This document shows positions 1 to 64,000 of a DNA stretch of 64,000 bases, piece after piece; position 1 is the first letter of the stretch; each line of letters opens with the position of its first letter. The translations under genes were made by a program, and so were the position numbers. The stretch is taken from the NCBI GenBank assembly GCA_022548915.1, contig JAKZES010000007.1, positions 62,001 through 126,000 on the forward strand, in the 5' to 3' direction. Origin of the DNA: Verrucomicrobiaceae bacterium E54. GTDB lineage: Bacteria; Verrucomicrobiota; Verrucomicrobiia; Verrucomicrobiales; Akkermansiaceae. The notes beneath the pieces were generated by a model that saw only the letters and a list, made by a program, of their open reading frames with translations, did not search any database and was not told the origin of the DNA.

Positions 1-944
1 AGCAATTCATCGCACATCAGGACCGATTCCTCGGGGAAAAATCCGAGATCGCCCCCGAGCCGGATCAGCGAGAGATGGTTGAGCGCCTCCTTCGATTCGA
101 TGATCCACGCATGCCGTAAAACCCCGTAGGCCCGGCCGACCTTGTCACAGACCATGTCCGGATCGTCCTCGAGGAGTTTCTCCCGGGCGTTGCGCTCGTG
201 CTTCGCGACCTGGGCAATGACCCGTTCGAGCCGCCGCAGGATGGTCGCCTCGCTTTCTCCGAGGGTGGATTGATTCGAGATCTGGAAAAGGTTGCCGAGC
301 GATTCGGTGCCCTCGCCGAAAATCCCACGCACCGCGAGGCCGATCTTGCCGACGGCCTGAAGCACCTGGCCGATCTGGTCGCTGATGACCAGGGCCGGCA
401 GATGGAGCATCGCCGAAGCCCGCAGGCCGGTTCCGAGGTTGGTCGGGCAGGTCGTCAGATACCCGAGCTCCGGGTCGAAGGCATACTCGACGGCTTCCGC
501 GACTTCATTGTCGAAGGCATCGAGCATCTCGTAGGCCGAGGACAGATCGAGTCCGGGGCGGATCGCCTGCATGCGCAGGTGGTCCTCCTCGTTGAGCATC
601 ACCGCCACCTCCTGGCGGCGCTCGATGATCGCGGCGCTGCCCTCGCCGCGCGCGGCGTGCTCGCGACTGATCAGGTGGCGCTCGACCATCACCTGCTTCT
701 GCACGGAACTCAGCGAGTCGAGCGTCTTCGAAAATCCGTCGCGCATGCAGGAGAGCCCCTCGATGGTCGGGCGGAGCTCCTCAAGCACCTGCTGTCGCTG
801 TTCCTTTCTGGCCCAGCCGGGAAAGGGAACGCCGGCGAGGTTGCGCGCGAGCCGGATGCGCGAGGTCAGCACGACCGCGTTGTCGGCACCCTTCCCGGTC
901 ATCCAATCGGCCGGGTGCTTCAGCAATGTGGAAAACCTCATCAT
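1..944 (-). CDS. mcsB: Protein arginine kinase McsB (ATP:guanido phosphotransferase family), 3' end outside window
   Basis: Own minus-strand translation from 944: MMRFSTLLKHPADWMTGKGADNAVVLTSRIRLARNLAGVPFPGW...; ATGA overlap with the mcsA stop; open to window edge so missing from ORF track. Confidence 0.9.
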   Translation of the reverse strand, partial: MMRFSTLLKHPADWMTGKGADNAVVLTSRIRLARNLAGVPFPGWARKEQRQQVLEELRPTIEGLSCMRDGFSKTLDSLSSVQKQVMVERHLISREHAARGEGSAAIIERRQEVAVMLNEEDHLRMQAIRPGLDLSSAYEMLDAFDNEVAEAVEYAFDPELGYLTTCPTNLGTGLRASAMLHLPALVISDQIGQVLQAVGKIGLAVRGIFGEGTESLGNLFQISNQSTLGESEATILRRLERVIAQVAKHERNAREKLLEDDPDMVCDKVGRAYGVLRHAWIIESKEALNHLSLIRLGGDLGFFPEESVLMCDEL

Positions 945-1459
945 GAGGGCGTCTCCGAATTGGCCATCGATTCCTCGATCTGCCGGATCTCGTCGCGCAG
1001 CCCGGCAGCCTCCTCGTAGTTCTCGGCCGTCACCGCCTGGTCCAGACGCTCCTGCAGCTCCCCGAGTCGCAGCTTGCGCTGGCGCATCTCCATCAATCCA
1101 TCAGGCACCTTGCCGCAATGCGAAGCTCCCTTGTGCATGCCGCGGATCATGTCCTTGACCTGATCGCGAAACGCCTCGTAGCACGCACCGCAGCCGAAGC
1201 GGCGGATGCGCTTGAGGTCATCGAGCGTGAAGCCGCATTCCGGGCAGGCGCGGCCCTGCCCCGGCGGCCTTGGGATCGCCGTCGCGACCCCATGCTCCCC
1301 GCCACCGCCGAGCAGCAGGTCGGCCAGCGCGAAGCCGGTCGGGTCGGTCACCCCGGTTTCCGCCGCGCACTCGTTGCAAAGGACCACCTTCTTGACCTTG
1401 CCACCGACCAATTGGGTGAGGTGAACCTTCGCAGGCTTGCCGCATTTGTCGCAATCCAT
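941..1459 (-). CDS. mcsA: McsA-like protein: CxxC zinc motifs plus C-terminal UVR domain
   Basis: MDCDKCGKPAKVHLTQLVGGK...CNECAAE...CPECGFTLDDLKR...CGACYEAF... and UVR-like tail LQERLDQAVTAENYEEAAGLRDEIRQIE; start moved to internal Met. Confidence 0.88.
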   Translation of the reverse strand: MDCDKCGKPAKVHLTQLVGGKVKKVVLCNECAAETGVTDPTGFALADLLLGGGGEHGVATAIPRPPGQGRACPECGFTLDDLKRIRRFGCGACYEAFRDQVKDMIRGMHKGASHCGKVPDGLMEMRQRKLRLGELQERLDQAVTAENYEEAAGLRDEIRQIEESMANSETPS

Positions 1460-1525
1460 GAACGACTCCAAGCTAAATCGGGGCCACACGATTGCGAAAG
1501 GAAAAGCACGTCACATGCCGAAAAA

Positions 1526-2395
1526 TCAGCCGATCGGCGTCCCGGTGCTGCGGGTCTCCTCGTGGAATGCCTTGATCAGGCGGGCCGTCACGGGTCCCGG
1601 GCAGCCTTCGCCGATCCGCCGGCCGTCCAGGGTCTTCACCGGAATCACCTCGGCGGCGGAGCCGGTGAGGAAGCACTCGTCGGCCGTGTAGATGTCATAG
1701 CGGGTCACCGAACGCTCGCTCACGGGAAGTCCCTCCCTGCGGGCGAGATCGAGGATCACCTGACGGGTGATGCCATCGAGCGCCCCATCCGAGACCGGCG
1801 GGGTCCGGAGTTCGCCACCCCTGACCACGAACAGGTTGTCACCGGTGCATTCGGCGACGTAGCCCTGCTCGTTGAGCATCACGCCCTCCATCGCCCCGGC
1901 CTGGAGCGCTTCGACCTTGGCCATGATGTTGTTCAGGTAGTTGAGCGACTTGACCTGGGGCATCAGGGCGGCGGGCGACGGTCGCCGGGTCGAGCAGGTC
2001 GCCACCGCCATGCCGTCGCGGTAGCACTCCTCCGGGTAGAGAGAGATCGTCGAGGCGATGATGAACATGCTCGGCGTCTTGCAAAGGAGGGGATTCAACC
2101 CCAGGCTCCCGCTCCCGCGGGTCACCACCAGCCTCACGTAGCCGTCCTCGAGTTGGTTCGCGCGAATCGTTTCCAGCACGTAGTCGATGACCTCCCCGGC
2201 ACTCCATGGCATCTCCAGCAGGATCGCGCGTGCCGAGTCGAACAAGCGCTTCACGTGCTCCTCGAGCCGGAATACCCGGCCGCTGTAGAATCGCAGCCCT
2301 TCAAAAACACCGTCACCATACAGCAGGCCGTGGTCGAACACCGAGATCCTCGCCTCGGACTCGTCGACCAGCTTTCCGTCCAACCAGACTTTCAT
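1526..2395 (-). CDS. ilvE: Branched-chain amino acid aminotransferase (PLP fold type IV)
   Basis: MKVWLDGKLVDESEARISVFDHGLLYGDGVFEGLRFYSGRVFRLEEH...SLNYLNNIMAKVEA. Confidence 0.92.
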   Translation of the reverse strand: MKVWLDGKLVDESEARISVFDHGLLYGDGVFEGLRFYSGRVFRLEEHVKRLFDSARAILLEMPWSAGEVIDYVLETIRANQLEDGYVRLVVTRGSGSLGLNPLLCKTPSMFIIASTISLYPEECYRDGMAVATCSTRRPSPAALMPQVKSLNYLNNIMAKVEALQAGAMEGVMLNEQGYVAECTGDNLFVVRGGELRTPPVSDGALDGITRQVILDLARREGLPVSERSVTRYDIYTADECFLTGSAAEVIPVKTLDGRRIGEGCPGPVTARLIKAFHEETRSTGTPIG

Positions 2396-2447
2396 CGTGC
2401 GCGAAGCCTAGAAGCGGCGGCGGGACTGGCAAGCATGCGCTTCGTCC

Positions 2448-3002
2448 TCAAGGCAACTCGCCGCTGGCGGGCGAGTCCTTCTTCCGGGGATCCTTGACGT
2501 CGGTCAGCAGTTTCCAGTCGAGACGGCCGTGGTCGAGGCGCTGCAACTCGCTGGCATACACCGCATCCTCGTTGTGCGGATCGAGTTCGGCCGAGAGGTC
2601 GATGAAGAACCGGGCCAGCAGGACGTTCTCCGCCCCACCCTGCTGCTTGAGCACCTCGGCCCGGGTGAACAAGAGTCGCGCCAGCACCTCGGAGCTGTAT
2701 TCACCCTCGATCGGCTGGGGCACGACTCCGCGCGACAACTGATAATTTGCGACCAGGGCCCGCCGGTTCCGCGGGGCCAGATGCAGCGAGAGCGCCAGAT
2801 GGCGCCGGGCGACCTCGAGCGATGCGGCCGACGCCTTGGCCTTGGCAACCTCGTTGACCGCGTGGATCGCCAGGTTGTTGGCATACTCCTCGCGCTCGCG
2901 GTCGAGCATTCCGAGATCATCGGAAAACACGCCGGCGCCCACCCGGGGCTCGATCCACACGAACGGCGCCTTCTCGGCGGCGATGCCGCAGGGCCAGGCC
3001 AT
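2448..3002 (-). CDS. Hypothetical secreted protein, TPR-like helical content
   Basis: MAWPCGIAAEKAPFVW... signal-like N-terminus; ORF extends to 3155 but upstream part overlaps the divergent 5-FCL gene. Confidence 0.55.
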   Translation of the reverse strand: MAWPCGIAAEKAPFVWIEPRVGAGVFSDDLGMLDREREEYANNLAIHAVNEVAKAKASAASLEVARRHLALSLHLAPRNRRALVANYQLSRGVVPQPIEGEYSSEVLARLLFTRAEVLKQQGGAENVLLARFFIDLSAELDPHNEDAVYASELQRLDHGRLDWKLLTDVKDPRKKDSPASGELP

Positions 3003-3069
3003 CAAGAGACCAATCGCCGCTTGTCCGATCCGAAACACGAGGGCTATCTCTCCCTCCGCAAAGGTCTGA

Positions 3070-3651
3070 ATGCAAGCGGCAACTCCACCCGGCAACAACG
3101 ACAAGACAAGCTGGCGCAGCTTCCTTCGCGGCCGTCTGCAGGGGCTCGACACCATCGAGGCGCAGTCGGCCTCGATCCGCCGTCACCTCTCGGCCCACCT
3201 CGAAACCCTGCCGGACTCGCGTATCGCCTCATTCGCCGCAATGCCCGGCGAGCCCGATCTCACTCCGCTGGTCGAGGCTTCGCGCCACCAATGGCATTTT
3301 CCGCGGATCGACGGCGACCACCTCCACTTCCATCACGTCAGCAGGCTCGGCGAACTCGAAGCCGGCACCTACGGCATCCGCACCCCGCGGGCGGACCTCC
3401 CCGAGATGGTGATCGAGGACATCGATCTGGTGCTCGTCCCGGGCCTCGGCTTCGGTCGAGACGGTTCCCGACTCGGTCGCGGACGGGGCTACTACGACCG
3501 GGTGCTGGCCCGCCTGCGCCCCGGCGTCCCCCGCATCGGCGTCGCTCTCATCGAGCAGCTCGTCGATCGCGTTCCGACCGAAAGCCACGACATTCCGATG
3601 ACCCACCTCCTCACAGCGGATGGAATGATGCGACTCGGGGAGCAGGACTGA
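3070..3651 (+). CDS. 5-formyltetrahydrofolate cyclo-ligase
   Basis: VPGLGFGRDGSRLGRGRGYYDRVLARLRPGVPRIGVALIEQLVDRVPTESHDIPM. Confidence 0.92.
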   Translation: MQAATPPGNNDKTSWRSFLRGRLQGLDTIEAQSASIRRHLSAHLETLPDSRIASFAAMPGEPDLTPLVEASRHQWHFPRIDGDHLHFHHVSRLGELEAGTYGIRTPRADLPEMVIEDIDLVLVPGLGFGRDGSRLGRGRGYYDRVLARLRPGVPRIGVALIEQLVDRVPTESHDIPMTHLLTADGMMRLGEQD

Positions 3652-3653
3652 CC

Positions 3654-3836
3654 GGCCCGAAGGGTCGAGAGAACAAAGCCTGGTGCCAACGGCCCCAGGA
3701 TGGGACAGCCACCCCACAATCCCGCGGCCTGAAAGGTCGCAAGAAGGCTTCTCGCGACCCTTGGGGCCGCATCACCCTTTCATCGTCCGCAACCAAGGGC
3801 CTTGCCCTTGGCTTTGTTCTCATGGCCCTGCGGGCC
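3654..3836. repeat. Palindromic inverted-repeat element A (MITE/REP-like, 183 bp)
   Basis: Imperfect inverted arms 3654-3699 and 3793-3836, each two hairpins around conserved GAGAACAAAGCC; central nested palindrome GCGGCC..GGTCGC..GCGACC..GGCCGC. Confidence 0.8.
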
Positions 3837-3843
3837 ATTTCCG

Positions 3844-3933
3844 GATTCCAGTTCCCGGCTCTTCGCCTTCAGTCTTCGCTCGTCACTCCTGGCTCCTCGC
3901 TCCCGGCTCCTCACTCCTCGCTCCCGGCTCCTA
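3844..3933. repeat. Heptanucleotide-periodic degenerate array
   Basis: CTCCTGG CTCCTCG CTCCCGG CTCCTCA CTCCTCG CTCCCGG CTCCTAA; 19-mer direct repeat at 21-nt offset (3893-3911, 3914-3932). Confidence 0.85.
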
Positions 3934-4317
3934 AACCCACCCCGGCACCTCGAGACGAAACTCGGGAATCCGGGCGAAGACCCAGCGTCCATCTCCCGTC
4001 CGGCCGAAAAACGCGCCTTCGACCACCGCATCCGCAGCCGTCACGTGGTAGCTGTTGTAGGAAAAATGCGCCCCGGGCTCGATCGTCGGGGTCTGCCCGA
4101 CCACCCCGTCGCCCTCGACCACGGTCATCTCCTCGCCTTCCTGCACCACCCACTTGCGGCCCTTGATCGTCACCGTCTCGGTCGACTCATTGTGAATCGA
4201 GATGAAATAGACGAAGGGATGCGGCTTCTCCTCCGGCGCATCCAGCGTCGGCATGTAGATCACGTCGTCCACCGTGACGCGCAGCTCCTTGAGTTCGTCC
4301 ATCCCCGGCAGTCTCAC
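3931..4317 (-). CDS. apaG: ApaG domain protein
   Basis: FVYFISIHNESTETVTIKGRKWVVQEGEEMTVVEGDGVVGQTPTIEPGAHFSYNSYHV. Confidence 0.9.
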   Translation of the reverse strand: MRLPGMDELKELRVTVDDVIYMPTLDAPEEKPHPFVYFISIHNESTETVTIKGRKWVVQEGEEMTVVEGDGVVGQTPTIEPGAHFSYNSYHVTAADAVVEGAFFGRTGDGRWVFARIPEFRLEVPGWV

Positions 4318-4390
4318 GACAGCGCCGACCTTTTGCCAAACTCAAAGCAGATTCCTTTGCGTCTCGGCGTGATTACGGTTCCCTCTCCCC

Positions 4391-5185
4391 ATGCACTCCC
4401 CGCCCGTCGCCCTCACCATCGCCGGCTCCGACTGCTCCGCCGGCGCCGGACTCCAGGCCGACCTCAAGACCTTCCAGCACTTCGGCGTCCACGGCCTCAC
4501 CGCCGCCACCTGCATCGTGGCGGAGACCCCGAACGAGGTGCGCTCCATCGAAGCCGTCCCACCCGCCATGCTCCAGGACCAGATCGAGATCCTGCTCGAG
4601 AGCTACCCGGTCGCCGCGATCAAGACCGGCATGCTCTTCTCCAAGCCCCACGTCGTGGCCGTCGCCGAGATCCTCACCCGCCACCCCGCGATCCAGCTCG
4701 TCGTCGATCCCGTCATGATCGCCTCCACCGGCGACCCCCTGCTGCAGAAGGACGCCATCGACGCCTACCACACCCGGCTCCTGCCCCTCGCCGACCTGAT
4801 CACGCCCAACCTCGACGAGGCGTCTGAACTCGACGGTAATCCCCTTTCCTCCGAGTCCGAAATCGAGGCGGCGGCCGAGCGACTCGCCGACCGCTTCGAC
4901 ACCGGCGTGCTCCTCAAGGGCGGCCACCTCCCCGGCGATGAATGCGGTGACTTCCTTCACCACGATGGCAAGGGGCAATGGTTCCGCAGCCCGAGGATCG
5001 ACACCCCCGCCACCCACGGCACCGGTTGCACCCTGTCGGCCGCTATCACGGCCGGTCTGGCCCGGGGCCAATCGATGACAGAAGCCGTTGCCGCCGCCAA
5101 GGCCTACCTCAACGACACCCTCTCAAACGCCCTTCAGTGGGGCGACCTCGCGATGCTGAACCAGGGACTTGGATTACCCAGGTGA
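4391..5185 (+). CDS. thiD: Hydroxymethylpyrimidine/phosphomethylpyrimidine kinase
   Basis: [42 protein letters not shown]...[15 protein letters not shown]...[12 protein letters not shown]. Confidence 0.95.
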
Positions 5186-5196
5186 GAGCCAGGCGA

Positions 5197-5307
5197 TCGA
5201 AGGTCTGAAGGTCCAATGTCAAAAGTCCTCTGGTTCAAAAGTTTGCGAGCATTCCTTACGCGTGATGGATTCTGACTTTGGACTTTCAGACCTTCGACCT
5301 TCAGACC
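5197..5307. repeat. 7/8-nt periodic array folded as inverted repeat
   Basis: GGTCTGAAGGTC (5202-5213) inverted to GACCTTCAGACC (5296-5307); longer arm TCGAAGGTCTGAARGTCC (5197-5214 vs 5280-5297). Confidence 0.8.
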
Positions 5308-5373
5308 GGGGCACCAGCGTGAAGAAGTGCCATTCGGGCCAGGCGGAACAGCAAGACCACCGGCCAAGCCCAT

Positions 5374-5772
5374 CTAACCGCCTTTGACCAAACCCAACCG
5401 CTCCGCTTCGTCCATCGGGATTGGCGCGGCCTCGCAGAGCTTTCTCCAACCGGGAAAGTTCCAGTAGTTCGGAAATCCGGCGCACTGTTTTGGCTTCACT
5501 TCGTGGATGCGGCAGCCGCCGTCCTTGAGCATGATACAGGAATGGTCCTCGCGCTCGATCAAGGACAGGCCCTGCCGGTTGCTCCGCAGGCGGGTGTAGC
5601 GCTTGAGGAACTGCGCTTCACTCATGCCGAGAAAGTCCGCCATGCGTTGGATTTCCTCGTCCTCGATCCGCACGTCGCCGGGCCAGCGGCAGCACGCGGT
5701 GCAGCGCTGGCAGACGTACCATGTATCGGGATCAAGGAGGACGTCCCGATTTGAAGGCGTACCGTGACTCAT
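5374..5772 (-). CDS. YkgJ-type cysteine cluster protein
   Basis: WYVCQRCTACCRWPGDVRIEDEEIQRMADFLGMSEAQFLKRY...CIMLKDGGCRIHEVKPKQCAGFPNYWNF. Confidence 0.85.
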   Translation of the reverse strand: MSHGTPSNRDVLLDPDTWYVCQRCTACCRWPGDVRIEDEEIQRMADFLGMSEAQFLKRYTRLRSNRQGLSLIEREDHSCIMLKDGGCRIHEVKPKQCAGFPNYWNFPGWRKLCEAAPIPMDEAERLGLVKGG

Positions 5773-6548
5773 CAGCGACTCGCCATTTGCTGGGCTTGGG
5801 CCGCCTTGTAGTAGCCGTTCACCTTCGACTGAAAGGCGCGCCACTTGCGCCCGGGGCGGCCGTTATCGAGGAGGAAGTGCGGGCAGTTCTTGTGCGGCTT
5901 GCTGACGCCCCGACGCGGCCAGTGGTAGTGCGGCACCACGCGGTTCAGCGGGATCCCGTGCTGGTGCATCAGGTAGGCGGTCAGACGGGCGGTCCGGTTG
6001 ATCGTCGTATTCAGGTCCGATCCGCGCTCCTCGCACATCTCGATGCCGATCGAGTAGCGGTTTCCCGGACCGTCGAAGTCCGCGTGCTCGCCCTGCTCGT
6101 TGGTCGGCATGTGCTGGATGGCCGCGTGCTCATCGACCGTGAAATGCCAGATCAGGTAGCCGATGCGGTTGCCGCCACGGCGCTTCGGCGCGCGCAGGGC
6201 GCCGCGCTTGAGGGCGAGGGCGTGGCGCTCGGCGTCGGCCGTGTAGTTCTGCGTCGAGTGGATGGTGATGTAGCGCGGCGTCATCCGGCGGACGACCTTT
6301 CTCCCATGAGTGCCGCGCGGAACCATGTCCTGCTTGAGGTTCACCGAGCGCAGCAACGCCGCCGAGCCCTGCTGGCTGCTGGCTGCCTGGGAGACCTTCT
6401 GGGGGTTCGTCACCCCCACCGGAGTCTGCCGGTGACTGCCCCACACCGGCACGCTCTCGTCGCTGTAACCCGCGACCGGTCCCATCTTGGTGCACTGCGA
6501 TCCACAGAGCACGACCAGGAGGGTGGCCGGGATGATCAGCGCCTTCAT
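5772..6548 (-). CDS. N-acetylmuramoyl-L-alanine amidase (Amidase_2-like), lipoprotein
   Basis: MKALIIPATLLVVLCGSQC lipobox; ITIHSTQNYTADAERHA...IGYLIWHFTVDEHAAIQHMP...GIEMCEE...HYHWPRRGVSKPHKNCPH. Confidence 0.85.
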   Translation of the reverse strand: MKALIIPATLLVVLCGSQCTKMGPVAGYSDESVPVWGSHRQTPVGVTNPQKVSQAASSQQGSAALLRSVNLKQDMVPRGTHGRKVVRRMTPRYITIHSTQNYTADAERHALALKRGALRAPKRRGGNRIGYLIWHFTVDEHAAIQHMPTNEQGEHADFDGPGNRYSIGIEMCEERGSDLNTTINRTARLTAYLMHQHGIPLNRVVPHYHWPRRGVSKPHKNCPHFLLDNGRPGRKWRAFQSKVNGYYKAAQAQQMASR

Positions 6549-6685
6549 TTGGGAAACCGTAACATCTTCCCCACCGAGGGGAAGCAAGGATTCCGACGCC
6601 TTATCGCGCGGGTTTGTTCAATCCAAGTCCGTCCGAAACGCCCGCAAGGCGCTTCCCAGGCTCGACGATGCCCGCAGGGAAAGCG

Positions 6686-6796
6686 TCAAAGGCCTGAAGG
6701 CCCAAGGTCGAACGTCCTCCAATTCAGCCGTCGATGATCCAATCACGCCGCTCGCCACTTCGGACTTTTGACCTTCGGACCTTCGACTTTCAGACC
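6686..6796. repeat. 7/8-nt periodic array, imperfect inverted repeat, related to 5197-5307
   Basis: TCAAAGGCCTGAAGGCCCAAGGTCGAACGTCC ... GGACTTTTGACCTTCGGACCTTCGACTTTCAGACC. Confidence 0.75.
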
Positions 6797-6844
6797 AATC
6801 CCATCCCCCCTTGCCTTTTGCCGCAGGCATCCCAAGGTGCCGCC

Positions 6845-9800
6845 GTGCCCGCGACGGCGCGTCCCACGGATCTCTGGCTGGCCCGCGCGGCCGGGGTTCC
6901 CGAGTTCCGCAAACGCCTGGACCAAATGGTCAAAGGCGACGGCACCATCGTGTTCGATCACGTCGAACCTGCTGCCGAGGCGTGGCTGATCGCCCTGGTC
7001 CGCCACGCCGAACCGAGGGGTCGGACCTGGTTGCTGGTGCCCTCCCCCAAGCACCGCGAGCGCCTCGCCGCGGAGCTTGCACTGTGGCGGATGAATGCCT
7101 CCATCCTGCCCGATCCGTCGCTTGAGATCAGCGAGACCGAACTCGGCGACCCGGAGGGCGAAGCGGCTCGTCTCGAGCTGCTCAACCGCGCCTCCCGCGC
7201 CGAAAATTTCCTGATGCTCGCCTCGCCGGGCGTCTTCGCGTCACCCGCGCCGGATCCGGACAAGCTGCGGCAGCGCCGCTTGATCCTGAGTCCGGGCGAG
7301 CAGCACGACCCCGCGACCCTCACCGACATCCTCTCCGACCAAGGCTACGAGAAATGCGTCCTCGTCCAGGACCGCGGGCAGTTCGCGGTGAGAGGCGGCA
7401 TCCTCGATGTGTTTCCGTGGCAGAGCGGCTGCCCGCTGCGACTCGAATTTTTCGACACCGAGATCGAGTCGATCCGCGAATTCGAGATCGACTCGCAGAC
7501 CTCGGTTCGGAAGCTGGGCAAGGCCGAACTCCTGCTCGGCGAGGTCGACAACGATTGCACGGTCGAGGCCTACCGGCGACCGGATGACCGGGTGATCGTG
7601 CTCGGGGAAAGCGCGGTTCGCCATGATCTCGCCATCATCGAGGGCTCCGCGGATCCGGAGGCCGAGGAAGATTTCTCCACCGCCTGCTTCAGCAAGCCCC
7701 TCGGTGCCTTCGAGGCCGGGGACTTCGTGCTCGAGGATGCGCTTCGGGAGCGATTCTTCAAGCAACTCGCCGAATGGCACCGCGAGGATTGGAAGGTCGG
7801 CATCGTGTTCTCCAATCGCGGCGAGCAGGAACGCTTCGAGGAACTGGTTCCCGACGATCTCGGATTCGCACCGGAGTTCCTCCGCGGCGAGCTGATGGAG
7901 AGCTTCACGGTTCCGGCCGCGAAGATCGCCCTGCTTTCCTCCAGCGAGATCTTCGGCCGCTACCGAACCCCGGGCATGCTCAGCGGCTCGCGCGGCGACA
8001 CCCGCCGGGTCACCAGCGCCCGCGCCTCGCTCGACGAAATCTCCGAAGGCGATCTGGTCGTGCACAGCGAGTATGGTGTCGGTCGTTTCCTCGGCATCCC
8101 CGACGGCGAGGAGGAAATCACCATCGAGTACCGCGATGGCGCCCTGCTCTCGGTGCCGGTCGACCAGAGCCACCTGGTCAGCCGCTACGTCGGCATCGGC
8201 GGCCGGGCACCCCAGCTCTCGAAGCTCGGGGGCACCGGCTGGCGCAACACCCGCAAGGGGGCGGAAACGGCGATCATGGACTACGCCGCCCGCCTGCTGC
8301 GCATCCAGGCCGAGCGGGAGGCGGCCGCGGGCTTCGCCCATCCACCGGACAGCCGCTGGATGTGGGAGTTTGAAAACTCCTTCCATTTCACCGAGACCCC
8401 CGACCAGCGCCGGGCGATCGAGGAAACCAAGCGCGACATGGAATCGCCGCGGGCCATGGACCGGCTGATCTGCGGTGATGTCGGCTTCGGCAAGACCGAG
8501 GTCGCGATCCGCGCCGCCTTCAAGGCCGTCACCGGCGGCAAACAGGTGGCGCTGCTGTGCCCGACCACCGTCCTCGCCGAGCAGCACTGGCGAACCTTCC
8601 GCGAGCGGATGAGCGACTACCCGATCCGGATCGACCTCCTCAACCGCTTCCGCTCGCCCGCCGAATCGCGGGAGACCATTCGCGGCGTCGGCGACGGCTC
8701 CGTGGACATCGTCATCGGCACCCACCGCCTGCTTTCCGCCGACATCCACTTCAAGGACCTCGGCCTGGTCGTGGTCGATGAGGAGCAACGCTTCGGCGTG
8801 AAGCACAAGGAACGCTTCAAGGACCTGTTCCGGCAGATCGACGTGCTCACCCTTTCCGCCACGCCGATTCCCCGCACGCTCTACATGGCGCTGATGGGGG
8901 CGCGCGACATGTCGACCATCGACACCCCGCCGCCGAACCGGATCCCGGTCCACACCACGGTCACGCCCTACGACGAGCGCCTGATCCGCGAGGCCGTCCG
9001 CCGCGAACTCCGGCGCGACGGCCAGGTCTTCTTCCTCCACAACCGGGTGAAGTCGATCGACCTGATGCGGCGCAAGCTCGCCGAACTTCTCCCCGAGGCC
9101 CGCATCCTCGTCGGCCACGGCCAGATGGAGAAAGACGAGCTGGAGGTGGTGATGCGCTCCTTCGTCCGCGGCGAGGCCGACATCCTGCTGGCGACCACCA
9201 TCATCGAGACCGGCATCGACATCCCCAACGCCAACACCATCCTCATCGATCGCGCCGACCGTTTCGGGCTGGCCGACCTCTATCAGCTTCGCGGCCGGGT
9301 CGGACGCGCCGGCGAGCAGGCCTACGCCATCCTGCTGCTGCCCCGCGAGCTGGTCACCCAGGGCGACGCCCGCAAGCGCATCCACGCGATCAAGCAGTAC
9401 ACCGCGCTCGGCTCCGGCTTCAAGATCGCGATGCGCGACCTCGAGATCCGCGGCGCCGGCAACCTGCTCGGCACCAAGCAGTCCGGCCAGATCGCGGCGG
9501 TCGGCTTCGGCCTCTACTGCCAGCTCCTGCGTCAATCGATCGACCGGCTCCAGGGCCGGGATTCCACCGGTGCCGTCGACACCGCCTTCCGCAGTGATTT
9601 CATCGCCTTCTCCCAGGCCGAATTCCAGCGCGGCTCCGCCGATGTGGAAATGCTCCCGGCCTACCTGCCCCACAGCTGGCTCACGGAGACCCGCCTGCGC
9701 GTCAGCGCCTACCGCGAAATGGCCGAGTGCCTCGACGAGGAGGAACTCAACCGGCTCTCCGCCCGCTGGGCCGACCGTTTCGGACGCCTGCCCGACGAGG

Positions 9801-10003
9801 CTCGCCAGCTTCTCGACGTCACCCGCCTCCGGCTTCTCGGTGCCGGGCGCGGGGTCGAATCGATCGAGATCAAGGGCCAGCGCCTGATGCTCCAGCGCAA
9901 CGGCGACTACATCATGCTGGAAGGTCGTCGTTTCCCGAGGCTCAAACAAACCAAGCCGGCCGCCAAGCTGCGCGAGGCGATCGAATTGCTCAGGAACCTA
10001 TGA
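6845..10003 (+). CDS. mfd: Transcription-repair coupling factor
   Basis: Mfd motifs [74 protein letters not shown]; GTG start at 6845 preferred because ORF-track start lies in the repeat. Confidence 0.93.
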   Translation: [1052 protein letters not shown]

Positions 10004-10039
10004 GTCTCGGACGGACCGCGAGCTGCAAACCCGCCACCC

Positions 10040-10453
10040 TCACTCCACCTCCTTCAACCGGTCCTTCAGCTCGGTCAGGCTCTTGCGCCAGTCCTCGATC
10101 TCGCCGGCTTCCTCCCAGGTCTCCCTGAGTTCGCTGGGACGGTTGAAAACCCGATCCACCACCTTGCGGGCCCGTCTCAGACGCCCGTCGTCGTCATCGA
10201 GCTCCTGATCGTCGATCCAGTTTTCCAACCCCTCGGCATCGTCTGCTCCCTTGCTGGGCCGGCCGTAGAGCCATGCCGTCACCTCGGCCGCGGCAATTCC
10301 CTCCTCGGCCACCGAGGCCTCGAGTTCGCCCTCGCCGCCGAGCACCGCATCGATTGCCTCGTCGACCATGTCGATCGATCCACTTTCGACGAGCTCGGCC
10401 AGCCAGTCGCTGGCGGAATCATTCGCGAAAGAAGTCGTGTCCCAAGCACCCAT
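10040..10453 (-). CDS. DUF4259-like protein
   Basis: MGAWDTTSFANDSASDWLAEL N-terminus typical of the family. Confidence 0.7.
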   Translation of the reverse strand: MGAWDTTSFANDSASDWLAELVESGSIDMVDEAIDAVLGGEGELEASVAEEGIAAAEVTAWLYGRPSKGADDAEGLENWIDDQELDDDDGRLRRARKVVDRVFNRPSELRETWEEAGEIEDWRKSLTELKDRLKEVE

Positions 10454-10495
10454 GGCCCTGTTTGACCGCTTCGAAATGGGTCTGTCAACCCCGCT

Positions 10496-11335
10496 TCAAT
10501 CCCCGATGACAATCTTGTCCGGATCAAAGTCGATGTCCGGGAACTTCAGGTCGAGCCTCTCCAGCGTATTGGCGAACAGCCGCGCGACGCACAGGTTGCG
10601 GTACCATTTGCGGTCCGCCGGGATCACATACCACGGTGCCCAGGGCTTGCTGGTCCGCTCGATCAGATCCTCGTAGGCCTGCTGGAACTCATCCCACCGC
10701 TTGCGGTCCGCCAGGTCGTCCGGGTTGAACTTCCAGTGCTTGGCCGGGTTGTCGAGGCGCTTCTGGAGCCGGTCCTTCTGCTCGTCCTTCGAGATGTGGA
10801 GGAACAACTTCAAGATGGTGGTGCCCTCCTCCGCCAGCATCCGCTCGAACTCGACAATGTGGCGGTAGCGCTGCTGCCAGACCTTTTCCGGCATCAGCTT
10901 CTTCACCCGCACCGCGATGATGTCCTCGTAGTGGCTGCGGTTGAAGATCATGATCTCGCCATCCCGCGGCACGTGGCGGTGGATCCGCCACAGGAAGTCG
11001 TGGGCAAGCTCGTTCTCGCTCGGCTTCTTGAAGCTCCGCACGTGGATGCCCTGCGGGTCGACCCGCGAGAAGACGTGCTTCACACAGCCGTCCTTGCCGC
11101 CCGTGTCCATCGCCTGGATGATGACCAGCACCCGGTGCTTGCCCTGGGCATAGAGGACCTTCTGGAGCTGCTGGATCTCGTCGCGGAGTTCGTCGAAAAG
11201 CGCCTGGGTCGAGCTCTTGCCGCCATCCGGGCAGAGGGACAGGTCGTCGGCTTCCTTCTCACGGAGCTTCACCTTGGCACCCTCGGGCACGATGTAGCGT
11301 TCACACGGGTCTCCAAGCAACTTCATCATTGGCAT
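10496..11335 (-). CDS. ppk2: Polyphosphate kinase 2 family protein
   Basis: RVLVIIQAMDTGGKDGCVKHVFSRVDPQGIHVRSFKKPSENELAHDFLWRIHRHVPRDGEIMIFNRSHYEDIIAVRV. Confidence 0.93.
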   Translation of the reverse strand: MPMMKLLGDPCERYIVPEGAKVKLREKEADDLSLCPDGGKSSTQALFDELRDEIQQLQKVLYAQGKHRVLVIIQAMDTGGKDGCVKHVFSRVDPQGIHVRSFKKPSENELAHDFLWRIHRHVPRDGEIMIFNRSHYEDIIAVRVKKLMPEKVWQQRYRHIVEFERMLAEEGTTILKLFLHISKDEQKDRLQKRLDNPAKHWKFNPDDLADRKRWDEFQQAYEDLIERTSKPWAPWYVIPADRKWYRNLCVARLFANTLERLDLKFPDIDFDPDKIVIGD

Positions 11336-11437
11336 GCTTTCGTTCCCTTCACCGCTTGAAAAGCTTCAAGTGATCCAATTTCCAGTGTCACACATTCGGC
11401 GTTGCATGGCCCGTCCGGTTCGGCAACCTAGCAGCCG

Positions 11438-12988
11438 ATGAGCTGCCCGGACGACACCCCGATTTCCGCCGTCGCGCCGGTCACCGCGGTGCACATCGGC
11501 GCGAGTTCGGTGTCGATGCTGGTGGCGCAGAAGGGCGAGGACGGCCGCTACACCCCGGTCGATTTCCTCGAGCAACCCGCTCCGCTGGCCCGCGACATCT
11601 TCCGCCACGGCAGCATCGGCCGCGAGACGACCGAGCGAATCGTCGAGATCCTCAACGGCTTCGTCTCCACCGCCCGCGAGTACGGGGCGAGAATCGACCT
11701 CGAGTCGAGGGCGGTCGCGACCAACATCCTCGTCGAGGCCGACAACCACGAGCGTTTCCTCAACCGGGTGAGGATCGCCTGCGGACTCGAGATCAATCCG
11801 ATCGACGACGGCGAAATGACCCGCCTGATCTACCTGAAGACCCGCCGCCGGCTGCTCGACACCCCCCCGATGAAGCGCAAGAGCGCGATGGTCCTTCACG
11901 TCGGCCCCGGCAACACCCGCGCCCTGCTTTTCGAGGATGGAGCCATCCGCCGCTACACCAGCTACCGGCTCGGTGCCCACCGCACCCGCGAGGCCATCGA
12001 GGGCTCCCACAACGGCGGCGAGGCGATGCTCCGCGTGATCCGCGAAAACGCCTCGGGCAACCTCGCCCAGCTCCGGTTCGACTACCACGACGTCAAGGTC
12101 TCCACCCTGGTCATGATCGGCTATGAACTCCAGCAGGTGCGGCATTTCCTCACCGACCGCTCGGGATCGTGCAGCCCCAAGACACTGCGGCGGGTTTCCG
12201 GCACCGCCGCGGAAATGAGCGATCTCGAACTCGTCCAGCATTTCCAGACCGACTACCAGTCGGCCGAGGCGCTCGTCCCGGCCATCGAGACCAATCTCGC
12301 CATCGCCGAAGCCCTAGGCGTCGAGGACCTGCACATCCCCGCCAGCGACTACGAGCAGGGATTGTTGCAGGACATCCTCGTCTCCAACCAGCTGACCGAC
12401 TCCCTCGACCGCGAGGTGCTGCGCTCGGCGCGCATCCTGGCCTCGCGCTTCCTGTCCGACGCCAATCACGGCGAACACGTCTCGCGGATCTCCCTGCATC
12501 TCTTCGACCAGCTCACCGACCTCCACCGGCTCAGCCCGCACGACCGGCTGCTGCTCGAGGTCGCGGCGATTCTCCACGAGGTCGGCACCTTCATCAGCCC
12601 GCGCGCCCACCACAAGCACTCCGAATACATCATCCTCAACAGCGAGATCTTCGGGCTCGACCGGCGCGACGTCACCGTGATCGCGCTCGTCGCCCGCTAC
12701 CACCGGCATTCCGGTCCGCGTCTCGACCACCCGGCTTACCGCGAGCTCGCGCCGGCCGACCGCATCCTCGTCTCCAAGCTCGCCGCCATCCTGCGGGTGG
12801 CCGACGCCCTCGAGCGCACCCACAACCAGCGCGTCCACGACATCGAAACACGCCGCCACCGCCACCGCCTCCACCTGGTGCTCCCCGGCGTCAGCGACGT
12901 CGCGGTCGAACGCCTGGCCATGGAGTCGAAGGGCGACCTCTTCGAGCAGGTCTTCGGGCTCGAAGTCGTGATTGCCGATCCGGCTTAG
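11438..12988 (+). CDS. ppx: Ppx/GppA-type exopolyphosphatase with C-terminal HD-like domain
   Basis: Ppx/GppA N-domain layout plus HD-like region LLEVAAILHEVGTFISPRAHHKHSEYIILNSEIFGL. Confidence 0.85.
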   Translation: MSCPDDTPISAVAPVTAVHIGASSVSMLVAQKGEDGRYTPVDFLEQPAPLARDIFRHGSIGRETTERIVEILNGFVSTAREYGARIDLESRAVATNILVEADNHERFLNRVRIACGLEINPIDDGEMTRLIYLKTRRRLLDTPPMKRKSAMVLHVGPGNTRALLFEDGAIRRYTSYRLGAHRTREAIEGSHNGGEAMLRVIRENASGNLAQLRFDYHDVKVSTLVMIGYELQQVRHFLTDRSGSCSPKTLRRVSGTAAEMSDLELVQHFQTDYQSAEALVPAIETNLAIAEALGVEDLHIPASDYEQGLLQDILVSNQLTDSLDREVLRSARILASRFLSDANHGEHVSRISLHLFDQLTDLHRLSPHDRLLLEVAAILHEVGTFISPRAHHKHSEYIILNSEIFGLDRRDVTVIALVARYHRHSGPRLDHPAYRELAPADRILVSKLAAILRVADALERTHNQRVHDIETRRHRHRLHLVLPGVSDVAVERLAMESKGDLFEQVFGLEVVIADPA

Positions 12989-12991
12989 TCG

Positions 12992-13023
12992 AAGTTCCAA
13001 GTGAGAAGTTCCAAGTTCCAAAT
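12992..13023. repeat. Heptanucleotide-periodic array
   Basis: AGTTCCA AGTGAGA AGTTCCA AGTTCCA AATG, between ppx stop and ppk1 start. Confidence 0.8.
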
Positions 13024-13062
13024 GCTCCGCAGACCGCCTTCCCTTCCTTTTTCGCACTGCTC

Positions 13063-15165
13063 ATGAAACTGCCTTACGTGAACCGCGAGTTGTCCTGGCT
13101 GGAGTTCAACCAGCGGGTGCTCTCCGAAGGCCAGCGTGCCGATCTGCCGCTGCTCGAGAGGCTCAAGTTCCTCGCGATCACCGCCTCCAACCTCGACGAG
13201 TTCTTCCAGGTGCGGGTCGGCGGCCTGATGCTGATGCGCCGCAGCGGCCGCACCCGGCCCGATCCCTCCGGCCTCACCCCTCTCCAGCAGATCCAGGCCA
13301 TCCGCCGCAGGGTCCAGCGGATGATCTCGGACCAGTATCAACTGCTGTCGGAGGATCTCCTGCCGGCGCTCGAGAAGGAGGGGATCCGGATGATGCGCAT
13401 CGCCCAGCTCGAGCCGGCCCAGACCGACCAGCTGGCGACCTACTTCCACGCCTCGGTGGGCCCGCTGCTCACGCCGCTGGCGATCGATCCCGGGGGCGAC
13501 CCACCCCATGTCCCCGGACTGCAACTCACCCTGGCCTGCAAGCTGCGGGACGAGGACAGCGACTCGACCCGTCATGCGCTCGTCCCCCTGCCCGAAAGCC
13601 TCGGTCGCCGGATCGCCGTGGACGTCCCCGGGGTCGACAACGCCTTCGTGCTGATCGAGGACCTTGTTGCGGCCCATCTCGGCTCGCTTTTCCCCGGCGA
13701 AAAGGTCGTCTCGACCGGCTGCTTCCGCGTCACGCGAAACGGCGACATCGCCGTGCAGGAGGAAGACGCCATCGACCTTGCCGGCGAGATGGAGGACGTG
13801 CTCGCCGCCCGCAAGATCGCCGACACCGTCCGGCTCGAGCTGCCCGTTCCGATTTCCCGCGATCTCGCCGGAGTCATCCGCGAGGTCTGCCAGGCCGGGC
13901 CGGGCGAGGTCTACCGCATCCATGGCCCGCTGGGTCTCGCCTCCTTCATGGAAATGGCCTTCCTCAGCGGCTTCGACCACCTCCGCGACCGCGACTGGAG
14001 TCCCCAGCCCTCGCCCGACATTTCTCCGGCCGAACCGGTCTTCGATGCGATCGCCCAGCGCGACATCCTGCTTCACCACCCCTACGAAAGCTTCGAGCCG
14101 GTGCTGCGGATGCTCGATGAAGCGGCCCGCGACCCCGACGTGCTGTCGGTCAAGCAGGTCCTCTACCGCACCGCGAAGAATTCCCGCATCATCGATGCCC
14201 TGATCCGCGCCGCCGCCATCGGCAAGCAGGTGACCGTGCTGGTCGAACTCAAGGCGCGTTTCGACGAAGCCCGGAACCTCGACCGCGCCGAGGAACTGCA
14301 GCGTGCCGGAGCGCACATCGTTTACGGCGTGAAGGGACTCAAGACCCATGCCAAGATCTGCATGATCGTCCGCCGCGAGGCCGGCATCCTGCGCCGCTAC
14401 GTCCACCTCGGCACCGGCAACTACAACGAGTCCACCGCCCGGCTCTACACCGACATCTCCCTGCTCACCTGCCGGCCCGAGTACGGATCGGACGCATCGC
14501 TTTTCTTCAATGCGGTGACCGGGCGCTCGAAGCTGCTGCGCTTCCAGCGCATCGTGCCGGCGCCCACCGCCATGAAGCCGCGCCTGCTGTCGCTGATCGC
14601 GGACGAGGCGGAGCGGGCCCGCCAGGGCGAACCGGCCCGGATCCTGGCCAAGGTCAACTCCCTGCAGGACCCCCAGGTCATCGCCGCCCTCTACGACGCC
14701 TCGAGGGCCGGCGTGCAGATCAAGCTGAATGTCCGGGGCATCTGCTGCCTCAAGACCGGCAACTCGAAGCGGGCGAGGAACATCGAGGTCGTCTCCATCA
14801 TCGACCGCTACCTCGAGCACTCGCGGATCTTCTATTTCCATCAGGGCGGCGACGCGCAGATGTTCATCTCCTCGGCCGACTGGATGGGCCGCAACCTCGA
14901 CCGCCGTGTCGAACTCATGGTTCCCGTCGAGGAGAACCGCCTGAAGTCGCGCCTGTTGAAGATCCTCGAAACCTTCTTCCGCGACAACCAGCAGGCCTGG
15001 CGCATCCGGTCCGACGGCACCTCCGAGCGGATCACCCCGGACAAGGGCGGTAAGATCTTCCGGGCGCAGGAATACTTCCAGCGCCGGGCGAGGCGCACCG
15101 CCAAGGCTGGCGAACATGAACGCGCCATGCGCTTCGAACCCCACCTTCCTCCCGAAGAGTCATGA
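13063..15165 (+). CDS. ppk1: Polyphosphate kinase 1
   Basis: YVNRELSWLEFNQRVLSEG...LLHHPYESFEPVLRMLDEAARDPDVLSVKQVLYRTAKNSRIIDALI...HLGTGNYNESTARLYTDISLLT; ATG at 13063. Confidence 0.95.
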   Translation: MKLPYVNRELSWLEFNQRVLSEGQRADLPLLERLKFLAITASNLDEFFQVRVGGLMLMRRSGRTRPDPSGLTPLQQIQAIRRRVQRMISDQYQLLSEDLLPALEKEGIRMMRIAQLEPAQTDQLATYFHASVGPLLTPLAIDPGGDPPHVPGLQLTLACKLRDEDSDSTRHALVPLPESLGRRIAVDVPGVDNAFVLIEDLVAAHLGSLFPGEKVVSTGCFRVTRNGDIAVQEEDAIDLAGEMEDVLAARKIADTVRLELPVPISRDLAGVIREVCQAGPGEVYRIHGPLGLASFMEMAFLSGFDHLRDRDWSPQPSPDISPAEPVFDAIAQRDILLHHPYESFEPVLRMLDEAARDPDVLSVKQVLYRTAKNSRIIDALIRAAAIGKQVTVLVELKARFDEARNLDRAEELQRAGAHIVYGVKGLKTHAKICMIVRREAGILRRYVHLGTGNYNESTARLYTDISLLTCRPEYGSDASLFFNAVTGRSKLLRFQRIVPAPTAMKPRLLSLIADEAERARQGEPARILAKVNSLQDPQVIAALYDASRAGVQIKLNVRGICCLKTGNSKRARNIEVVSIIDRYLEHSRIFYFHQGGDAQMFISSADWMGRNLDRRVELMVPVEENRLKSRLLKILETFFRDNQQAWRIRSDGTSERITPDKGGKIFRAQEYFQRRARRTAKAGEHERAMRFEPHLPPEES

Positions 15166-16010
15166 TCATCGAACCTGTCGGAACCATCAGGAGCCAGTGG
15201 GGCGAGGGCCCCATCTGGTGGAAGAACTCGCTCTACTACGTCGACATCGAGGGCCGCCGCGTGATCCGCCACACCCCGGAAAGCGGCGAGGAGGTCCAGT
15301 GGGAAACGGGTGAGCGCGTCGGCACGGTCGTGCCCCGTGAGTCGGGCGGCCTGGTCATTGCCGGTGACAGCGGCTTCCATCTTCTCGACGAAGGCGACGG
15401 CAGTCTGCAACCCCTCGGCGACCCGGAGCCGGACAAGACCGACAACCGCTTCAACGACGGCAAGTGCTCGCCCGACGGACGGTTTTTCGCCGGCACGATC
15501 AGCCTGGCGAAGAAGACCGGCGACGCCCGGCTCTACCGGCTCGATCCCGACCATTCGATCCACGAGGTCTTCGGCCCGGTCACCAACTCCAACGGCATCG
15601 CCTGGAGCGCGGAGGGTGCGACCTGCTACTACATCGACACGCCGCGCCGCGAGGTCCTCGCCTTCGACTACGCGGAAGGACACCTGACGAATCTCCGCAC
15701 CGCCTTCTCGACCGGGGCCATCGACGCCTCTCCCGATGGCATGACGATTGATGCCGACGGGAATCTGTGGATTGCCTTCTGCCACGGTGCCTGCGTGGTG
15801 TGCTACGACCCTACCACCGGCACCGAGCTGCGCCGGGTGGAACTCCCCTGCCTCGAAACCACCGCCTGCGCCTTCGGTGGCCCCGACCTGGCCGACCTCT
15901 ACGTCACGACCGGTATTCACAAGACCGAGGTCGAAGAACACGCCGGCCGCCTCCTCGTCATCCGCGATCTCGGCGTCCAGGGCGTGCCTGCCAACGCCTT
16001 CGGCGGTTAG
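15162..16010 (+). CDS. SMP-30/gluconolactonase family protein
   Basis: EGPIWWKNSLYYVDIEGRRVIRHTPESGEEVQWETGERVGTVVPRESGGLVIA...DNRFNDGKCSPDGRFFAGTI; ATGA overlap with ppk1. Confidence 0.9.
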   Translation: MIIEPVGTIRSQWGEGPIWWKNSLYYVDIEGRRVIRHTPESGEEVQWETGERVGTVVPRESGGLVIAGDSGFHLLDEGDGSLQPLGDPEPDKTDNRFNDGKCSPDGRFFAGTISLAKKTGDARLYRLDPDHSIHEVFGPVTNSNGIAWSAEGATCYYIDTPRREVLAFDYAEGHLTNLRTAFSTGAIDASPDGMTIDADGNLWIAFCHGACVVCYDPTTGTELRRVELPCLETTACAFGGPDLADLYVTTGIHKTEVEEHAGRLLVIRDLGVQGVPANAFGG

Positions 16011-16117
16011 GTGGCGCAAAGCTCCGGCTTTGCGAGCTGATTGCCGAAGCTCCGGCTTCGGCGCCCCACGGGGCTGGAGCCACCGTGGATCACTCGCAAA
16101 GTCCAACTTCGCGCCAC
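16011..16117. repeat. Palindromic inverted-repeat element B (MITE/REP-like, 107 bp)
   Basis: GTGGCGCAAAGCTCCGGCTTTGCGAG (16011-16036) vs inverted GTGGCGCGAAGTTGGACTTTGCGAG (16117-16093); internal GCCGAAGCTCCGGCTTCGGC and CCACGG...CCGTGG. Confidence 0.85.
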
Positions 16118-16689
16118 ACCCAGAAATCCATCACGTGCGGTGTCTCTTCGACGTCGCCCGCCTCCCGCCAGTCGAAGACCGCCGTCACCCCGTCCAGCGG
16201 CTCGAAGCCCATCTTGCGCCAGAACGGATCGAGCGGACGATATCCCTCCGGTCGTCGCGGATCGTCTCCATCCCGCCTCACCGCGCAGAAACAACAGAAC
16301 CCGATCCCCCCGTGCGCCCGTGCCGCCTCGAGCCGCGCCTCCATGAACTGCCGCCCGATGCCCCGGCCGCGATATTCAGGCAGCAGGATCGATTCGCCGA
16401 AATAGAAACCCTCGGCCGTCTCAAAACCCGCCTCCTCCAGCGGCCGCCGGAATTCCTCCAGCTCGTCGGCCAGCGGCAGGCAGGTCGAGATGCCGACCAG
16501 CCGCCCGCCCTCCTCCGCCGTCACGATCCGGGCCCGTGGATTCCCGAGATAGGTCGCCAGGTAGCCACGCTCGTATTCAAGCGTTCCCTCATAAAGATAC
16601 GGCCACTCCCGGAAAACCGCGATCCTCAACGCGGCCAACTCTTCCAGACAGTCGGCCAGTTCCTCGGCCCTCCGGGTCTTCACCTTCAT
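16090..16689 (-). CDS. GNAT-like acetyltransferase
   Basis: GLESILLPEYRGRGIGRQFMEARLEAARAHG-type acetyl-CoA motif (FGESILLPEYRGRGIGRQFMEARLEAARAHG in sequence); PFWRKMGFEPLDG. Confidence 0.8.
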   Translation of the reverse strand: MKVKTRRAEELADCLEELAALRIAVFREWPYLYEGTLEYERGYLATYLGNPRARIVTAEEGGRLVGISTCLPLADELEEFRRPLEEAGFETAEGFYFGESILLPEYRGRGIGRQFMEARLEAARAHGGIGFCCFCAVRRDGDDPRRPEGYRPLDPFWRKMGFEPLDGVTAVFDWREAGDVEETPHVMDFWVWREVGLCE

Positions 16690-17507
16690 TCGCCGACCGC
16701 GTGCAGACCGATTCCCTTCTCCCGGCACAGGCGCTCGACCTCGTCGCGCTCGATCAACAGCGTGCGCCGTGCCTCGACCGCAATCGCCCCGACACCCGCC
16801 TCGGCACAGGTTTCGATCGTCTGCGGCCCGACCACCGGCACATCGAAGCGGAAATCCTGATCCGGCTTCGAGACCTTCACCAGCATCACGTTCTTGCCAC
16901 GGCCGAGTTCCCCGCCGCGGCGGATGCAGGCGTTGGTTCCTTCGAAAGCCTCGACCGCCAGCACCGTGCCGTGCCGCACGAGCACCGTCTGCCCGATGTC
17001 CAGCCGGCTCGATTCCTTGGCGATCCGGTATCCGAAGGCCGCGTCGTCCAGTTGCCGGTCCTTGAAGGGAGGTCCGAACACATGGCCCGGCCCGGGCAGC
17101 AGATCCTCGAGGAAGGTCGTTGCCGGGAGCAACTCGATGCCATCCTGCGCCATCTCCTCGGCGATGCCGCCGAACAAGGTCTCGGCGTTGCGCTCCTTGA
17201 CCCGTGCCAGCAACTTCAGCGTGCGAAGATCCGGGCGGAGATCGAAGAGGTTCTTCGGCGCGATCTGACCGACCATCACGGCCTCCTTCGCACCCTGCCT
17301 GCGCAGGTAACGGATCGGTTTTCCCAGCTGGCCGACCCGCATCCACTCGACGTCGTCGACCATTTCCGCGACCTCCGGCCGGGTCTCGCCCTCGAAGGCG
17401 GCCATCACCAGGCGCGCTTCGGGTGCCTCGCGGCGCGCCGCTTCGATGAACACCTTCGGATAGGCGCCGTTGCCCGCGATGATGCCGATGGTCCGCGTCG
17501 CCTCCAT
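16686..17507 (-). CDS. lpxI: UDP-2,3-diacylglucosamine diphosphatase LpxI (DUF1009) family
   Basis: TIGIIAGNGAYPKVFIEAARREA...GKPIRYLRRQGAKEAVMVGQIAPKNLFDLRPD...VVGPQTIETCAEAGVGAIAVEARRTLLIER. Confidence 0.9.
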   Translation of the reverse strand: MEATRTIGIIAGNGAYPKVFIEAARREAPEARLVMAAFEGETRPEVAEMVDDVEWMRVGQLGKPIRYLRRQGAKEAVMVGQIAPKNLFDLRPDLRTLKLLARVKERNAETLFGGIAEEMAQDGIELLPATTFLEDLLPGPGHVFGPPFKDRQLDDAAFGYRIAKESSRLDIGQTVLVRHGTVLAVEAFEGTNACIRRGGELGRGKNVMLVKVSKPDQDFRFDVPVVGPQTIETCAEAGVGAIAVEARRTLLIERDEVERLCREKGIGLHAVGE

Positions 17508-17526
17508 GCTGGATGTCTGGGGAAAA

Positions 17527-17607
17527 TAGCGGCTGTGGGACTCGAACCCACACTCCAAAGGAACTCGATTTTGAGTCGAGCGCGTCTACCAATTCCGCCA
17601 AGCCGCC
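17527..17607 (-). tRNA. tRNA-Leu(CAA)
   Basis: Reverse complement GGCGGCTTGGCGGAATTGGTAGACGCGCTCGACTCAAAATCGAGTTCCTTTGGAGTGTGGGTTCGAGTCCCACAGCCGCTA; 5-bp anticodon stem CTCGA/TCGAG with loop CTCAAAA; T-arm GTGGG-TTCGAGT-CCCAC; no encoded CCA. Confidence 0.93.
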
Positions 17608-17667
17608 CTTGGGGTGGCGGATGTTTGACCAAGGACCCCCGCCGGGGCAAGCGGCAAAAAAGGCACC

Positions 17668-18597
17668 TCAACCTTCCGCGTCCGTGATGTAGCGCTCGGC
17701 CTCGAGCGCCGCGGCACAACCCTGGCCTGCCGCGGTGATCGCCTGGCGGTAGTAGTGGTCCGCCACGTCGCCGGCGGCGAAAAGACCTTTTGTCTTGGTC
17801 GCCGTGCGCCCCGGATTCTGGAGGATGTAGCCGTTCTCGTCGGTGTCCACCAGATCGCCCAGAAAGCTGCTGTTCGGCACGTGGCCGATCGCCACGAACA
17901 CGCACTTCACTTCCAGTTCGCTCTCGCTGTCATCGACCGTGCTCTTCAATTTCACCGCCCGCATCTCGCCCTCGTCGTCGGTCAGGTAATCGGTGACCAC
18001 CGAGTTCCACACCGGCTCGATCTTGTCGTTGGCCAGCGCCCGCTCGGCCATGATCTTCGAGGCCCGCAATTCGTCACGGCGATGGATCAGGTAGACCTTG
18101 CTCGCGAAACGAGTCAGGAACCCGGCTTCCTCGCAGGCGCTGTCGCCACCGCCAATCACGCACACCGGCACGTCGCGGTAGAAGGCACCATCGCAGGTCG
18201 CGCAGGACGTCAGGCCGTGGCCGATGAGCTTCTCCTCGCCCTCGATCCCGAGGTGACGGGGTGCGGCTCCGGTCGCCACGATCACGGTCCTGCTCTCCAG
18301 CGTCTTGTCGCCCGCCTTGACTTCGAAGTGGCCAGCATCGGTCTTCACGACGCTCTCGACGTTGGCAAACTCGATCCGCGTTCCGAACTTCTCGGCCTGC
18401 TTCTGCATGCTGGCCATCAGGTCGGGCCCCATGACCCCCTCGGGAAAGCCCGGGAAGTTCTCCACCTCGGTGGTCGTCGTCAATTGGCCGCCCGGCTGGG
18501 TGCCGGTGAGCATGAGGGGCTCGAGATTGGCCCGAGCGGTGTAGATGGCGGCGGTGTAGCCGGCACAGCCGGTTCCGATGATGATGACGTCTTCCAT
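17668..18597 (-). CDS. trxB: Thioredoxin reductase
   Basis: VIIIGTGCAGYTAAIYTARANLEPLMLTG...GGQLTTTTEVENFPGFPEG...SCATCDGAFYRDVPVCVIGGGDSACEEAGFL. Confidence 0.96.
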   Translation of the reverse strand: MEDVIIIGTGCAGYTAAIYTARANLEPLMLTGTQPGGQLTTTTEVENFPGFPEGVMGPDLMASMQKQAEKFGTRIEFANVESVVKTDAGHFEVKAGDKTLESRTVIVATGAAPRHLGIEGEEKLIGHGLTSCATCDGAFYRDVPVCVIGGGDSACEEAGFLTRFASKVYLIHRRDELRASKIMAERALANDKIEPVWNSVVTDYLTDDEGEMRAVKLKSTVDDSESELEVKCVFVAIGHVPNSSFLGDLVDTDENGYILQNPGRTATKTKGLFAAGDVADHYYRQAITAAGQGCAAALEAERYITDAEG

Positions 18598-18682
18598 GAT
18601 CCTGTGAGTGATTCGCGGGCGGAGTATTCCGACCGATGGCCACCGCGGTCAACGCCGGGGCGAGACTTTCCTGCAAGATCGG

Positions 18683-18841
18683 AGGGACCGCGCGACGCTG
18701 TCGCGCCTCTCGGAGCCCAGGTCGTCGCGAACCGCCACCCGCCCCCGGACACGGGAAACCACAGCCCCAAAAAATCGACCAACATCAGCCAGCCAACCGC
18801 TCCTCCAAGCGTTCAATGCGCGACAGCGTCGCGCGGTCCCT
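18683..18841. repeat. MITE-like element C with perfect 24-bp terminal inverted repeats
   Basis: AGGGACCGCGCGACGCTGTCGCGC (18683-18706) and exact reverse complement GCGCGACAGCGTCGCGCGGTCCCT (18818-18841); each arm itself a 7-bp hairpin. Confidence 0.9.
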
Positions 18842-18846
18842 TCCTG

Positions 18847-19755
18847 CTACTCGATCCCCCGCTTGCGCTTCTCGGCGGCGATCCAGTCCTGATCCTCCAC
18901 CGACAGCCGGTGCTCGCGGGTGCGGGCCCGGGTTCCGTCCGGCTCCATCAGGATCACCTCCCCGTCGCGATAGGCGATCAGCTTGGCGAAGAACTTGCGG
19001 CCGAGCGGGTCCGACCAGGTCCGGTAGCCCTTGCGCTCCATCTTCTTTTTCCAATCCTTGTGGGACTTCTCGGCAAGAAAGGCGCCCTGCCGCAGCTGGG
19101 CCCACTTGTATTCCCACTGGCCGCGCTTGTAGCCACGATAGCGGCCGATCACTTCCCCGGAGGGCGTCAGCACGAGCAGTGTCGGATATCCCATCACCTT
19201 GAAGTGCTTCTTCAGGTTGTCGACGAAGTCGGCCTTCCTCGCGCCCTCGTCGTCGAGCTTGCTGCCCACCTCGGCATCGACCTGCAGCCGGACGAAAGTC
19301 TCGCCCGCCCAGGTCTCGAAATCCTGCCGCCCGAAGAGGTCCTCGCTGATGGCACGGCTCGACATCGGATTGCCCGAGTCGTTGAACCAGATCAGCACCG
19401 GCCGGTCCTGCTTGCGCGCCTCGCGGAAGACCTGGGTGATGCTGCGCCCCCACGGTCCGTCCTCGCGCCGCGCCTCGAGCAGCTCGCGCAACTCCGGCAC
19501 GACGTCCTCAGGATTCTCGGCATCCGGATCGGTGTAAACGATCTCGTCGGGATTCATCACCGTCCCGGCGTCGTTCTGAAGCTCTTGGAGTCCCCGTCCC
19601 GGCTCGATCGGTGTCCCTCCCCCGCGCAGGGCGGCCGGGATGGCATCGGGGGAAAAGGGATTCGACGGCAGTTCGTCGACCACCGCCCGCTGGTCGCCGG
19701 TGCCGCAGGCCGCAAGCAGGGCCACCGGCAGCAACAAGAGCAACCAACGAGTCAT
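18847..19755 (-). CDS. Lipoprotein with thioredoxin-like domain and C-terminal SHD1-like domain
   Basis: MTRWLLLLLPVALLAACG lipobox; PVLIWFNDSGNPMSSR...VMGYPTLLVLTPSGEVIGRYRGY; YRTWSDPLGRKFFAKLIAYRDGEVILMEPDGTRARTREHRLSVEDQDWI. Confidence 0.75.
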   Translation of the reverse strand: MTRWLLLLLPVALLAACGTGDQRAVVDELPSNPFSPDAIPAALRGGGTPIEPGRGLQELQNDAGTVMNPDEIVYTDPDAENPEDVVPELRELLEARREDGPWGRSITQVFREARKQDRPVLIWFNDSGNPMSSRAISEDLFGRQDFETWAGETFVRLQVDAEVGSKLDDEGARKADFVDNLKKHFKVMGYPTLLVLTPSGEVIGRYRGYKRGQWEYKWAQLRQGAFLAEKSHKDWKKKMERKGYRTWSDPLGRKFFAKLIAYRDGEVILMEPDGTRARTREHRLSVEDQDWIAAEKRKRGIE

Positions 19756-19974
19756 TGCTGGGACCGTACGGGCTCATCGCGACCGACCCAAGCCCGAAAC
19801 CTCCTTCCTGCCGCGGCTTTCCCTTGCCCCCACGCCCGCGCACCAAGCACACTCCGGCCGTGTCGCCGTCGCCTCGGTGATCCGGACCGGCGGCCCGCCG
19901 TCCAGGTGGGGTTTCCTCCCCGGAATCCGACCGGCGAACCACTCATTCCATTCATCTCAGAACCGTAAATCGTC

Positions 19975-20562
19975 ATGTTCACCGGACTCGTCGAAGCCTG
20001 CGGCCGGGTGCGCTCGCTCGAGCGGCGCGGCGACCAGGCCCGCCTCTCGCTCGCCATCCCCTTCGCCTCCGAACTCACGCTCGGCGATTCGGTCGCCGTC
20101 AACGGCTGCTGCCTCACCGCCGTCGCCGTCGATCCGGTCGGCGCGGATTTCGACGTCCTCATGCAGACCCTCGACGTCACCTCGCTCGGCGACCTCGCCG
20201 AAGGCTCGCCGGTGAATCTCGAGCGCGCACTGCGGGCCGGAGACCGGCTCGGCGGCCACTTCGTCCAGGGCCACGTCGACGCCACCGGCACCGTCGAACA
20301 ACTCGGGCCCCACGGCCAGGATCACGTGCTCGATGTCCGGCTGCCGGAAAACCTCGCGCCGCTGTGCATCGACAAGGGTTCGCTGGCGGTGGACGGCATT
20401 TCGCTGACCATCGCCGAGATCGACGGCACCCTCGCCCGCTTCTGGATCATCCCGCACACCTTCGAGCAGACCAACCTCCACGCCCGACAGCCCGGCCAGC
20501 GCGTCAACCTCGAGGCCGACCTGCTCGCCAAGCATGTGGCGAAGCTGATGGGCCGCGACTGA
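19975..20562 (+). CDS. ribE: Riboflavin synthase alpha chain
   Basis: MFTGLVEACGRVRSLERRGDQARL...GDSVAVNGCCLTAV...GGHFVQGHVDATGTV...GSLAVDGISLTIAEI. Confidence 0.95.
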   Translation: MFTGLVEACGRVRSLERRGDQARLSLAIPFASELTLGDSVAVNGCCLTAVAVDPVGADFDVLMQTLDVTSLGDLAEGSPVNLERALRAGDRLGGHFVQGHVDATGTVEQLGPHGQDHVLDVRLPENLAPLCIDKGSLAVDGISLTIAEIDGTLARFWIIPHTFEQTNLHARQPGQRVNLEADLLAKHVAKLMGRD

Positions 20563-20574
20563 AACTCGCCCCGG

Positions 20575-22302
20575 CTACCTGCCGAAATACAACAGCAGGC
20601 TCAGCACCACGCTGAAGAACAGGATGGCCGCAAGACTCCAGGCCAGCGGCTTGCGCTCGGCATCGGGATCGAAGGTCTCCGACGCCCCCCGCCCCGGCCG
20701 GAACCACGCCCGGGGATTGCCCCAGATCCGCTCGACAAAGGCCACGACGCGTCCCCGCAACGCCGCGCCGGCGGCGAAGCAGGCATTCACCGGGCCGACC
20801 AGCAACCGGTCCGCCCACGGCGCGGAGCGGCGGTAGAACCAGTCGGTATCGACCGCCAGGTAGGGCTCGCCGGCCAGCTTCTCGCGCAGCACCCAGAAGC
20901 CGATGAAGGTGAAGGTCAGCAGCGGCACGGTCTCGACCAGGTGATAGGCCGTGTAGGGATGATACTCCGCCTCGAAGGGCAGCATCGAGTACAACAGGCC
21001 GGGCGCAACGCCGTAGAGCGTGCAGAGAAACGCCAGGATCCCCATCGCCACGTACATGTTGCGCGGGATCGGCCGGGTCTCGAGCTTGCGGTCCTGACCC
21101 CAGAAGGTGAACACCGGAATTTTCAGGCCGGTGTGGAGGAAGGTTCCGACCGAGGCCAGCAGCAACAGCAGCATCACTCCGTCGAGGTGCGCCTTGCCCG
21201 CCGCCGAGACGATCATCGACTTGCTGATGAAGCCGTTGAACAGCGGAAAGCCGGAGATCGAGAAGGCCCCGATCATGAACAGCACCAGCACCCACTTCAT
21301 CCGCCGTGCCAGGCCGCCGAGTTCGGTCAGCTTGCTCTTGCCCGTGGCCTGGATCACCGCCCCGGCGCCCATGAAAAGCAGCGCCTTGTAAAGGATGTGG
21401 CTGTAGGCGTGGGCGGCCGCGCCATTCATCGAAAGCGCCGTGCCGATGCCCACCCCGGCGACCATGTAGCCGACCTGGCTGATGATGTGGTAGGCGAGGA
21501 TCTGCCGGATGTCGTTGGCCAGCACCGCATAGACGACCCCGTAGAGCGCCATCGCGACCCCGGCGTAGATCAGCAAATCCCAGCCGGCGAAAAGCACCAG
21601 CAGGACGTAGACCGCCGACTTGGTCGTCAGCGCGCTCATGAAGATCGCGCCGGTGACGGTCGCCCGCGGGTAGGCGTCCGGCAGCCACGCGTGCAGCGGC
21701 GGCAGGGCCACGTTCACCGCCACGCCGAGCAGGATCAGCCAGGCCGGGAGACCCTGCTCCGGGGACAGCGCGGTGAGTTCCAGGCTGCCGGTCTGCGCGT
21801 GGTGGAGGATGATGCCGCCGAGCAGCAGCGAGCCGCCGGCGAAGTGGACCATCAGGTAGCGGAACCCGGCGCGCACGCTGTCGTCGGTCTTTCTTGCGAA
21901 AACCAACCACGCCGAAGCCACCGCCATCAGTTCCCAGAAAATCAACAGGCTCAGGAAATCGCCGGCGAAGGTCACGCCGACCGCCCCGGCGCCATAGAGC
22001 AGCGCCGCGACCTGCTGGGTCCGGTCGTCGAGATGCCACGCGTAGATCGCGGCCACCGCCGAGATCAGCAGGAAGATCACGCCGAAGACGAAGTTCAGCT
22101 TCGTCACCTCGAAGAGCACCAACTCGAATCCGGCCAGTCCCGCCGTGAGATAGGTTCCCGGCTCCAGCCGGGTCAGCAGAGCGAGCGCGACCAGCGGCAC
22201 CACCACAGCGACGCCCGCGCGCGCGGCCTTCGGCAGCACCACCATGAGCACCGCCGCGAGGGCCATCCAGAGGGCCGGAGGCAGCTCAGCGATCCCGGTC
22301 AT
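20575..22302 (-). CDS. MrpD/NuoL-N-like antiporter subunit (third paralog)
   Basis: LPPLHAWLPDAYPRATVTGAIFMSALTTKSAVYVLL...LAYHIISQVGYMVAGVGIG...AHAYSHILYKALLFMGAGA. Confidence 0.88.
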   Translation of the reverse strand: MTGIAELPPALWMALAAVLMVVLPKAARAGVAVVVPLVALALLTRLEPGTYLTAGLAGFELVLFEVTKLNFVFGVIFLLISAVAAIYAWHLDDRTQQVAALLYGAGAVGVTFAGDFLSLLIFWELMAVASAWLVFARKTDDSVRAGFRYLMVHFAGGSLLLGGIILHHAQTGSLELTALSPEQGLPAWLILLGVAVNVALPPLHAWLPDAYPRATVTGAIFMSALTTKSAVYVLLVLFAGWDLLIYAGVAMALYGVVYAVLANDIRQILAYHIISQVGYMVAGVGIGTALSMNGAAAHAYSHILYKALLFMGAGAVIQATGKSKLTELGGLARRMKWVLVLFMIGAFSISGFPLFNGFISKSMIVSAAGKAHLDGVMLLLLLASVGTFLHTGLKIPVFTFWGQDRKLETRPIPRNMYVAMGILAFLCTLYGVAPGLLYSMLPFEAEYHPYTAYHLVETVPLLTFTFIGFWVLREKLAGEPYLAVDTDWFYRRSAPWADRLLVGPVNACFAAGAALRGRVVAFVERIWGNPRAWFRPGRGASETFDPDAERKPLAWSLAAILFFSVVLSLLLYFGR

Positions 22303-22507
22303 AGTAGTCCTCCGGTTTCTGCAGGAAGGCCTTCCCGAGGGCCTTCGAGACGATGATGATCAGCACGCAACCGACGAAGCCGAACGCGGCGTAGAACAAC
22401 GGGATCTTGTCCCACGGTTTCGGATAGGGATGCTCCGGCCCGAACAGTTGCAGGGCCAGGGCACCGAGGGTGGGCAGGGCGAGCAGGATCCAGTGAAGCG
22501 GTTTCAT
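22286..22507 (-). CDS. Small two-TM protein within antiporter operon
   Basis: MKPLHWILLALPTLGALALQLFGPEHPYPKPWDKIPLFYAAFGFVGCVLIIIVSKALGKAFLQKPEDYYDRDR. Confidence 0.75.
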   Translation of the reverse strand: MKPLHWILLALPTLGALALQLFGPEHPYPKPWDKIPLFYAAFGFVGCVLIIIVSKALGKAFLQKPEDYYDRDR

Positions 22508-22519
22508 GGTGAAAGGAAT

Positions 22520-24046
22520 TCAGCCTGCGGGCGACGGCGACGATCCGGCGACGATCGATTGCACGATCCCCTTCGCGAGTTCGAAGAACGGCAACGGGAA
22601 ATCCGGGAACAGGCCGAAGACGACGGCCAGCGTGGCGGTCACGCACAAGGGCGCCACCATCCACGGCGAGGCCTCGCCGCGCACCGGGTGGGCGTCGCCC
22701 GCCGCATCGGGCGGCAGGAAGAAGGCGCGGATGACGATGGGGAAGAAGTAGGCCGCGTTCAGCAGTCCGCTGAGCAGGAACACACCCAGCGCAATGTCGC
22801 GGCCGGACTCGAGGCTGCCGAGGCAAAGCCACCATTTGCTGATGAAGCCGTTGACCGGAGGAATACCGGCGAGCCCGAGCGAGCCGATCGCGAAGGCGCC
22901 GAAGGTCCAGGGCATCGCCCGGCCGAGGCCATTGAACGAGCTGATCTCGCTGCGGTGGGCGTGGACCTGAATCGCCCCGGCGCAGAAGAACAGCGTGATC
23001 TTCATCACCGCGTGCGCGGAAAGGTGGAGGATGCTCCCGGTCAGGGCCCCGGGCGCCAGCAGCGCCGCCCCGAGCGCGATGTAGGAAAGGTGGCCGATGG
23101 TCGAGTAGGCCAGCCGCTTCTTGAGGTTGTCCTGCCGCAACGCGATGATGGAGGCGAGCAGGATGGTCGCCCCCGCGAAGCCGGCCAGGATCACGTCGAG
23201 GCCCTGCCCGCTCATCAGCGCCGGGCCGAAGATGAAGCCCACCACCCGAAGTATCCCGAAGGCCCCGGATTTCACCACTGCCACCGCGTGCAGCAGGGCG
23301 CTCACCGGGGTCGGCGCAACCATCGCCGCCGGCAGCCAGCTGTGCAGTGGCATGATCCCCGCCTTCACGCCCACGCCCGTGATCAGCAGCATGAAGAGCA
23401 CCTTCAGCTCGCCATCGCTGAACACCCCTTCGGCAATGATCCCCCCCGGCGCGAAGTCGAGCGTGCCGGTGCGCGCGAAGATCCACCCGGCCGCCACCAC
23501 CAGCAGCAACCCGGCCGTCAGGGCGTAGGCCAGATACATCCGCGCCGATCGCAGCGCCTGCGGGCTCTCCTTGTGGACCACCAGCGGGTAGGTCGCCAGC
23601 GTCAGCAGCTCGTAGAACAGGATGAAGGTCAGGAGATTTCCGGCAAAGGCCACGCCGAGCGTGGCCGACAGGCTCAGCGCGAAGCTGGCGAAGAACCGCG
23701 TCTGCTTCTTCTCGCCATGCCCGCGCATGTAGCCGATCGAGTAAACCGAGGTCACGATCCAGAGCCCCGAGGCGACCAGCGCGAAATAGACGCCCAGCGG
23801 GTCGGCCACCAGCGACAGACCGACCCCGGGCGCCAGCTCGAACAAGGTCAGGCTCGTGCTCGCCCCGCGCAACGCGGCGGGCAGCAGCAGAAGGACGCAG
23901 ACGAATTTCACGCCCGCCGCAGCGAAGGTCCAGCCCTCGCGCAGGTTCGGCCGGCGACCGCTCAGCAGGATGGCCGGCACCACCAGCATCGACACCAGGA
24001 TGGCGACGAGCGGCAGGATCGAGGTCGTTGAAGGGTCGGCTGGCAT
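22520..24046 (-). CDS. MrpD/NuoL-N-like antiporter subunit (second paralog)
   Basis: MPLHSWLPAAMVAPTPVSALLHAVAVVKSGAFGILRV...RLAYSTIGHLSYIALGAA...LSAHAVMKITLFFCAGAI. Confidence 0.9.
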   Translation of the reverse strand: MPADPSTTSILPLVAILVSMLVVPAILLSGRRPNLREGWTFAAAGVKFVCVLLLLPAALRGASTSLTLFELAPGVGLSLVADPLGVYFALVASGLWIVTSVYSIGYMRGHGEKKQTRFFASFALSLSATLGVAFAGNLLTFILFYELLTLATYPLVVHKESPQALRSARMYLAYALTAGLLLVVAAGWIFARTGTLDFAPGGIIAEGVFSDGELKVLFMLLITGVGVKAGIMPLHSWLPAAMVAPTPVSALLHAVAVVKSGAFGILRVVGFIFGPALMSGQGLDVILAGFAGATILLASIIALRQDNLKKRLAYSTIGHLSYIALGAALLAPGALTGSILHLSAHAVMKITLFFCAGAIQVHAHRSEISSFNGLGRAMPWTFGAFAIGSLGLAGIPPVNGFISKWWLCLGSLESGRDIALGVFLLSGLLNAAYFFPIVIRAFFLPPDAAGDAHPVRGEASPWMVAPLCVTATLAVVFGLFPDFPLPFFELAKGIVQSIVAGSSPSPAG

Positions 24047-24050
24047 GGTG

Positions 24051-25523
24051 TCAGGGTCCGCTCACGATCGGAAAGATGAACTCGCTCACCAGGTAGGCGT
24101 TGCCGAAACCGAGCAGCAGCAGGCCGACGGCCAGCGCCGCCGCCGGAGTCGCCAGCAAAGCCGCGCCACGGGTCCGTTCCCGCCGTGCAGGCTCGTCGCC
24201 GCCCCCGAGATACATCCGCTCGAGGATGCGAAAGAAGTACACCGCGTTGAGCAGGCTGCTGGCGATGATGGTGGCGATGAAGAACCACCGCCCCTCCTCG
24301 TAGCTGCCGAGCAGCAGGTACCACTTGCTGAAGAATCCGGCGGTGGGCGGCAGCCCGATCATCGACAGCGCCGCCACCGCGAAGGCCGCGGAGCTGACCG
24401 GCATGTCCCGCCGCAGCGAGGCGTCGAAGTCCCCGATCTTCACGCCCCTCCCCTTCGTCTCGAGATTGCTCGACACCAGGAAAAGGCAGCTCTTCATGCA
24501 GGCGTGGTTGAGGATGTGGAGGACCGCCCCGATCAGCCCGTAGGCGGTGCCGAGACCGATTCCGAGGGCGATGTAACCGACCTGCGCGACACTGCTGTAG
24601 GCCAGCATGCGTTTCAGGTTGGTCTGCGGAATGGCCATGATCGATCCCCACAGGATCCCGATCGCACCGAGCACGCCGAGGATTTCGCGCAGGTGCAGCG
24701 CGGACTCGATCCGCTCGCCGGGGAAGAGATCCAGCATCAGGCGGATCAGCACGTACGCCGCCACCTTGGTCCCGATCGGGGCGACCAGCGCGGTGCTCGA
24801 CGAGGGGGCCTCGGTGTAGGCGTCGGGCAGCCACTGGTGGAAGGGCACCAGCGCGAACTTGACCGCGATCCCGGCCACCATGAAGGCCGCCCCGACCCCG
24901 ATCGGCACGGTCAACCCCACCACCTCGATGATCGCCCTCACATCGGCGATGTTGAGCGATCCCGTTTCGATGAAGATAAAGCCGACGCCGATCAGATAGA
25001 ACGAGGCGCCGATGGTGCCGAGGATGAGATAGCGGAAGGCGGCGACCGCCGAGCGCGGTCCGTTCGCACCGAGCAAGGCATAACTCGCGAGGGCCGCGAT
25101 TTCGAGAAACACATACAGGTTGAAGAGGTCTCCGGTGCTCACGATCCCCGCGAAGCCACCGAGCATGATCAATGCCGACGCGTAATAGAGCGCCGGCCGT
25201 GCCGCCACCTCGCGCTCCACCGGCTCGCGCGAGTGGATCAGGGTCGCCGCCGCGATCACCGCCAGCACCACCAGCATGAAGACCGACAAGGGATCGGCGA
25301 CGAGTTCGATGCCGAACGGCGGATCCCAGTTGCCCACGGAATAACGCACCTCCCCGTGCCCGGCCACGTGCAGCAGGCCGAACAACGCGAAACCTCCCGC
25401 CAGCAGGCTGCCCGCCACCGCCACCACCCACGGCGCGCGCCGGTGCACCAGACCCGCCAGCGGCATGAAGAGGGCGGCTCCGAAAAAGGTCAGCAGGACC
25501 GGAAGTGGAAGATGGGAACTCAT
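24051..25523 (-). CDS. mrpD: Na+/H+ antiporter subunit D (MrpD/MnhD)
   Basis: LVPFHQWLPDAYTEAPSSSTALVAPIGTKVAAYVLIRL...MLAYSSVAQVGYIALGIGLGT...ILNHACMKSCLFLVSS. Confidence 0.9.
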   Translation of the reverse strand: MSSHLPLPVLLTFFGAALFMPLAGLVHRRAPWVVAVAGSLLAGGFALFGLLHVAGHGEVRYSVGNWDPPFGIELVADPLSVFMLVVLAVIAAATLIHSREPVEREVAARPALYYASALIMLGGFAGIVSTGDLFNLYVFLEIAALASYALLGANGPRSAVAAFRYLILGTIGASFYLIGVGFIFIETGSLNIADVRAIIEVVGLTVPIGVGAAFMVAGIAVKFALVPFHQWLPDAYTEAPSSSTALVAPIGTKVAAYVLIRLMLDLFPGERIESALHLREILGVLGAIGILWGSIMAIPQTNLKRMLAYSSVAQVGYIALGIGLGTAYGLIGAVLHILNHACMKSCLFLVSSNLETKGRGVKIGDFDASLRRDMPVSSAAFAVAALSMIGLPPTAGFFSKWYLLLGSYEEGRWFFIATIIASSLLNAVYFFRILERMYLGGGDEPARRERTRGAALLATPAAALAVGLLLLGFGNAYLVSEFIFPIVSGP

Positions 25524-25891
25524 GATTTCATCTTCTCCTTCAGCTTGTCCTCATCCAGCGTGCCGAACCCCCGCCGGATCCGGATCAGCAGCGCCAGCGC
25601 CATCCCTACCGTGGCGACCCCGACGACGATCGCCGTCAGCATCAGCGTGTGGGGCAGCGGGTTGATGTAGGCCGCGGCCGTCTCCGCCCCGATCTCCTTG
25701 TCGAAGATCGGCACCCCGGCCCCCTCCTTGTAGGCGGCGATCACGAAAAACAGGATGATCGCCGCCTGGAAGATCGACAGCGCGATCACCTTCTTGACGT
25801 AGTCGCGCTTCATCAGCATGCCGTAGAGGCCCACCGTGAGAACGAGGAAGCACATCCAGTAGGCACCGTATTGCGAGAAGGATTCAGTCAT
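25520..25891 (-). CDS. mrpC: MrpC/NuoK-like subunit
   Basis: LTVGLYGMLMKRDYVKKVIALSIFQAAIILFFVIAAYKEG...NPLPHTLMLTAIVVGVATVGMALALLIRI. Confidence 0.9.
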   Translation of the reverse strand: MTESFSQYGAYWMCFLVLTVGLYGMLMKRDYVKKVIALSIFQAAIILFFVIAAYKEGAGVPIFDKEIGAETAAAYINPLPHTLMLTAIVVGVATVGMALALLIRIRRGFGTLDEDKLKEKMKS

Positions 25892-26327
25892 GGTGGAACC
25901 TTTGCAGAAGTCGGTCGAAGATGCCGACGAGGATGGCCATCACCGCCAGACCCACCGCCAACTCGATCACCAGGATCGCCCAGTAGTGCCGGTCATCCAG
26001 GCTCAGCCCCGGCAGCGGCACCGCGTCATAGTCGAGGAAACGCCCCCCGGTCGCGATCGTCAGCAACCCGACCGCCCCATAGACGAGCACCCCGATCGAA
26101 CCGAGCAGGAGGGTCACCCGCGAGGGCATGTCTCGCTGGCTGTGCTCCCGCCCCTCGCCGATGCGCAGCAGGAAGACCGCCGCGGCGAGCAGCGCGCCGC
26201 CCTGGAATCCACCACCCGGGCTGTAGTGCCCGTGCACAATCACGTAAACCCCGAAGACCTGGATGATCCGTGCGGCGGACCGGCAGGCGAAACGCAGAAT
26301 CGGGCTGATGTTGCTGTGGGTGATCAT
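25884..26327 (-). CDS. mrpB: MrpB/MnhB-domain subunit
   Basis: RIIQVFGVYVIVHGHYSPGGGFQGGALLAAAVFLLRI. Confidence 0.92.
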   Translation of the reverse strand: MITHSNISPILRFACRSAARIIQVFGVYVIVHGHYSPGGGFQGGALLAAAVFLLRIGEGREHSQRDMPSRVTLLLGSIGVLVYGAVGLLTIATGGRFLDYDAVPLPGLSLDDRHYWAILVIELAVGLAVMAILVGIFDRLLQRFHHD

Positions 26328-26620
26328 GCCTTCCTGCGGGCCAGAACGAGAAACACACCGACACCCGCCGCGAACACCACCACGGTCTCGCCAAGGGTGT
26401 CGAAAGCCCGGTAATCGGCGAGGACGACCGTCACCATGTTCTCGGTGTGGGCGTCGCGGTAGGACTCATGGATGTAATGCGCACCGGCCACCGGGGTGCC
26501 GGCGGGGCTGATCTCCCGATGCAGCGGCGCGTCCGGATCGCCGACCGGCGCCAGGTGGCTCGACGCCCAGACCAGCACCCCGAAAAAGGCGGCGAGCAGC
26601 ACTCCCGTGACCGCCTTCAA
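26324..26620 (-). CDS. MbhE-like subunit (MrpA C-terminal equivalent)
   Basis: ENMVTVVLADYRAFDTLGETVVVFAAGVGVFLVL. Confidence 0.8.
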   Translation of the reverse strand: MKAVTGVLLAAFFGVLVWASSHLAPVGDPDAPLHREISPAGTPVAGAHYIHESYRDAHTENMVTVVLADYRAFDTLGETVVVFAAGVGVFLVLARRKA

Positions 26621-26862
26621 TCGTCCGCCCTCCCTTCGGTATGAAGCAACATCGCGATGTAATAGACCCCCACCACCCCGGCACCCACCACCGCCTCGGT
26701 GAATCCCACATCCACCGCCCCGAAGGCGACGAAGAGCGTCGCAAGCACGAAACTGAACACCGAGGTGACCACCACCGCCGCAAGCAGGTCGCGCAACTCG
26801 ATCGCCGCGATCGCCGAAGCGATCAGCAGCAGGAACATCGTCGTCTCGATAAACAGGTTCAT
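26617..26862 (-). CDS. MbhD/DUF4040-like subunit
   Basis: MNLFIETTMFLLLIASAIAAIELRDLLAAVVVTSVFSFVLATLFVAFGAVDVGFTEAVVGAGVVGVYYIAMLL; internal ATG used. Confidence 0.82.
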   Translation of the reverse strand: MNLFIETTMFLLLIASAIAAIELRDLLAAVVVTSVFSFVLATLFVAFGAVDVGFTEAVVGAGVVGVYYIAMLLHTEGRADD

Positions 26863-27200
26863 GGATCGGATTTTTCTCGGGCCGAATCGGCGGTGTCCGG
26901 ACGCACCCACGGCCTGAGCCCGGTCAGGGCCGCCGCCCGCGCCAGGGCGTGGGCCGCCACCGGGTTGGTCATGACCACGAAGAAGGCAGCCAGCAGCACC
27001 TTCAGGCCGTCGAGCGAGAACCCCTCGATGCACGCGACCCCGACCACCACGATCGAGACCCCCACGGTGTCCACTTTCGAGGCGGCATGGGTGCGGGCGA
27101 AGAAGTCCGGGAGCCGCACGATGCCCACGCTCCCGACAAGCATGAACGCCAGGCCCAGCACCACCAGTCCGTAGCCGACGATGTCCAGTATCCCGCTCAC
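26859..27200 (-). CDS. mrpG: MrpG/MnhG subunit
   Basis: GLAFMLVGSVGIVRLPDFFARTHAASKVDTVGVSIVVVGV. Confidence 0.92.
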   Translation of the reverse strand: MSGILDIVGYGLVVLGLAFMLVGSVGIVRLPDFFARTHAASKVDTVGVSIVVVGVACIEGFSLDGLKVLLAAFFVVMTNPVAAHALARAAALTGLRPWVRPDTADSAREKSDP

Positions 27201-27466
27201 TCCTCGCCCCCCTTCAGCCTGAAATATTCGGCCACCGCCACCGTGCCGATGAAACTCAGGATGGCGTAGGCCAGGGCGATGTCGACAAACATGCCGAGCC
27301 GGTCGTAGAGCAGGCCGATGAGCAGAATCAGGGCGATGGCCTTGCTGCCGATCGCACCGACCGAGAGCAACCGATCGAACACCGTCGGCCCCTTGGCGAG
27401 GCGGTAGAAGGGGATCAGCACCGCGACCAGAAACAGGACGAGCAGGATGGTAAGCGCGTAGTTCAC
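27197..27466 (-). CDS. mrpF: MrpF/MnhF subunit (GTG start)
   Basis: VNYALTILLVLFLVAVLIPFYRLAKGPTVFDRLLSVGAIGSKAIALILLIGLLYDRLGMFVDIALAYAILSFIGTVAVAEYF. Confidence 0.9.
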   Translation of the reverse strand: MNYALTILLVLFLVAVLIPFYRLAKGPTVFDRLLSVGAIGSKAIALILLIGLLYDRLGMFVDIALAYAILSFIGTVAVAEYFRLKGGEE

Positions 27467-28029
27467 GGGGCGGTCGGGTCGGAATGGGGCAGCAGCCGCG
27501 GCGTGGCGACCGGCCGGTCGGAGGTCAGCCTCGCCACCCGACGGTGCATCGATCCCTCGATCACGTCGCGGGCAACCCCGGGGGTGAGGGCGTGCACCAG
27601 ATAGCGGTCGTCCTCCAGGTCGAGCGTGATCGTCCCCGGGGTGAGGGTGATGGAGTGGCCGAAGATCACCGCGTTGAGCAGGGTCGGCTGCTCGGACTCG
27701 AAGCGGATCAACCGTGGGTCCAGGCGGCCCTTGGGACGCAGGATGACGATCGCGACATGCACCGCCGCCACCAGCATCTCCTTGGCCAGCCAGAACATGT
27801 AGGGAACCAGCCGCCGCAGCCGGATTTCCCCCGACCCATGCGGCCGGAACGGCTCCAGCGCCCGGTGCATCCAGATCAGCGCCCCCACGGTCACCACTCC
27901 GCAGCCGAGGTGAAAGGCGTCGAATTTCCCGCTGAGGATCACCCACATCACGAAGAGCGCAGACCATGCGAGCACGGCCTCCACGCTCAGACGCCTCACG
28001 CTCGGGCGGGATGTTTCAGACTCCTTCAT
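27463..28029 (-). CDS. mrpE: MrpE/MnhE subunit
   Basis: LVPYMFWLAKEMLVAAVHVAIVILRPKGRLDPRLIRFESEQPTLLNAVIFGHSITLTPGTITLDLEDDRYLVHALTP. Confidence 0.9.
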   Translation of the reverse strand: MKESETSRPSVRRLSVEAVLAWSALFVMWVILSGKFDAFHLGCGVVTVGALIWMHRALEPFRPHGSGEIRLRRLVPYMFWLAKEMLVAAVHVAIVILRPKGRLDPRLIRFESEQPTLLNAVIFGHSITLTPGTITLDLEDDRYLVHALTPGVARDVIEGSMHRRVARLTSDRPVATPRLLPHSDPTAP

Positions 28030-28205
28030 GGGTGATCGATCGCAAAGCACGGGACGCACGGACCGCCGCGACCGCCGGACCGCCACGGCCGACGATCCAA
28101 TGAACCTCACGGCGGGAGTCCTCTGCCGGAAGCGCTTCGCTTTTTCAAGTGATTACGGCCGAATATCCACTCCCGCTCCCGCGAAAATCCTCGTTTCGCC
28201 GGGCT

Positions 28206-28631
28206 TCAGGGCGGTGCCAGCAGCGTGAATGGCGCCCAGGGCAGGTTGCGCAAGACCGTGTAGCCAAGGATGAGGACAAGCAGGACGATCCCGCTGCGGC
28301 GTCCGAGTGGAACCTGCCATTTCGGCGGCTCACCCCGCACCCAGCCGACCACCCCGGGCGCCAGCATCACCAACACCAGGGGCACCAGCACCACGCCGAG
28401 CGGGTTGAACCGAAAGGCGTCCACGAAGCGCCCTTCCAGAAGCGCGTGGGCCGCGCGGGTCATGCCACAGCCGGCGCAATGGAGTCCGGTGGTATCGTGC
28501 AGGATGCAGGTCCAGGGCAGGCCGGAGGGTCCGCTGCGCGCCAGCCACAACGCCCCGAGTCCAAACACGGCCAAGACCGCGACCACGATCGCCAGACGTT
28601 TTCCCGATCGACTCTTCCCTATGGACGTCAT
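28206..28631 (-). CDS. DUF2752-like membrane protein
   Basis: WTCILHDTTGLHCAGCGMTRAAHALLEGRFVDAFRFNPLGVVLVPL. Confidence 0.85.
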   Translation of the reverse strand: MTSIGKSRSGKRLAIVVAVLAVFGLGALWLARSGPSGLPWTCILHDTTGLHCAGCGMTRAAHALLEGRFVDAFRFNPLGVVLVPLVLVMLAPGVVGWVRGEPPKWQVPLGRRSGIVLLVLILGYTVLRNLPWAPFTLLAPP

Positions 28632-28646
28632 TCCCCTCGCGGAAAC

Positions 28647-29159
28647 CTACATTTCGCTCATCACCGCAACCAGCATGATGACGCCAAAGCACAGCGTGGC
28701 CGCGATGGTGACGTAGCCGGTGATGAGCCCGGCGATGGCCATTCCCCGCCCCGCCATCGGCACGCACGATTCGTTGATCTGCTTCAGGGCCAGGTGACCG
28801 CAGATCGCCGCCGGGATGGCGGCGATGATTCCCAGGAAGCAGGTGAAGAGCATCAGGATCGAGGTGATCCCGCAAATCAGGCTGGCGATCGCGTTGCCGT
28901 TGTTCGGAGCGACCGGATACGGACCGACGCCGCCGGCCGCCGGGCTCTGATAGGGCGAGACCGGCTGGGCTGGTGACGGGGACCCCACGATCTGGCCCGA
29001 CCACTCCGGCACTTCGGAGAGCTTCTGCCAGTTGTCCATGCCCTCGCGCCAGATGATGGTGTCGCCACCCACCTTGCCGGCGGCAATCATCTCCCGGAGT
29101 TCGTGTTCCTCAACCGGGCCACGCTGCTCGCCGTTTTCGCCGTAATACCAATTCGCCAC
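28647..29159 (-). CDS. GYF_2 domain + DUF4190-like membrane protein
   Basis: MANWYYGENGEQRGPVEEHELREMIAAGKVGGDTIIWREGMDNWQKLSEVPE then NGNAIASLICGITSILM...GIIAAIPAAICGHLAL. Confidence 0.85.
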   Translation of the reverse strand: MANWYYGENGEQRGPVEEHELREMIAAGKVGGDTIIWREGMDNWQKLSEVPEWSGQIVGSPSPAQPVSPYQSPAAGGVGPYPVAPNNGNAIASLICGITSILMLFTCFLGIIAAIPAAICGHLALKQINESCVPMAGRGMAIAGLITGYVTIAATLCFGVIMLVAVMSEM

Positions 29160-29306
29160 GGGGAAGGATCATCCCCGAATCGGCCCGCTCCGACAAGCCC
29201 CGGCGGCACCAAGTGATGTTTTGCGAGCGACTCCCCCATGGCGATGCCGCGTGGAGCGCGCCTCTGCGAACCTCTCCACACACCAATCAGTCACCAAATA
29301 TCCCCT

Positions 29307-30113
29307 TCACGTCCGGGTCCCCGACCTCCACTCCGCCGGATCCATCCCGTAGAAGCGCGCAAACTCTCGATAAACCTCCGGTTCGTCGTCGCGCAGCTGG
29401 CGCGCCTTCTCGAAAAAGGTCTCGGTTCCGACGGCGAAAAACTCGGCAGGACTCTCGGCCCCGTAGTCGTCGAGCACCGAGCGCTTCCCCGCCTCCACCC
29501 GCTCGCAAAAGCGCTCGTAAGCCGGGGCCATCGCCGCCGACCAGCGTCCGTAGTCCGGTCCCTCGTCGAACTCCGGAATCCCGTCGGCCACCCCGTCCTC
29601 CTGGTCGATCTGATGCGCAAACTCGTGCAGCACGACGTTCAGGCCGTCCCGTGGATCCGCCGAGCCCTGGCAAACGCTCTGCCACGACAGCACCACACTG
29701 CCGGTACTCCACGACTCCCCGAGCCGCACGTCGCGCCCGCCGGAGTGAAACGCATCCGGATAGATCAGGATGCTTCGCAAGCGCGAATAGAAATCCTGCG
29801 GCCGGTGGGCGATGAGCAGGCAGGCCGGGGCGGCGACCGCCAGCATCATTTCGTCCGTCACCTCCTCAAGTCCGCCACAGGCCTCGAACCCCTTTTCATC
29901 GAGAAACACCCGCATCCATCCCTCGGCGAGGCGGCGGGTCGGTTCCGGCACCGTCTTCCACAGCGGAAACCGCTTTTCCACCAGGGCACGCTCGGCGTCG
30001 GAGAGCCCCGAGGCCCGCAGCTGGCGGCGGCGGCGGCTCACCCTGGACGCGTGCCACACCGTCAGGGCGACCACCAGGGCAACCCCTCCCAGGAATACCC
30101 AGAGTCCGGTCAT
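29307..30113 (-). CDS. MtfA-like zinc-dependent peptidase (M90)
   Basis: VVLSWQSVCQGSADPRDGLNVVLHEFAHQIDQEDGVADGIPEFDEG...YGAESPAEFFAVGTETFFEKARQLRDDEPEVYREFARFYGMDP. Confidence 0.9.
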   Translation of the reverse strand: MTGLWVFLGGVALVVALTVWHASRVSRRRRQLRASGLSDAERALVEKRFPLWKTVPEPTRRLAEGWMRVFLDEKGFEACGGLEEVTDEMMLAVAAPACLLIAHRPQDFYSRLRSILIYPDAFHSGGRDVRLGESWSTGSVVLSWQSVCQGSADPRDGLNVVLHEFAHQIDQEDGVADGIPEFDEGPDYGRWSAAMAPAYERFCERVEAGKRSVLDDYGAESPAEFFAVGTETFFEKARQLRDDEPEVYREFARFYGMDPAEWRSGTRT

Positions 30114-30868
30114 TTTTTTCTCCGCAGGCCTTCCCAACCCACCACGAACAGGACGATCGCCCCCAGCAACAGGCCGGCCCCGAGGATCACCCAGAAGCCT
30201 GGCTGGAGAAAACCCGGAATTTCCACGTTCATTCCCAGCAACCCGGCCACCGCCACCAGCGGCAGGAAGAAGCCGGCCATGAGGTTCAGGCGGAAGGCGA
30301 TCGAATTCAGTCGCTCGGCGGCCTGCTGGTGTTCCTCCGCACTTTCCGCCTGCCAGAACTCCAGCGTCAGCTTCGAATCGTGGTAGAGCAACTCCGCCGC
30401 CCGCTGCATTTCGCGCACCCGGTCGCGCAGCCCGATCAGCGTGCGGTTCTCCTCGTCCGCGGGAACGGCCGCCTCGAGCGCCGCCAGCATGTTGCGCATC
30501 GATCGCGCGATCGGCGCGGCGTGGCGGATGATTTCGAACACCTGCGTCACCTCCTCGGTTTCCTCGAGCAGCGCTTCATACTTGTCGATCACCGACTGGT
30601 AGCGGTCGAAAAGCCGGGACATTTCCTTCAAGCCCTCACTGTCCGCCGGCCCCCGCCAGGTGCCGTCCGCGCGACGCCAGAACACCAGGGCATCCCGCTC
30701 GGGAATCTTCGGCTCCGGCACCTCGTGGACGATCAGCAGGGCCTCATGGTCCCCCGCCAGAAACCGCTGCGTCCCCGAGCGGCTGCTGAGTTGGTCTCGC
30801 AAGCTCTCCTCGATCTCGAAGTCTTCGGGGAGAAAGCGAATGACTTTCCGGACGGTCATCCCTGTCAT
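30110..30868 (-). CDS. CorA-like protein
   Basis: LTLEFWQAESAEEHQQAAERLNSIAFRLNLMAGFFLPLVAVAGLLGMNVEIPG; GMN motif followed by a second TM. Confidence 0.65.
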   Translation of the reverse strand: MTGMTVRKVIRFLPEDFEIEESLRDQLSSRSGTQRFLAGDHEALLIVHEVPEPKIPERDALVFWRRADGTWRGPADSEGLKEMSRLFDRYQSVIDKYEALLEETEEVTQVFEIIRHAAPIARSMRNMLAALEAAVPADEENRTLIGLRDRVREMQRAAELLYHDSKLTLEFWQAESAEEHQQAAERLNSIAFRLNLMAGFFLPLVAVAGLLGMNVEIPGFLQPGFWVILGAGLLLGAIVLFVVGWEGLRRKK

Positions 30869-30967
30869 TCAAACCGTCGGACACCATAACCGACAATCGG
30901 AAAGACTCGAAGAGATCCGCATTCCGATACCGTTGCCCTTGCGGCGCACCTGGGATAGAATCCTTCC

Positions 30968-31189
30968 ATGAACTGGAGAGATCATATCACGGCAGACCCG
31001 AAAATTTGCCACGGGAAGGCTTGCTTCAGAGGCACCAGAATCATGGTTTCGGTTGTGTTGGATTGCCTGGCGGCCGACATGTCCGCGGACGCCATCATCG
31101 CCGAGTATCCTTCACTGTCCAAGGCAGCGATCCATGCGGCGCTCGCCTACTCCTCGGAGCTTGCCCAGGAGAGGGTCGTGGTGACGTGA
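30968..31189 (+). CDS. DUF433 antitoxin-like protein
   Basis: ITADPKICHGKACFRGTRIMVSVVLDCLAADMSADAIIAEYPSLSKAAIHAALAYSSEL. Confidence 0.9.
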   Translation: MNWRDHITADPKICHGKACFRGTRIMVSVVLDCLAADMSADAIIAEYPSLSKAAIHAALAYSSELAQERVVVT

Positions 31190-31536
31190 AGTTCAAGATC
31201 GACGAGAATATCTCCGCGAGTGCGAAGAGTTTGCTGCTCGAGCGCGGTCACGATTGCCACCCTGTGTATGACGAGGGCATCGAGGGAGGGGCGGACGATG
31301 ACCTCATCAACATCTGCCTACGGGAGCAACGGCATCTGATCACGCTCGACCTCGATTCTGCTGACATCATCCGCTATGCACCGATCGACTACCATGGAGT
31401 GATCGTTCTTCGCCTGACCCGCCAAGACGCTTTCCACGTGATCGATCGCCTCGGTGAAGCACTGAGTGAGATCGAGGAACTGAGTTTGCGTGGACATTTG
31501 GTGATTGTGGACGATCGCAGAATCAGGTTCCGCTAG
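31186..31536 (+). CDS. DUF5615 (PIN-like) toxin, GTG start
   Basis: VKFKIDENISASAKSLLLERGHDCHPVYDEGIEGGADDDLINICLREQRHLITLDLDSADIIRY; GTGA overlap with DUF433 stop. Confidence 0.87.
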   Translation: MKFKIDENISASAKSLLLERGHDCHPVYDEGIEGGADDDLINICLREQRHLITLDLDSADIIRYAPIDYHGVIVLRLTRQDAFHVIDRLGEALSEIEELSLRGHLVIVDDRRIRFR

Positions 31537-31561
31537 CCTAACAACGGAATCCATTCTGCCA

Positions 31562-32335
31562 TCAATCAGGTCGATCATTCCACGCCACCAGATCGGCGTA
31601 TCGGATCGCCGAGCCACCGAAGATGTCGAGGGCCGAACCGACGGTGACATCCACGCGGCCCTTGCCGAGGCAATCGACCAACTGCAGATCCTCCATCGAG
31701 GCAACCCCGCCGGCGTAGGTCACCGGGCAACCGGCCCACTCTCCGAGCAAGCTCACCAGCCCGGTGTCGATCCCTCCGCAGAGACCTTCGACGTCGGCGG
31801 CGTGGATCAGGAATTCGTCGCAGAAGGGAGCGAGCCGATCCAGAGTCGCGGCGTCCACCCGCAGATCGGTCAGAGTCTGCCAGCGGTTCGTCGCCACCAC
31901 CCAGCCGTCCTCGTGCCGCCGGCACGACAGGTCGATCACGATGCGCCCGGCCCCGACCCGGTCCGCGAGTTCACGGACGCGATCCTCCGAGAGCCTCACA
32001 CCATCCTCGAAAAGCCAAGAGGTCACGATCACGTGCGACGCCCCGGCTTCCAGCCACTCCGATGCATTCGACGCGTCGATGCCGCCACCGAGTTGCATTC
32101 CACCCGGCCACGCCGCCAGCGCCTGGCGCGCGGCCTCGTCGTTGCCCGGACCCAGCTTGATCACGTGACCACCACGCAGATCGTCGCCGCGAAACATCTT
32201 CGCGAAGTCTCCCGGACTGCGGTCCGAGACGAAATTCTCGGTCGGCCCCGGTCCGTCGTCGCGGAGCGTTCCACCGACGATCTGCTTCACTTTTCCTTGG
32301 TGGAGATCGATGCACGGTCGGAAGCGGCAGCTCAT
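31562..32335 (-). CDS. hisA: ProFAR isomerase HisA, eukaryotic (HIS6) type
   Basis: CIDLHQGKVKQIVGGTL...NFVSDRSP...HVIKLGPGNDEAARQAL...VIVTSWLF...IVIDLSCRR...NRWQTLTDL...EFLIHAADVEGLCGGID...DVTVGSALDIFGGS. Confidence 0.93.
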   Translation of the reverse strand: MSCRFRPCIDLHQGKVKQIVGGTLRDDGPGPTENFVSDRSPGDFAKMFRGDDLRGGHVIKLGPGNDEAARQALAAWPGGMQLGGGIDASNASEWLEAGASHVIVTSWLFEDGVRLSEDRVRELADRVGAGRIVIDLSCRRHEDGWVVATNRWQTLTDLRVDAATLDRLAPFCDEFLIHAADVEGLCGGIDTGLVSLLGEWAGCPVTYAGGVASMEDLQLVDCLGKGRVDVTVGSALDIFGGSAIRYADLVAWNDRPD

Positions 32336-32355
32336 GGCGCGAGGCTGGGCGGCGA

Positions 32356-32384
32356 GCTTCCAAGTGAGAAGTTCCAAGTTCCCC
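32356..32384. repeat. Heptanucleotide-periodic array
   Basis: GCTTCCAAGTGAGAAGTTCCAAGTTCC, about 20 bp upstream of hisA; shares a 23-mer with 12992-13023 and 53491-53532. Confidence 0.8.
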
Positions 32385-32513
32385 GACGTCGCCCTCCGGG
32401 CGATGACGGGCCGGCAAGGCTGGGGGAAAGCGACCTCCCGCAGTGCCTGACAAGCTACGCAGCACCAGATTTTCAATCTCGCTAAACAAGTAAATCGATG
32501 CGATCCTCCCGAC

Positions 32514-32759
32514 ATGACTCTCGCCTCTTCCGCTCTTGTATTTCCCGCCACGGCCACGGTCATCGGGTGGGTGATCTTCGGCGGGGTTTCGATGATCGCC
32601 TTGGGCTACGCCAAGTTGAAGCAGGAGTGGTTCGCCGCCGTCGTCGGGGTTTCGATCGGCGTCTACCCCTACTTTTTCCCCAGCGGTCCGGTGTTCTGGA
32701 CGCTCGGTGTCTTGCTGACCACGCTGCTCTTCGTTCCGCGGCGGCACCTGCCTTGGTAG
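32514..32759 (+). CDS. Small membrane protein
   Basis: MTLASSALVFPATATVIGWVIFGGVSMIALGYAKLKQEWFAAVVGVSIGVYPYFFPSGPVFWTLGVLLTTLLFV. Confidence 0.65.
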   Translation: MTLASSALVFPATATVIGWVIFGGVSMIALGYAKLKQEWFAAVVGVSIGVYPYFFPSGPVFWTLGVLLTTLLFVPRRHLPW

Positions 32760-32873
32760 TCGTCCGGAGGCCGGACGGCCCCACCCCGGAACGAAGTGCT
32801 CTTAAGCTCGCGGGCCCGGGGCGGACCGCCTCCAAGCTCACATCTCGAGCATCAGACGCGTCGGACTCTCGGC

Positions 32874-33038
32874 GGAGTGGCTCGCTCCGCGGGCCATGGC
32901 GGGGCAGGTCGGCTTCCTAGCCGACATGGATCCGGCGGACGCCAATCTTCAAGATGGAACGAAACACTCAAGGCCGCCCGCCATCCGCGACGTGGACGTC
33001 GCCACGCCCCGGCATGGCGCTCAGGAGAGCGCCACTCC
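32874..33038. repeat. Palindromic inverted-repeat element D (MITE/REP-like, 165 bp)
   Basis: GGAGTGGC...GCCACTCC termini; hairpins GCGGAG-TGGCTCG-CTCCGC, GTCGGCT-TCCT-AGCCGAC, GCGACGT-GG-ACGTCGC, GGCGCTC-AGGA-GAGCGCC; flanked by duplicated odhB 3' end. Confidence 0.8.
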
Positions 33039-34523
33039 TCACATCTCGAGCATCAAGCGCGTCGGATTTTCGATGCAGTCCTTGATGCGGATCAGGAAAG
33101 TGACCGCCTCCTTGCCGTCCACCAACCGGTGGTCGTAGCTCAGCGCGAGATACATCATCGGCCGGATCTCGACCTTGCCATCCACCGCGACCGGGCGCTG
33201 CTGGATGGTATGCATCCCGAGGATGCCGGACTGCGGAGGATTCAGGATGGGCGTGCTCAGGAGAGAACCGTAGGTGCCGCCATTCGAGATGGTGAACACA
33301 CCGCCCTGGAGATCCTCGAGCTGGATCTTCCCGTCACGGGCCTTGCCCGCGTAGTCGATGATGTCCTGCTCGATCTCGGCGAAGCTCTTCTGGTCGCAAT
33401 CGCGGAGCACCGGCACGACGAGGCCCTTCTCGGTGCCGATCGCCACGCCGACGTCGTAAAAGTGGTTTTCGATGATCTCGTTGCCGTCGATCATGCCGTT
33501 GACCTGGGGCACGTCCTTGAGTGCCTGGACCACGGCCTTCACGAAGAAGGACATGAAGCCGAGCTTCACTCCGTGCTTGGCGATGAAGTCCTCCTGGACC
33601 GACTTCCGCAGCTTCATCACGGACGACATGTCCGCTTCGTTGAAAGTCGTGAGGATGGCCGCGGTTTGCTGGGCATTGACCAGGTGGGTCGCGATCTTCC
33701 GCCGCAGCATGCTCATCTTGCGGCGGGTCACCCGACCCTCCGCGACCGGCGTCGTGTCGGGCCGCTCCGCCGGCGCATCGACGATCTTGAAGTCCGGCTT
33801 CGCCTCGGCGGCTGCGGACTCCGGCTTGGGGGCCGGTGCCTTCTCTTTCTCCGGCGTGGCCGGGGCTGCCTGCTTCGAAGATTCCTTTGCAGGCACCGCG
33901 GGAGCGCTCTCCGGCGCGGGTTTCGAACTCCCCGCCCCGACCGTGATCCGGGCAATCACGGTGCCGATGGAGACCTCTTCCCCTTCCGGAACCACGATCT
34001 CCAGGCGACCGGATTCCTCGGCCTCGAGTTCGGTCGAAACCTTGTCGGTCTCCAGCGTCACCAACGCCTCGCCCTTCGAGACCGAGTCGCCATCCTTCCT
34101 GCGCCAGGCGGCGACGTTGGCGGTGGTGATCGACTCGCCGGCGGCGGGCACCTTGACATCGATGGTCTTACCCTCCCCGGTGGCCGGGGCCGGCGCGGAT
34201 TCGGCGGGTGCCTGCTCCTCGATTGCGGGCTCTGAGGCGCTCTCGGTTTGTGGTTCCGGGCCGGGCTCGGGCTCGGCACTGCCGGCGGCACTCTCGTCGA
34301 TCTCGGCGATCACGGTGCCGATGGCGACCTCCTCACCTTCCTCGACCATGATCTTGAGCACGCCGGCGACATCCGCGGCGAGTTCGTTGGAGACCTTGTC
34401 GGTTTCGAGGGTCACGAGCACGTCGCCCTTGGCGACGCTCTCGCCATCCTTCTTGTGCCAGGTCGCGACATTGGCGCTGGTGATCGACTCACCGGCGGCG
34501 GGAACTTTGACTTCGGTAGCCAT
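33039..34523 (-). CDS. odhB: 2-oxoglutarate dehydrogenase E2 with two lipoyl domains
   Basis: Two lipoyl domains ([32 protein letters not shown]), catalytic [34 protein letters not shown]...[28 protein letters not shown]. Confidence 0.93.
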
Positions 34524-34541
34524 GGAAATGGGAAAACTGGA

Positions 34542-37307
34542 TCAGACCGAGAAGGCCTGCTCGATGAGGGACTTCTGTTCGCGGTGGTGCATCGCCTTCG
34601 AACCGGCGGCGGTGCTGGAGGCGCGTCCCCTGCCGGCGTAGCGGACCCTGCGGTCGACCACCTTCTCGAGCCGGGGGAAGATGTAGGACCACGCCCCCAT
34701 GTTGAGCGGCTCCTCCTGGCACCAGACGAACTTCGAGGCGTTCGGGAACTGGGCGACGAGTGCTCCCACCATTTCATCGTGGAAGGGATAGAGCTGCTCC
34801 ATCCGGAGGATCGCCGTGTTGTGAATCTCGTTCTCGTCGCGGTAGGCCATGAGGTCGTAGAAGACCTTGCCGCTGCAGAAAACGATCCGGTTGACGACCG
34901 ACGGATCATCGAAGTTCTTCGGATCCGGGAGGACCTCCTGGAAACAGGAACCCTCCAGCAGGTCGTCGATCCTCGAAACCGCCTCGGCCCGGGTCAGCAG
35001 GCTCTTCGGGGTCATGAGGATCATCGGCTTGCGGAAGGGCCGCTTTTTCTGCCGCCGCAGCGCGTGAAAGTACTGCGCGGGCGTGGTGAAGTTGCCGATG
35101 ACCATGTTCTTCTCTGCGCAGAGTTGCAGAAAGCGTTCCAACCGGGCGCTCGAATGCTCGGGACCCATGCCCTCGTAGCCGTGCGGGAGGAGCAGGACGA
35201 TGTCCGAGGGGGTCTGCCACTTCGACTCCGCCGAGCAGATGAACTGATCGATGATGACCTGCGCGCCGTTGGAGAAATCGCCGAACTGGGCTTCCCACAT
35301 GTTGAGCATGTTGGGCGCGCCGAGCGAGTAGCCGTAGTCGAAGCCGAGCACCGCAAACTCCGAGAGCAGCGAGTTGTAGACGCAGAACTTCGCCTGGTCG
35401 TCGCTGAGGTTCTGGAGCGGGATGTAGCGCTCGCGCGACTCCGAGTCGTAGAAGACGGCGTGCCGCTGGGAGAAGGTGCCGCGCCGGCAATCCTGGCCGG
35501 AGAGGCGGACCGGATAGCCCTCCATCAGCAAGGATCCCCACGCCAGGGACTCCGCGAAGGCCCAGTCGATGGGACTTCCGTTCTCGAGGGCTTCCAGGCG
35601 CCGGGGGACGAAACGCTTGGCCAGCGTCGGATGCAGATTGAACCCATCGGGCACCGTGGTCAGCACCCGGCCGACATGCTCGATGACCGACTGTGGCACC
35701 CCGGTCGGAACCGGCGCATGGGTGTAGCGCTCCTGCGCCACCGCCGTGGATCCGGAAAAGACGGTGCGATCGCCCGCCTCCTCGAGTTCCTTCATCTTGC
35801 TGTGGCCCTCCTCGAGGCGCGCCTGGATCTCACCCTCCAGCTGTTTCGCCTCCTCTTCGGAAATGGATCCCTCCTCGATCAGCCGTCGCTTGTAGAGCTC
35901 ACCGACGTTGTCGCGGGACTGGATCTGCCGGTAGATGTGCGGCTGGGTGAAGGCGGCCTGGTCGGTCTCGTTGTGGCCCTGCCGGCGGTAGCAGTACATG
36001 TCGATCACGACGTCCCGGCCGAAGTGCTGGCGGAACTCCAGCGCGAAGAGCGCCGCCCAGAAGAGCTCCATCGGCTCCTCGCCGTTCACGTGCAGGATCG
36101 GCGCCTCGATCATCTTGGCGACATCGGTCGCGTAGGACGACGAGCGGGCGTCGGCCGGCATCGTGGTGAAGCCGATCTGGTTGTTGATGATGAGGTGGAT
36201 CGTGCCGCCGGTGCGGTACCCGGGAAGTTGGGAGAGATTGAGCACCTCGGCGACCGAACCCTGGCCGGCAAAGGCGGCGTCGCCGTGGATGAGGATGGGC
36301 AGCACCCGCTTGCGATCGGTCTTCACCCCGTCGTCGCCGATCAGGCGCTGGCGGGCGCGGGCCTTGCCCTCGACGACCGGATTCACCGCCTCGAGGTGGC
36401 TCGGGTTGGCCGCAAGGCTGACCCGCACCTCGCCATCGGGCAAGGTGTGGACCTTCTCGTAGCCGAGGTGGTACTTCACGTCGCCGTCACCCGCGACCAG
36501 GTCGGGCACGTAGTTGGGCGTGAATTCGTAGAGGATCGTGTGCAGCGACTTCCGCACGAAGTTTGCCAGCACGTTGAGGCGCCCGCGGTGGGCCATGCCC
36601 ATCTCGATCTCGAGCACCTCGGCGGCCGGGCATGCCCGCAGGATGGCATTCAGAACCACCATCGCGCCCTCGCCGCCCTCCAGCGAAAAGCGTTTTTCCC
36701 CGAGGAACTTGCGCCCGAGGAAACTTTCAAATGCTTCCGATTCCAGGAGCCACCGCAGCGCCTCCTTCTTGCGCTCCCGGGTGTCGGCCTCGCGACGCAC
36801 CCGGCCCTCGATCCGCTCGCGCACCCAGTGGCGGACGGTCGTGTTGTGGATGTGCATGAACTCGAAGCCGATCGCCCCCGAGTAGGTCTTCTCCAGCTCG
36901 GCGATCATCTCGCGGAGCTTCATCTTCTCGCCGTCCCGGAAAAACGGGTTGGAGGCCTCGCGGTCGAGATCCGCCTCGGTGAAGCCGAACTGGCTCAGAT
37001 CCAGGCGCGGGTTCAGCTCGGGGTCTCCGATCGGATTGATGTCGGCCTGGGTGTGCCCGAGCGTCCGGTAATTGTAAACGAGGCTGACGACCTTGCCGTA
37101 GAAGGCGATGTCATCGCTGACGCCACCGGAAACCGGCGTGACGGCCGCCTGCACTCCGCCCTTGGGCCGGGGCTGGGTTGTGCCGAGTTCGAAACCCTCG
37201 AAAAATGCCGCCCAAGTCGGCTCCACGGACTGGGGATCCTCGCTCCAGAGCGCATACTTCTCCTCGAGAATTTCCGCATTCAAGCGGGCGGAGACCGACG
37301 ATTTCAT
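34542..37307 (-). CDS. odhA: 2-oxoglutarate dehydrogenase E1
   Basis: ALWSEDPQSVEPTWAAFFEGFE...VEMGMAHRGRLNVLANF-type motif, GDAAFAGQGSVAEVLNLSQLPGYRTGGTIHLIINNQIGFTT. Confidence 0.95.
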   Translation of the reverse strand: MKSSVSARLNAEILEEKYALWSEDPQSVEPTWAAFFEGFELGTTQPRPKGGVQAAVTPVSGGVSDDIAFYGKVVSLVYNYRTLGHTQADINPIGDPELNPRLDLSQFGFTEADLDREASNPFFRDGEKMKLREMIAELEKTYSGAIGFEFMHIHNTTVRHWVRERIEGRVRREADTRERKKEALRWLLESEAFESFLGRKFLGEKRFSLEGGEGAMVVLNAILRACPAAEVLEIEMGMAHRGRLNVLANFVRKSLHTILYEFTPNYVPDLVAGDGDVKYHLGYEKVHTLPDGEVRVSLAANPSHLEAVNPVVEGKARARQRLIGDDGVKTDRKRVLPILIHGDAAFAGQGSVAEVLNLSQLPGYRTGGTIHLIINNQIGFTTMPADARSSSYATDVAKMIEAPILHVNGEEPMELFWAALFALEFRQHFGRDVVIDMYCYRRQGHNETDQAAFTQPHIYRQIQSRDNVGELYKRRLIEEGSISEEEAKQLEGEIQARLEEGHSKMKELEEAGDRTVFSGSTAVAQERYTHAPVPTGVPQSVIEHVGRVLTTVPDGFNLHPTLAKRFVPRRLEALENGSPIDWAFAESLAWGSLLMEGYPVRLSGQDCRRGTFSQRHAVFYDSESRERYIPLQNLSDDQAKFCVYNSLLSEFAVLGFDYGYSLGAPNMLNMWEAQFGDFSNGAQVIIDQFICSAESKWQTPSDIVLLLPHGYEGMGPEHSSARLERFLQLCAEKNMVIGNFTTPAQYFHALRRQKKRPFRKPMILMTPKSLLTRAEAVSRIDDLLEGSCFQEVLPDPKNFDDPSVVNRIVFCSGKVFYDLMAYRDENEIHNTAILRMEQLYPFHDEMVGALVAQFPNASKFVWCQEEPLNMGAWSYIFPRLEKVVDRRVRYAGRGRASSTAAGSKAMHHREQKSLIEQAFSV

Positions 37308-37453
37308 TGACTCAGCGTTTGCAGTGATGGGTGCTCCTGATCGAAAATTTCCGACTTGGCCCGGGCGGCGCAGCGCTTAGGTAAGGGGCGTCCCCGACGA
37401 CGTCAACAGCACAGGGGCCGAAAACCCCCGGAATCCCACGATTTTCCGCCTGC

Positions 37454-38395
37454 ATGATCGAAGTCCACGACCTCACCAAACGATTCTCGCGCCAAACCGT
37501 CGTGAGCGACGTGTCCTTCAACGTCGGCCAGGGTGAAATCGTCGGCTTCCTCGGGCCGAACGGAGCCGGAAAGACCACCACCATGCGGATGCTCACCGGA
37601 TACCTGCCGCCGAGCTCGGGCAGCGTGTCCATCGCCGGCTTCGACGTCCTGCGCCAGTCGGTCGAGGCTCGGCGCCGGATCGGCTACATGCCGGAAAACG
37701 TCCCGCTCTACGACGACATGCGGGTCCGCGAGTATCTCAAATACCGGGCCCGGCTCAAGGGGCTTTCCAACCGGGATGCCCGCGCCCGGGTCAACGACGT
37801 GGTCGATACCTGCGGCCTCGATTCGGTGCGGCGCAAGATGATCAAGGTGCTGTCGAAGGGATTCCGCCAGCGGGTCGGCCTCGCCGACGCGCTGATCCAC
37901 TCGCCCGACCTGCTGATCCTCGACGAACCGACCAACGGCCTCGACCCCAACCAGATTCGCCAGATCCGCGAACTGATCCGTCGACTCGGGGAAAGACACA
38001 CGATCCTCCTTTCCACCCACATCCTCAGCGAGGTCGAGATGACCTGCGGGCGGGTGATCATCATCGACGGCGGCAAGATCCGCGCCGAGGACACGCCGCG
38101 GGCACTGGTCGACAACATGCGCGCGGCCGGCAGGGTGATGGTGGAGTTGCAGGCCGAGGCGGATGTCGTCATCGAAGAAATGACCCGCCTCGACCACGTG
38201 AAGCGCGTCACGGCGGGGGACGCCGCCGACGGCGACGACCGCTGGACGAGTTTCGAGGTGCTCGTCGATTCCGGCACCGACGCCCGCGAGCGGATCCACG
38301 AACTGGTCGTGCGCAAGAAGTGGCCGCTGCGGGATCTTCACCGCCACACCGCCTCGCTCGAGGACGTTTTCGTCGAGTTGACCCGTCGCGACTGA
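37454..38395 (+). CDS. ABC transporter ATP-binding protein (ABC-2 type)
   Basis: VGFLGPNGAGKTTTMRMLTGYLPPSSGSVSIAGFDV...VLSKGFRQRVGLADALIHSPDLLILDEPTNGLDPNQ. Confidence 0.93.
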   Translation: MIEVHDLTKRFSRQTVVSDVSFNVGQGEIVGFLGPNGAGKTTTMRMLTGYLPPSSGSVSIAGFDVLRQSVEARRRIGYMPENVPLYDDMRVREYLKYRARLKGLSNRDARARVNDVVDTCGLDSVRRKMIKVLSKGFRQRVGLADALIHSPDLLILDEPTNGLDPNQIRQIRELIRRLGERHTILLSTHILSEVEMTCGRVIIIDGGKIRAEDTPRALVDNMRAAGRVMVELQAEADVVIEEMTRLDHVKRVTAGDAADGDDRWTSFEVLVDSGTDARERIHELVVRKKWPLRDLHRHTASLEDVFVELTRRD

Positions 38396-38398
38396 GGG

Positions 38399-38896
38399 CT
38401 ACTCCCGCCGCCACGCCCCGACCATGATGCCGAGGCCGCCGACGAGGAAGAGCAGCGGAAACCACAGCGAGTAGCCGGGACCCCGCGACTCGCCCTCCAG
38501 CACCGCCTCGGAGGGCACCTCCGGGTTCACCCGGCACTCGGCCACCGACCCCCGCGGGTAGCGCTCGACCAGCGCCGCGGCCCGGTCCGGCTTCGACTTC
38601 CACGAGGCGCCGCGAAGCCGGTAGCGCCGCGACTCGTGGGTTTCGTCGTTCCAGTCGTACTGATAGAGCACGCTGAACCGGAACTCCTGCGGCATCGACT
38701 CCGGCCAGTCCGGATTCTCGCGACGGTCCTCGACCCTCGACTCAAGGATCGCGCAGGGAACGACCGGCCAATGGTCGATTTCCCGGGCGCGATCGAAACT
38801 CCGCCACATCAACCAGCTGAAGACGCCGCCCGCCAGGGCCAGCAGCAGCCCGATCAGGCTGAGATAGACGCGCGCACCCGTGGTCCTCGAAGGCAT
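38399..38896 (-). CDS. DUF3592-like membrane protein
   Basis: WPVVPCAILESRVEDRRE...FRFSVLYQYDWNDETHESRRYRL...RYPRGSVAECRVNPEVPSEAVLEG. Confidence 0.75.
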   Translation of the reverse strand: MPSRTTGARVYLSLIGLLLALAGGVFSWLMWRSFDRAREIDHWPVVPCAILESRVEDRRENPDWPESMPQEFRFSVLYQYDWNDETHESRRYRLRGASWKSKPDRAAALVERYPRGSVAECRVNPEVPSEAVLEGESRGPGYSLWFPLLFLVGGLGIMVGAWRRE

Positions 38897-38991
38897 GCCA
38901 CCCCTTGAACCGGCAAGCGCCCTTCGCCAAGCAAGAAGCGCGCGGGGATTTCCCCCTTTCCCCGATGCCGGGCCGCGGCTAGGAAACCGAC

Positions 38992-39447
38992 ATGAGTTCG
39001 CTCACCAACCGCATCCAGGATGATCTCAAGGCGGCCATGAAGGCCAGGGACAGCGAACGCCTCGCCGTGATCCGGGCGCTCAAGACCGCCATGACCAACG
39101 CCGCCATCGAAAAGGGCGGCCCGCAGGCCGAGATCGACGACGCCACCGCGATGGCCATCGTCCGCAAGCAGGTCAAGCAGCGGCAGGATTCCGCCAGCCA
39201 GTTCCGCGACGCCGGTCGCACCGAACTCGCCGACAAGGAGGACGTGGAAATCGCCATCCTCGAAACCTACCTGCCCTCCCCGCTGAGCGGGGACGAGATC
39301 ACCGGGTTGGTCGAGTCCGCCATCGTCGAGAGCGGGGCCTCGACCAAGGCCGACATGGGCAAGGTGATGAAACTGGTCCAGGAGCGCGCGGCCGGCCGCG
39401 CCGACGGCCGGACCCTCTCCCAGGAGGTCGCCAAACGGCTGTCCTGA
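38992..39447 (+). CDS. GatB/YqeY domain protein
   Basis: LTNRIQDDLKAAMKARDSERLAVIRALKTAMTNAAIEKG...DVEIAILETYLPSPLSGDEI. Confidence 0.93.
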   Translation: MSSLTNRIQDDLKAAMKARDSERLAVIRALKTAMTNAAIEKGGPQAEIDDATAMAIVRKQVKQRQDSASQFRDAGRTELADKEDVEIAILETYLPSPLSGDEITGLVESAIVESGASTKADMGKVMKLVQERAAGRADGRTLSQEVAKRLS

Positions 39448-40106
39448 TGGGCTGCGCGGGCGTCATCGTCGCCGCCGGAAGTTCCCGGCGGATGGGCTTC
39501 GACAAGCTGGCCGCTTCCCTCGACGGGGTGCCGGTGCTGCGCCGCAGCGTCGAACGCCTGATGGCCGTGCCGGAGATCACCCGCGTGATCGTCGTTTGCG
39601 CCGAGGACCGCTTCCGGGAACTCCTCGGCGGAGCATTCGCCAAGGAACTGAGTCGGGTCGACGGAGGAGCCGAGCGACAGGACTCGGTCCTCGCCGGCCT
39701 CGAAGCCCTGCAAGGCGACGACGAGCTGGTCGCGGTCCACGATGGCGCGCGCCCGCTGGTCGAGCCGTCCGACATCTCGTCCGCCATCGCGGCTGCCTCC
39801 GCCCATGGTGCCGCCACCCTGGCCCGGCCCGCGACCGAAACGCTCAAGCGGGCCGACGCCTCGGGCATCGTCGTGGAAAGCGTCGACCGCCAGGGGCTCT
39901 GGTTCACCGAAACCCCGCAGGTCTTCCGGGCCTCGCTCCTGCGCGAGGCCTACGAGGCGGTGGAAAAGGGCGGGCTCCACGTCACCGACGAGGTCTCGGC
40001 GGCCGAATCGATCGGGCTCCCGGTCCGGATCGTGCCGTCGAGCCGCCCCAATCCCAAGATCACCGTTCCGGCCGACCTCGACCTGGCCACCGCCCTGCTC
40101 CGCTGA
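39447..40106 (+). CDS. ispD: 2-C-methyl-D-erythritol 4-phosphate cytidylyltransferase
   Basis: GVIVAAGSSRRMGFDKLAASLDGVPVLRRSVERL...VHDGARPLVEPSDI...ETPQVFRASLLREAYE. Confidence 0.93.
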   Translation: MGCAGVIVAAGSSRRMGFDKLAASLDGVPVLRRSVERLMAVPEITRVIVVCAEDRFRELLGGAFAKELSRVDGGAERQDSVLAGLEALQGDDELVAVHDGARPLVEPSDISSAIAAASAHGAATLARPATETLKRADASGIVVESVDRQGLWFTETPQVFRASLLREAYEAVEKGGLHVTDEVSAAESIGLPVRIVPSSRPNPKITVPADLDLATALLR

Positions 40107-41335
40107 TGCTCGCCAGCTACCACGTTCACCGTAGCTCGCAGGGCTTCCGGATCGCCACCGCCACCCTGCCGGAGAGCGAGTGCCTCGCGCTCTCCATCCA
40201 CATCCCCGCCGGGGGGCGCGACGATCCGCCCGGCAAGGCGGGGCTGGCCCACTTCGTCGAACACATGATCTTCAAGGGCACCGGGAAGCGGGACGCCCGG
40301 AGGATCAGCTTCGAGACCGAGGACCTTGGCGCTTCCCTCAATGCCTTCACCTCCGAGGACCAGACCGTCTACGAGGCGCGCGGCGACGCCGCCTCGCTCG
40401 TCCCCATTGCGGACATCCTTGCCGACATCGTCTGGCATTCGACCTTTCCCGAGGACGAGGTCCGACTCGAGCACGGCGTGATCGCCGAGGAAATCGTGAT
40501 GTATCACGAGAATCCCTCGGACCACATCGGCGACCTCATGTCGGCGTCCCTGTGGTCCCCCCACCCGCTCGGCGATCCGATCTCGGGCACCCTTGAAAGC
40601 ATCGACCGCATCCGGCGCGACGACCTCGTCGGATTTTCCCAGGCCCATCACCGCGACCCCGGCCTGGTGATTGCCGTGGCCGGTCCTCACCGGGCCGACG
40701 AGGTGATCGCCGTTCTCGAACCCCTCCTACCGGGCTCCGGGAATTCCGTTTCCGGCCATCCTTACAGCGACCCACTCGACGGTCCGCGTCAACGGCGGGA
40801 ACCGCGCGAGACCGCCCAGGTCCAGCTCGCCCTCGGGTTCCGCTGCTTCGGCCGGCGGGATCCCCGCCGCCATGCGCTGCGACTGCTCTCGACCATCCTC
40901 GGCGAAGGTGCCAGCTCGCGGCTGTTCCAGTCGCTGCGCGAGGAGCGCGGCCTTTGCTACCACATCGCTTCGGATGTCGTGCTGCTGGACGATACCGGGG
41001 CGCTCGAAATCCATGCCGGACTCGATCCGGGTTCGCGTGACGAGGCACTGGAGAGCATCCGCAGGGAACTCCGCCAGCTCTCCGACACCGGTCCCTCCGA
41101 AGAAGAACTGCGCCGCGCGAAACGCCTCCATGCGTCCCAGATGAAGGCCGCCCTCGAGACCACCGCCGCCCACGCCTCGTGGGCCGGCGAGTCCCTCCTG
41201 CATCACGACGAAATCCGCGAACCGGCCGAAGTGCTGACCGAGATCGAAGCCGTTCAAGCGGGCGAACTGCGCGAGGTCGCAGCCGAGTTCTTGGTCGAAA
41301 GCCGCGAAGCGCTGGCCGAGATCCACCCCGCCTGA
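40106..41335 (+). CDS. M16 family zinc peptidase
   Basis: HIPAGGRDDPPGKAGLAHFVEHMIFKGTGKRDARRI (HxxEH)...VRLEHGVIAEEIVMYHENP; TGATG overlap with ispD. Confidence 0.92.
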   Translation: MLASYHVHRSSQGFRIATATLPESECLALSIHIPAGGRDDPPGKAGLAHFVEHMIFKGTGKRDARRISFETEDLGASLNAFTSEDQTVYEARGDAASLVPIADILADIVWHSTFPEDEVRLEHGVIAEEIVMYHENPSDHIGDLMSASLWSPHPLGDPISGTLESIDRIRRDDLVGFSQAHHRDPGLVIAVAGPHRADEVIAVLEPLLPGSGNSVSGHPYSDPLDGPRQRREPRETAQVQLALGFRCFGRRDPRRHALRLLSTILGEGASSRLFQSLREERGLCYHIASDVVLLDDTGALEIHAGLDPGSRDEALESIRRELRQLSDTGPSEEELRRAKRLHASQMKAALETTAAHASWAGESLLHHDEIREPAEVLTEIEAVQAGELREVAAEFLVESREALAEIHPA

Positions 41336-41341
41336 CCGGGG

Positions 41342-41434
41342 TCAGTCGACTTCGTCCGCATCGGTGAACTTCCCTGCCGCCATCCCGCGGTTGGCGAGGC
41401 TCTCGTAGATCATCGTCAAGCGCCCACCGGTCCC
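41342..41434 (-). pseudogene. Relic of the C-terminus of a vWA protein paralogous to 43609-44691
   Basis: TGGRLTMIYESLANRGMAAGKFTDADEVD* vs intact TGGNFTMIYKGRAYSGLSAQKYTDETEFD*; nothing vWA-like further upstream. Confidence 0.75.
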
Positions 41435-41742
41435 GCATCGCATGCGCCGCAAGATCACGGCGCCACCGCCACATTGAGTCGGGCGAACAGTCTGGAATGA
41501 AACAAGAAACCTCGCCGACGAATTTCCGGAGTGGGTCGCCGCCCTGGAGCAGTTGCATGCAAGGCTCCATTCCTCACGCCGGCAGGAGTAGGCAGGGTGG
41601 TTCTTCCCCAGTGGGTCAAGGACGACCCGTGCCGGGCCGGGATCGCGACCTCCGGGAACCGATGCTGCTAATGCCCCGAATCGACTTCTTCGCGGCATGT
41701 CATTGAAGGCGGGAATCCGCAGTTGCAGTGAGGATGAGCGCC

Positions 41743-42174
41743 CTATTCGGCGGGAACCACGAACGGATTCTCCACGGCGACGCCGAAGTAGCTGGTTTCC
41801 GGCGACAGGTCTTCGCTGAGGATGCGGCTGCAGCCGGCGGCTTCCGCCGCGGCAACGATCATCGAGTCCCACCAGGAGAGTTCGTAGCGGCGCTGAACCG
41901 CGTAAGTCCTGTTGAGAACGGGCATGTCGATGGGTAGCGGGTTCCATGCAAAAAGCGCCTCGACATCATCCCACGCCTCCTCGGGGGAAAGACCGGGATC
42001 CAGCTTGCGGGTGGCATTCACGAAGAACTCGTTGAGCACCTGCACCGAGAGTCGGCCGCAGCGCGTTTCCCACAGCTCGGCGAGCCTGGCGGCGGCAATC
42101 GCCTGCTTTTCCGGTTCGGAGGCATCCCGCGCATAGAGCAGGATGTTGGTGTCCACGAAAACGCTATCGGTCAT
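41743..42174 (-). CDS. PIN-domain toxin (VapC-like)
   Basis: VFVDTNILLYARDASEPEKQAIAAARLAELW...LSVQVLNEFFVNATRK...ELSWWDSMIVAAAEAAGCSRILSEDL. Confidence 0.92.
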   Translation of the reverse strand: MTDSVFVDTNILLYARDASEPEKQAIAAARLAELWETRCGRLSVQVLNEFFVNATRKLDPGLSPEEAWDDVEALFAWNPLPIDMPVLNRTYAVQRRYELSWWDSMIVAAAEAAGCSRILSEDLSPETSYFGVAVENPFVVPAE

Positions 42175-42394
42175 ACAGGCTGTCCCGGGTGGGATAGGGG
42201 ATGCTGGCGGCCTTGAGAGGCGTGGGCCCCTTGCTCAAAAATCGCTTCCTGGCCCGCTCGTAGTGCTGCTCTGCCAGCATCTTTTTGCGCAATTCCTCGC
42301 CCAGCATCCGCGACACGCTGGTGTCGTGACTGGCCGCCCAGACCTTGGCCCAGCGAACCACGTCCTCATCCAGGGTGATTGTCACGTTTTTCAT
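42164..42394 (-). CDS. CopG/RHH-like antitoxin partner of the PIN toxin
   Basis: MKNVTITLDEDVVRWAKVWAASHDTSVSRMLGEELRKKM; overlaps toxin start. Confidence 0.8.
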   Translation of the reverse strand: MKNVTITLDEDVVRWAKVWAASHDTSVSRMLGEELRKKMLAEQHYERARKRFLSKGPTPLKAASIPYPTRDSLYDR

Positions 42395-42539
42395 GAAGCA
42401 CGAAAATAGTGTCACTTTTGAAGGGTGTCAAGGAAGCCTTCCGGTCCGTTGCATGCCAACAATGGACATGCGCACTGGGGCTTTTTTCACCCTGTTGATC
42501 CTCCCCTTTCCCGCTCCCGGGCACGATCCGAACCTAAAC

Positions 42540-43601
42540 ATGCCTTGCATGTCCGCCTTCCGAGTCCTGAGCCCCGCCCGGCAGCTTGCCGCGCATCTGC
42601 GCGAGGAGATCCTGCGCGGTGGCTGGACGGGCAGGCTGCCCGGGGCGAGGCAGTTCGCCCGGGACCTGGATGTGTCGCAGCGACTGATCCGGGACGCGCT
42701 GCGCCTGCTGGAGGAAGACGGCATCCTCGTCAACCAGGGGCACCGCCGCGGACGGCGGATTGCCATTCCAAGGAACGCCGACGCGCCCGGATCGACGGTG
42801 GGCTTGTTCCCCTACGAGGCGGCCGACCGGTCGTCCTATGAGATGGTGGAGGTCCAGCACCGGCTCATGGATGCGGGGCATTCGGTGACCATTCCCAACC
42901 GGTCGCTGACCCGCCTGGGCATGGACGTGAAGCGGATCTCACGCGTGGTAGGCCAGGCGAAGGCCGATGCCTGGGTGTTGTGGACCGCAAGCCGGGAGGT
43001 GCTGGAATGGTTCATCGGGCGGAACACCCCCATCCTCGCCTATGCCGGTCAACTGACCCTGGAGATGCCGATCGCCAGCGTGGCGCCGGACTTCGAGCAA
43101 GCGATCACCGCAGCGACACGGCGGCTGGTCGAACTCGGCCACCGCCGTATCGTGTTGCTGACCCGGGCGGGTGCCAAGCCGGCCTACTTCCTCGATGAGC
43201 TGAAGGCCCACGGCATCTCCACCGGCCCCTACAACATCCCCGACTGCGGTCCGGGTCCGGAGGAGTTCCGCCGCTGCCTCGACTCGCTGCTGGCGGTCAC
43301 TCCGCCAACCGCCCTGCTCATCGACGAGCTGCACACCTTCCACGCCGCGCATGACCACCTCGCACGGCGCGGTTTCATCGCCCCCGAGCGGATCTCGCTG
43401 GTCTGCCTCGACTTCCACCCCAGCTTCGAGCTGTGGGATCGCCCGCTCGCCCATGTCCGCTGGGACATCGATGCGCTCGTCCGCCGGATGACGAGATGGG
43501 TGGACAATGTGAGCCGCGGCAGGGAGGACCGACGGCGGACCAAGGTAGAAACCACCTTCGTCGAGGGCGGGACGATCGGGCCGGTCCCGGGCAAGGGATG
43601 A
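42540..43601 (+). CDS. GntR-type HTH fused to LacI/PBP1-like sensor domain, transcriptional regulator
   Basis: SPARQLAAHLREEILRGGWTGRLPGARQFARDLDVSQRLIRDALRLLEEDGILV...RRLVELGHRRIVLLTR...RISLVCLDFHPSFELWDRPLAHV. Confidence 0.87.
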   Translation: MPCMSAFRVLSPARQLAAHLREEILRGGWTGRLPGARQFARDLDVSQRLIRDALRLLEEDGILVNQGHRRGRRIAIPRNADAPGSTVGLFPYEAADRSSYEMVEVQHRLMDAGHSVTIPNRSLTRLGMDVKRISRVVGQAKADAWVLWTASREVLEWFIGRNTPILAYAGQLTLEMPIASVAPDFEQAITAATRRLVELGHRRIVLLTRAGAKPAYFLDELKAHGISTGPYNIPDCGPGPEEFRRCLDSLLAVTPPTALLIDELHTFHAAHDHLARRGFIAPERISLVCLDFHPSFELWDRPLAHVRWDIDALVRRMTRWVDNVSRGREDRRRTKVETTFVEGGTIGPVPGKG

Positions 43602-43608
43602 CGGCGGA

Positions 43609-44691
43609 TCAGTCGAACTCGGTCTCGTCGGTGTATTTCTGGGCACTCAGGCCGCTGTAGGCACGGCCCTTGTAGATCATGGTGAAGTTTCCGCCCGTTT
43701 CCCGGGCCATCTCCTGCATCGCCTGGGCGGGCGTCCCCGGTGCCTCCATCGCAAAAGTATCGATCGGAACCCCGGTCGGATTCATCTCGTCGACCCGGTT
43801 GAGGGCGTAGTCCAAGTCCGACGGCTCACCGTCGGAAAGCAGATACACGATGTCGGGCGGCGGCCGCATCGAGAACGCCAGCTTGAGCGGCGACGACCAG
43901 ACCGTGCCGATGCCACAGCCCATGTTCTCGATGCGCTCGGCGAACACGCTCTTGGTGCGCTGGCTCGCCATGTGCCACGGCACCGGCGGCGGTTCGCCCA
44001 GACCATTCCAGCCCTTGTCCGCTTCGTTCGGCCCCTCGGTGGCGATCGTCCATGCCGACTGGGAGAAAAAGATCACGTTGAAGCTCATCCCGTCCCGCAG
44101 CGAATTGATCGAGCGCGTGAGTTCCTTCTTCAGGGCATCGAGACGGGTCCCCCCGGCTTCAGTGTCCGACTTCATGGACTCCGAGTAGTCGACCACGTAG
44201 GCCACCCGGCGGCCCTTCCTCGGGGTCCCGAAAAAGGACGATCCACCGCCCCCGTCGCCATCCCCGTCGCCGGCTCCGAATCCGGCGGCAAAGTCGTCAT
44301 CGATCCCGAAGGGCAGCACCGGATCCGAAAACTCGGGCATCGGCACCGCGACCGGGGCCTCGACCGATGCCGCGATCACCTTCGCCATCGAGGAACTTGA
44401 ACTCGCCGGCTTCGGCTTCATGCCCACCGCCATGTCGGGCCGGTCGACCGGATTCTCCTCGGGCGGTTTCGGCGGCGCGTAGGACACGATGGTCTCCGCC
44501 TTCTGAAACTCGGGCAGGATGGCGATGAGCCACAGCAAGGCCGCCAGCAGCAGCATCACGATCACCGCCACCACCAGCGACTGGATCGTGTCGTTGCGCT
44601 TCTGGCGTGCGAGAAAGCCGTCAAGCTGATGCACCACCGAGTCCGGAGGTGGCTCGGTGGTGTAAAGGGTGGGAGGTTCCGATTCGCTCAT
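43609..44691 (-). CDS. Single-TM von Willebrand factor A domain protein
   Basis: TM near N-terminus (SLVVAVIVMLLLAALLWLIAILP); RVAYVVDYSESMKSD (MIDAS-like DxSxS), DIVYLLSDGEPSDLDYALNRV. Confidence 0.82.
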   Translation of the reverse strand: MSESEPPTLYTTEPPPDSVVHQLDGFLARQKRNDTIQSLVVAVIVMLLLAALLWLIAILPEFQKAETIVSYAPPKPPEENPVDRPDMAVGMKPKPASSSSSMAKVIAASVEAPVAVPMPEFSDPVLPFGIDDDFAAGFGAGDGDGDGGGGSSFFGTPRKGRRVAYVVDYSESMKSDTEAGGTRLDALKKELTRSINSLRDGMSFNVIFFSQSAWTIATEGPNEADKGWNGLGEPPPVPWHMASQRTKSVFAERIENMGCGIGTVWSSPLKLAFSMRPPPDIVYLLSDGEPSDLDYALNRVDEMNPTGVPIDTFAMEAPGTPAQAMQEMARETGGNFTMIYKGRAYSGLSAQKYTDETEFD

Positions 44692-44752
44692 TCGGCTGTC
44701 GACTTATTCCAACACACCCGGCGGCAATCCGGCGAGCGAAACCGCTCGGCCC

Positions 44753-46954
44753 TCACTCCACGTGGAAATGCAGCGTGGCCCGGCGGACGCCGTCCTCCAC
44801 CCGTTCGTGCACGGTCACCGCCTTGACCTGCTCCAGCGAGGCCAGACCCTCGAGCGCCACCGGCAGCATCTCGCGGAACTGCTCAAGCTCCCCTTCGCCC
44901 ATGACGTCTCCGCCGTTCTTCTCGACCACCTTCAGCGACTCCTCGAGGTATTTGCGCAGCACCTCCAGGTCCAGCTTCGCCCAGAGGCCGGTCCGCCCGG
45001 CCTCGCCGCTGCCGGCGCGCTCGACCAGATCCAGCGCCTGGTTCTTCGAGGTCGAGGCCACGAACCAGTCGTCGCTCACGGTCACCGATGGCTTCACATC
45101 GTCCGAGAAGGCCAGCGCATCGAAGTACCAGGTGACGATGTCATCCTTCTGCGAATTCGTCGGCTTGAGCATGTGAAGGTCGAGGTCCCCCATTTCGTTG
45201 GCGGTCGCGAGCATCGCCGCGACTGCTTCCTCGATCTGCTTCCAGGAGACCTGGAGGCTCTCCCGCTCCTCGACCGGAGCGACGAAGGACATCCGGGGGA
45301 AGCGACCCTCCTCGACGATGCCGGCCGGGACCCCCGGGATCGGAGGAAACTCCGCCGTGAGATCCACCAGGAACGCGCCCTCGCTGCCGAGCCCCGCTTC
45401 CATCGCTCCGAGGCCCTTCCACAGCTTGAGCAGGTCCTCGCGGAACATGCTGTCGAACATCTGATAGCCGCCACGAATCTGCGCGAGGTCATCGCTCTCC
45501 ACCTCGAGCGCGGAAAGATGCCCCGCCGTGGCATAGACGATCTCCACCAGCAGCTCGACGAGTTCACCGGCCCGCTTCTCGTAGGCCGGGTTGTTCGCCC
45601 AGTTGGCGAAAAGCAGCACGTCCTCGGCATCACCGAGCGACTCGAGCTGGTGCGGGCTCTCGAAGTCGGTGGCACCGCTCCGCCCTCCGCCGAAGAGATC
45701 GAAGCGCGCGCCCTGATCGATGCTGATCACCGCCCCGACCGGTTCCGCTTCATAAAAATCGAGCAGCGCCTGCTCGCGCTCGCCCACCATGTTGAGCAGC
45801 GCCACCAGCTCGCGGGTGTCGCCGAATCCTTCGACGCCCTGGATTCCGTCGCGGCATCCCTCGGCGATCTGCTTGAGGCCGGAACTCACCGCGCTCTCCA
45901 TCAAGCTCCCGGACCCATGGACGAAGCCATGGACGGGCGTGTCCTTGAAGCCGTCGATGAAGCCGATTCCAGCGTCGCCCGCCAGTGATCCGCTCAAGTC
46001 ATCGGCGATCGGACAGGCGTCCGAGGATCCGCCGAAATACACCAGCAGGTAGTCATCCAGCCGGCCGACGCAGGCGAGAAGCTGCTTTTCGCGGAGCGCG
46101 GCCAACAACTTGTCGGCGTTCTCCTCGCCCAGCACCTGGTCCATCTCATCGCGCTCCCCCTCCATTCCCTGGGCCAGCATCTCCCCCTTGTAGAGATTCC
46201 CGCTGAAGGTCGCCGGTCCCTTCTCAAACTCCACCGGCTCCGATCCCTCGGAGGCCATGCCGAGGAAGTCGCGGATCTGCTGCTCCGCCACCTTCATCTG
46301 CTCCTCGTCGGTGATCCGCAGCCCCGCCAGCACCGGCGGCACGGCGACCGACTCGATCAGGGGCATGTAGTCACCGATGTCCCGCGCCATGTCCATCAGC
46401 CACGCCTCGTCGTCCATCGCCTGCATTCCCTCCTCAAGGTCTCCGGAAGCCGCCGCGCGGGCGAAGGCCGCCGACATCATCCGGAACTGGTAGTAGCTCA
46501 TCCGCGAGCTCATCGTGTTGAACGACTCGAACTGCTCGGCGGAGCCATCACCGAGCGCGAGGAAGAACTCCGTGCCGAGGAAGGCCTCGACCTGCGCCGC
46601 GCCCCCTTCGATCTGCTCCTGGGGATCGATCCCCTCCTCCTGCTCGACCACCTTGCGGATGAAGTCCCAGGCGTCGAGGTCGGCGAGGCTCTTCACCATT
46701 CCCGTCCCGTCGTAGATCGCCATGAACAAATCGGCGTCCGCCGACAGGTGTCCGGCGAACCCGAGCATTTCCGCCCGTTCCCCGGCGGAGAGGCCGGTTT
46801 CCACCGGGGGAGCCGGATCTCCGGTGGCCGGATCGACCGTTGCAGGTGCCTCGCCGCCCGCTCCGGATTCAGCCGGCGGGGTCTTGTCGTCGCACGACGC
46901 CAGAAAGAACAGGGGAGCGACGAGCAGGGCGGCGGGAAAGCGGGGCTTCTTCAT
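44753..46954 (-). CDS. Large hypothetical lipoprotein (733 aa)
   Basis: MKKPRFPAALLVAPLFFLASCDDK lipobox; long uninterrupted ORF downstream of no recognised partner. Confidence 0.75.
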   Translation of the reverse strand: MKKPRFPAALLVAPLFFLASCDDKTPPAESGAGGEAPATVDPATGDPAPPVETGLSAGERAEMLGFAGHLSADADLFMAIYDGTGMVKSLADLDAWDFIRKVVEQEEGIDPQEQIEGGAAQVEAFLGTEFFLALGDGSAEQFESFNTMSSRMSYYQFRMMSAAFARAAASGDLEEGMQAMDDEAWLMDMARDIGDYMPLIESVAVPPVLAGLRITDEEQMKVAEQQIRDFLGMASEGSEPVEFEKGPATFSGNLYKGEMLAQGMEGERDEMDQVLGEENADKLLAALREKQLLACVGRLDDYLLVYFGGSSDACPIADDLSGSLAGDAGIGFIDGFKDTPVHGFVHGSGSLMESAVSSGLKQIAEGCRDGIQGVEGFGDTRELVALLNMVGEREQALLDFYEAEPVGAVISIDQGARFDLFGGGRSGATDFESPHQLESLGDAEDVLLFANWANNPAYEKRAGELVELLVEIVYATAGHLSALEVESDDLAQIRGGYQMFDSMFREDLLKLWKGLGAMEAGLGSEGAFLVDLTAEFPPIPGVPAGIVEEGRFPRMSFVAPVEERESLQVSWKQIEEAVAAMLATANEMGDLDLHMLKPTNSQKDDIVTWYFDALAFSDDVKPSVTVSDDWFVASTSKNQALDLVERAGSGEAGRTGLWAKLDLEVLRKYLEESLKVVEKNGGDVMGEGELEQFREMLPVALEGLASLEQVKAVTVHERVEDGVRRATLHFHVE

Positions 46955-47196
46955 AACTGGATCGACCCTACGAATCCTCTCCCCAAGCGGGCAATTCCAA
47001 TTCTGTGGGAAATGAGGAACGCCCGAGGCTCGAATCTTTCCGCGACATGATGTTGGCGGCGCCTGCCGTGGCTTCGGGCCTCCTGTCCGGCTGCACGCCC
47101 GATGGCCCGAACCGGCCGGGAGGACCAGTCGGGAGGAGGACCAGTCGGGAGTTGCGGGAAGCCCGGGGCTGTGACACGGTCCAGCGCCCCGCGATC

Positions 47197-48204
47197 ATGG
47201 CAAAGACGACTTCCTTCCTGACCACCAGCGACCGCTTTCCCTTCGACCTCGTTCGACCCCATCTCGAGCTGGTGGAAACCTCGATCCGGGAACAGGTGCG
47301 CGCCTTCGACCCGGCGGTGGAGCCGTACGTCAGCTATGTCTGCAACACCTCGGGCAAGCGGATCCGCCCGGCCCTCGCCGTCCTGGTCGGCGGCGCGCTC
47401 GGCGAAGTCGGTGACGACCACCGCAAGATCGGCGTCGTCCTCGAGCTCATCCACATGGCGACGCTGGTCCACGACGACATCATCGATGGTGCGGTGACCC
47501 GCCGAATGGTCCCCACCGCCAACGCCAAGTGGGGCAACGGCCTGTCGGTCCTCCTCGGCGACGCGCTTTTTTCCCACGCCCTGGCCCTCGCCACCGAGTT
47601 CGACGACATCTCCATCTGCCGCAAAGTCGGCCGCGCCTCCCGCGAGGTCTGCGAGGGGGAAATCGTCCAGACCCAGCGACGTTTCGACCTCGGCCTGACC
47701 AAGGCCGACTACTTCCGCATCATCGAAATGAAGACCGGGGCGCTCTTCGCCGCCGCCACCGGGATTTCGGCAGCACTCTCGGAGACCGACGAGGAAACCG
47801 AACGCCAGCTCTACGATTTCGGCATGCGGTTGGGCACCGTTTACCAGATCTACGACGACTGCCTCGACATCGTCGGCAGCGAGGACCATGTCGGCAAGAC
47901 GCTGCGGACCGACCTCGAGAAGGGCAAACTCACCCTGCCCATCCTCAACCTGCTGGAATCCGCCTCGGAAAGCCAGCGGACCAAGCTCAACAAGCGGATC
48001 ATCGAACAGGAGCCGCTCGATCTCTCGGTGCTCGTCGGCATCGCCGAGTACGAGGGCGCGATCGAGTCGGCCGTGGACACCGCCTCCGGCATGCTCAACC
48101 AGTGCCGGGACGACCTTTCCGGACTGCCCGACAACGAGTCGACCCAAGCCCTCCACCAGATCGTCCGCTTCCTCGACTCGTTGCTGGCCAAGTGCCGCCG
48201 CTGA
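47197..48204 (+). CDS. Polyprenyl synthetase (all-trans isoprenyl diphosphate synthase)
   Basis: GKRIRPALAVLVGGAL...ELIHMATLVHDDIIDGAVTRR...VYQIYDDCLDIVG; internal Met after spurious N-terminal extension. Confidence 0.93.
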   Translation: MAKTTSFLTTSDRFPFDLVRPHLELVETSIREQVRAFDPAVEPYVSYVCNTSGKRIRPALAVLVGGALGEVGDDHRKIGVVLELIHMATLVHDDIIDGAVTRRMVPTANAKWGNGLSVLLGDALFSHALALATEFDDISICRKVGRASREVCEGEIVQTQRRFDLGLTKADYFRIIEMKTGALFAAATGISAALSETDEETERQLYDFGMRLGTVYQIYDDCLDIVGSEDHVGKTLRTDLEKGKLTLPILNLLESASESQRTKLNKRIIEQEPLDLSVLVGIAEYEGAIESAVDTASGMLNQCRDDLSGLPDNESTQALHQIVRFLDSLLAKCRR

Positions 48205-48297
48205 GGGCAATCCGCACCGCTTGCCACAATTCCCGCCCCCCGGAATCCGTTTTGGGTTGCCCATATCCCCCGCCCCGATTAGCTCAAGCGCAGTCGT

Positions 48298-49074
48298 ATG
48301 AAACGGGTCCGAACGAAAATCCTCGTCCTCGCGTTCGTGTCCGGGCTTCCGGCGGGAGCGGCCACCCCCCTCCCCTCGCTTGACGCCGCCTCGTGGGAGG
48401 CCGAACGGGTGAGGATCGCGACCCAGTCGGCCAAGGGCGTCGAGGTCGCCCCGATTGTCGAGGAGCAGCAGGCGGATCCGAACTGGCGCTTTGGTGTCCA
48501 TTACTTCCAGGGCACCTCGAATGAACTCTTCGAAGTCATTTCGGGAGACGTCTCCACCCTCGCCCAGAACGGCATCCGCTTCACCGCCGCCCGGGTCCTC
48601 ACCCGCGACCTCTGGTCGACCCCGATCGATGTCCTTCTCCACGGCGGCATCATGTACCACGACGAGAAGGGCAAGCAGAGCAACACCTTCCAGTACAACC
48701 TCGGCCTGAAGTTCGAGTGGGACGAGTTTCCCTGGAGCGACCACCTCCGCACCCGCTTCGGGATCACCTCCGGGATCTCCTACGCCAACCAGATCCCCAT
48801 CACCGAACAAGTGAACCGCGGCACGCCATCCAGCTCGCACCTGCTCCATTTCCTCGACGTTTCCCTGGCCTTCAACTGCGCCGACATCAGCCGCCTGACC
48901 CGGATCGAGCGCCTTTTCCCGGGCAACAGCGCCTCCGGCATCGACAACCTCTGGCTCACCATCGGCGTGCCGCACCGCTCCGGTGCCTGGGGCACCTACG
49001 GCACCGACAATACCGGGCAGGACATCCAGGGCGGATCAAACTACGTCTCGATCGGCCTCGAAGCCGATTTCTGA
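48298..49074 (+). CDS. Hypothetical secreted protein, predicted outer-membrane beta-barrel
   Basis: Signal peptide MKRVRTKILVLAFVSGLPAGAAT; alternating beta pattern ending SIGLEADF. Confidence 0.65.
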   Translation: MKRVRTKILVLAFVSGLPAGAATPLPSLDAASWEAERVRIATQSAKGVEVAPIVEEQQADPNWRFGVHYFQGTSNELFEVISGDVSTLAQNGIRFTAARVLTRDLWSTPIDVLLHGGIMYHDEKGKQSNTFQYNLGLKFEWDEFPWSDHLRTRFGITSGISYANQIPITEQVNRGTPSSSHLLHFLDVSLAFNCADISRLTRIERLFPGNSASGIDNLWLTIGVPHRSGAWGTYGTDNTGQDIQGGSNYVSIGLEADF

Positions 49075-49095
49075 GCCGCGGCTCCCGCCTGCCGC

Positions 49096-49647
49096 TCAAC
49101 CTTTGAAGAACTCGCCCAGTGCCTGGGCGACCGCCGCATCGATCCGGCCGGCCCGCGCCCCGTCCGACACGCCGCTCACGACGTCGCCCTGCGCGTAGTT
49201 TCGATAGATCAACTCGTTGGTCCTCGCGTCGATCACATCGACCACAATGGCGGCGCTCCGGAAATAGTCGGGGCGCTTGCTCTCAAGCACGCCCACGTCG
49301 TGCGCCCGCTCGGAGATCTGCGTGCCGTCCCGTCCGTAGCCGAAGTAGTCGTCGTAGCTCGCGGTCATCGCCGGCTCCTGATAGATCACCATGTAGGCCA
49401 CGATCAGGTCCGCACTGCCCGAGCCCCAGCTCTTGCCGTTCGCCGTGAACTGCTTCTTCAGCGAGTTCTGGATCATCCCGTGGACCTTGCGCTCGGTCGC
49501 ATCGGAAATGGTCGAGTTCGGACTCCGCTGAATCAACCGGGCGGACGAGTATCCCTCACCCGTGCCCCTCGGCATGTCGATTTTTCCCGAGCATGCGGAA
49601 AGCGCCAGGGCAACGAGCGGAAGGAGCAGAGAACGGTGCATGACCAA
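49096..49647 (-). CDS. DUF4136-like lipoprotein
   Basis: MHRSLLLPLVALALSACSGK lipobox; SADLIVAYMVIYQEP...VVDVIDARTNELIYRNYAQGDV. Confidence 0.75.
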   Translation of the reverse strand: MVMHRSLLLPLVALALSACSGKIDMPRGTGEGYSSARLIQRSPNSTISDATERKVHGMIQNSLKKQFTANGKSWGSGSADLIVAYMVIYQEPAMTASYDDYFGYGRDGTQISERAHDVGVLESKRPDYFRSAAIVVDVIDARTNELIYRNYAQGDVVSGVSDGARAGRIDAAVAQALGEFFKG

Positions 49648-49704
49648 GGGGGCTAGCAGTTCGGATGGCGGACTGGCAAGCAGATTGCCGCTCCGCCCGA
49701 TCCA

Positions 49705-50295
49705 TCACTGGTCGTGCTCCTTGAGCCACGCCTTGCGGGCTTCGAGGTTCTCGCTGATCCGGCTCGATTCATAGTAGTAGCCGTCCCAGTAGTGGCCGCC
49801 ATCGCTCTCGTACTTTTCCACTTCCTGGCGATCTCCCATCGAAGCGGTCAGCTCCATGATCTGCGAGACCCGCTTGTCGATGCGCTTGTCGAATGCCTCG
49901 ATCGATCGTTCAAGGTCCTCGGTCGGGAGGTGCCCTTTCCCCTGGCGCAGCGTTTCAAGGATGCGCGACCGACGGCGCTGGTAGTGCTCGATCCAGTTCC
50001 TCAGTCCCGTGATCGCCCGCATCTTCATCTGCGCGACCCGCGTCTTCGACTCCTGCGAATCGCGAATCTCGGTCAGCATCGTCACCAATTCCTCGGCCCG
50101 CTTCTCGACACGGGCATCGAGCCTCTTGGTGTCCTCACGCAGGTCGGCGAGGCGGGCTTCCCGCTGTCCGATGTGCCGCTCGAGGTTCACGACCGACTGC
50201 CGCCGCGCCTCCATGTCGTAGGGCGGCTCTTCGCCGGAGTGGAGGGCGGCGTGCGGGAAAACCAACGAGCAGGCGAGGACAAGGACGGGTCTCAT
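49705..50295 (-). CDS. Hypothetical secreted coiled-coil protein
   Basis: MRPVLVLACSLVFPHAALHS signal; MEARRQSVVNLERHIGQREARLADLREDTKRLDARVEKRAEELVTMLTEI. Confidence 0.65.
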   Translation of the reverse strand: MRPVLVLACSLVFPHAALHSGEEPPYDMEARRQSVVNLERHIGQREARLADLREDTKRLDARVEKRAEELVTMLTEIRDSQESKTRVAQMKMRAITGLRNWIEHYQRRRSRILETLRQGKGHLPTEDLERSIEAFDKRIDKRVSQIMELTASMGDRQEVEKYESDGGHYWDGYYYESSRISENLEARKAWLKEHDQ

Positions 50296-50537
50296 GATTC
50301 ATGAGACAATCACCACCGGGGTCCCCCGTTCCAGCGAATTCCGGCGCGCACCATGACCACTCCGGCCCCGGCAACCCCCAACTTTGAAACGGATCGGATC
50401 CTTCCCGGCACCGCCTCCCCGCATTTCCAAAAAGACTCTTTCAGGGAGTCGCAATACTCGCAAAGGACCACTAAATCAGGTGGGTTTTTGCTTTCAACAC
50501 CACCGGATCTTGGGGTAGCTGCTTCTCATTCGATACG

Positions 50538-51029
50538 ATGCGTTGCGTCCAATGTGCCTCCTTCAAAGACAAGGTCCTCGACTCCCGGATGTCGAAGGAC
50601 GGCACGACCATTCGTCGCCGCCGCGAGTGCGTGGCCTGCGGCTACCGCTACACGACCTACGAGCAGATCGAGCGGACCGAGCTGCGGGTGGTCAAGCGCG
50701 ACGGCACCCGCGAGGCGATCAACCGCGAGAAGCTGCGCAACGGACTGATCAAGGCCTGCGAAAAGCGCCCGGTGTCGATGGACCGGATCGATCGCGCCGT
50801 CGACGAAATCCTTACCGAGCTGCACCGCGACCACCTTTCCGAAGTCCCCTCCTCCGGCATCGGTGCCAAGGTCATGGACAAGCTTCACCAGATCGATCCG
50901 GTCGCCTACGTCCGCTACGTGTCGGTCTACCGGCAGTTCGAGGACGTCGGCGAATTCATCCGCGAGATCCAGGCGCTCGAAACCCGCGCGGCCCGCGATC
51001 CGATGCAGCGACGACTTTTCAAGGAATAA
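50538..51029 (+). CDS. nrdR: Transcriptional repressor NrdR
   Basis: MRCVQCASFKDKVLDSRMSKDGTTIRRRRECVACGYRYTTYEQIERTELRVVKRDGTREAINREKL zinc ribbon plus ATP-cone. Confidence 0.95.
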   Translation: MRCVQCASFKDKVLDSRMSKDGTTIRRRRECVACGYRYTTYEQIERTELRVVKRDGTREAINREKLRNGLIKACEKRPVSMDRIDRAVDEILTELHRDHLSEVPSSGIGAKVMDKLHQIDPVAYVRYVSVYRQFEDVGEFIREIQALETRAARDPMQRRLFKE

Positions 51030-51075
51030 CCCGCCATCTCCCCCGGCCCATCCCCATGCCTTCTCAACCCCCTTC

Positions 51076-51651
51076 GTGATTGCCCTCATCGGAAACCGCC
51101 CCGCCATCCAGGTTGGCAGGCACCAGGTCCATCAATACGACACCCGCTGGCTCGGCGACGCCCTCCGGCGCGCAGCCACCGCGGCCGAAAGCGAGAATTT
51201 CCCCTTCCTCGACGAGATCCGCCTCGGCATCGAGGAGTATCTGGAAACCCGCTGCAAGCTGCAGGTCATCCCCCTGCCCACCCTCTTCGACCGCGTCCGG
51301 CGCATGCTGCGGAAGGTCGGCTGCGGCCTCATCGCCGAGAACCTCGAGCCCGTCGCTCCACCGGTCACCCTCTCGCTCGACCAGATCGCCCGCGAGATCG
51401 GCGACGGCTTCGAACTCGCCTTCTACGAGCAGCTGCGGACCGAGATCTCCGATCTCCGGCAGCAGGGCGTCGAGCAGCTGTACTTCGACGGCCTGCGCGA
51501 GGCGGTGCGCGTGCTCCGCCGCTGTGACGGCGGCTGGAACGATGCCTGCCAGCAGTCGCTCGAGGAAATCCGCGCCTTCCTGATGCGCCAGCACCGCGAG
51601 TTCCGCTTCGGCCTGAGCGAGATCGAAATCGACTCGTGGCTGCCGGAATAG
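51076..51651 (+). CDS. Hypothetical protein, possible ATP-cone-like N-terminus (GTG start)
   Basis: IQVGRHQVHQYDTRWLGDALRRAATAAESENFPFLDEIRLGIEEYLETRCKLQVIPLPTLFDRVRRMLRKVGCGLIAENL. Confidence 0.6.
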   Translation: MIALIGNRPAIQVGRHQVHQYDTRWLGDALRRAATAAESENFPFLDEIRLGIEEYLETRCKLQVIPLPTLFDRVRRMLRKVGCGLIAENLEPVAPPVTLSLDQIAREIGDGFELAFYEQLRTEISDLRQQGVEQLYFDGLREAVRVLRRCDGGWNDACQQSLEEIRAFLMRQHREFRFGLSEIEIDSWLPE

Positions 51652-51697
51652 CGCGCCTTGCCGCCGCGGGATCCCCGTGCCAGCTTCCCGGTGCGCC

Positions 51698-52048
51698 ATG
51701 GCTGATGACAAAACCATCTTCGAGAAAATCCGCGACGGGGAGATCCCGGCGGAGATCGTTCACGAGGACGAGCACTGCCTCTGCTTCCGCGACATTTCAC
51801 CGCAGGCCCCCACCCATCTGCTACTGGTGCCGAAGCGCCGCGTGGCCAGACTCACCGCGGCAGGCCAGGCGGACGGCGAACTCCTCGGTCACCTGATGCT
51901 GGCATCCGCCACCGTCGCCCGCGAACAGGGCTTCGCCGAATCCGGCTACCGGGTGGTCATCAACAACGGACCCGACGGCGGCGAGGAGGTCCCCCACCTT
52001 CACCTCCACCTGCTCGCTGGCCGCCGGCTCGAGTGGCCGCCGGGGTAG
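51698..52048 (+). CDS. HIT family (HINT-like) protein
   Basis: TIFEKIRDGEIPAEIVHEDEHCLCFRDISPQAPTHLLLVPKR...GEEVPHLHLHLLAGR. Confidence 0.95.
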   Translation: MADDKTIFEKIRDGEIPAEIVHEDEHCLCFRDISPQAPTHLLLVPKRRVARLTAAGQADGELLGHLMLASATVAREQGFAESGYRVVINNGPDGGEEVPHLHLHLLAGRRLEWPPG

Positions 52049-52078
52049 GGAAGTTCAGAGTTTAGAGTTTAGAGTTTC
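52049..52078. repeat. Heptanucleotide-periodic array
   Basis: GG A AGTTCAG AGTTTAG AGTTTAG AGTTTCC between HIT stop and the next ATG at 52080. Confidence 0.8.
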
Positions 52079-52079
52079 C

Positions 52080-52733
52080 ATGTTCCGCCGCATTCTTTCG
52101 CTATTGTGCCTTGCCGCTCCCCTTCAGGGCGGCGAGGCGGTGAAGCCCATGACCCACGCGGTTCTGGTGCATGGCATCTGGCAGAACGAAGGCCGGTGCT
52201 TCGGACTGCTGCGCAAGGATCTCGAAAAGCGCGGCGTGACCTGCCTCGTCCCCAGCCTGAAGCCCGCCGACGGGCGCGAAGGAATCGCCACTCTGGCCTT
52301 CCAGCTGCGCAAGGAGATCGACGACACCTTCGGCCCCGACCAGCACTTCGTGCTGATCGCGTTCAGCATGGGCGGACTCGTCAGCCGCCTCTACCTCCAG
52401 GATCTCGGCGGTGCCGCACGCTGCGACACCTTGATCACCATCTCGACGCCCCACCACGGTACCGAGATGGCGAAGTTCCACTACGGTCAGGGAGCCGCCG
52501 AGATGCGTCCGAACAGCGTCTTTCTCCACGAGCTGAGGCTCGGTGAGACGATCCTCGGCGAGATGCCCATCATTTCCTACCGCACGCCTTTCGACGCGGT
52601 CATCGTTCCCTGCGAGAGCTCCCTCTGGGACCGGGCCGAGAACATCGAGATCCCCTGCCCCCTGCATCCGATGATGACCCGCTCGCGCAAGCTCCGGCGG
52701 GACATTCTACGACGTTTCTCGTACCCCGGGTGA
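52080..52733 (+). CDS. Alpha/beta hydrolase, triacylglycerol lipase-like, secreted
   Basis: HAVLVHGIWQNEGRCFGLLRKDLEKRGVTCLVPSLKP...VLIAFSMGGLVSRLYLQDLGGAARCDTLITISTPHHGTEMA. Confidence 0.87.
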   Translation: MFRRILSLLCLAAPLQGGEAVKPMTHAVLVHGIWQNEGRCFGLLRKDLEKRGVTCLVPSLKPADGREGIATLAFQLRKEIDDTFGPDQHFVLIAFSMGGLVSRLYLQDLGGAARCDTLITISTPHHGTEMAKFHYGQGAAEMRPNSVFLHELRLGETILGEMPIISYRTPFDAVIVPCESSLWDRAENIEIPCPLHPMMTRSRKLRRDILRRFSYPG

Positions 52734-52754
52734 CGCGCCTCGCGTCTCCCGCCC

Positions 52755-53420
52755 TCACTCTTCCTTGAGGCCGAGGGTCGCGACCTCGTAGTCGACGCGC
52801 GCCGGGCCGCCGCGACCGCCGGGCACTTCGCGCCGCACGACCTTCGAGCCGAGAAGCTCCTCCATCACCCGCAGTTCGAACTGAATCGCGTTCGGATAGA
52901 TTTCGAAAACCTCCTGCAGGGGATGGTGGTACTCCTCGATCCGGAAACCCTGCTGCGGGTCGTACTTGCAGCGCCCGAAACACCCCTCCTTCTCGCGCAG
53001 GGCCGAAAGCAGCGTGGCCTTCTCGACCAGCGACTTCGCCTTGGCGAGCCGCGGCCGCCAGGTCTCCCGGAGCTGTTGGAAATGATGCAGCAGCATCCGC
53101 TCCGGCGCGGTGTCGCCGAAAAGCTGCCTGGCCGCATCGAGCAACTCCAGTGAGAGCGCGCCGGCCCCGGGGAAGAGCGGATCGGCTTTTTCGGTGAGCC
53201 GGTACATGATCTGCGGACGCCCGATCTTTTGCCGCGGCACCCGCCAGGTTTCCAGGTAGCCGCGCTTGGTCAGCGCCTCGCACTGGTCCTTGATCCCCAT
53301 GTAGCTGCCACCGAGCCGGCGCTGCAATTCGGGCACCGGCAGGCCTCCGGAAAGCTTCAACTCCTCGACGATCCGCACCCAGTGCGGTTTGACCAGATCC
53401 CGGAACCCAGCGGCGAACAC
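52755..53420 (-). CDS. Winged-HTH transcriptional regulator
   Basis: RIVEELKLSGGLPVPELQRRLGGSYMGIKDQCEALTKRGYLETWRVPRQKIGRPQIMYRLTEKADPLFP. Confidence 0.75.
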   Translation of the reverse strand: MFAAGFRDLVKPHWVRIVEELKLSGGLPVPELQRRLGGSYMGIKDQCEALTKRGYLETWRVPRQKIGRPQIMYRLTEKADPLFPGAGALSLELLDAARQLFGDTAPERMLLHHFQQLRETWRPRLAKAKSLVEKATLLSALREKEGCFGRCKYDPQQGFRIEEYHHPLQEVFEIYPNAIQFELRVMEELLGSKVVRREVPGGRGGPARVDYEVATLGLKEE

Positions 53421-53490
53421 TCCAACAAACTCCGCATCCGACGCCGGAGAATCAATCCAAATGACGGATCATCTTCCGATCCGCCCCCCG

Positions 53491-53532
53491 GAGCTCGGAG
53501 TTTGGAACTTGGAACTTCTCACTTGGCACTTC
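53491..53532. repeat. Heptanucleotide-periodic array
   Basis: GAGCTCG GAGTTTG GAACTTG GAACTTC TCACTTG GCACTTC upstream of the cNMP-binding gene. Confidence 0.8.
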
Positions 53533-53559
53533 CCCGCCGGTCGCCAGACTTTGCGGGTC

Positions 53560-54042
53560 ATGAGCAGTTCATTCGACCGTCCGGAAATCCCCGCCACCGG
53601 CATCATGGCCGATCTCGACGAAGAAGACCGCCGGTTGCTCGGGGACTACGGCGAGTTTCTCCCGGTGCATCCCGATCAGCTCCTCATCCGCGAGGGAGGT
53701 GAGCAGGACTCCCTCTACTTCGTCATTTCCGGGCTGCTTCACGTCCACACCGACACCAAGGACAAGCGCACCTTCGTCGCCCGGGTCGGCGCCGGTGAGA
53801 CCCTCGGCGAGGTGAATCTCTTCGATCCGGCCGCCGCTTCCGCATCGGTCACGGCCAAGGAGTTCAGTCAGGTATGGAAAGCCAACCGCGCCGATCTCGA
53901 GGAGTTTGCGAAGGGCTATCCGGCCGCTGCAGCGCGCCTGATGGCCGGCCTGCTTTCGGAGATGAGCAAGCGGCTGCGCCGCATGAACGAGAAGCTCGCC
54001 ACCCGCGAGGCGGAAGCCGCATTCCAAAGTTTCTGGTCCTGA
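53560..54042 (+). CDS. Cyclic nucleotide-binding domain protein without obvious HTH
   Basis: VHPDQLLIREGGEQDSLYFVISGLLHVHTDTKDKRTFVARVGAGETLGEVNLFDPAAASASVTAKEFSQVWKANRADLEEF. Confidence 0.87.
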   Translation: MSSSFDRPEIPATGIMADLDEEDRRLLGDYGEFLPVHPDQLLIREGGEQDSLYFVISGLLHVHTDTKDKRTFVARVGAGETLGEVNLFDPAAASASVTAKEFSQVWKANRADLEEFAKGYPAAAARLMAGLLSEMSKRLRRMNEKLATREAEAAFQSFWS

Positions 54043-54046
54043 GCCG

Positions 54047-54466
54047 ATGCCCTCCCTGCTCGCCGCCCTCGAGCCCCCGACCAACCTGGCTGGAGCCGCC
54101 GTCGTGCTCTTCGCCCTGCTGATCGGCCACGCCATCGCCGACTTCGCCCTGCAGGGCGATTTCCTTTCCAGCGCGAAGAACCGTCACGCCCAGCTGAAGT
54201 CCTTCTTCGGCGACGAGGGCACGCCGAAAGGTCTCTGGATCCACGCGCTTGGCGCCCACTCGATGATCCACGCCGGAGCGGTCTGGCTGATCACCGGTTC
54301 GGTGGTGCTCGGCTTCATCGAATTCGTCCTGCACTGGTTCATCGACTTCGCGAAGTGCGAGGGCTGGACTTCGTTCCGCACCGACCAGACCCTGCACATC
54401 CTCTGCAAGATCGCGTGGGCCGGCCTTCTGTGGTGCGAATGCCCGTGGGCGATGTGGTCACCCTGA
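54047..54466 (+). CDS. DUF3307-like membrane protein
   Basis: LLIGHAIADFALQGDFLSSAKNRHA...IHALGAHSMIHAGAVWLITGSVVLGFIEFVLHWFIDFAKCEG. Confidence 0.85.
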   Translation: MPSLLAALEPPTNLAGAAVVLFALLIGHAIADFALQGDFLSSAKNRHAQLKSFFGDEGTPKGLWIHALGAHSMIHAGAVWLITGSVVLGFIEFVLHWFIDFAKCEGWTSFRTDQTLHILCKIAWAGLLWCECPWAMWSP

Positions 54467-54470
54467 GCGG

Positions 54471-56429
54471 TCACTTCGACTCGATGACCGCGACGCCGCT
54501 TTGGTCCCGCGGCACCTTCGCGGCGGCGGCCTCGATCACCCCCGGATCGCCTTCGGCGAAAAGTTCCACCGCACCGGTGCGGCCCTTGACCCGGACCGGC
54601 CCGAGAGGCCGTCCCGACTCGTCGCCAGCCGCTTCCCGCACGCTGGCCGAGTAGATCAGGTCCGCGCCGAAGACCTTGGTCAGGCCCTCGATCCTCGAAG
54701 CCAGGTTCACCGCGTCCCCGATCACTCCGAATTCGATCCGTTGGGCGGAACCCAGCTCGCCGGCGATCACTTCCCCGAGATGGAGTCCGATGCCGATCCT
54801 CAAGGGCTCGCGTCCCTCCTCCCGCCAGTTCCGGTTCAGCCGCTCAAGCTCTTCGAGCATCCCGCGCGCCGTCGCCAGCGCGGCCCTGGCGTGGTCCTCC
54901 TCATTCCCATCTCCCAACGCGCCCCAATGCGCCATCACCGCATCGCCGATGAACTTGTCGAGCGTCCCGCCGTGGCGGAAAACCACCGCCACCATGGCGG
55001 TGAGATACTCGTTGAGCTGGGCGACCACCGCCTCCGCCCCCTCGCGTTCGGAGCGCGAGGTGAAGCCGCGGACATCGGAGAACAGGACCACGACACGCCG
55101 TCGCGTGCCCTGGGAAAGCCTCGCCCATTCGGCGGGATCCCCCGCCAGCCGGTCCGCCACGTCCCGCGAAACAAACCGTCGGAACTCGTTGCGCAGGCGG
55201 AGCCGCTCGAGCCGCTCGACCACCAGCCGGTAGCTCTGGGCACCCAGCCACGCGGCGGCCACCGCCAGCACCGCGGTGGTGCCGGGAATCAGGAGCGAGG
55301 CCCAAAGAAGGCCACCGACGACCACCCCCGTCAGCGCCAGCACCAGTCCAAGCAGCCACAGCACGGCCCACAGCGGCTGGCGGATCCGGGCCGCCAACCA
55401 CGCCGACAAAAGCCCCGAACCCAGCGCCAGCCAGCCGCCCCAACCCACCGGCGTTAGAAAGGCATTGGCCAGGGCACAGGCCGCGGCCTGCAGGTGCAGC
55501 TGCGGCCCGGTGAGCGGCCCGACCGGTGTCGGATGGATGTCTCCCAGGCGCGGAGCAGTCGGCCCGATCATGACGACCTTTCCCTCGAAGGCCCGGCCCT
55601 CGCGGTGGTTCGACTGCCAGAGGCGATCGACGAAGATCCCGTGCAGGCTTTTCGGTTCATAGATGGCGGTGCCTCCGGTCTCGGCCCTCGATGCCCAGCG
55701 AAGCTCGTGATCACCCCACGGGACCTCGCCGCCCAGCTCCTCGACAATGCGGGCGGCGAGCGAGAATTCCACCGGCTCCCCCTCGAGCGGCTCGCCATTC
55801 TCGAGTCCCACGGTCGAGCGGAAGCGCGCCTCGCGGCGGACCCCGTCGAGCGGGTCGATCGGAAAATTTGCAAACCCCACCCGGGCACCGGTCTCGCGCA
55901 ACGCCGCCATGGGTTCGCTCAGCATGAACATCTCCCGCTCCCCTTCGGTCGTCCCGGCCGGCGCGAAGGTCGAAGTCAGCACCACCTTGTCGGCGTGCCG
56001 CGCCACGGCATCGATGAACGCCTGATCGGCCTCCGGATCGCTCGGACCGACGAAGACCAGGTCGATCACGATCAGCCGCGCCCCGGCGTCCGCCAGACGG
56101 TCCACCACGGCCGCCCACACCCGGCGATCCCACGGCCACCGGCCATCCATCAACCACAGCGCCTCACTGGCATTCAGGTCGGACTGCCCCGCCTCGGCGG
56201 TCGTCATCGACCCCTCGTCGATCCCCAGCAGCACCAGATCCTCCCGCTCCGCCGGTCCCCCGCTCCACCAGATCAACTCGTCGAAGACCATGCGGTCGAT
56301 CCGCCCGGCGATTCCGCCGCCTCCGGGCAGCACCCAGAGCAGCAGCCACACGCTCACCGCACCCGCCGCACCGAGCCAAAACGCCCGCCGACGATTCCGA
56401 AAGGACCGGCTTGTCATCCCATTCCGCAT
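54471..56429 (-). CDS. CHASE2-domain adenylate/guanylate cyclase
   Basis: CHASE2-like [27 protein letters not shown]...[18 protein letters not shown]..., TMs, class III cyclase [18 protein letters not shown]...[18 protein letters not shown]. Confidence 0.92.
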
Positions 56430-56467
56430 TTCTTACGCTGGCCAAGGTCTAACACACCCCACCAACG

Positions 56468-57403
56468 ATGAAAGCCTTGAGCCTCTTCCTTCTGCTCGCG
56501 CCTCTGGCCGCGAGAGCCGACATCCTCTCCGACTCCGCTCCCTTCATCGGATCCCCCGCGCCGGACTACGATGCCGGGGAGTTCGTTCCCACGCAAGCAG
56601 GCGACGAGCCCGTGCTGGCCCCCCTTTCCCCGGCCGACTCCGATTTCGGCGTGCAGCAGATCCTCGGCACCTACGACGGCCCGCCTCCGGTCAACGTCTT
56701 CGGCTTTCTCGACTTCAACTACACCGACAACGCACCGGCACCAACCCGGGCCCTGGAAGACGGCTCCTACTACTTTTCGGCCCTGCTGGGGGCGGACTGG
56801 CGGCCGCGCCTCGCCGGAGGCTGGTTTGCCGACGTCGGGCTGTATCAGGAAATCTACCGCTTCGAGCAGGGTGACGCCCTTGATTTCGAGAATTTCCAGA
56901 CCCACGCCGGCGTGGTGAAGACCCTGGTCGACCTGGACGACACCGTGTTCTACGCCCGCTACGAGTACCAGCGGCTCACCTCGGGCAGCATTTCGGAAAC
57001 CGACTACTCGGCCCAGAGGATCCGGACCGGCCTCCAGAAGGCGCTCTTCACCCGCGCCCGCCAGCAGTTCGCCGGCGGAATCAGCATCGCCTACGACATC
57101 GATGCCAATCCGGAACGACTCGAGCGCATCGAGTACGCCGCCGACCTGAGCTACACCTACTGGATCCTCAGCGACCTCAGTGCGACCGCCTCGTGGCGTG
57201 CCGCCTACTGGGACTTCGACAACGGCGGCCGGGAAGACTGGAACCACACCGCCGGCCTCGAGCTCGCCTGGCGCCTGTGCCCCTACGCCACCGCCTACAC
57301 TCAGGTTTTCTACAGCACCAACGACTCCAACAGCCCGCTCGGCATCAACGACTTCGAAGCGTGGACCGCCGGCGTCGGCATCGGCCTCAACCTCAGCTTC
57401 TGA
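56468..57403 (+). CDS. Hypothetical outer-membrane beta-barrel protein
   Basis: Signal peptide MKALSLFLLLAPLAARA; aromatic alternating beta pattern, ends GVGIGLNLSF. Confidence 0.7.
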   Translation: MKALSLFLLLAPLAARADILSDSAPFIGSPAPDYDAGEFVPTQAGDEPVLAPLSPADSDFGVQQILGTYDGPPPVNVFGFLDFNYTDNAPAPTRALEDGSYYFSALLGADWRPRLAGGWFADVGLYQEIYRFEQGDALDFENFQTHAGVVKTLVDLDDTVFYARYEYQRLTSGSISETDYSAQRIRTGLQKALFTRARQQFAGGISIAYDIDANPERLERIEYAADLSYTYWILSDLSATASWRAAYWDFDNGGREDWNHTAGLELAWRLCPYATAYTQVFYSTNDSNSPLGINDFEAWTAGVGIGLNLSF

Positions 57404-57409
57404 TCCGCC

Positions 57410-58222
57410 ATGAAAACGACCGCACTCCTGCTCCTCCTCGCCGCCCCGGCGATCGCCGCCCCGCTCAAGTCGGCGAAAGTCACCCAGGCCGTCAACGACG
57501 TCAGCATCTACACCAGCTCGCGCGATCCCCGGCCCGCCAACGTCGGCGAAACCATCGGCGGCTCGAACTCGGTCCGCACCGGACGCGATTCGCGCGCGGA
57601 GCTGGTCTTCACCGACGAGACCGTCACCCGCCTCGGACAGAATTCCGTTTTCCGTTTCCGCAACGGCACCCGCGACGTCGAACTCGAGCGCGGCTCGGTG
57701 CTGCTCCAGGTGCCGAAGTCGGCGGGCGGTGCCACGATCCGCACCGCCACCGTCACCGCGGCCATCACCGGCACCACCTCGATGTTCGAGTACAGCCCCG
57801 GCCAGTGGGTCAAGCTGCTCACCCTCGAAGGCACCCAGAAACTCTACATCAACGGCCAGAAGGACCCGGTGCTGGTCCCCGCCGGTCAGATGATCGTGAT
57901 GCGGCCAAACGCGCGGGTTGTTCCCCAACCGGTCACCATCGACATCGCCAAGCTCGTCGCCACCTCGATTCTCGCGGGTAACAAGGTCTTTGGTCCGCTC
58001 CCTCAAAATTCGAAGAGTGCCATTGCCCGGACGATGAACCAGCAGCGTCAGCAGAAGCGCGAGGGCGGTCTCCTGCCGACCCGGCAGGTGGTCACCGGGC
58101 CCGGCGTCCGGGGCAGCACCAGCAAGACCGACGTCCGGCAGCCGACGATCCCCACCGAAGAGCCCTTCTTCCACGAGGGAAGTTTCTTCACCGAGCCCGG
58201 CATCCCGCAGGGAACTCCGTAG
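57410..58222 (+). CDS. FecR-domain secreted protein
   Basis: SVRTGRDSRAELVFTDETVTRLGQNSVFRFRNGTRDVELERGSVLLQVPKSAGGATIRTATVTAAITGTTSMFEY. Confidence 0.9.
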   Translation: MKTTALLLLLAAPAIAAPLKSAKVTQAVNDVSIYTSSRDPRPANVGETIGGSNSVRTGRDSRAELVFTDETVTRLGQNSVFRFRNGTRDVELERGSVLLQVPKSAGGATIRTATVTAAITGTTSMFEYSPGQWVKLLTLEGTQKLYINGQKDPVLVPAGQMIVMRPNARVVPQPVTIDIAKLVATSILAGNKVFGPLPQNSKSAIARTMNQQRQQKREGGLLPTRQVVTGPGVRGSTSKTDVRQPTIPTEEPFFHEGSFFTEPGIPQGTP

Positions 58223-58272
58223 AATCCGCTTCCCCCGGTCGGCTTCCCGTTGTTCCCTCCGGGCACGCACTC

Positions 58273-58551
58273 ATGGAACTCGACCTCATCGACGTCCACT
58301 TCGACCTCAAGGCCTTCACTCCCAAGGAGGTCGAAGAGGCGATGGAGGACCCTTTCGCCATCCGCTTTCTTCCGGAAATCGACCGGCCGGACTCCGAAAC
58401 CCGTTTCTATGCGCTCGGGCGGACCGTCGGCGACCGGCATCTGTTCCTGTGCTTCTGGACGGACGGCAAGGTCGCCCGCGTGGTCGCCGCCCGGGAGGCG
58501 AGCGAGGGAGAACAACGCTTCTACGAGCGGAAATACGCCGAATTCAAGTAG
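58273..58551 (+). CDS. BrnT-like toxin with atypical N-terminus
   Basis: EAMEDPFAIRFLPEIDRPDSETRFYALGRTVGDRHLFLCFWTDGKVARVVAAREASEGEQRFYE. Confidence 0.7.
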   Translation: MELDLIDVHFDLKAFTPKEVEEAMEDPFAIRFLPEIDRPDSETRFYALGRTVGDRHLFLCFWTDGKVARVVAAREASEGEQRFYERKYAEFK

Positions 58552-58556
58552 CCGAG

Positions 58557-58829
58557 ATGAAAACAATCACCAATTGGGATGACATCCCGGATTTCGACGA
58601 CGAGAAGGACGAGGCGGAATTCTGGCTCGAACACGAGCTGGATGGGCGCCTGATGGCCGGCTCGATCCACCAGCCGGACTCACGCGAATCGACCACCATC
58701 ACCCTCCGCTTCGACCCCCGCATGCTGTCGCGCATCAAGCGCATCGCCCGCTCCCGCTTCCTCAACTACCAGTCGATGATGAAGCAGTGGCTCGCCGAGC
58801 GCCTCGAGGACGAGTTGCGGAAGCAGTAG
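58557..58829 (+). CDS. CopG/BrnA-like antitoxin
   Basis: WDDIPDFDDEKDEAEFWLEHELDGRL...TITLRFDPRMLSRIKRIARSRFLNYQSMMKQWLAERL. Confidence 0.82.
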   Translation: MKTITNWDDIPDFDDEKDEAEFWLEHELDGRLMAGSIHQPDSRESTTITLRFDPRMLSRIKRIARSRFLNYQSMMKQWLAERLEDELRKQ

Positions 58830-58842
58830 CCCCCCCGATCGC

Positions 58843-58869
58843 ACGCCCGCCGGAGGCCTTTTCGGGCGT
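58843..58869 (+). terminator. Stem-loop after the toxin-antitoxin pair, possible terminator
   Basis: ACGCCCG-(13 nt)-CGGGCGT, 13 bp after the antitoxin stop; no long U-tract. Confidence 0.4.
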
Positions 58870-58879
58870 TGGAGTGACT

Positions 58880-58897
58880 TTGTGAAAAATTTCACAA
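58880..58897. promoter_or_regulatory. Rex-type (or CRP/FNR-type) operator upstream of nuoD
   Basis: TTGTGAA-AAAT-TTCACAA, within a 20-bp palindrome TTTGTGAAAAATTTCACAAA (58879-58898). Confidence 0.75.
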
Positions 58898-58949
58898 ACC
58901 CCTTGCCCGTGTCCCGGTCTTGCGTCCTGATTCTCCAGCCGGATTTTTC

Positions 58950-60200
58950 ATGAGCAGCCCCAAGACCACCGAATACGAGGCCCCGGATGTCGGCAGCAAG
59001 GCCGCCGATTATCATGCCGAGACCACCGACATGATGGGCGAAAAGATGGTGCTCAACATGGGCCCCTCGCACCCGGCGACCCACGGGGTGCTGCGCCTCG
59101 TCCTCGAACTCGATGGCGAGGTGATCGAAAAGGCGGACCCGGATGTCGGCTTCCTCCACCGCGGCGATGAGAAGATCGCCGAGTCGATGCACTACAACCA
59201 GTTCGTGCCCTACACCGACCGGCTCGACTACCTGGCCCCGCTCGCCAACAATGTCGCCTACGCCTGTGCGGTCGAGAAGCTGATGGGCTGGGAGCTCCCT
59301 CCCCGCGGCCAGGCACTGCGGGTGCTGTGCTGTGAACTGGCCCGCATCTCCTCGCACATGCTCGGCGTGGGGGTCTGCGCCATGGACGTCGGGGCGATGA
59401 CCGTGTTCCTTTACACCTTCACCGAGCGCGAGAAGGTCTACAACCTCTGCGAACAACTCACCGGCGCCCGCTTCACCACCTCCTACACCCGCGTCGGCGG
59501 CCAGGTCCGCGACATGCCCGATGGCTTCGCGGCGGCCGTGCGCAAGTTCCTCGACGAGTGCTCGGTGACCATCGACGAGGTTGCCAAGCTTCTCGACAAG
59601 AACCGGATCTTCATCGAGCGGATGGCCGACGTCGGCGTGATCCCGAAGAAGGACGCGATCGCCTGGGGCATCACCGGGCCGAACCTCCGGGGCTCGGGGG
59701 TCGCGCGCGACCTGCGGAAGGACAATCCGTATCTCGGTTACGAAACCTACGATTTCGACGTCCCCGTCGCCGATGAAGGCGACTGCTACTCCCGCTACCA
59801 GATCCGGATGGAGGAAATGCGGCAGTCGATCCGGATCTGTCGCCAGGTGCTCGACACGATGCCCGACGGCCCGGTCAACCTCGCCCACGACAAGGGCATC
59901 CTCCCGGACAAGGAGCGGGTCATGATGTCGATGGAGGAGCTCATCCACCACTTCATCGTCGCCACCCAGGGCATCGATGCGCCGCCCGGCGAGGTCTATT
60001 TCGGTGCGGAGAACCCGAAGGGTGAACTCGGTTTCTACATCCACTCGACCGGCGGCGGCGTGCCGAACCGCCTGAAGATCCGCAGCCCCTCCTTCTGCAA
60101 CCTCTCGCTTTGCTCCAGGCTTCTCCCGGGTCACATGGTTTCGGACATCCCCGCCATCCTCGGGTCGCTCGACTTCGTGATGGGCGAGTGTGACCGGTGA
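58950..60200 (+). CDS. nuoD: NADH-quinone oxidoreductase subunit D
   Basis: LNMGPSHPATHGVLRLVLELDGEVI...DVGFLHRGDEKIAE...IRSPSFCNLSLCSRLLPGHMVSDIPAILGSLDFVMGECDR. Confidence 0.96.
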   Translation: MSSPKTTEYEAPDVGSKAADYHAETTDMMGEKMVLNMGPSHPATHGVLRLVLELDGEVIEKADPDVGFLHRGDEKIAESMHYNQFVPYTDRLDYLAPLANNVAYACAVEKLMGWELPPRGQALRVLCCELARISSHMLGVGVCAMDVGAMTVFLYTFTEREKVYNLCEQLTGARFTTSYTRVGGQVRDMPDGFAAAVRKFLDECSVTIDEVAKLLDKNRIFIERMADVGVIPKKDAIAWGITGPNLRGSGVARDLRKDNPYLGYETYDFDVPVADEGDCYSRYQIRMEEMRQSIRICRQVLDTMPDGPVNLAHDKGILPDKERVMMSMEELIHHFIVATQGIDAPPGEVYFGAENPKGELGFYIHSTGGGVPNRLKIRSPSFCNLSLCSRLLPGHMVSDIPAILGSLDFVMGECDR

Positions 60201-60230
60201 CCTCCAACCACACGCCAACCATCCAAGAAC

Positions 60231-60905
60231 ATGAAGCTCCGCATCCTTCTCATCACCCTGTTGCTCTCCTCGCTGGCGACAGCCGCCTTCGAGCAATGGA
60301 CCAGCGCCGATGGACGCACCGCCACGATGAACCTCCTCTCCGTGACGGAGGTTGGCGGCGAGCTGGTCGGGCGCTTTTCCCTGCGTTCGGGCAAGGTGGT
60401 GGAATTGAAGGCCGGCGATCTTTCCGCCGAGGACGCGAAACGCCTGACCGAGTGGAAGCCGGACCGGGTCGGAGCCCGCGGCACCGGGGGTGACAGCGTC
60501 TTCGACGACTTCTTCGAAGGCAACCTGCTGCGACTCGACGGCAAGACCCTTGAGAGCTGTGACGTTCCAGAACCGGAGAAATACTACATTTTCTACTACA
60601 CGGCCTCATGGTGCGGCCCCTGCCAGCGCTACACCCCGTCGCTGGTGAAATGGTACAACGAGAACAAGAACGACCATTTTGAAATCGTCGTGATCACATG
60701 GGACCAGAACACCAGGGAAATGAAGGATTACGCCGTTTCCAAGAAGATGCCCTGGACCATTCTGAAGCAAAGCAAGGCCGACGACTTCCAGAAAAAGTTC
60801 CCCCATCAGGTTTCCGGGATTCCCTCCGTCATCACCTGCGGGCTGGATGGCAAGATCGTCAGCAGAACCGAATCCCTGGCCGAACTCGGCCAGCTCGTGA
60901 AGTAA
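60231..60905 (+). CDS. Secreted SHD1-like + thioredoxin (tryparedoxin-like) protein
   Basis: Signal peptide; FEQWTSADGRTATMNLLSVTEVGGELVGRFSLRSGKVVELKAGDLSAEDAKRL then YYIFYYTASWCGPCQRYTPSLVKWYNENK. Confidence 0.85.
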   Translation: MKLRILLITLLLSSLATAAFEQWTSADGRTATMNLLSVTEVGGELVGRFSLRSGKVVELKAGDLSAEDAKRLTEWKPDRVGARGTGGDSVFDDFFEGNLLRLDGKTLESCDVPEPEKYYIFYYTASWCGPCQRYTPSLVKWYNENKNDHFEIVVITWDQNTREMKDYAVSKKMPWTILKQSKADDFQKKFPHQVSGIPSVITCGLDGKIVSRTESLAELGQLVK

Positions 60906-60908
60906 GCC

Positions 60909-61484
60909 ATGTCCGAAGCCGTCCTCAAGGAACTGGTCGCGTCCCCGGAGACCCCGGGCACCAAGCATTTTCCCCCGTTCAAGCCGACCGACGAACTGGA
61001 GGCCGAGGCCACCCGTCGTCTGGCGCAGTTTCCGGATGACCACAAGCGCTCGGCGGTGCTCCCCATCCTGCACCACATCCAGCATCACCACGGTTTCATC
61101 AGCGCCGAAGCCATCCAGTGGACCGCCGACCGCCTCGGGATCGAGCCGATCAAGGTCGCCGAGGTCGTCACCTTCTACCCGGGCTTCCGACAGTCGGCGC
61201 CGGGCAAGTTCCACATCCGCGTCTGCCGCACCCTTTCCTGCGCGATGGGCGGCTCCTACGAGCTGATGGACCGGCTTTGCGAGATCACCGGCATCGACCG
61301 CAGCTCACTCGATCCGCATCACCATCCGATCGCCGTGTCCCCGTGCGGCACCTGGTCGGTGGAATTCGCCGAGTGCCTCGCCTCCTGCGGCACCGCGCCG
61401 GTGTGCCTGGTCAACGACGACTTCCACGAAGGCGTCGATGCGGACAAGTCCCGGCAACTCCTCGATCAATACGCCAAGGCCTGA
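60909..61484 (+). CDS. nuoE: NADH-quinone oxidoreductase subunit E
   Basis: AVLPILHHIQHHHGFISAEAIQWTADRLGIEPIKVAEVVTFYPGF...HIRVCRTLSCAMGG...VSPCGTWSVEFAECLASCGTAPVCLVND. Confidence 0.92.
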   Translation: MSEAVLKELVASPETPGTKHFPPFKPTDELEAEATRRLAQFPDDHKRSAVLPILHHIQHHHGFISAEAIQWTADRLGIEPIKVAEVVTFYPGFRQSAPGKFHIRVCRTLSCAMGGSYELMDRLCEITGIDRSSLDPHHHPIAVSPCGTWSVEFAECLASCGTAPVCLVNDDFHEGVDADKSRQLLDQYAKA

Positions 61485-61491
61485 GCAGACC

Positions 61492-62904
<1,413 letters not shown>

Positions 62905-62907
62905 TGG

Positions 62908-63453
62908 CTACTTCAAGGCGTCGAGCTTCGCCTGCAACTTGCGCCGCTTGCTGAGCATTTCCGCCTCGGCCTGCTGATACCGGCCTGCCCGGCTCACGCC
63001 GCTGATCAGAATCACCACGCCGATGCCGATGATGACGAAGCCGAACATGCCGAATCCACTCGGCCCTCCGGCTGAGCTCACGCCGGCCATCATGGCGAAC
63101 CAGACCAGCCCGGCCACCATCACCACCCCGGCCCCGAAGACCGACGCGAACACCGACGGCTTCGAGCGACTGCCGTCCTTGTTCTTCGTCATCATCCCCT
63201 CTCGCTGCGCCTGCCACTCCCGGTCGATCTGCTCGAGTTCGTTCTGAAGGCGAATGACCTTCAGGTCCTCCGACATGCGATCGGTCTTCTCTCCGATCTC
63301 CTCCAACAGGCGGGAATGGGTCGTCGTGGAATCGTGGACGATCTCCAGCTTGGAGCCGCAGAAGTTGCAGGTCACGAAGCGGATCGACTCGTCGACTTCC
63401 AAGTCGGCACCGCAGTTCTGGCAACAGACCGCTTTCACCTTCATCGCCGGCAT
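62908..63453 (-). CDS. Zinc-ribbon membrane protein, hypothetical
   Basis: AVCCQNCGADLEVDESIRFVTCNFCGSKLEIVHD plus two hydrophobic segments. Confidence 0.75.
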   Translation of the reverse strand: MPAMKVKAVCCQNCGADLEVDESIRFVTCNFCGSKLEIVHDSTTTHSRLLEEIGEKTDRMSEDLKVIRLQNELEQIDREWQAQREGMMTKNKDGSRSKPSVFASVFGAGVVMVAGLVWFAMMAGVSSAGGPSGFGMFGFVIIGIGVVILISGVSRAGRYQQAEAEMLSKRRKLQAKLDALK

Positions 63454-63507
63454 GCTGACAAGGATTGCCGGCAGGTGTCAGCTCCAAGATGATGGCGAAT
63501 TTGGAGA

Positions 63508-64000
63508 CTACCGTTTCGACAAGCGCGCCATGTAGAAGCCGTCGAAACCGGTGGTGCCCGGATCGACGGCATGGTCGTCCTCCATCTCCCACCGGGGGTC
63601 GCGCTCCCGCAGCGCCTCGACCTGACCCCGGTTCTCCGACGGCAGGACCGAGCAGGTCGCATAGACGAACTTCCCGCCTTCGCGCAGCATCTCCGGATAG
63701 TGGTCGAGCAGGCGGCGCTGGGTTCGGATCACCTTGGCCAGGCGTGCTTCGGTCAGACTCCACTTCAGATCCGGTTGCCGGCGAAGCGTTCCCAGTCCGG
63801 AGCAAGGGGCATCGATGAGCACCCGATCCGCCCAGCCACGCCACTTGGCCAGGCTTTGGTCATCCCATCTCTCGATCTTCAGATTCCGCAACCCGGCCCG
63901 CTTCGCCCGCTTCCACAATTCGTCGAGCCGCCGCTGACTGACGTCGAGCGCCACCACTTCCCCCTGCCCCTGCATCAGCGCCGCCAGATGGAGGGTCTTG
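63508..64000 (-). CDS. RsmB/NOP2-type RNA m5C methyltransferase, 5' end outside window
   Basis: VALDVSQRRLDELWKRAKRAGLRNLKIE...DRVLIDAPCSGLGTLRRQPDLKW...GGKFVYATCSVLPSENRGQVEAL. Confidence 0.9.
   Translation of the reverse strand, partial: KTLHLAALMQGQGEVVALDVSQRRLDELWKRAKRAGLRNLKIERWDDQSLAKWRGWADRVLIDAPCSGLGTLRRQPDLKWSLTEARLAKVIRTQRRLLDHYPEMLREGGKFVYATCSVLPSENRGQVEALRERDPRWEMEDDHAVDPGTTGFDGFYMARLSKR

Follow-up and report, generated by a model that had tools for sequence, protein, structure and literature searches.

The palindrome upstream of nuoD in the genome of Verrucomicrobiaceae bacterium E54 is, at a probability of about 93%, an operator of Rex, a repressor that senses NADH/NAD+, and would be part of a regulon with five such sites. 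It lies in the window, which is the whole stretch of 64,000 nucleotides analysed, and the initial annotation had described it as a perfect Rex-type palindrome. The 20-mer was indeed found at 58879-58898: two perfect 9-bp arms, TTTGTGAAA and TTTCACAAA, flank two unpaired central bases, and the core matches TTGTGAA-N4-TTCACAA without a mismatch, as had been claimed. No second match to this core was found in the window, even when up to three mismatches were allowed. The distance of 53 bp to the nuoD ATG given in the same annotation is correct when counted from the last base of the 18-mer core to the A of the ATG, but not as the gap between the 20-mer and the ATG (at 58950), which is 51 bases. The features of the region are as follows.

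58879..58898 (core 58880-58897), no strand assigned: predicted Rex operator, TTTGTGAAAAATTTCACAAA, perfect consensus match, kept in relatives
58903..58908, + strand: presumed -35 box, TTGCCC, 5 nt past the operator, with a TTG box common to related promoters
58926..58933, + strand: presumed -10 region, CCTGATTC, a weak match to TATAAT; in relatives the TTG box is followed, at about 17 nt, by a moderately conserved CCTNATTC
58950..60200, + strand: nuoD, complex I 49-kDa subunit (PF00346, E 7e-114), first gene after the operator
60231..60905, + strand: gene of a thioredoxin-like protein (PF13905, E 7e-11), between nuoD and nuoE
60909..61484, + strand: nuoE (PF01257, E 3e-37)
61492..62904, + strand: nuoF (PF01512 and PF10589)

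Directly upstream of the operator (58273-58829) there is a gene of a BrnT-type toxin (PF04365) accompanied by a gene of a CopG-type antitoxin (PF12441). Judged by the distance between nuoD and nuoE, the thioredoxin-like insert is present in some genomes of the same genus and absent from others.

The E54 genome encodes a single canonical Rex, whose gene is located on a contig other than that of the window (L037:4937-5650; contig C211, 34.5-35.3 kb). The protein contains the winged-helix domain PF06971 and the NAD-binding Rossmann domain PF02629, and exceeds the curated cut-offs of NCBIfam models NF003992/NF003993/NF003995. Its best match in PDB is Rex 5zz5 (E 1e-46). Moreover, its alignment with solved Rex structures spans its length and takes in both the RKDL-YFG-G-RG-GY segment and the dinucleotide-binding loop, GAGNLGSA.

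The search for the 18-bp core pattern in the whole 5.9-Mb assembly revealed exactly five perfect copies, no copies with one mismatch, and five copies with two mismatches, whereas 0.0016 perfect copies and 0.09 one-mismatch copies would be expected by chance, given the base composition (65% GC). Five perfect sites without any near-perfect ones are a pattern of a small regulon under strong selection. All five precede energy-conservation operons, namely those starting with nuoB, nuoD, nuoG, actA and atpB (some of the gene names at sites 2 to 5 were read from sequence).

Site 1, 58879..58898 of the window: precedes nuoD, the thioredoxin-like gene, nuoE and nuoF
Site 2, C211:63954: precedes nuoG, nuoH, nuoI and nuoJ
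Site 3, C166:52893: between the divergent nuoB-nuoC and trpA-dapF
Site 4, C200:77567: precedes the operon of alternative complex III (a cytochrome gene followed by that of a fused molybdopterin-like/iron-sulphur subunit)
Site 5, C174:21939: precedes atpB and the remaining ATP synthase genes

The motif scan thus pointed to a regulon. The notion of a complex I island, put forward in the initial annotation, needs to be corrected: complex I is split across several contigs, with a separate copy of the operator at each of its three main clusters. The five sites would tie the scattered complex I genes, as well as those of alternative complex III and ATP synthase, into one predicted redox-controlled set. 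The loci of both nuoA copies lack an operator before nuoA. One of them belongs to a second complex I (nuoA-nuoB; L188, G000:C200:138182), within whose locus there is no Rex operator, and the other is an orphan nuoA (L187, G000:C111:49855), the locus of which is also devoid of it. Near the E54 rex gene no perfect site was found that would indicate autoregulation. In G092, a distant member of the phylum, a perfect Rex site (C11:308351-308368) is located just upstream of rex, suggesting autoregulation there.

That the palindrome is a product of chance, or a structural element without a regulator, has a negligible probability. Five sites were found versus about 0.002 expected; all of them stand at operons with linked functions and are kept across genera, and a reversed control pattern had no perfect match in the E54 genome and 37 relatives. 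Based on the site counts, the control pattern, the linkage of the operons, and the conservation, the chance origin was rejected.

E54 represents a Verrucomicrobiales species near Haloferula rosea, its nearest named species (90% NuoD identity). Perfect sites at nuoB, nuoD, nuoG, actA and atpB were present in all genomes of the same genus whose sites could be fully read (12/12), and four of the five operon sites were seen in a thirteenth one, for which one site was not listed. The nuoD site itself is conserved in 14/14 genomes of the genus that were read. In public genomes, 80 NuoD loci were compared: the site is perfect in 63, has one mismatch in one, and differs from the consensus by four or more mismatches in 16. 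Hence, neither of the outcomes named in the initial annotation as refuting it, a genome without a Rex or CRP/FNR homologue or a site not conserved in relatives, did occur. In each operon, the site stands at a nearly fixed distance from the start codon. Several genomes of the genus have extra sites, at ndh (encoding NDH-2) with the adjoining tetR gene, and at a polyprenyl synthase gene. In genera in which complex I is split differently, the sites precede nuoE, nuoF, nuoH, nuoJ or nuoM. The names of several of the genes at these additional sites were read from sequence.

The occurrence of the operator appeared to be associated with that of its presumed regulator, with few exceptions, some of them in incomplete genomes. 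Rex was found in 17 of 18 tested genomes with a perfect nuoD operator, versus 5 of 15 without it (Fisher p = 0.0005, a value not corrected for kinship and obtained with genomes of unstated completeness). The exceptions in this set are one MAG in which the site but no Rex was found, and five genomes that have Rex while lacking the nuoD site. These five are the genomes of L194, L197, L200, L202 and L206; L194 and L197 further differ from the rest in their promoter region. On the NuoD tree, four changes are required to account for the genomes that lack both operator and Rex, and well-supported branches force three of these changes. Rex and the nuoD operator would thus have been lost together independently about four times. 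The 15 near-complete genomes of g3, a genus of the same family, contained no Rex and no site, and nuoD was kept in the 6/6 of them that were checked. Several freshwater Akkermansiaceae without Rex have an intact promoter block, CCCCTTGCG...CTTATTC; the operator can still be recognized at its position, but its left half is destroyed (e.g., agtgtaaaaatttcacaaaccccttgcg). A decayed operator before an intact-looking promoter in genomes deprived of Rex links the site to Rex. Decayed operators before the conserved promoter block upstream of nuoD, with no Rex found, were seen at L192, L195, L205, L211, L213 and L218. This repeated loss of Rex and operator, in which decayed operators remain at promoters that look intact, amounts to a clean natural experiment on how a regulon is lost.

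The initial annotation had left the identity of the factor ambiguous between Rex and CRP, as the palindrome also fits the CRP pattern TGTGA-N6-TCACA. The letters do fit both, including the CRP half-sites, but the identity of the factor could be settled in favour of Rex. In favour of a CRP/FNR-type activator recognizing this pattern, the window has genes for a protein that binds cyclic nucleotides (53545-54042) and for one resembling class III cyclases (54471-56429; read from sequence). However, the genome, which is 97.5% complete, encodes five cNMP-binding proteins, all of which lack a C-terminal HTH, as judged by sequence reading and, for the window protein, a Pfam check. Matches to HTH_Crp_2 were weak, the best of them being a 120-aa protein without a cNMP domain, and no protein combining a cNMP/FNR sensor domain with a CRP-type HTH was found in the genome. 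Furthermore, five of the six genomic matches to TGTGA-N6-TCACA are the five sites with full Rex flanks, and the site disappears together with Rex. A CRP/FNR protein as the factor is therefore highly improbable, and we consider it effectively excluded on the grounds that no such protein was found and that the site and Rex were lost together. The stand-alone cNMP-binding protein without HTH and the nearby cyclase-like protein are possibly a non-transcriptional cNMP pair.

With Rex as the factor, its binding, its response to NADH, and the direction of control at the E54 sites are what we infer from studied Rex proteins. At high NAD+, a Rex dimer would bind the operators and hold the promoters down; rising NADH would release it, so that a back-up of electrons would lead to increased production of complex I, complex III and ATP synthase. 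The operator of the nuo and atp promoters adjoins the presumed -35 box on its upstream side. A TTG was present within 14 nt of the operator in all nuoD, nuoG, nuoB and atpB promoters read (75/75), and the first TTG was at 5-7 nt in 74/75 of them, across several genera. The ndh promoters, too, have a TTG box downstream of the operator, at 5-7 nt in nearly all cases. The arrangement differs in two other promoters, in which the operator lies inside the presumed promoter: the left half of the actA operator, TTGTGA, can itself serve as a -35 box, and at ispB a conserved TTGCG box stands upstream of the operator.

A site directly upstream of the -35 box, with its centre near -50, is in an uncommon position for a repressor, as if Rex activated the nuo and atp promoters. 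We regard such activation as very unlikely. The Rex-less genomes keep the promoter box beside a decayed operator, which suggests that the nuoD promoter works without the operator; the operator-to-TTG spacing varies by 2 bp; and the positions of the ispB operator, downstream of the TTGCG box, and of the actA operator, with its left half usable as a -35 box, are both typical of repression. Steric repression would be the likeliest mode of Rex action at the nuo and atp promoters, since Streptomyces Rex footprints, 27-29 nt long (PMC5355995), could reach the -35 box from the operator position. It is also unlikely that Rex of Verrucomicrobiales is an activator or a dual regulator at nuo and atp and a repressor at promoters such as those of ispB and actA; if it were, one redox sensor would set opposite responses inside one respiratory regulon.

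Taken together, these results suggest that the scattered complex I of E54 may still be made together, as every main cluster has retained the same predicted redox switch, which would also serve alternative complex III and ATP synthase. They also point to a regulon that is small and easy to test, in a phylum that has received little study. In the literature searched, the paper that mentions Rex, Verrucomicrobia and a regulon concerns gut hydrogenases, and in the passages seen no link between alternative complex III and Rex was found. Compared with this literature, in which Ravcheev et al. 2012 is represented through a citation, alternative complex III as a target, a scattered complex I under one operator, and the record of joint losses in Verrucomicrobiota appear to be new.

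The Rex consensus generalized across several phyla is TTGTGAANNNNTTCACAA (Ravcheev et al. 2012, J Bacteriol 194:1145, as cited in PMC5317091). Rex of Staphylococcus aureus binds TTGTGAAW4TTCACAA (PMC2883068), which the E54 nuoD site matches exactly; however, the S. aureus targets are anaerobically induced genes, whereas the predicted E54 targets are genes of the respiratory chain and of ATP synthase. Sites of the TTGTGAANNNNTTCACAA type mediate the repression of nuo and atp by Rex in Streptomyces avermitilis (PMC5355995). The likeness to Streptomyces (S. coelicolor and S. avermitilis; PMC5355995) comprises the same operator consensus and the targeting of complex I and ATP synthase operons, as well as an NDH-2 target, which Streptomyces shares with relatives of E54. 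In contrast to Streptomyces, complex I of E54 is scattered, with a perfect site at each main cluster, alternative complex III is included in the set, rex has no perfect site of its own, and no site at cytochrome bd was seen. In addition, the footprinted nuo and atp sites of Streptomyces overlap the -35 box, while those of E54 are just upstream of the presumed one. Despite these differences, the operator, the regulator, and much of the predicted target set match the Rex regulon of Streptomyces; judged by sequence, the E54 system is a Rex regulon of a known type.
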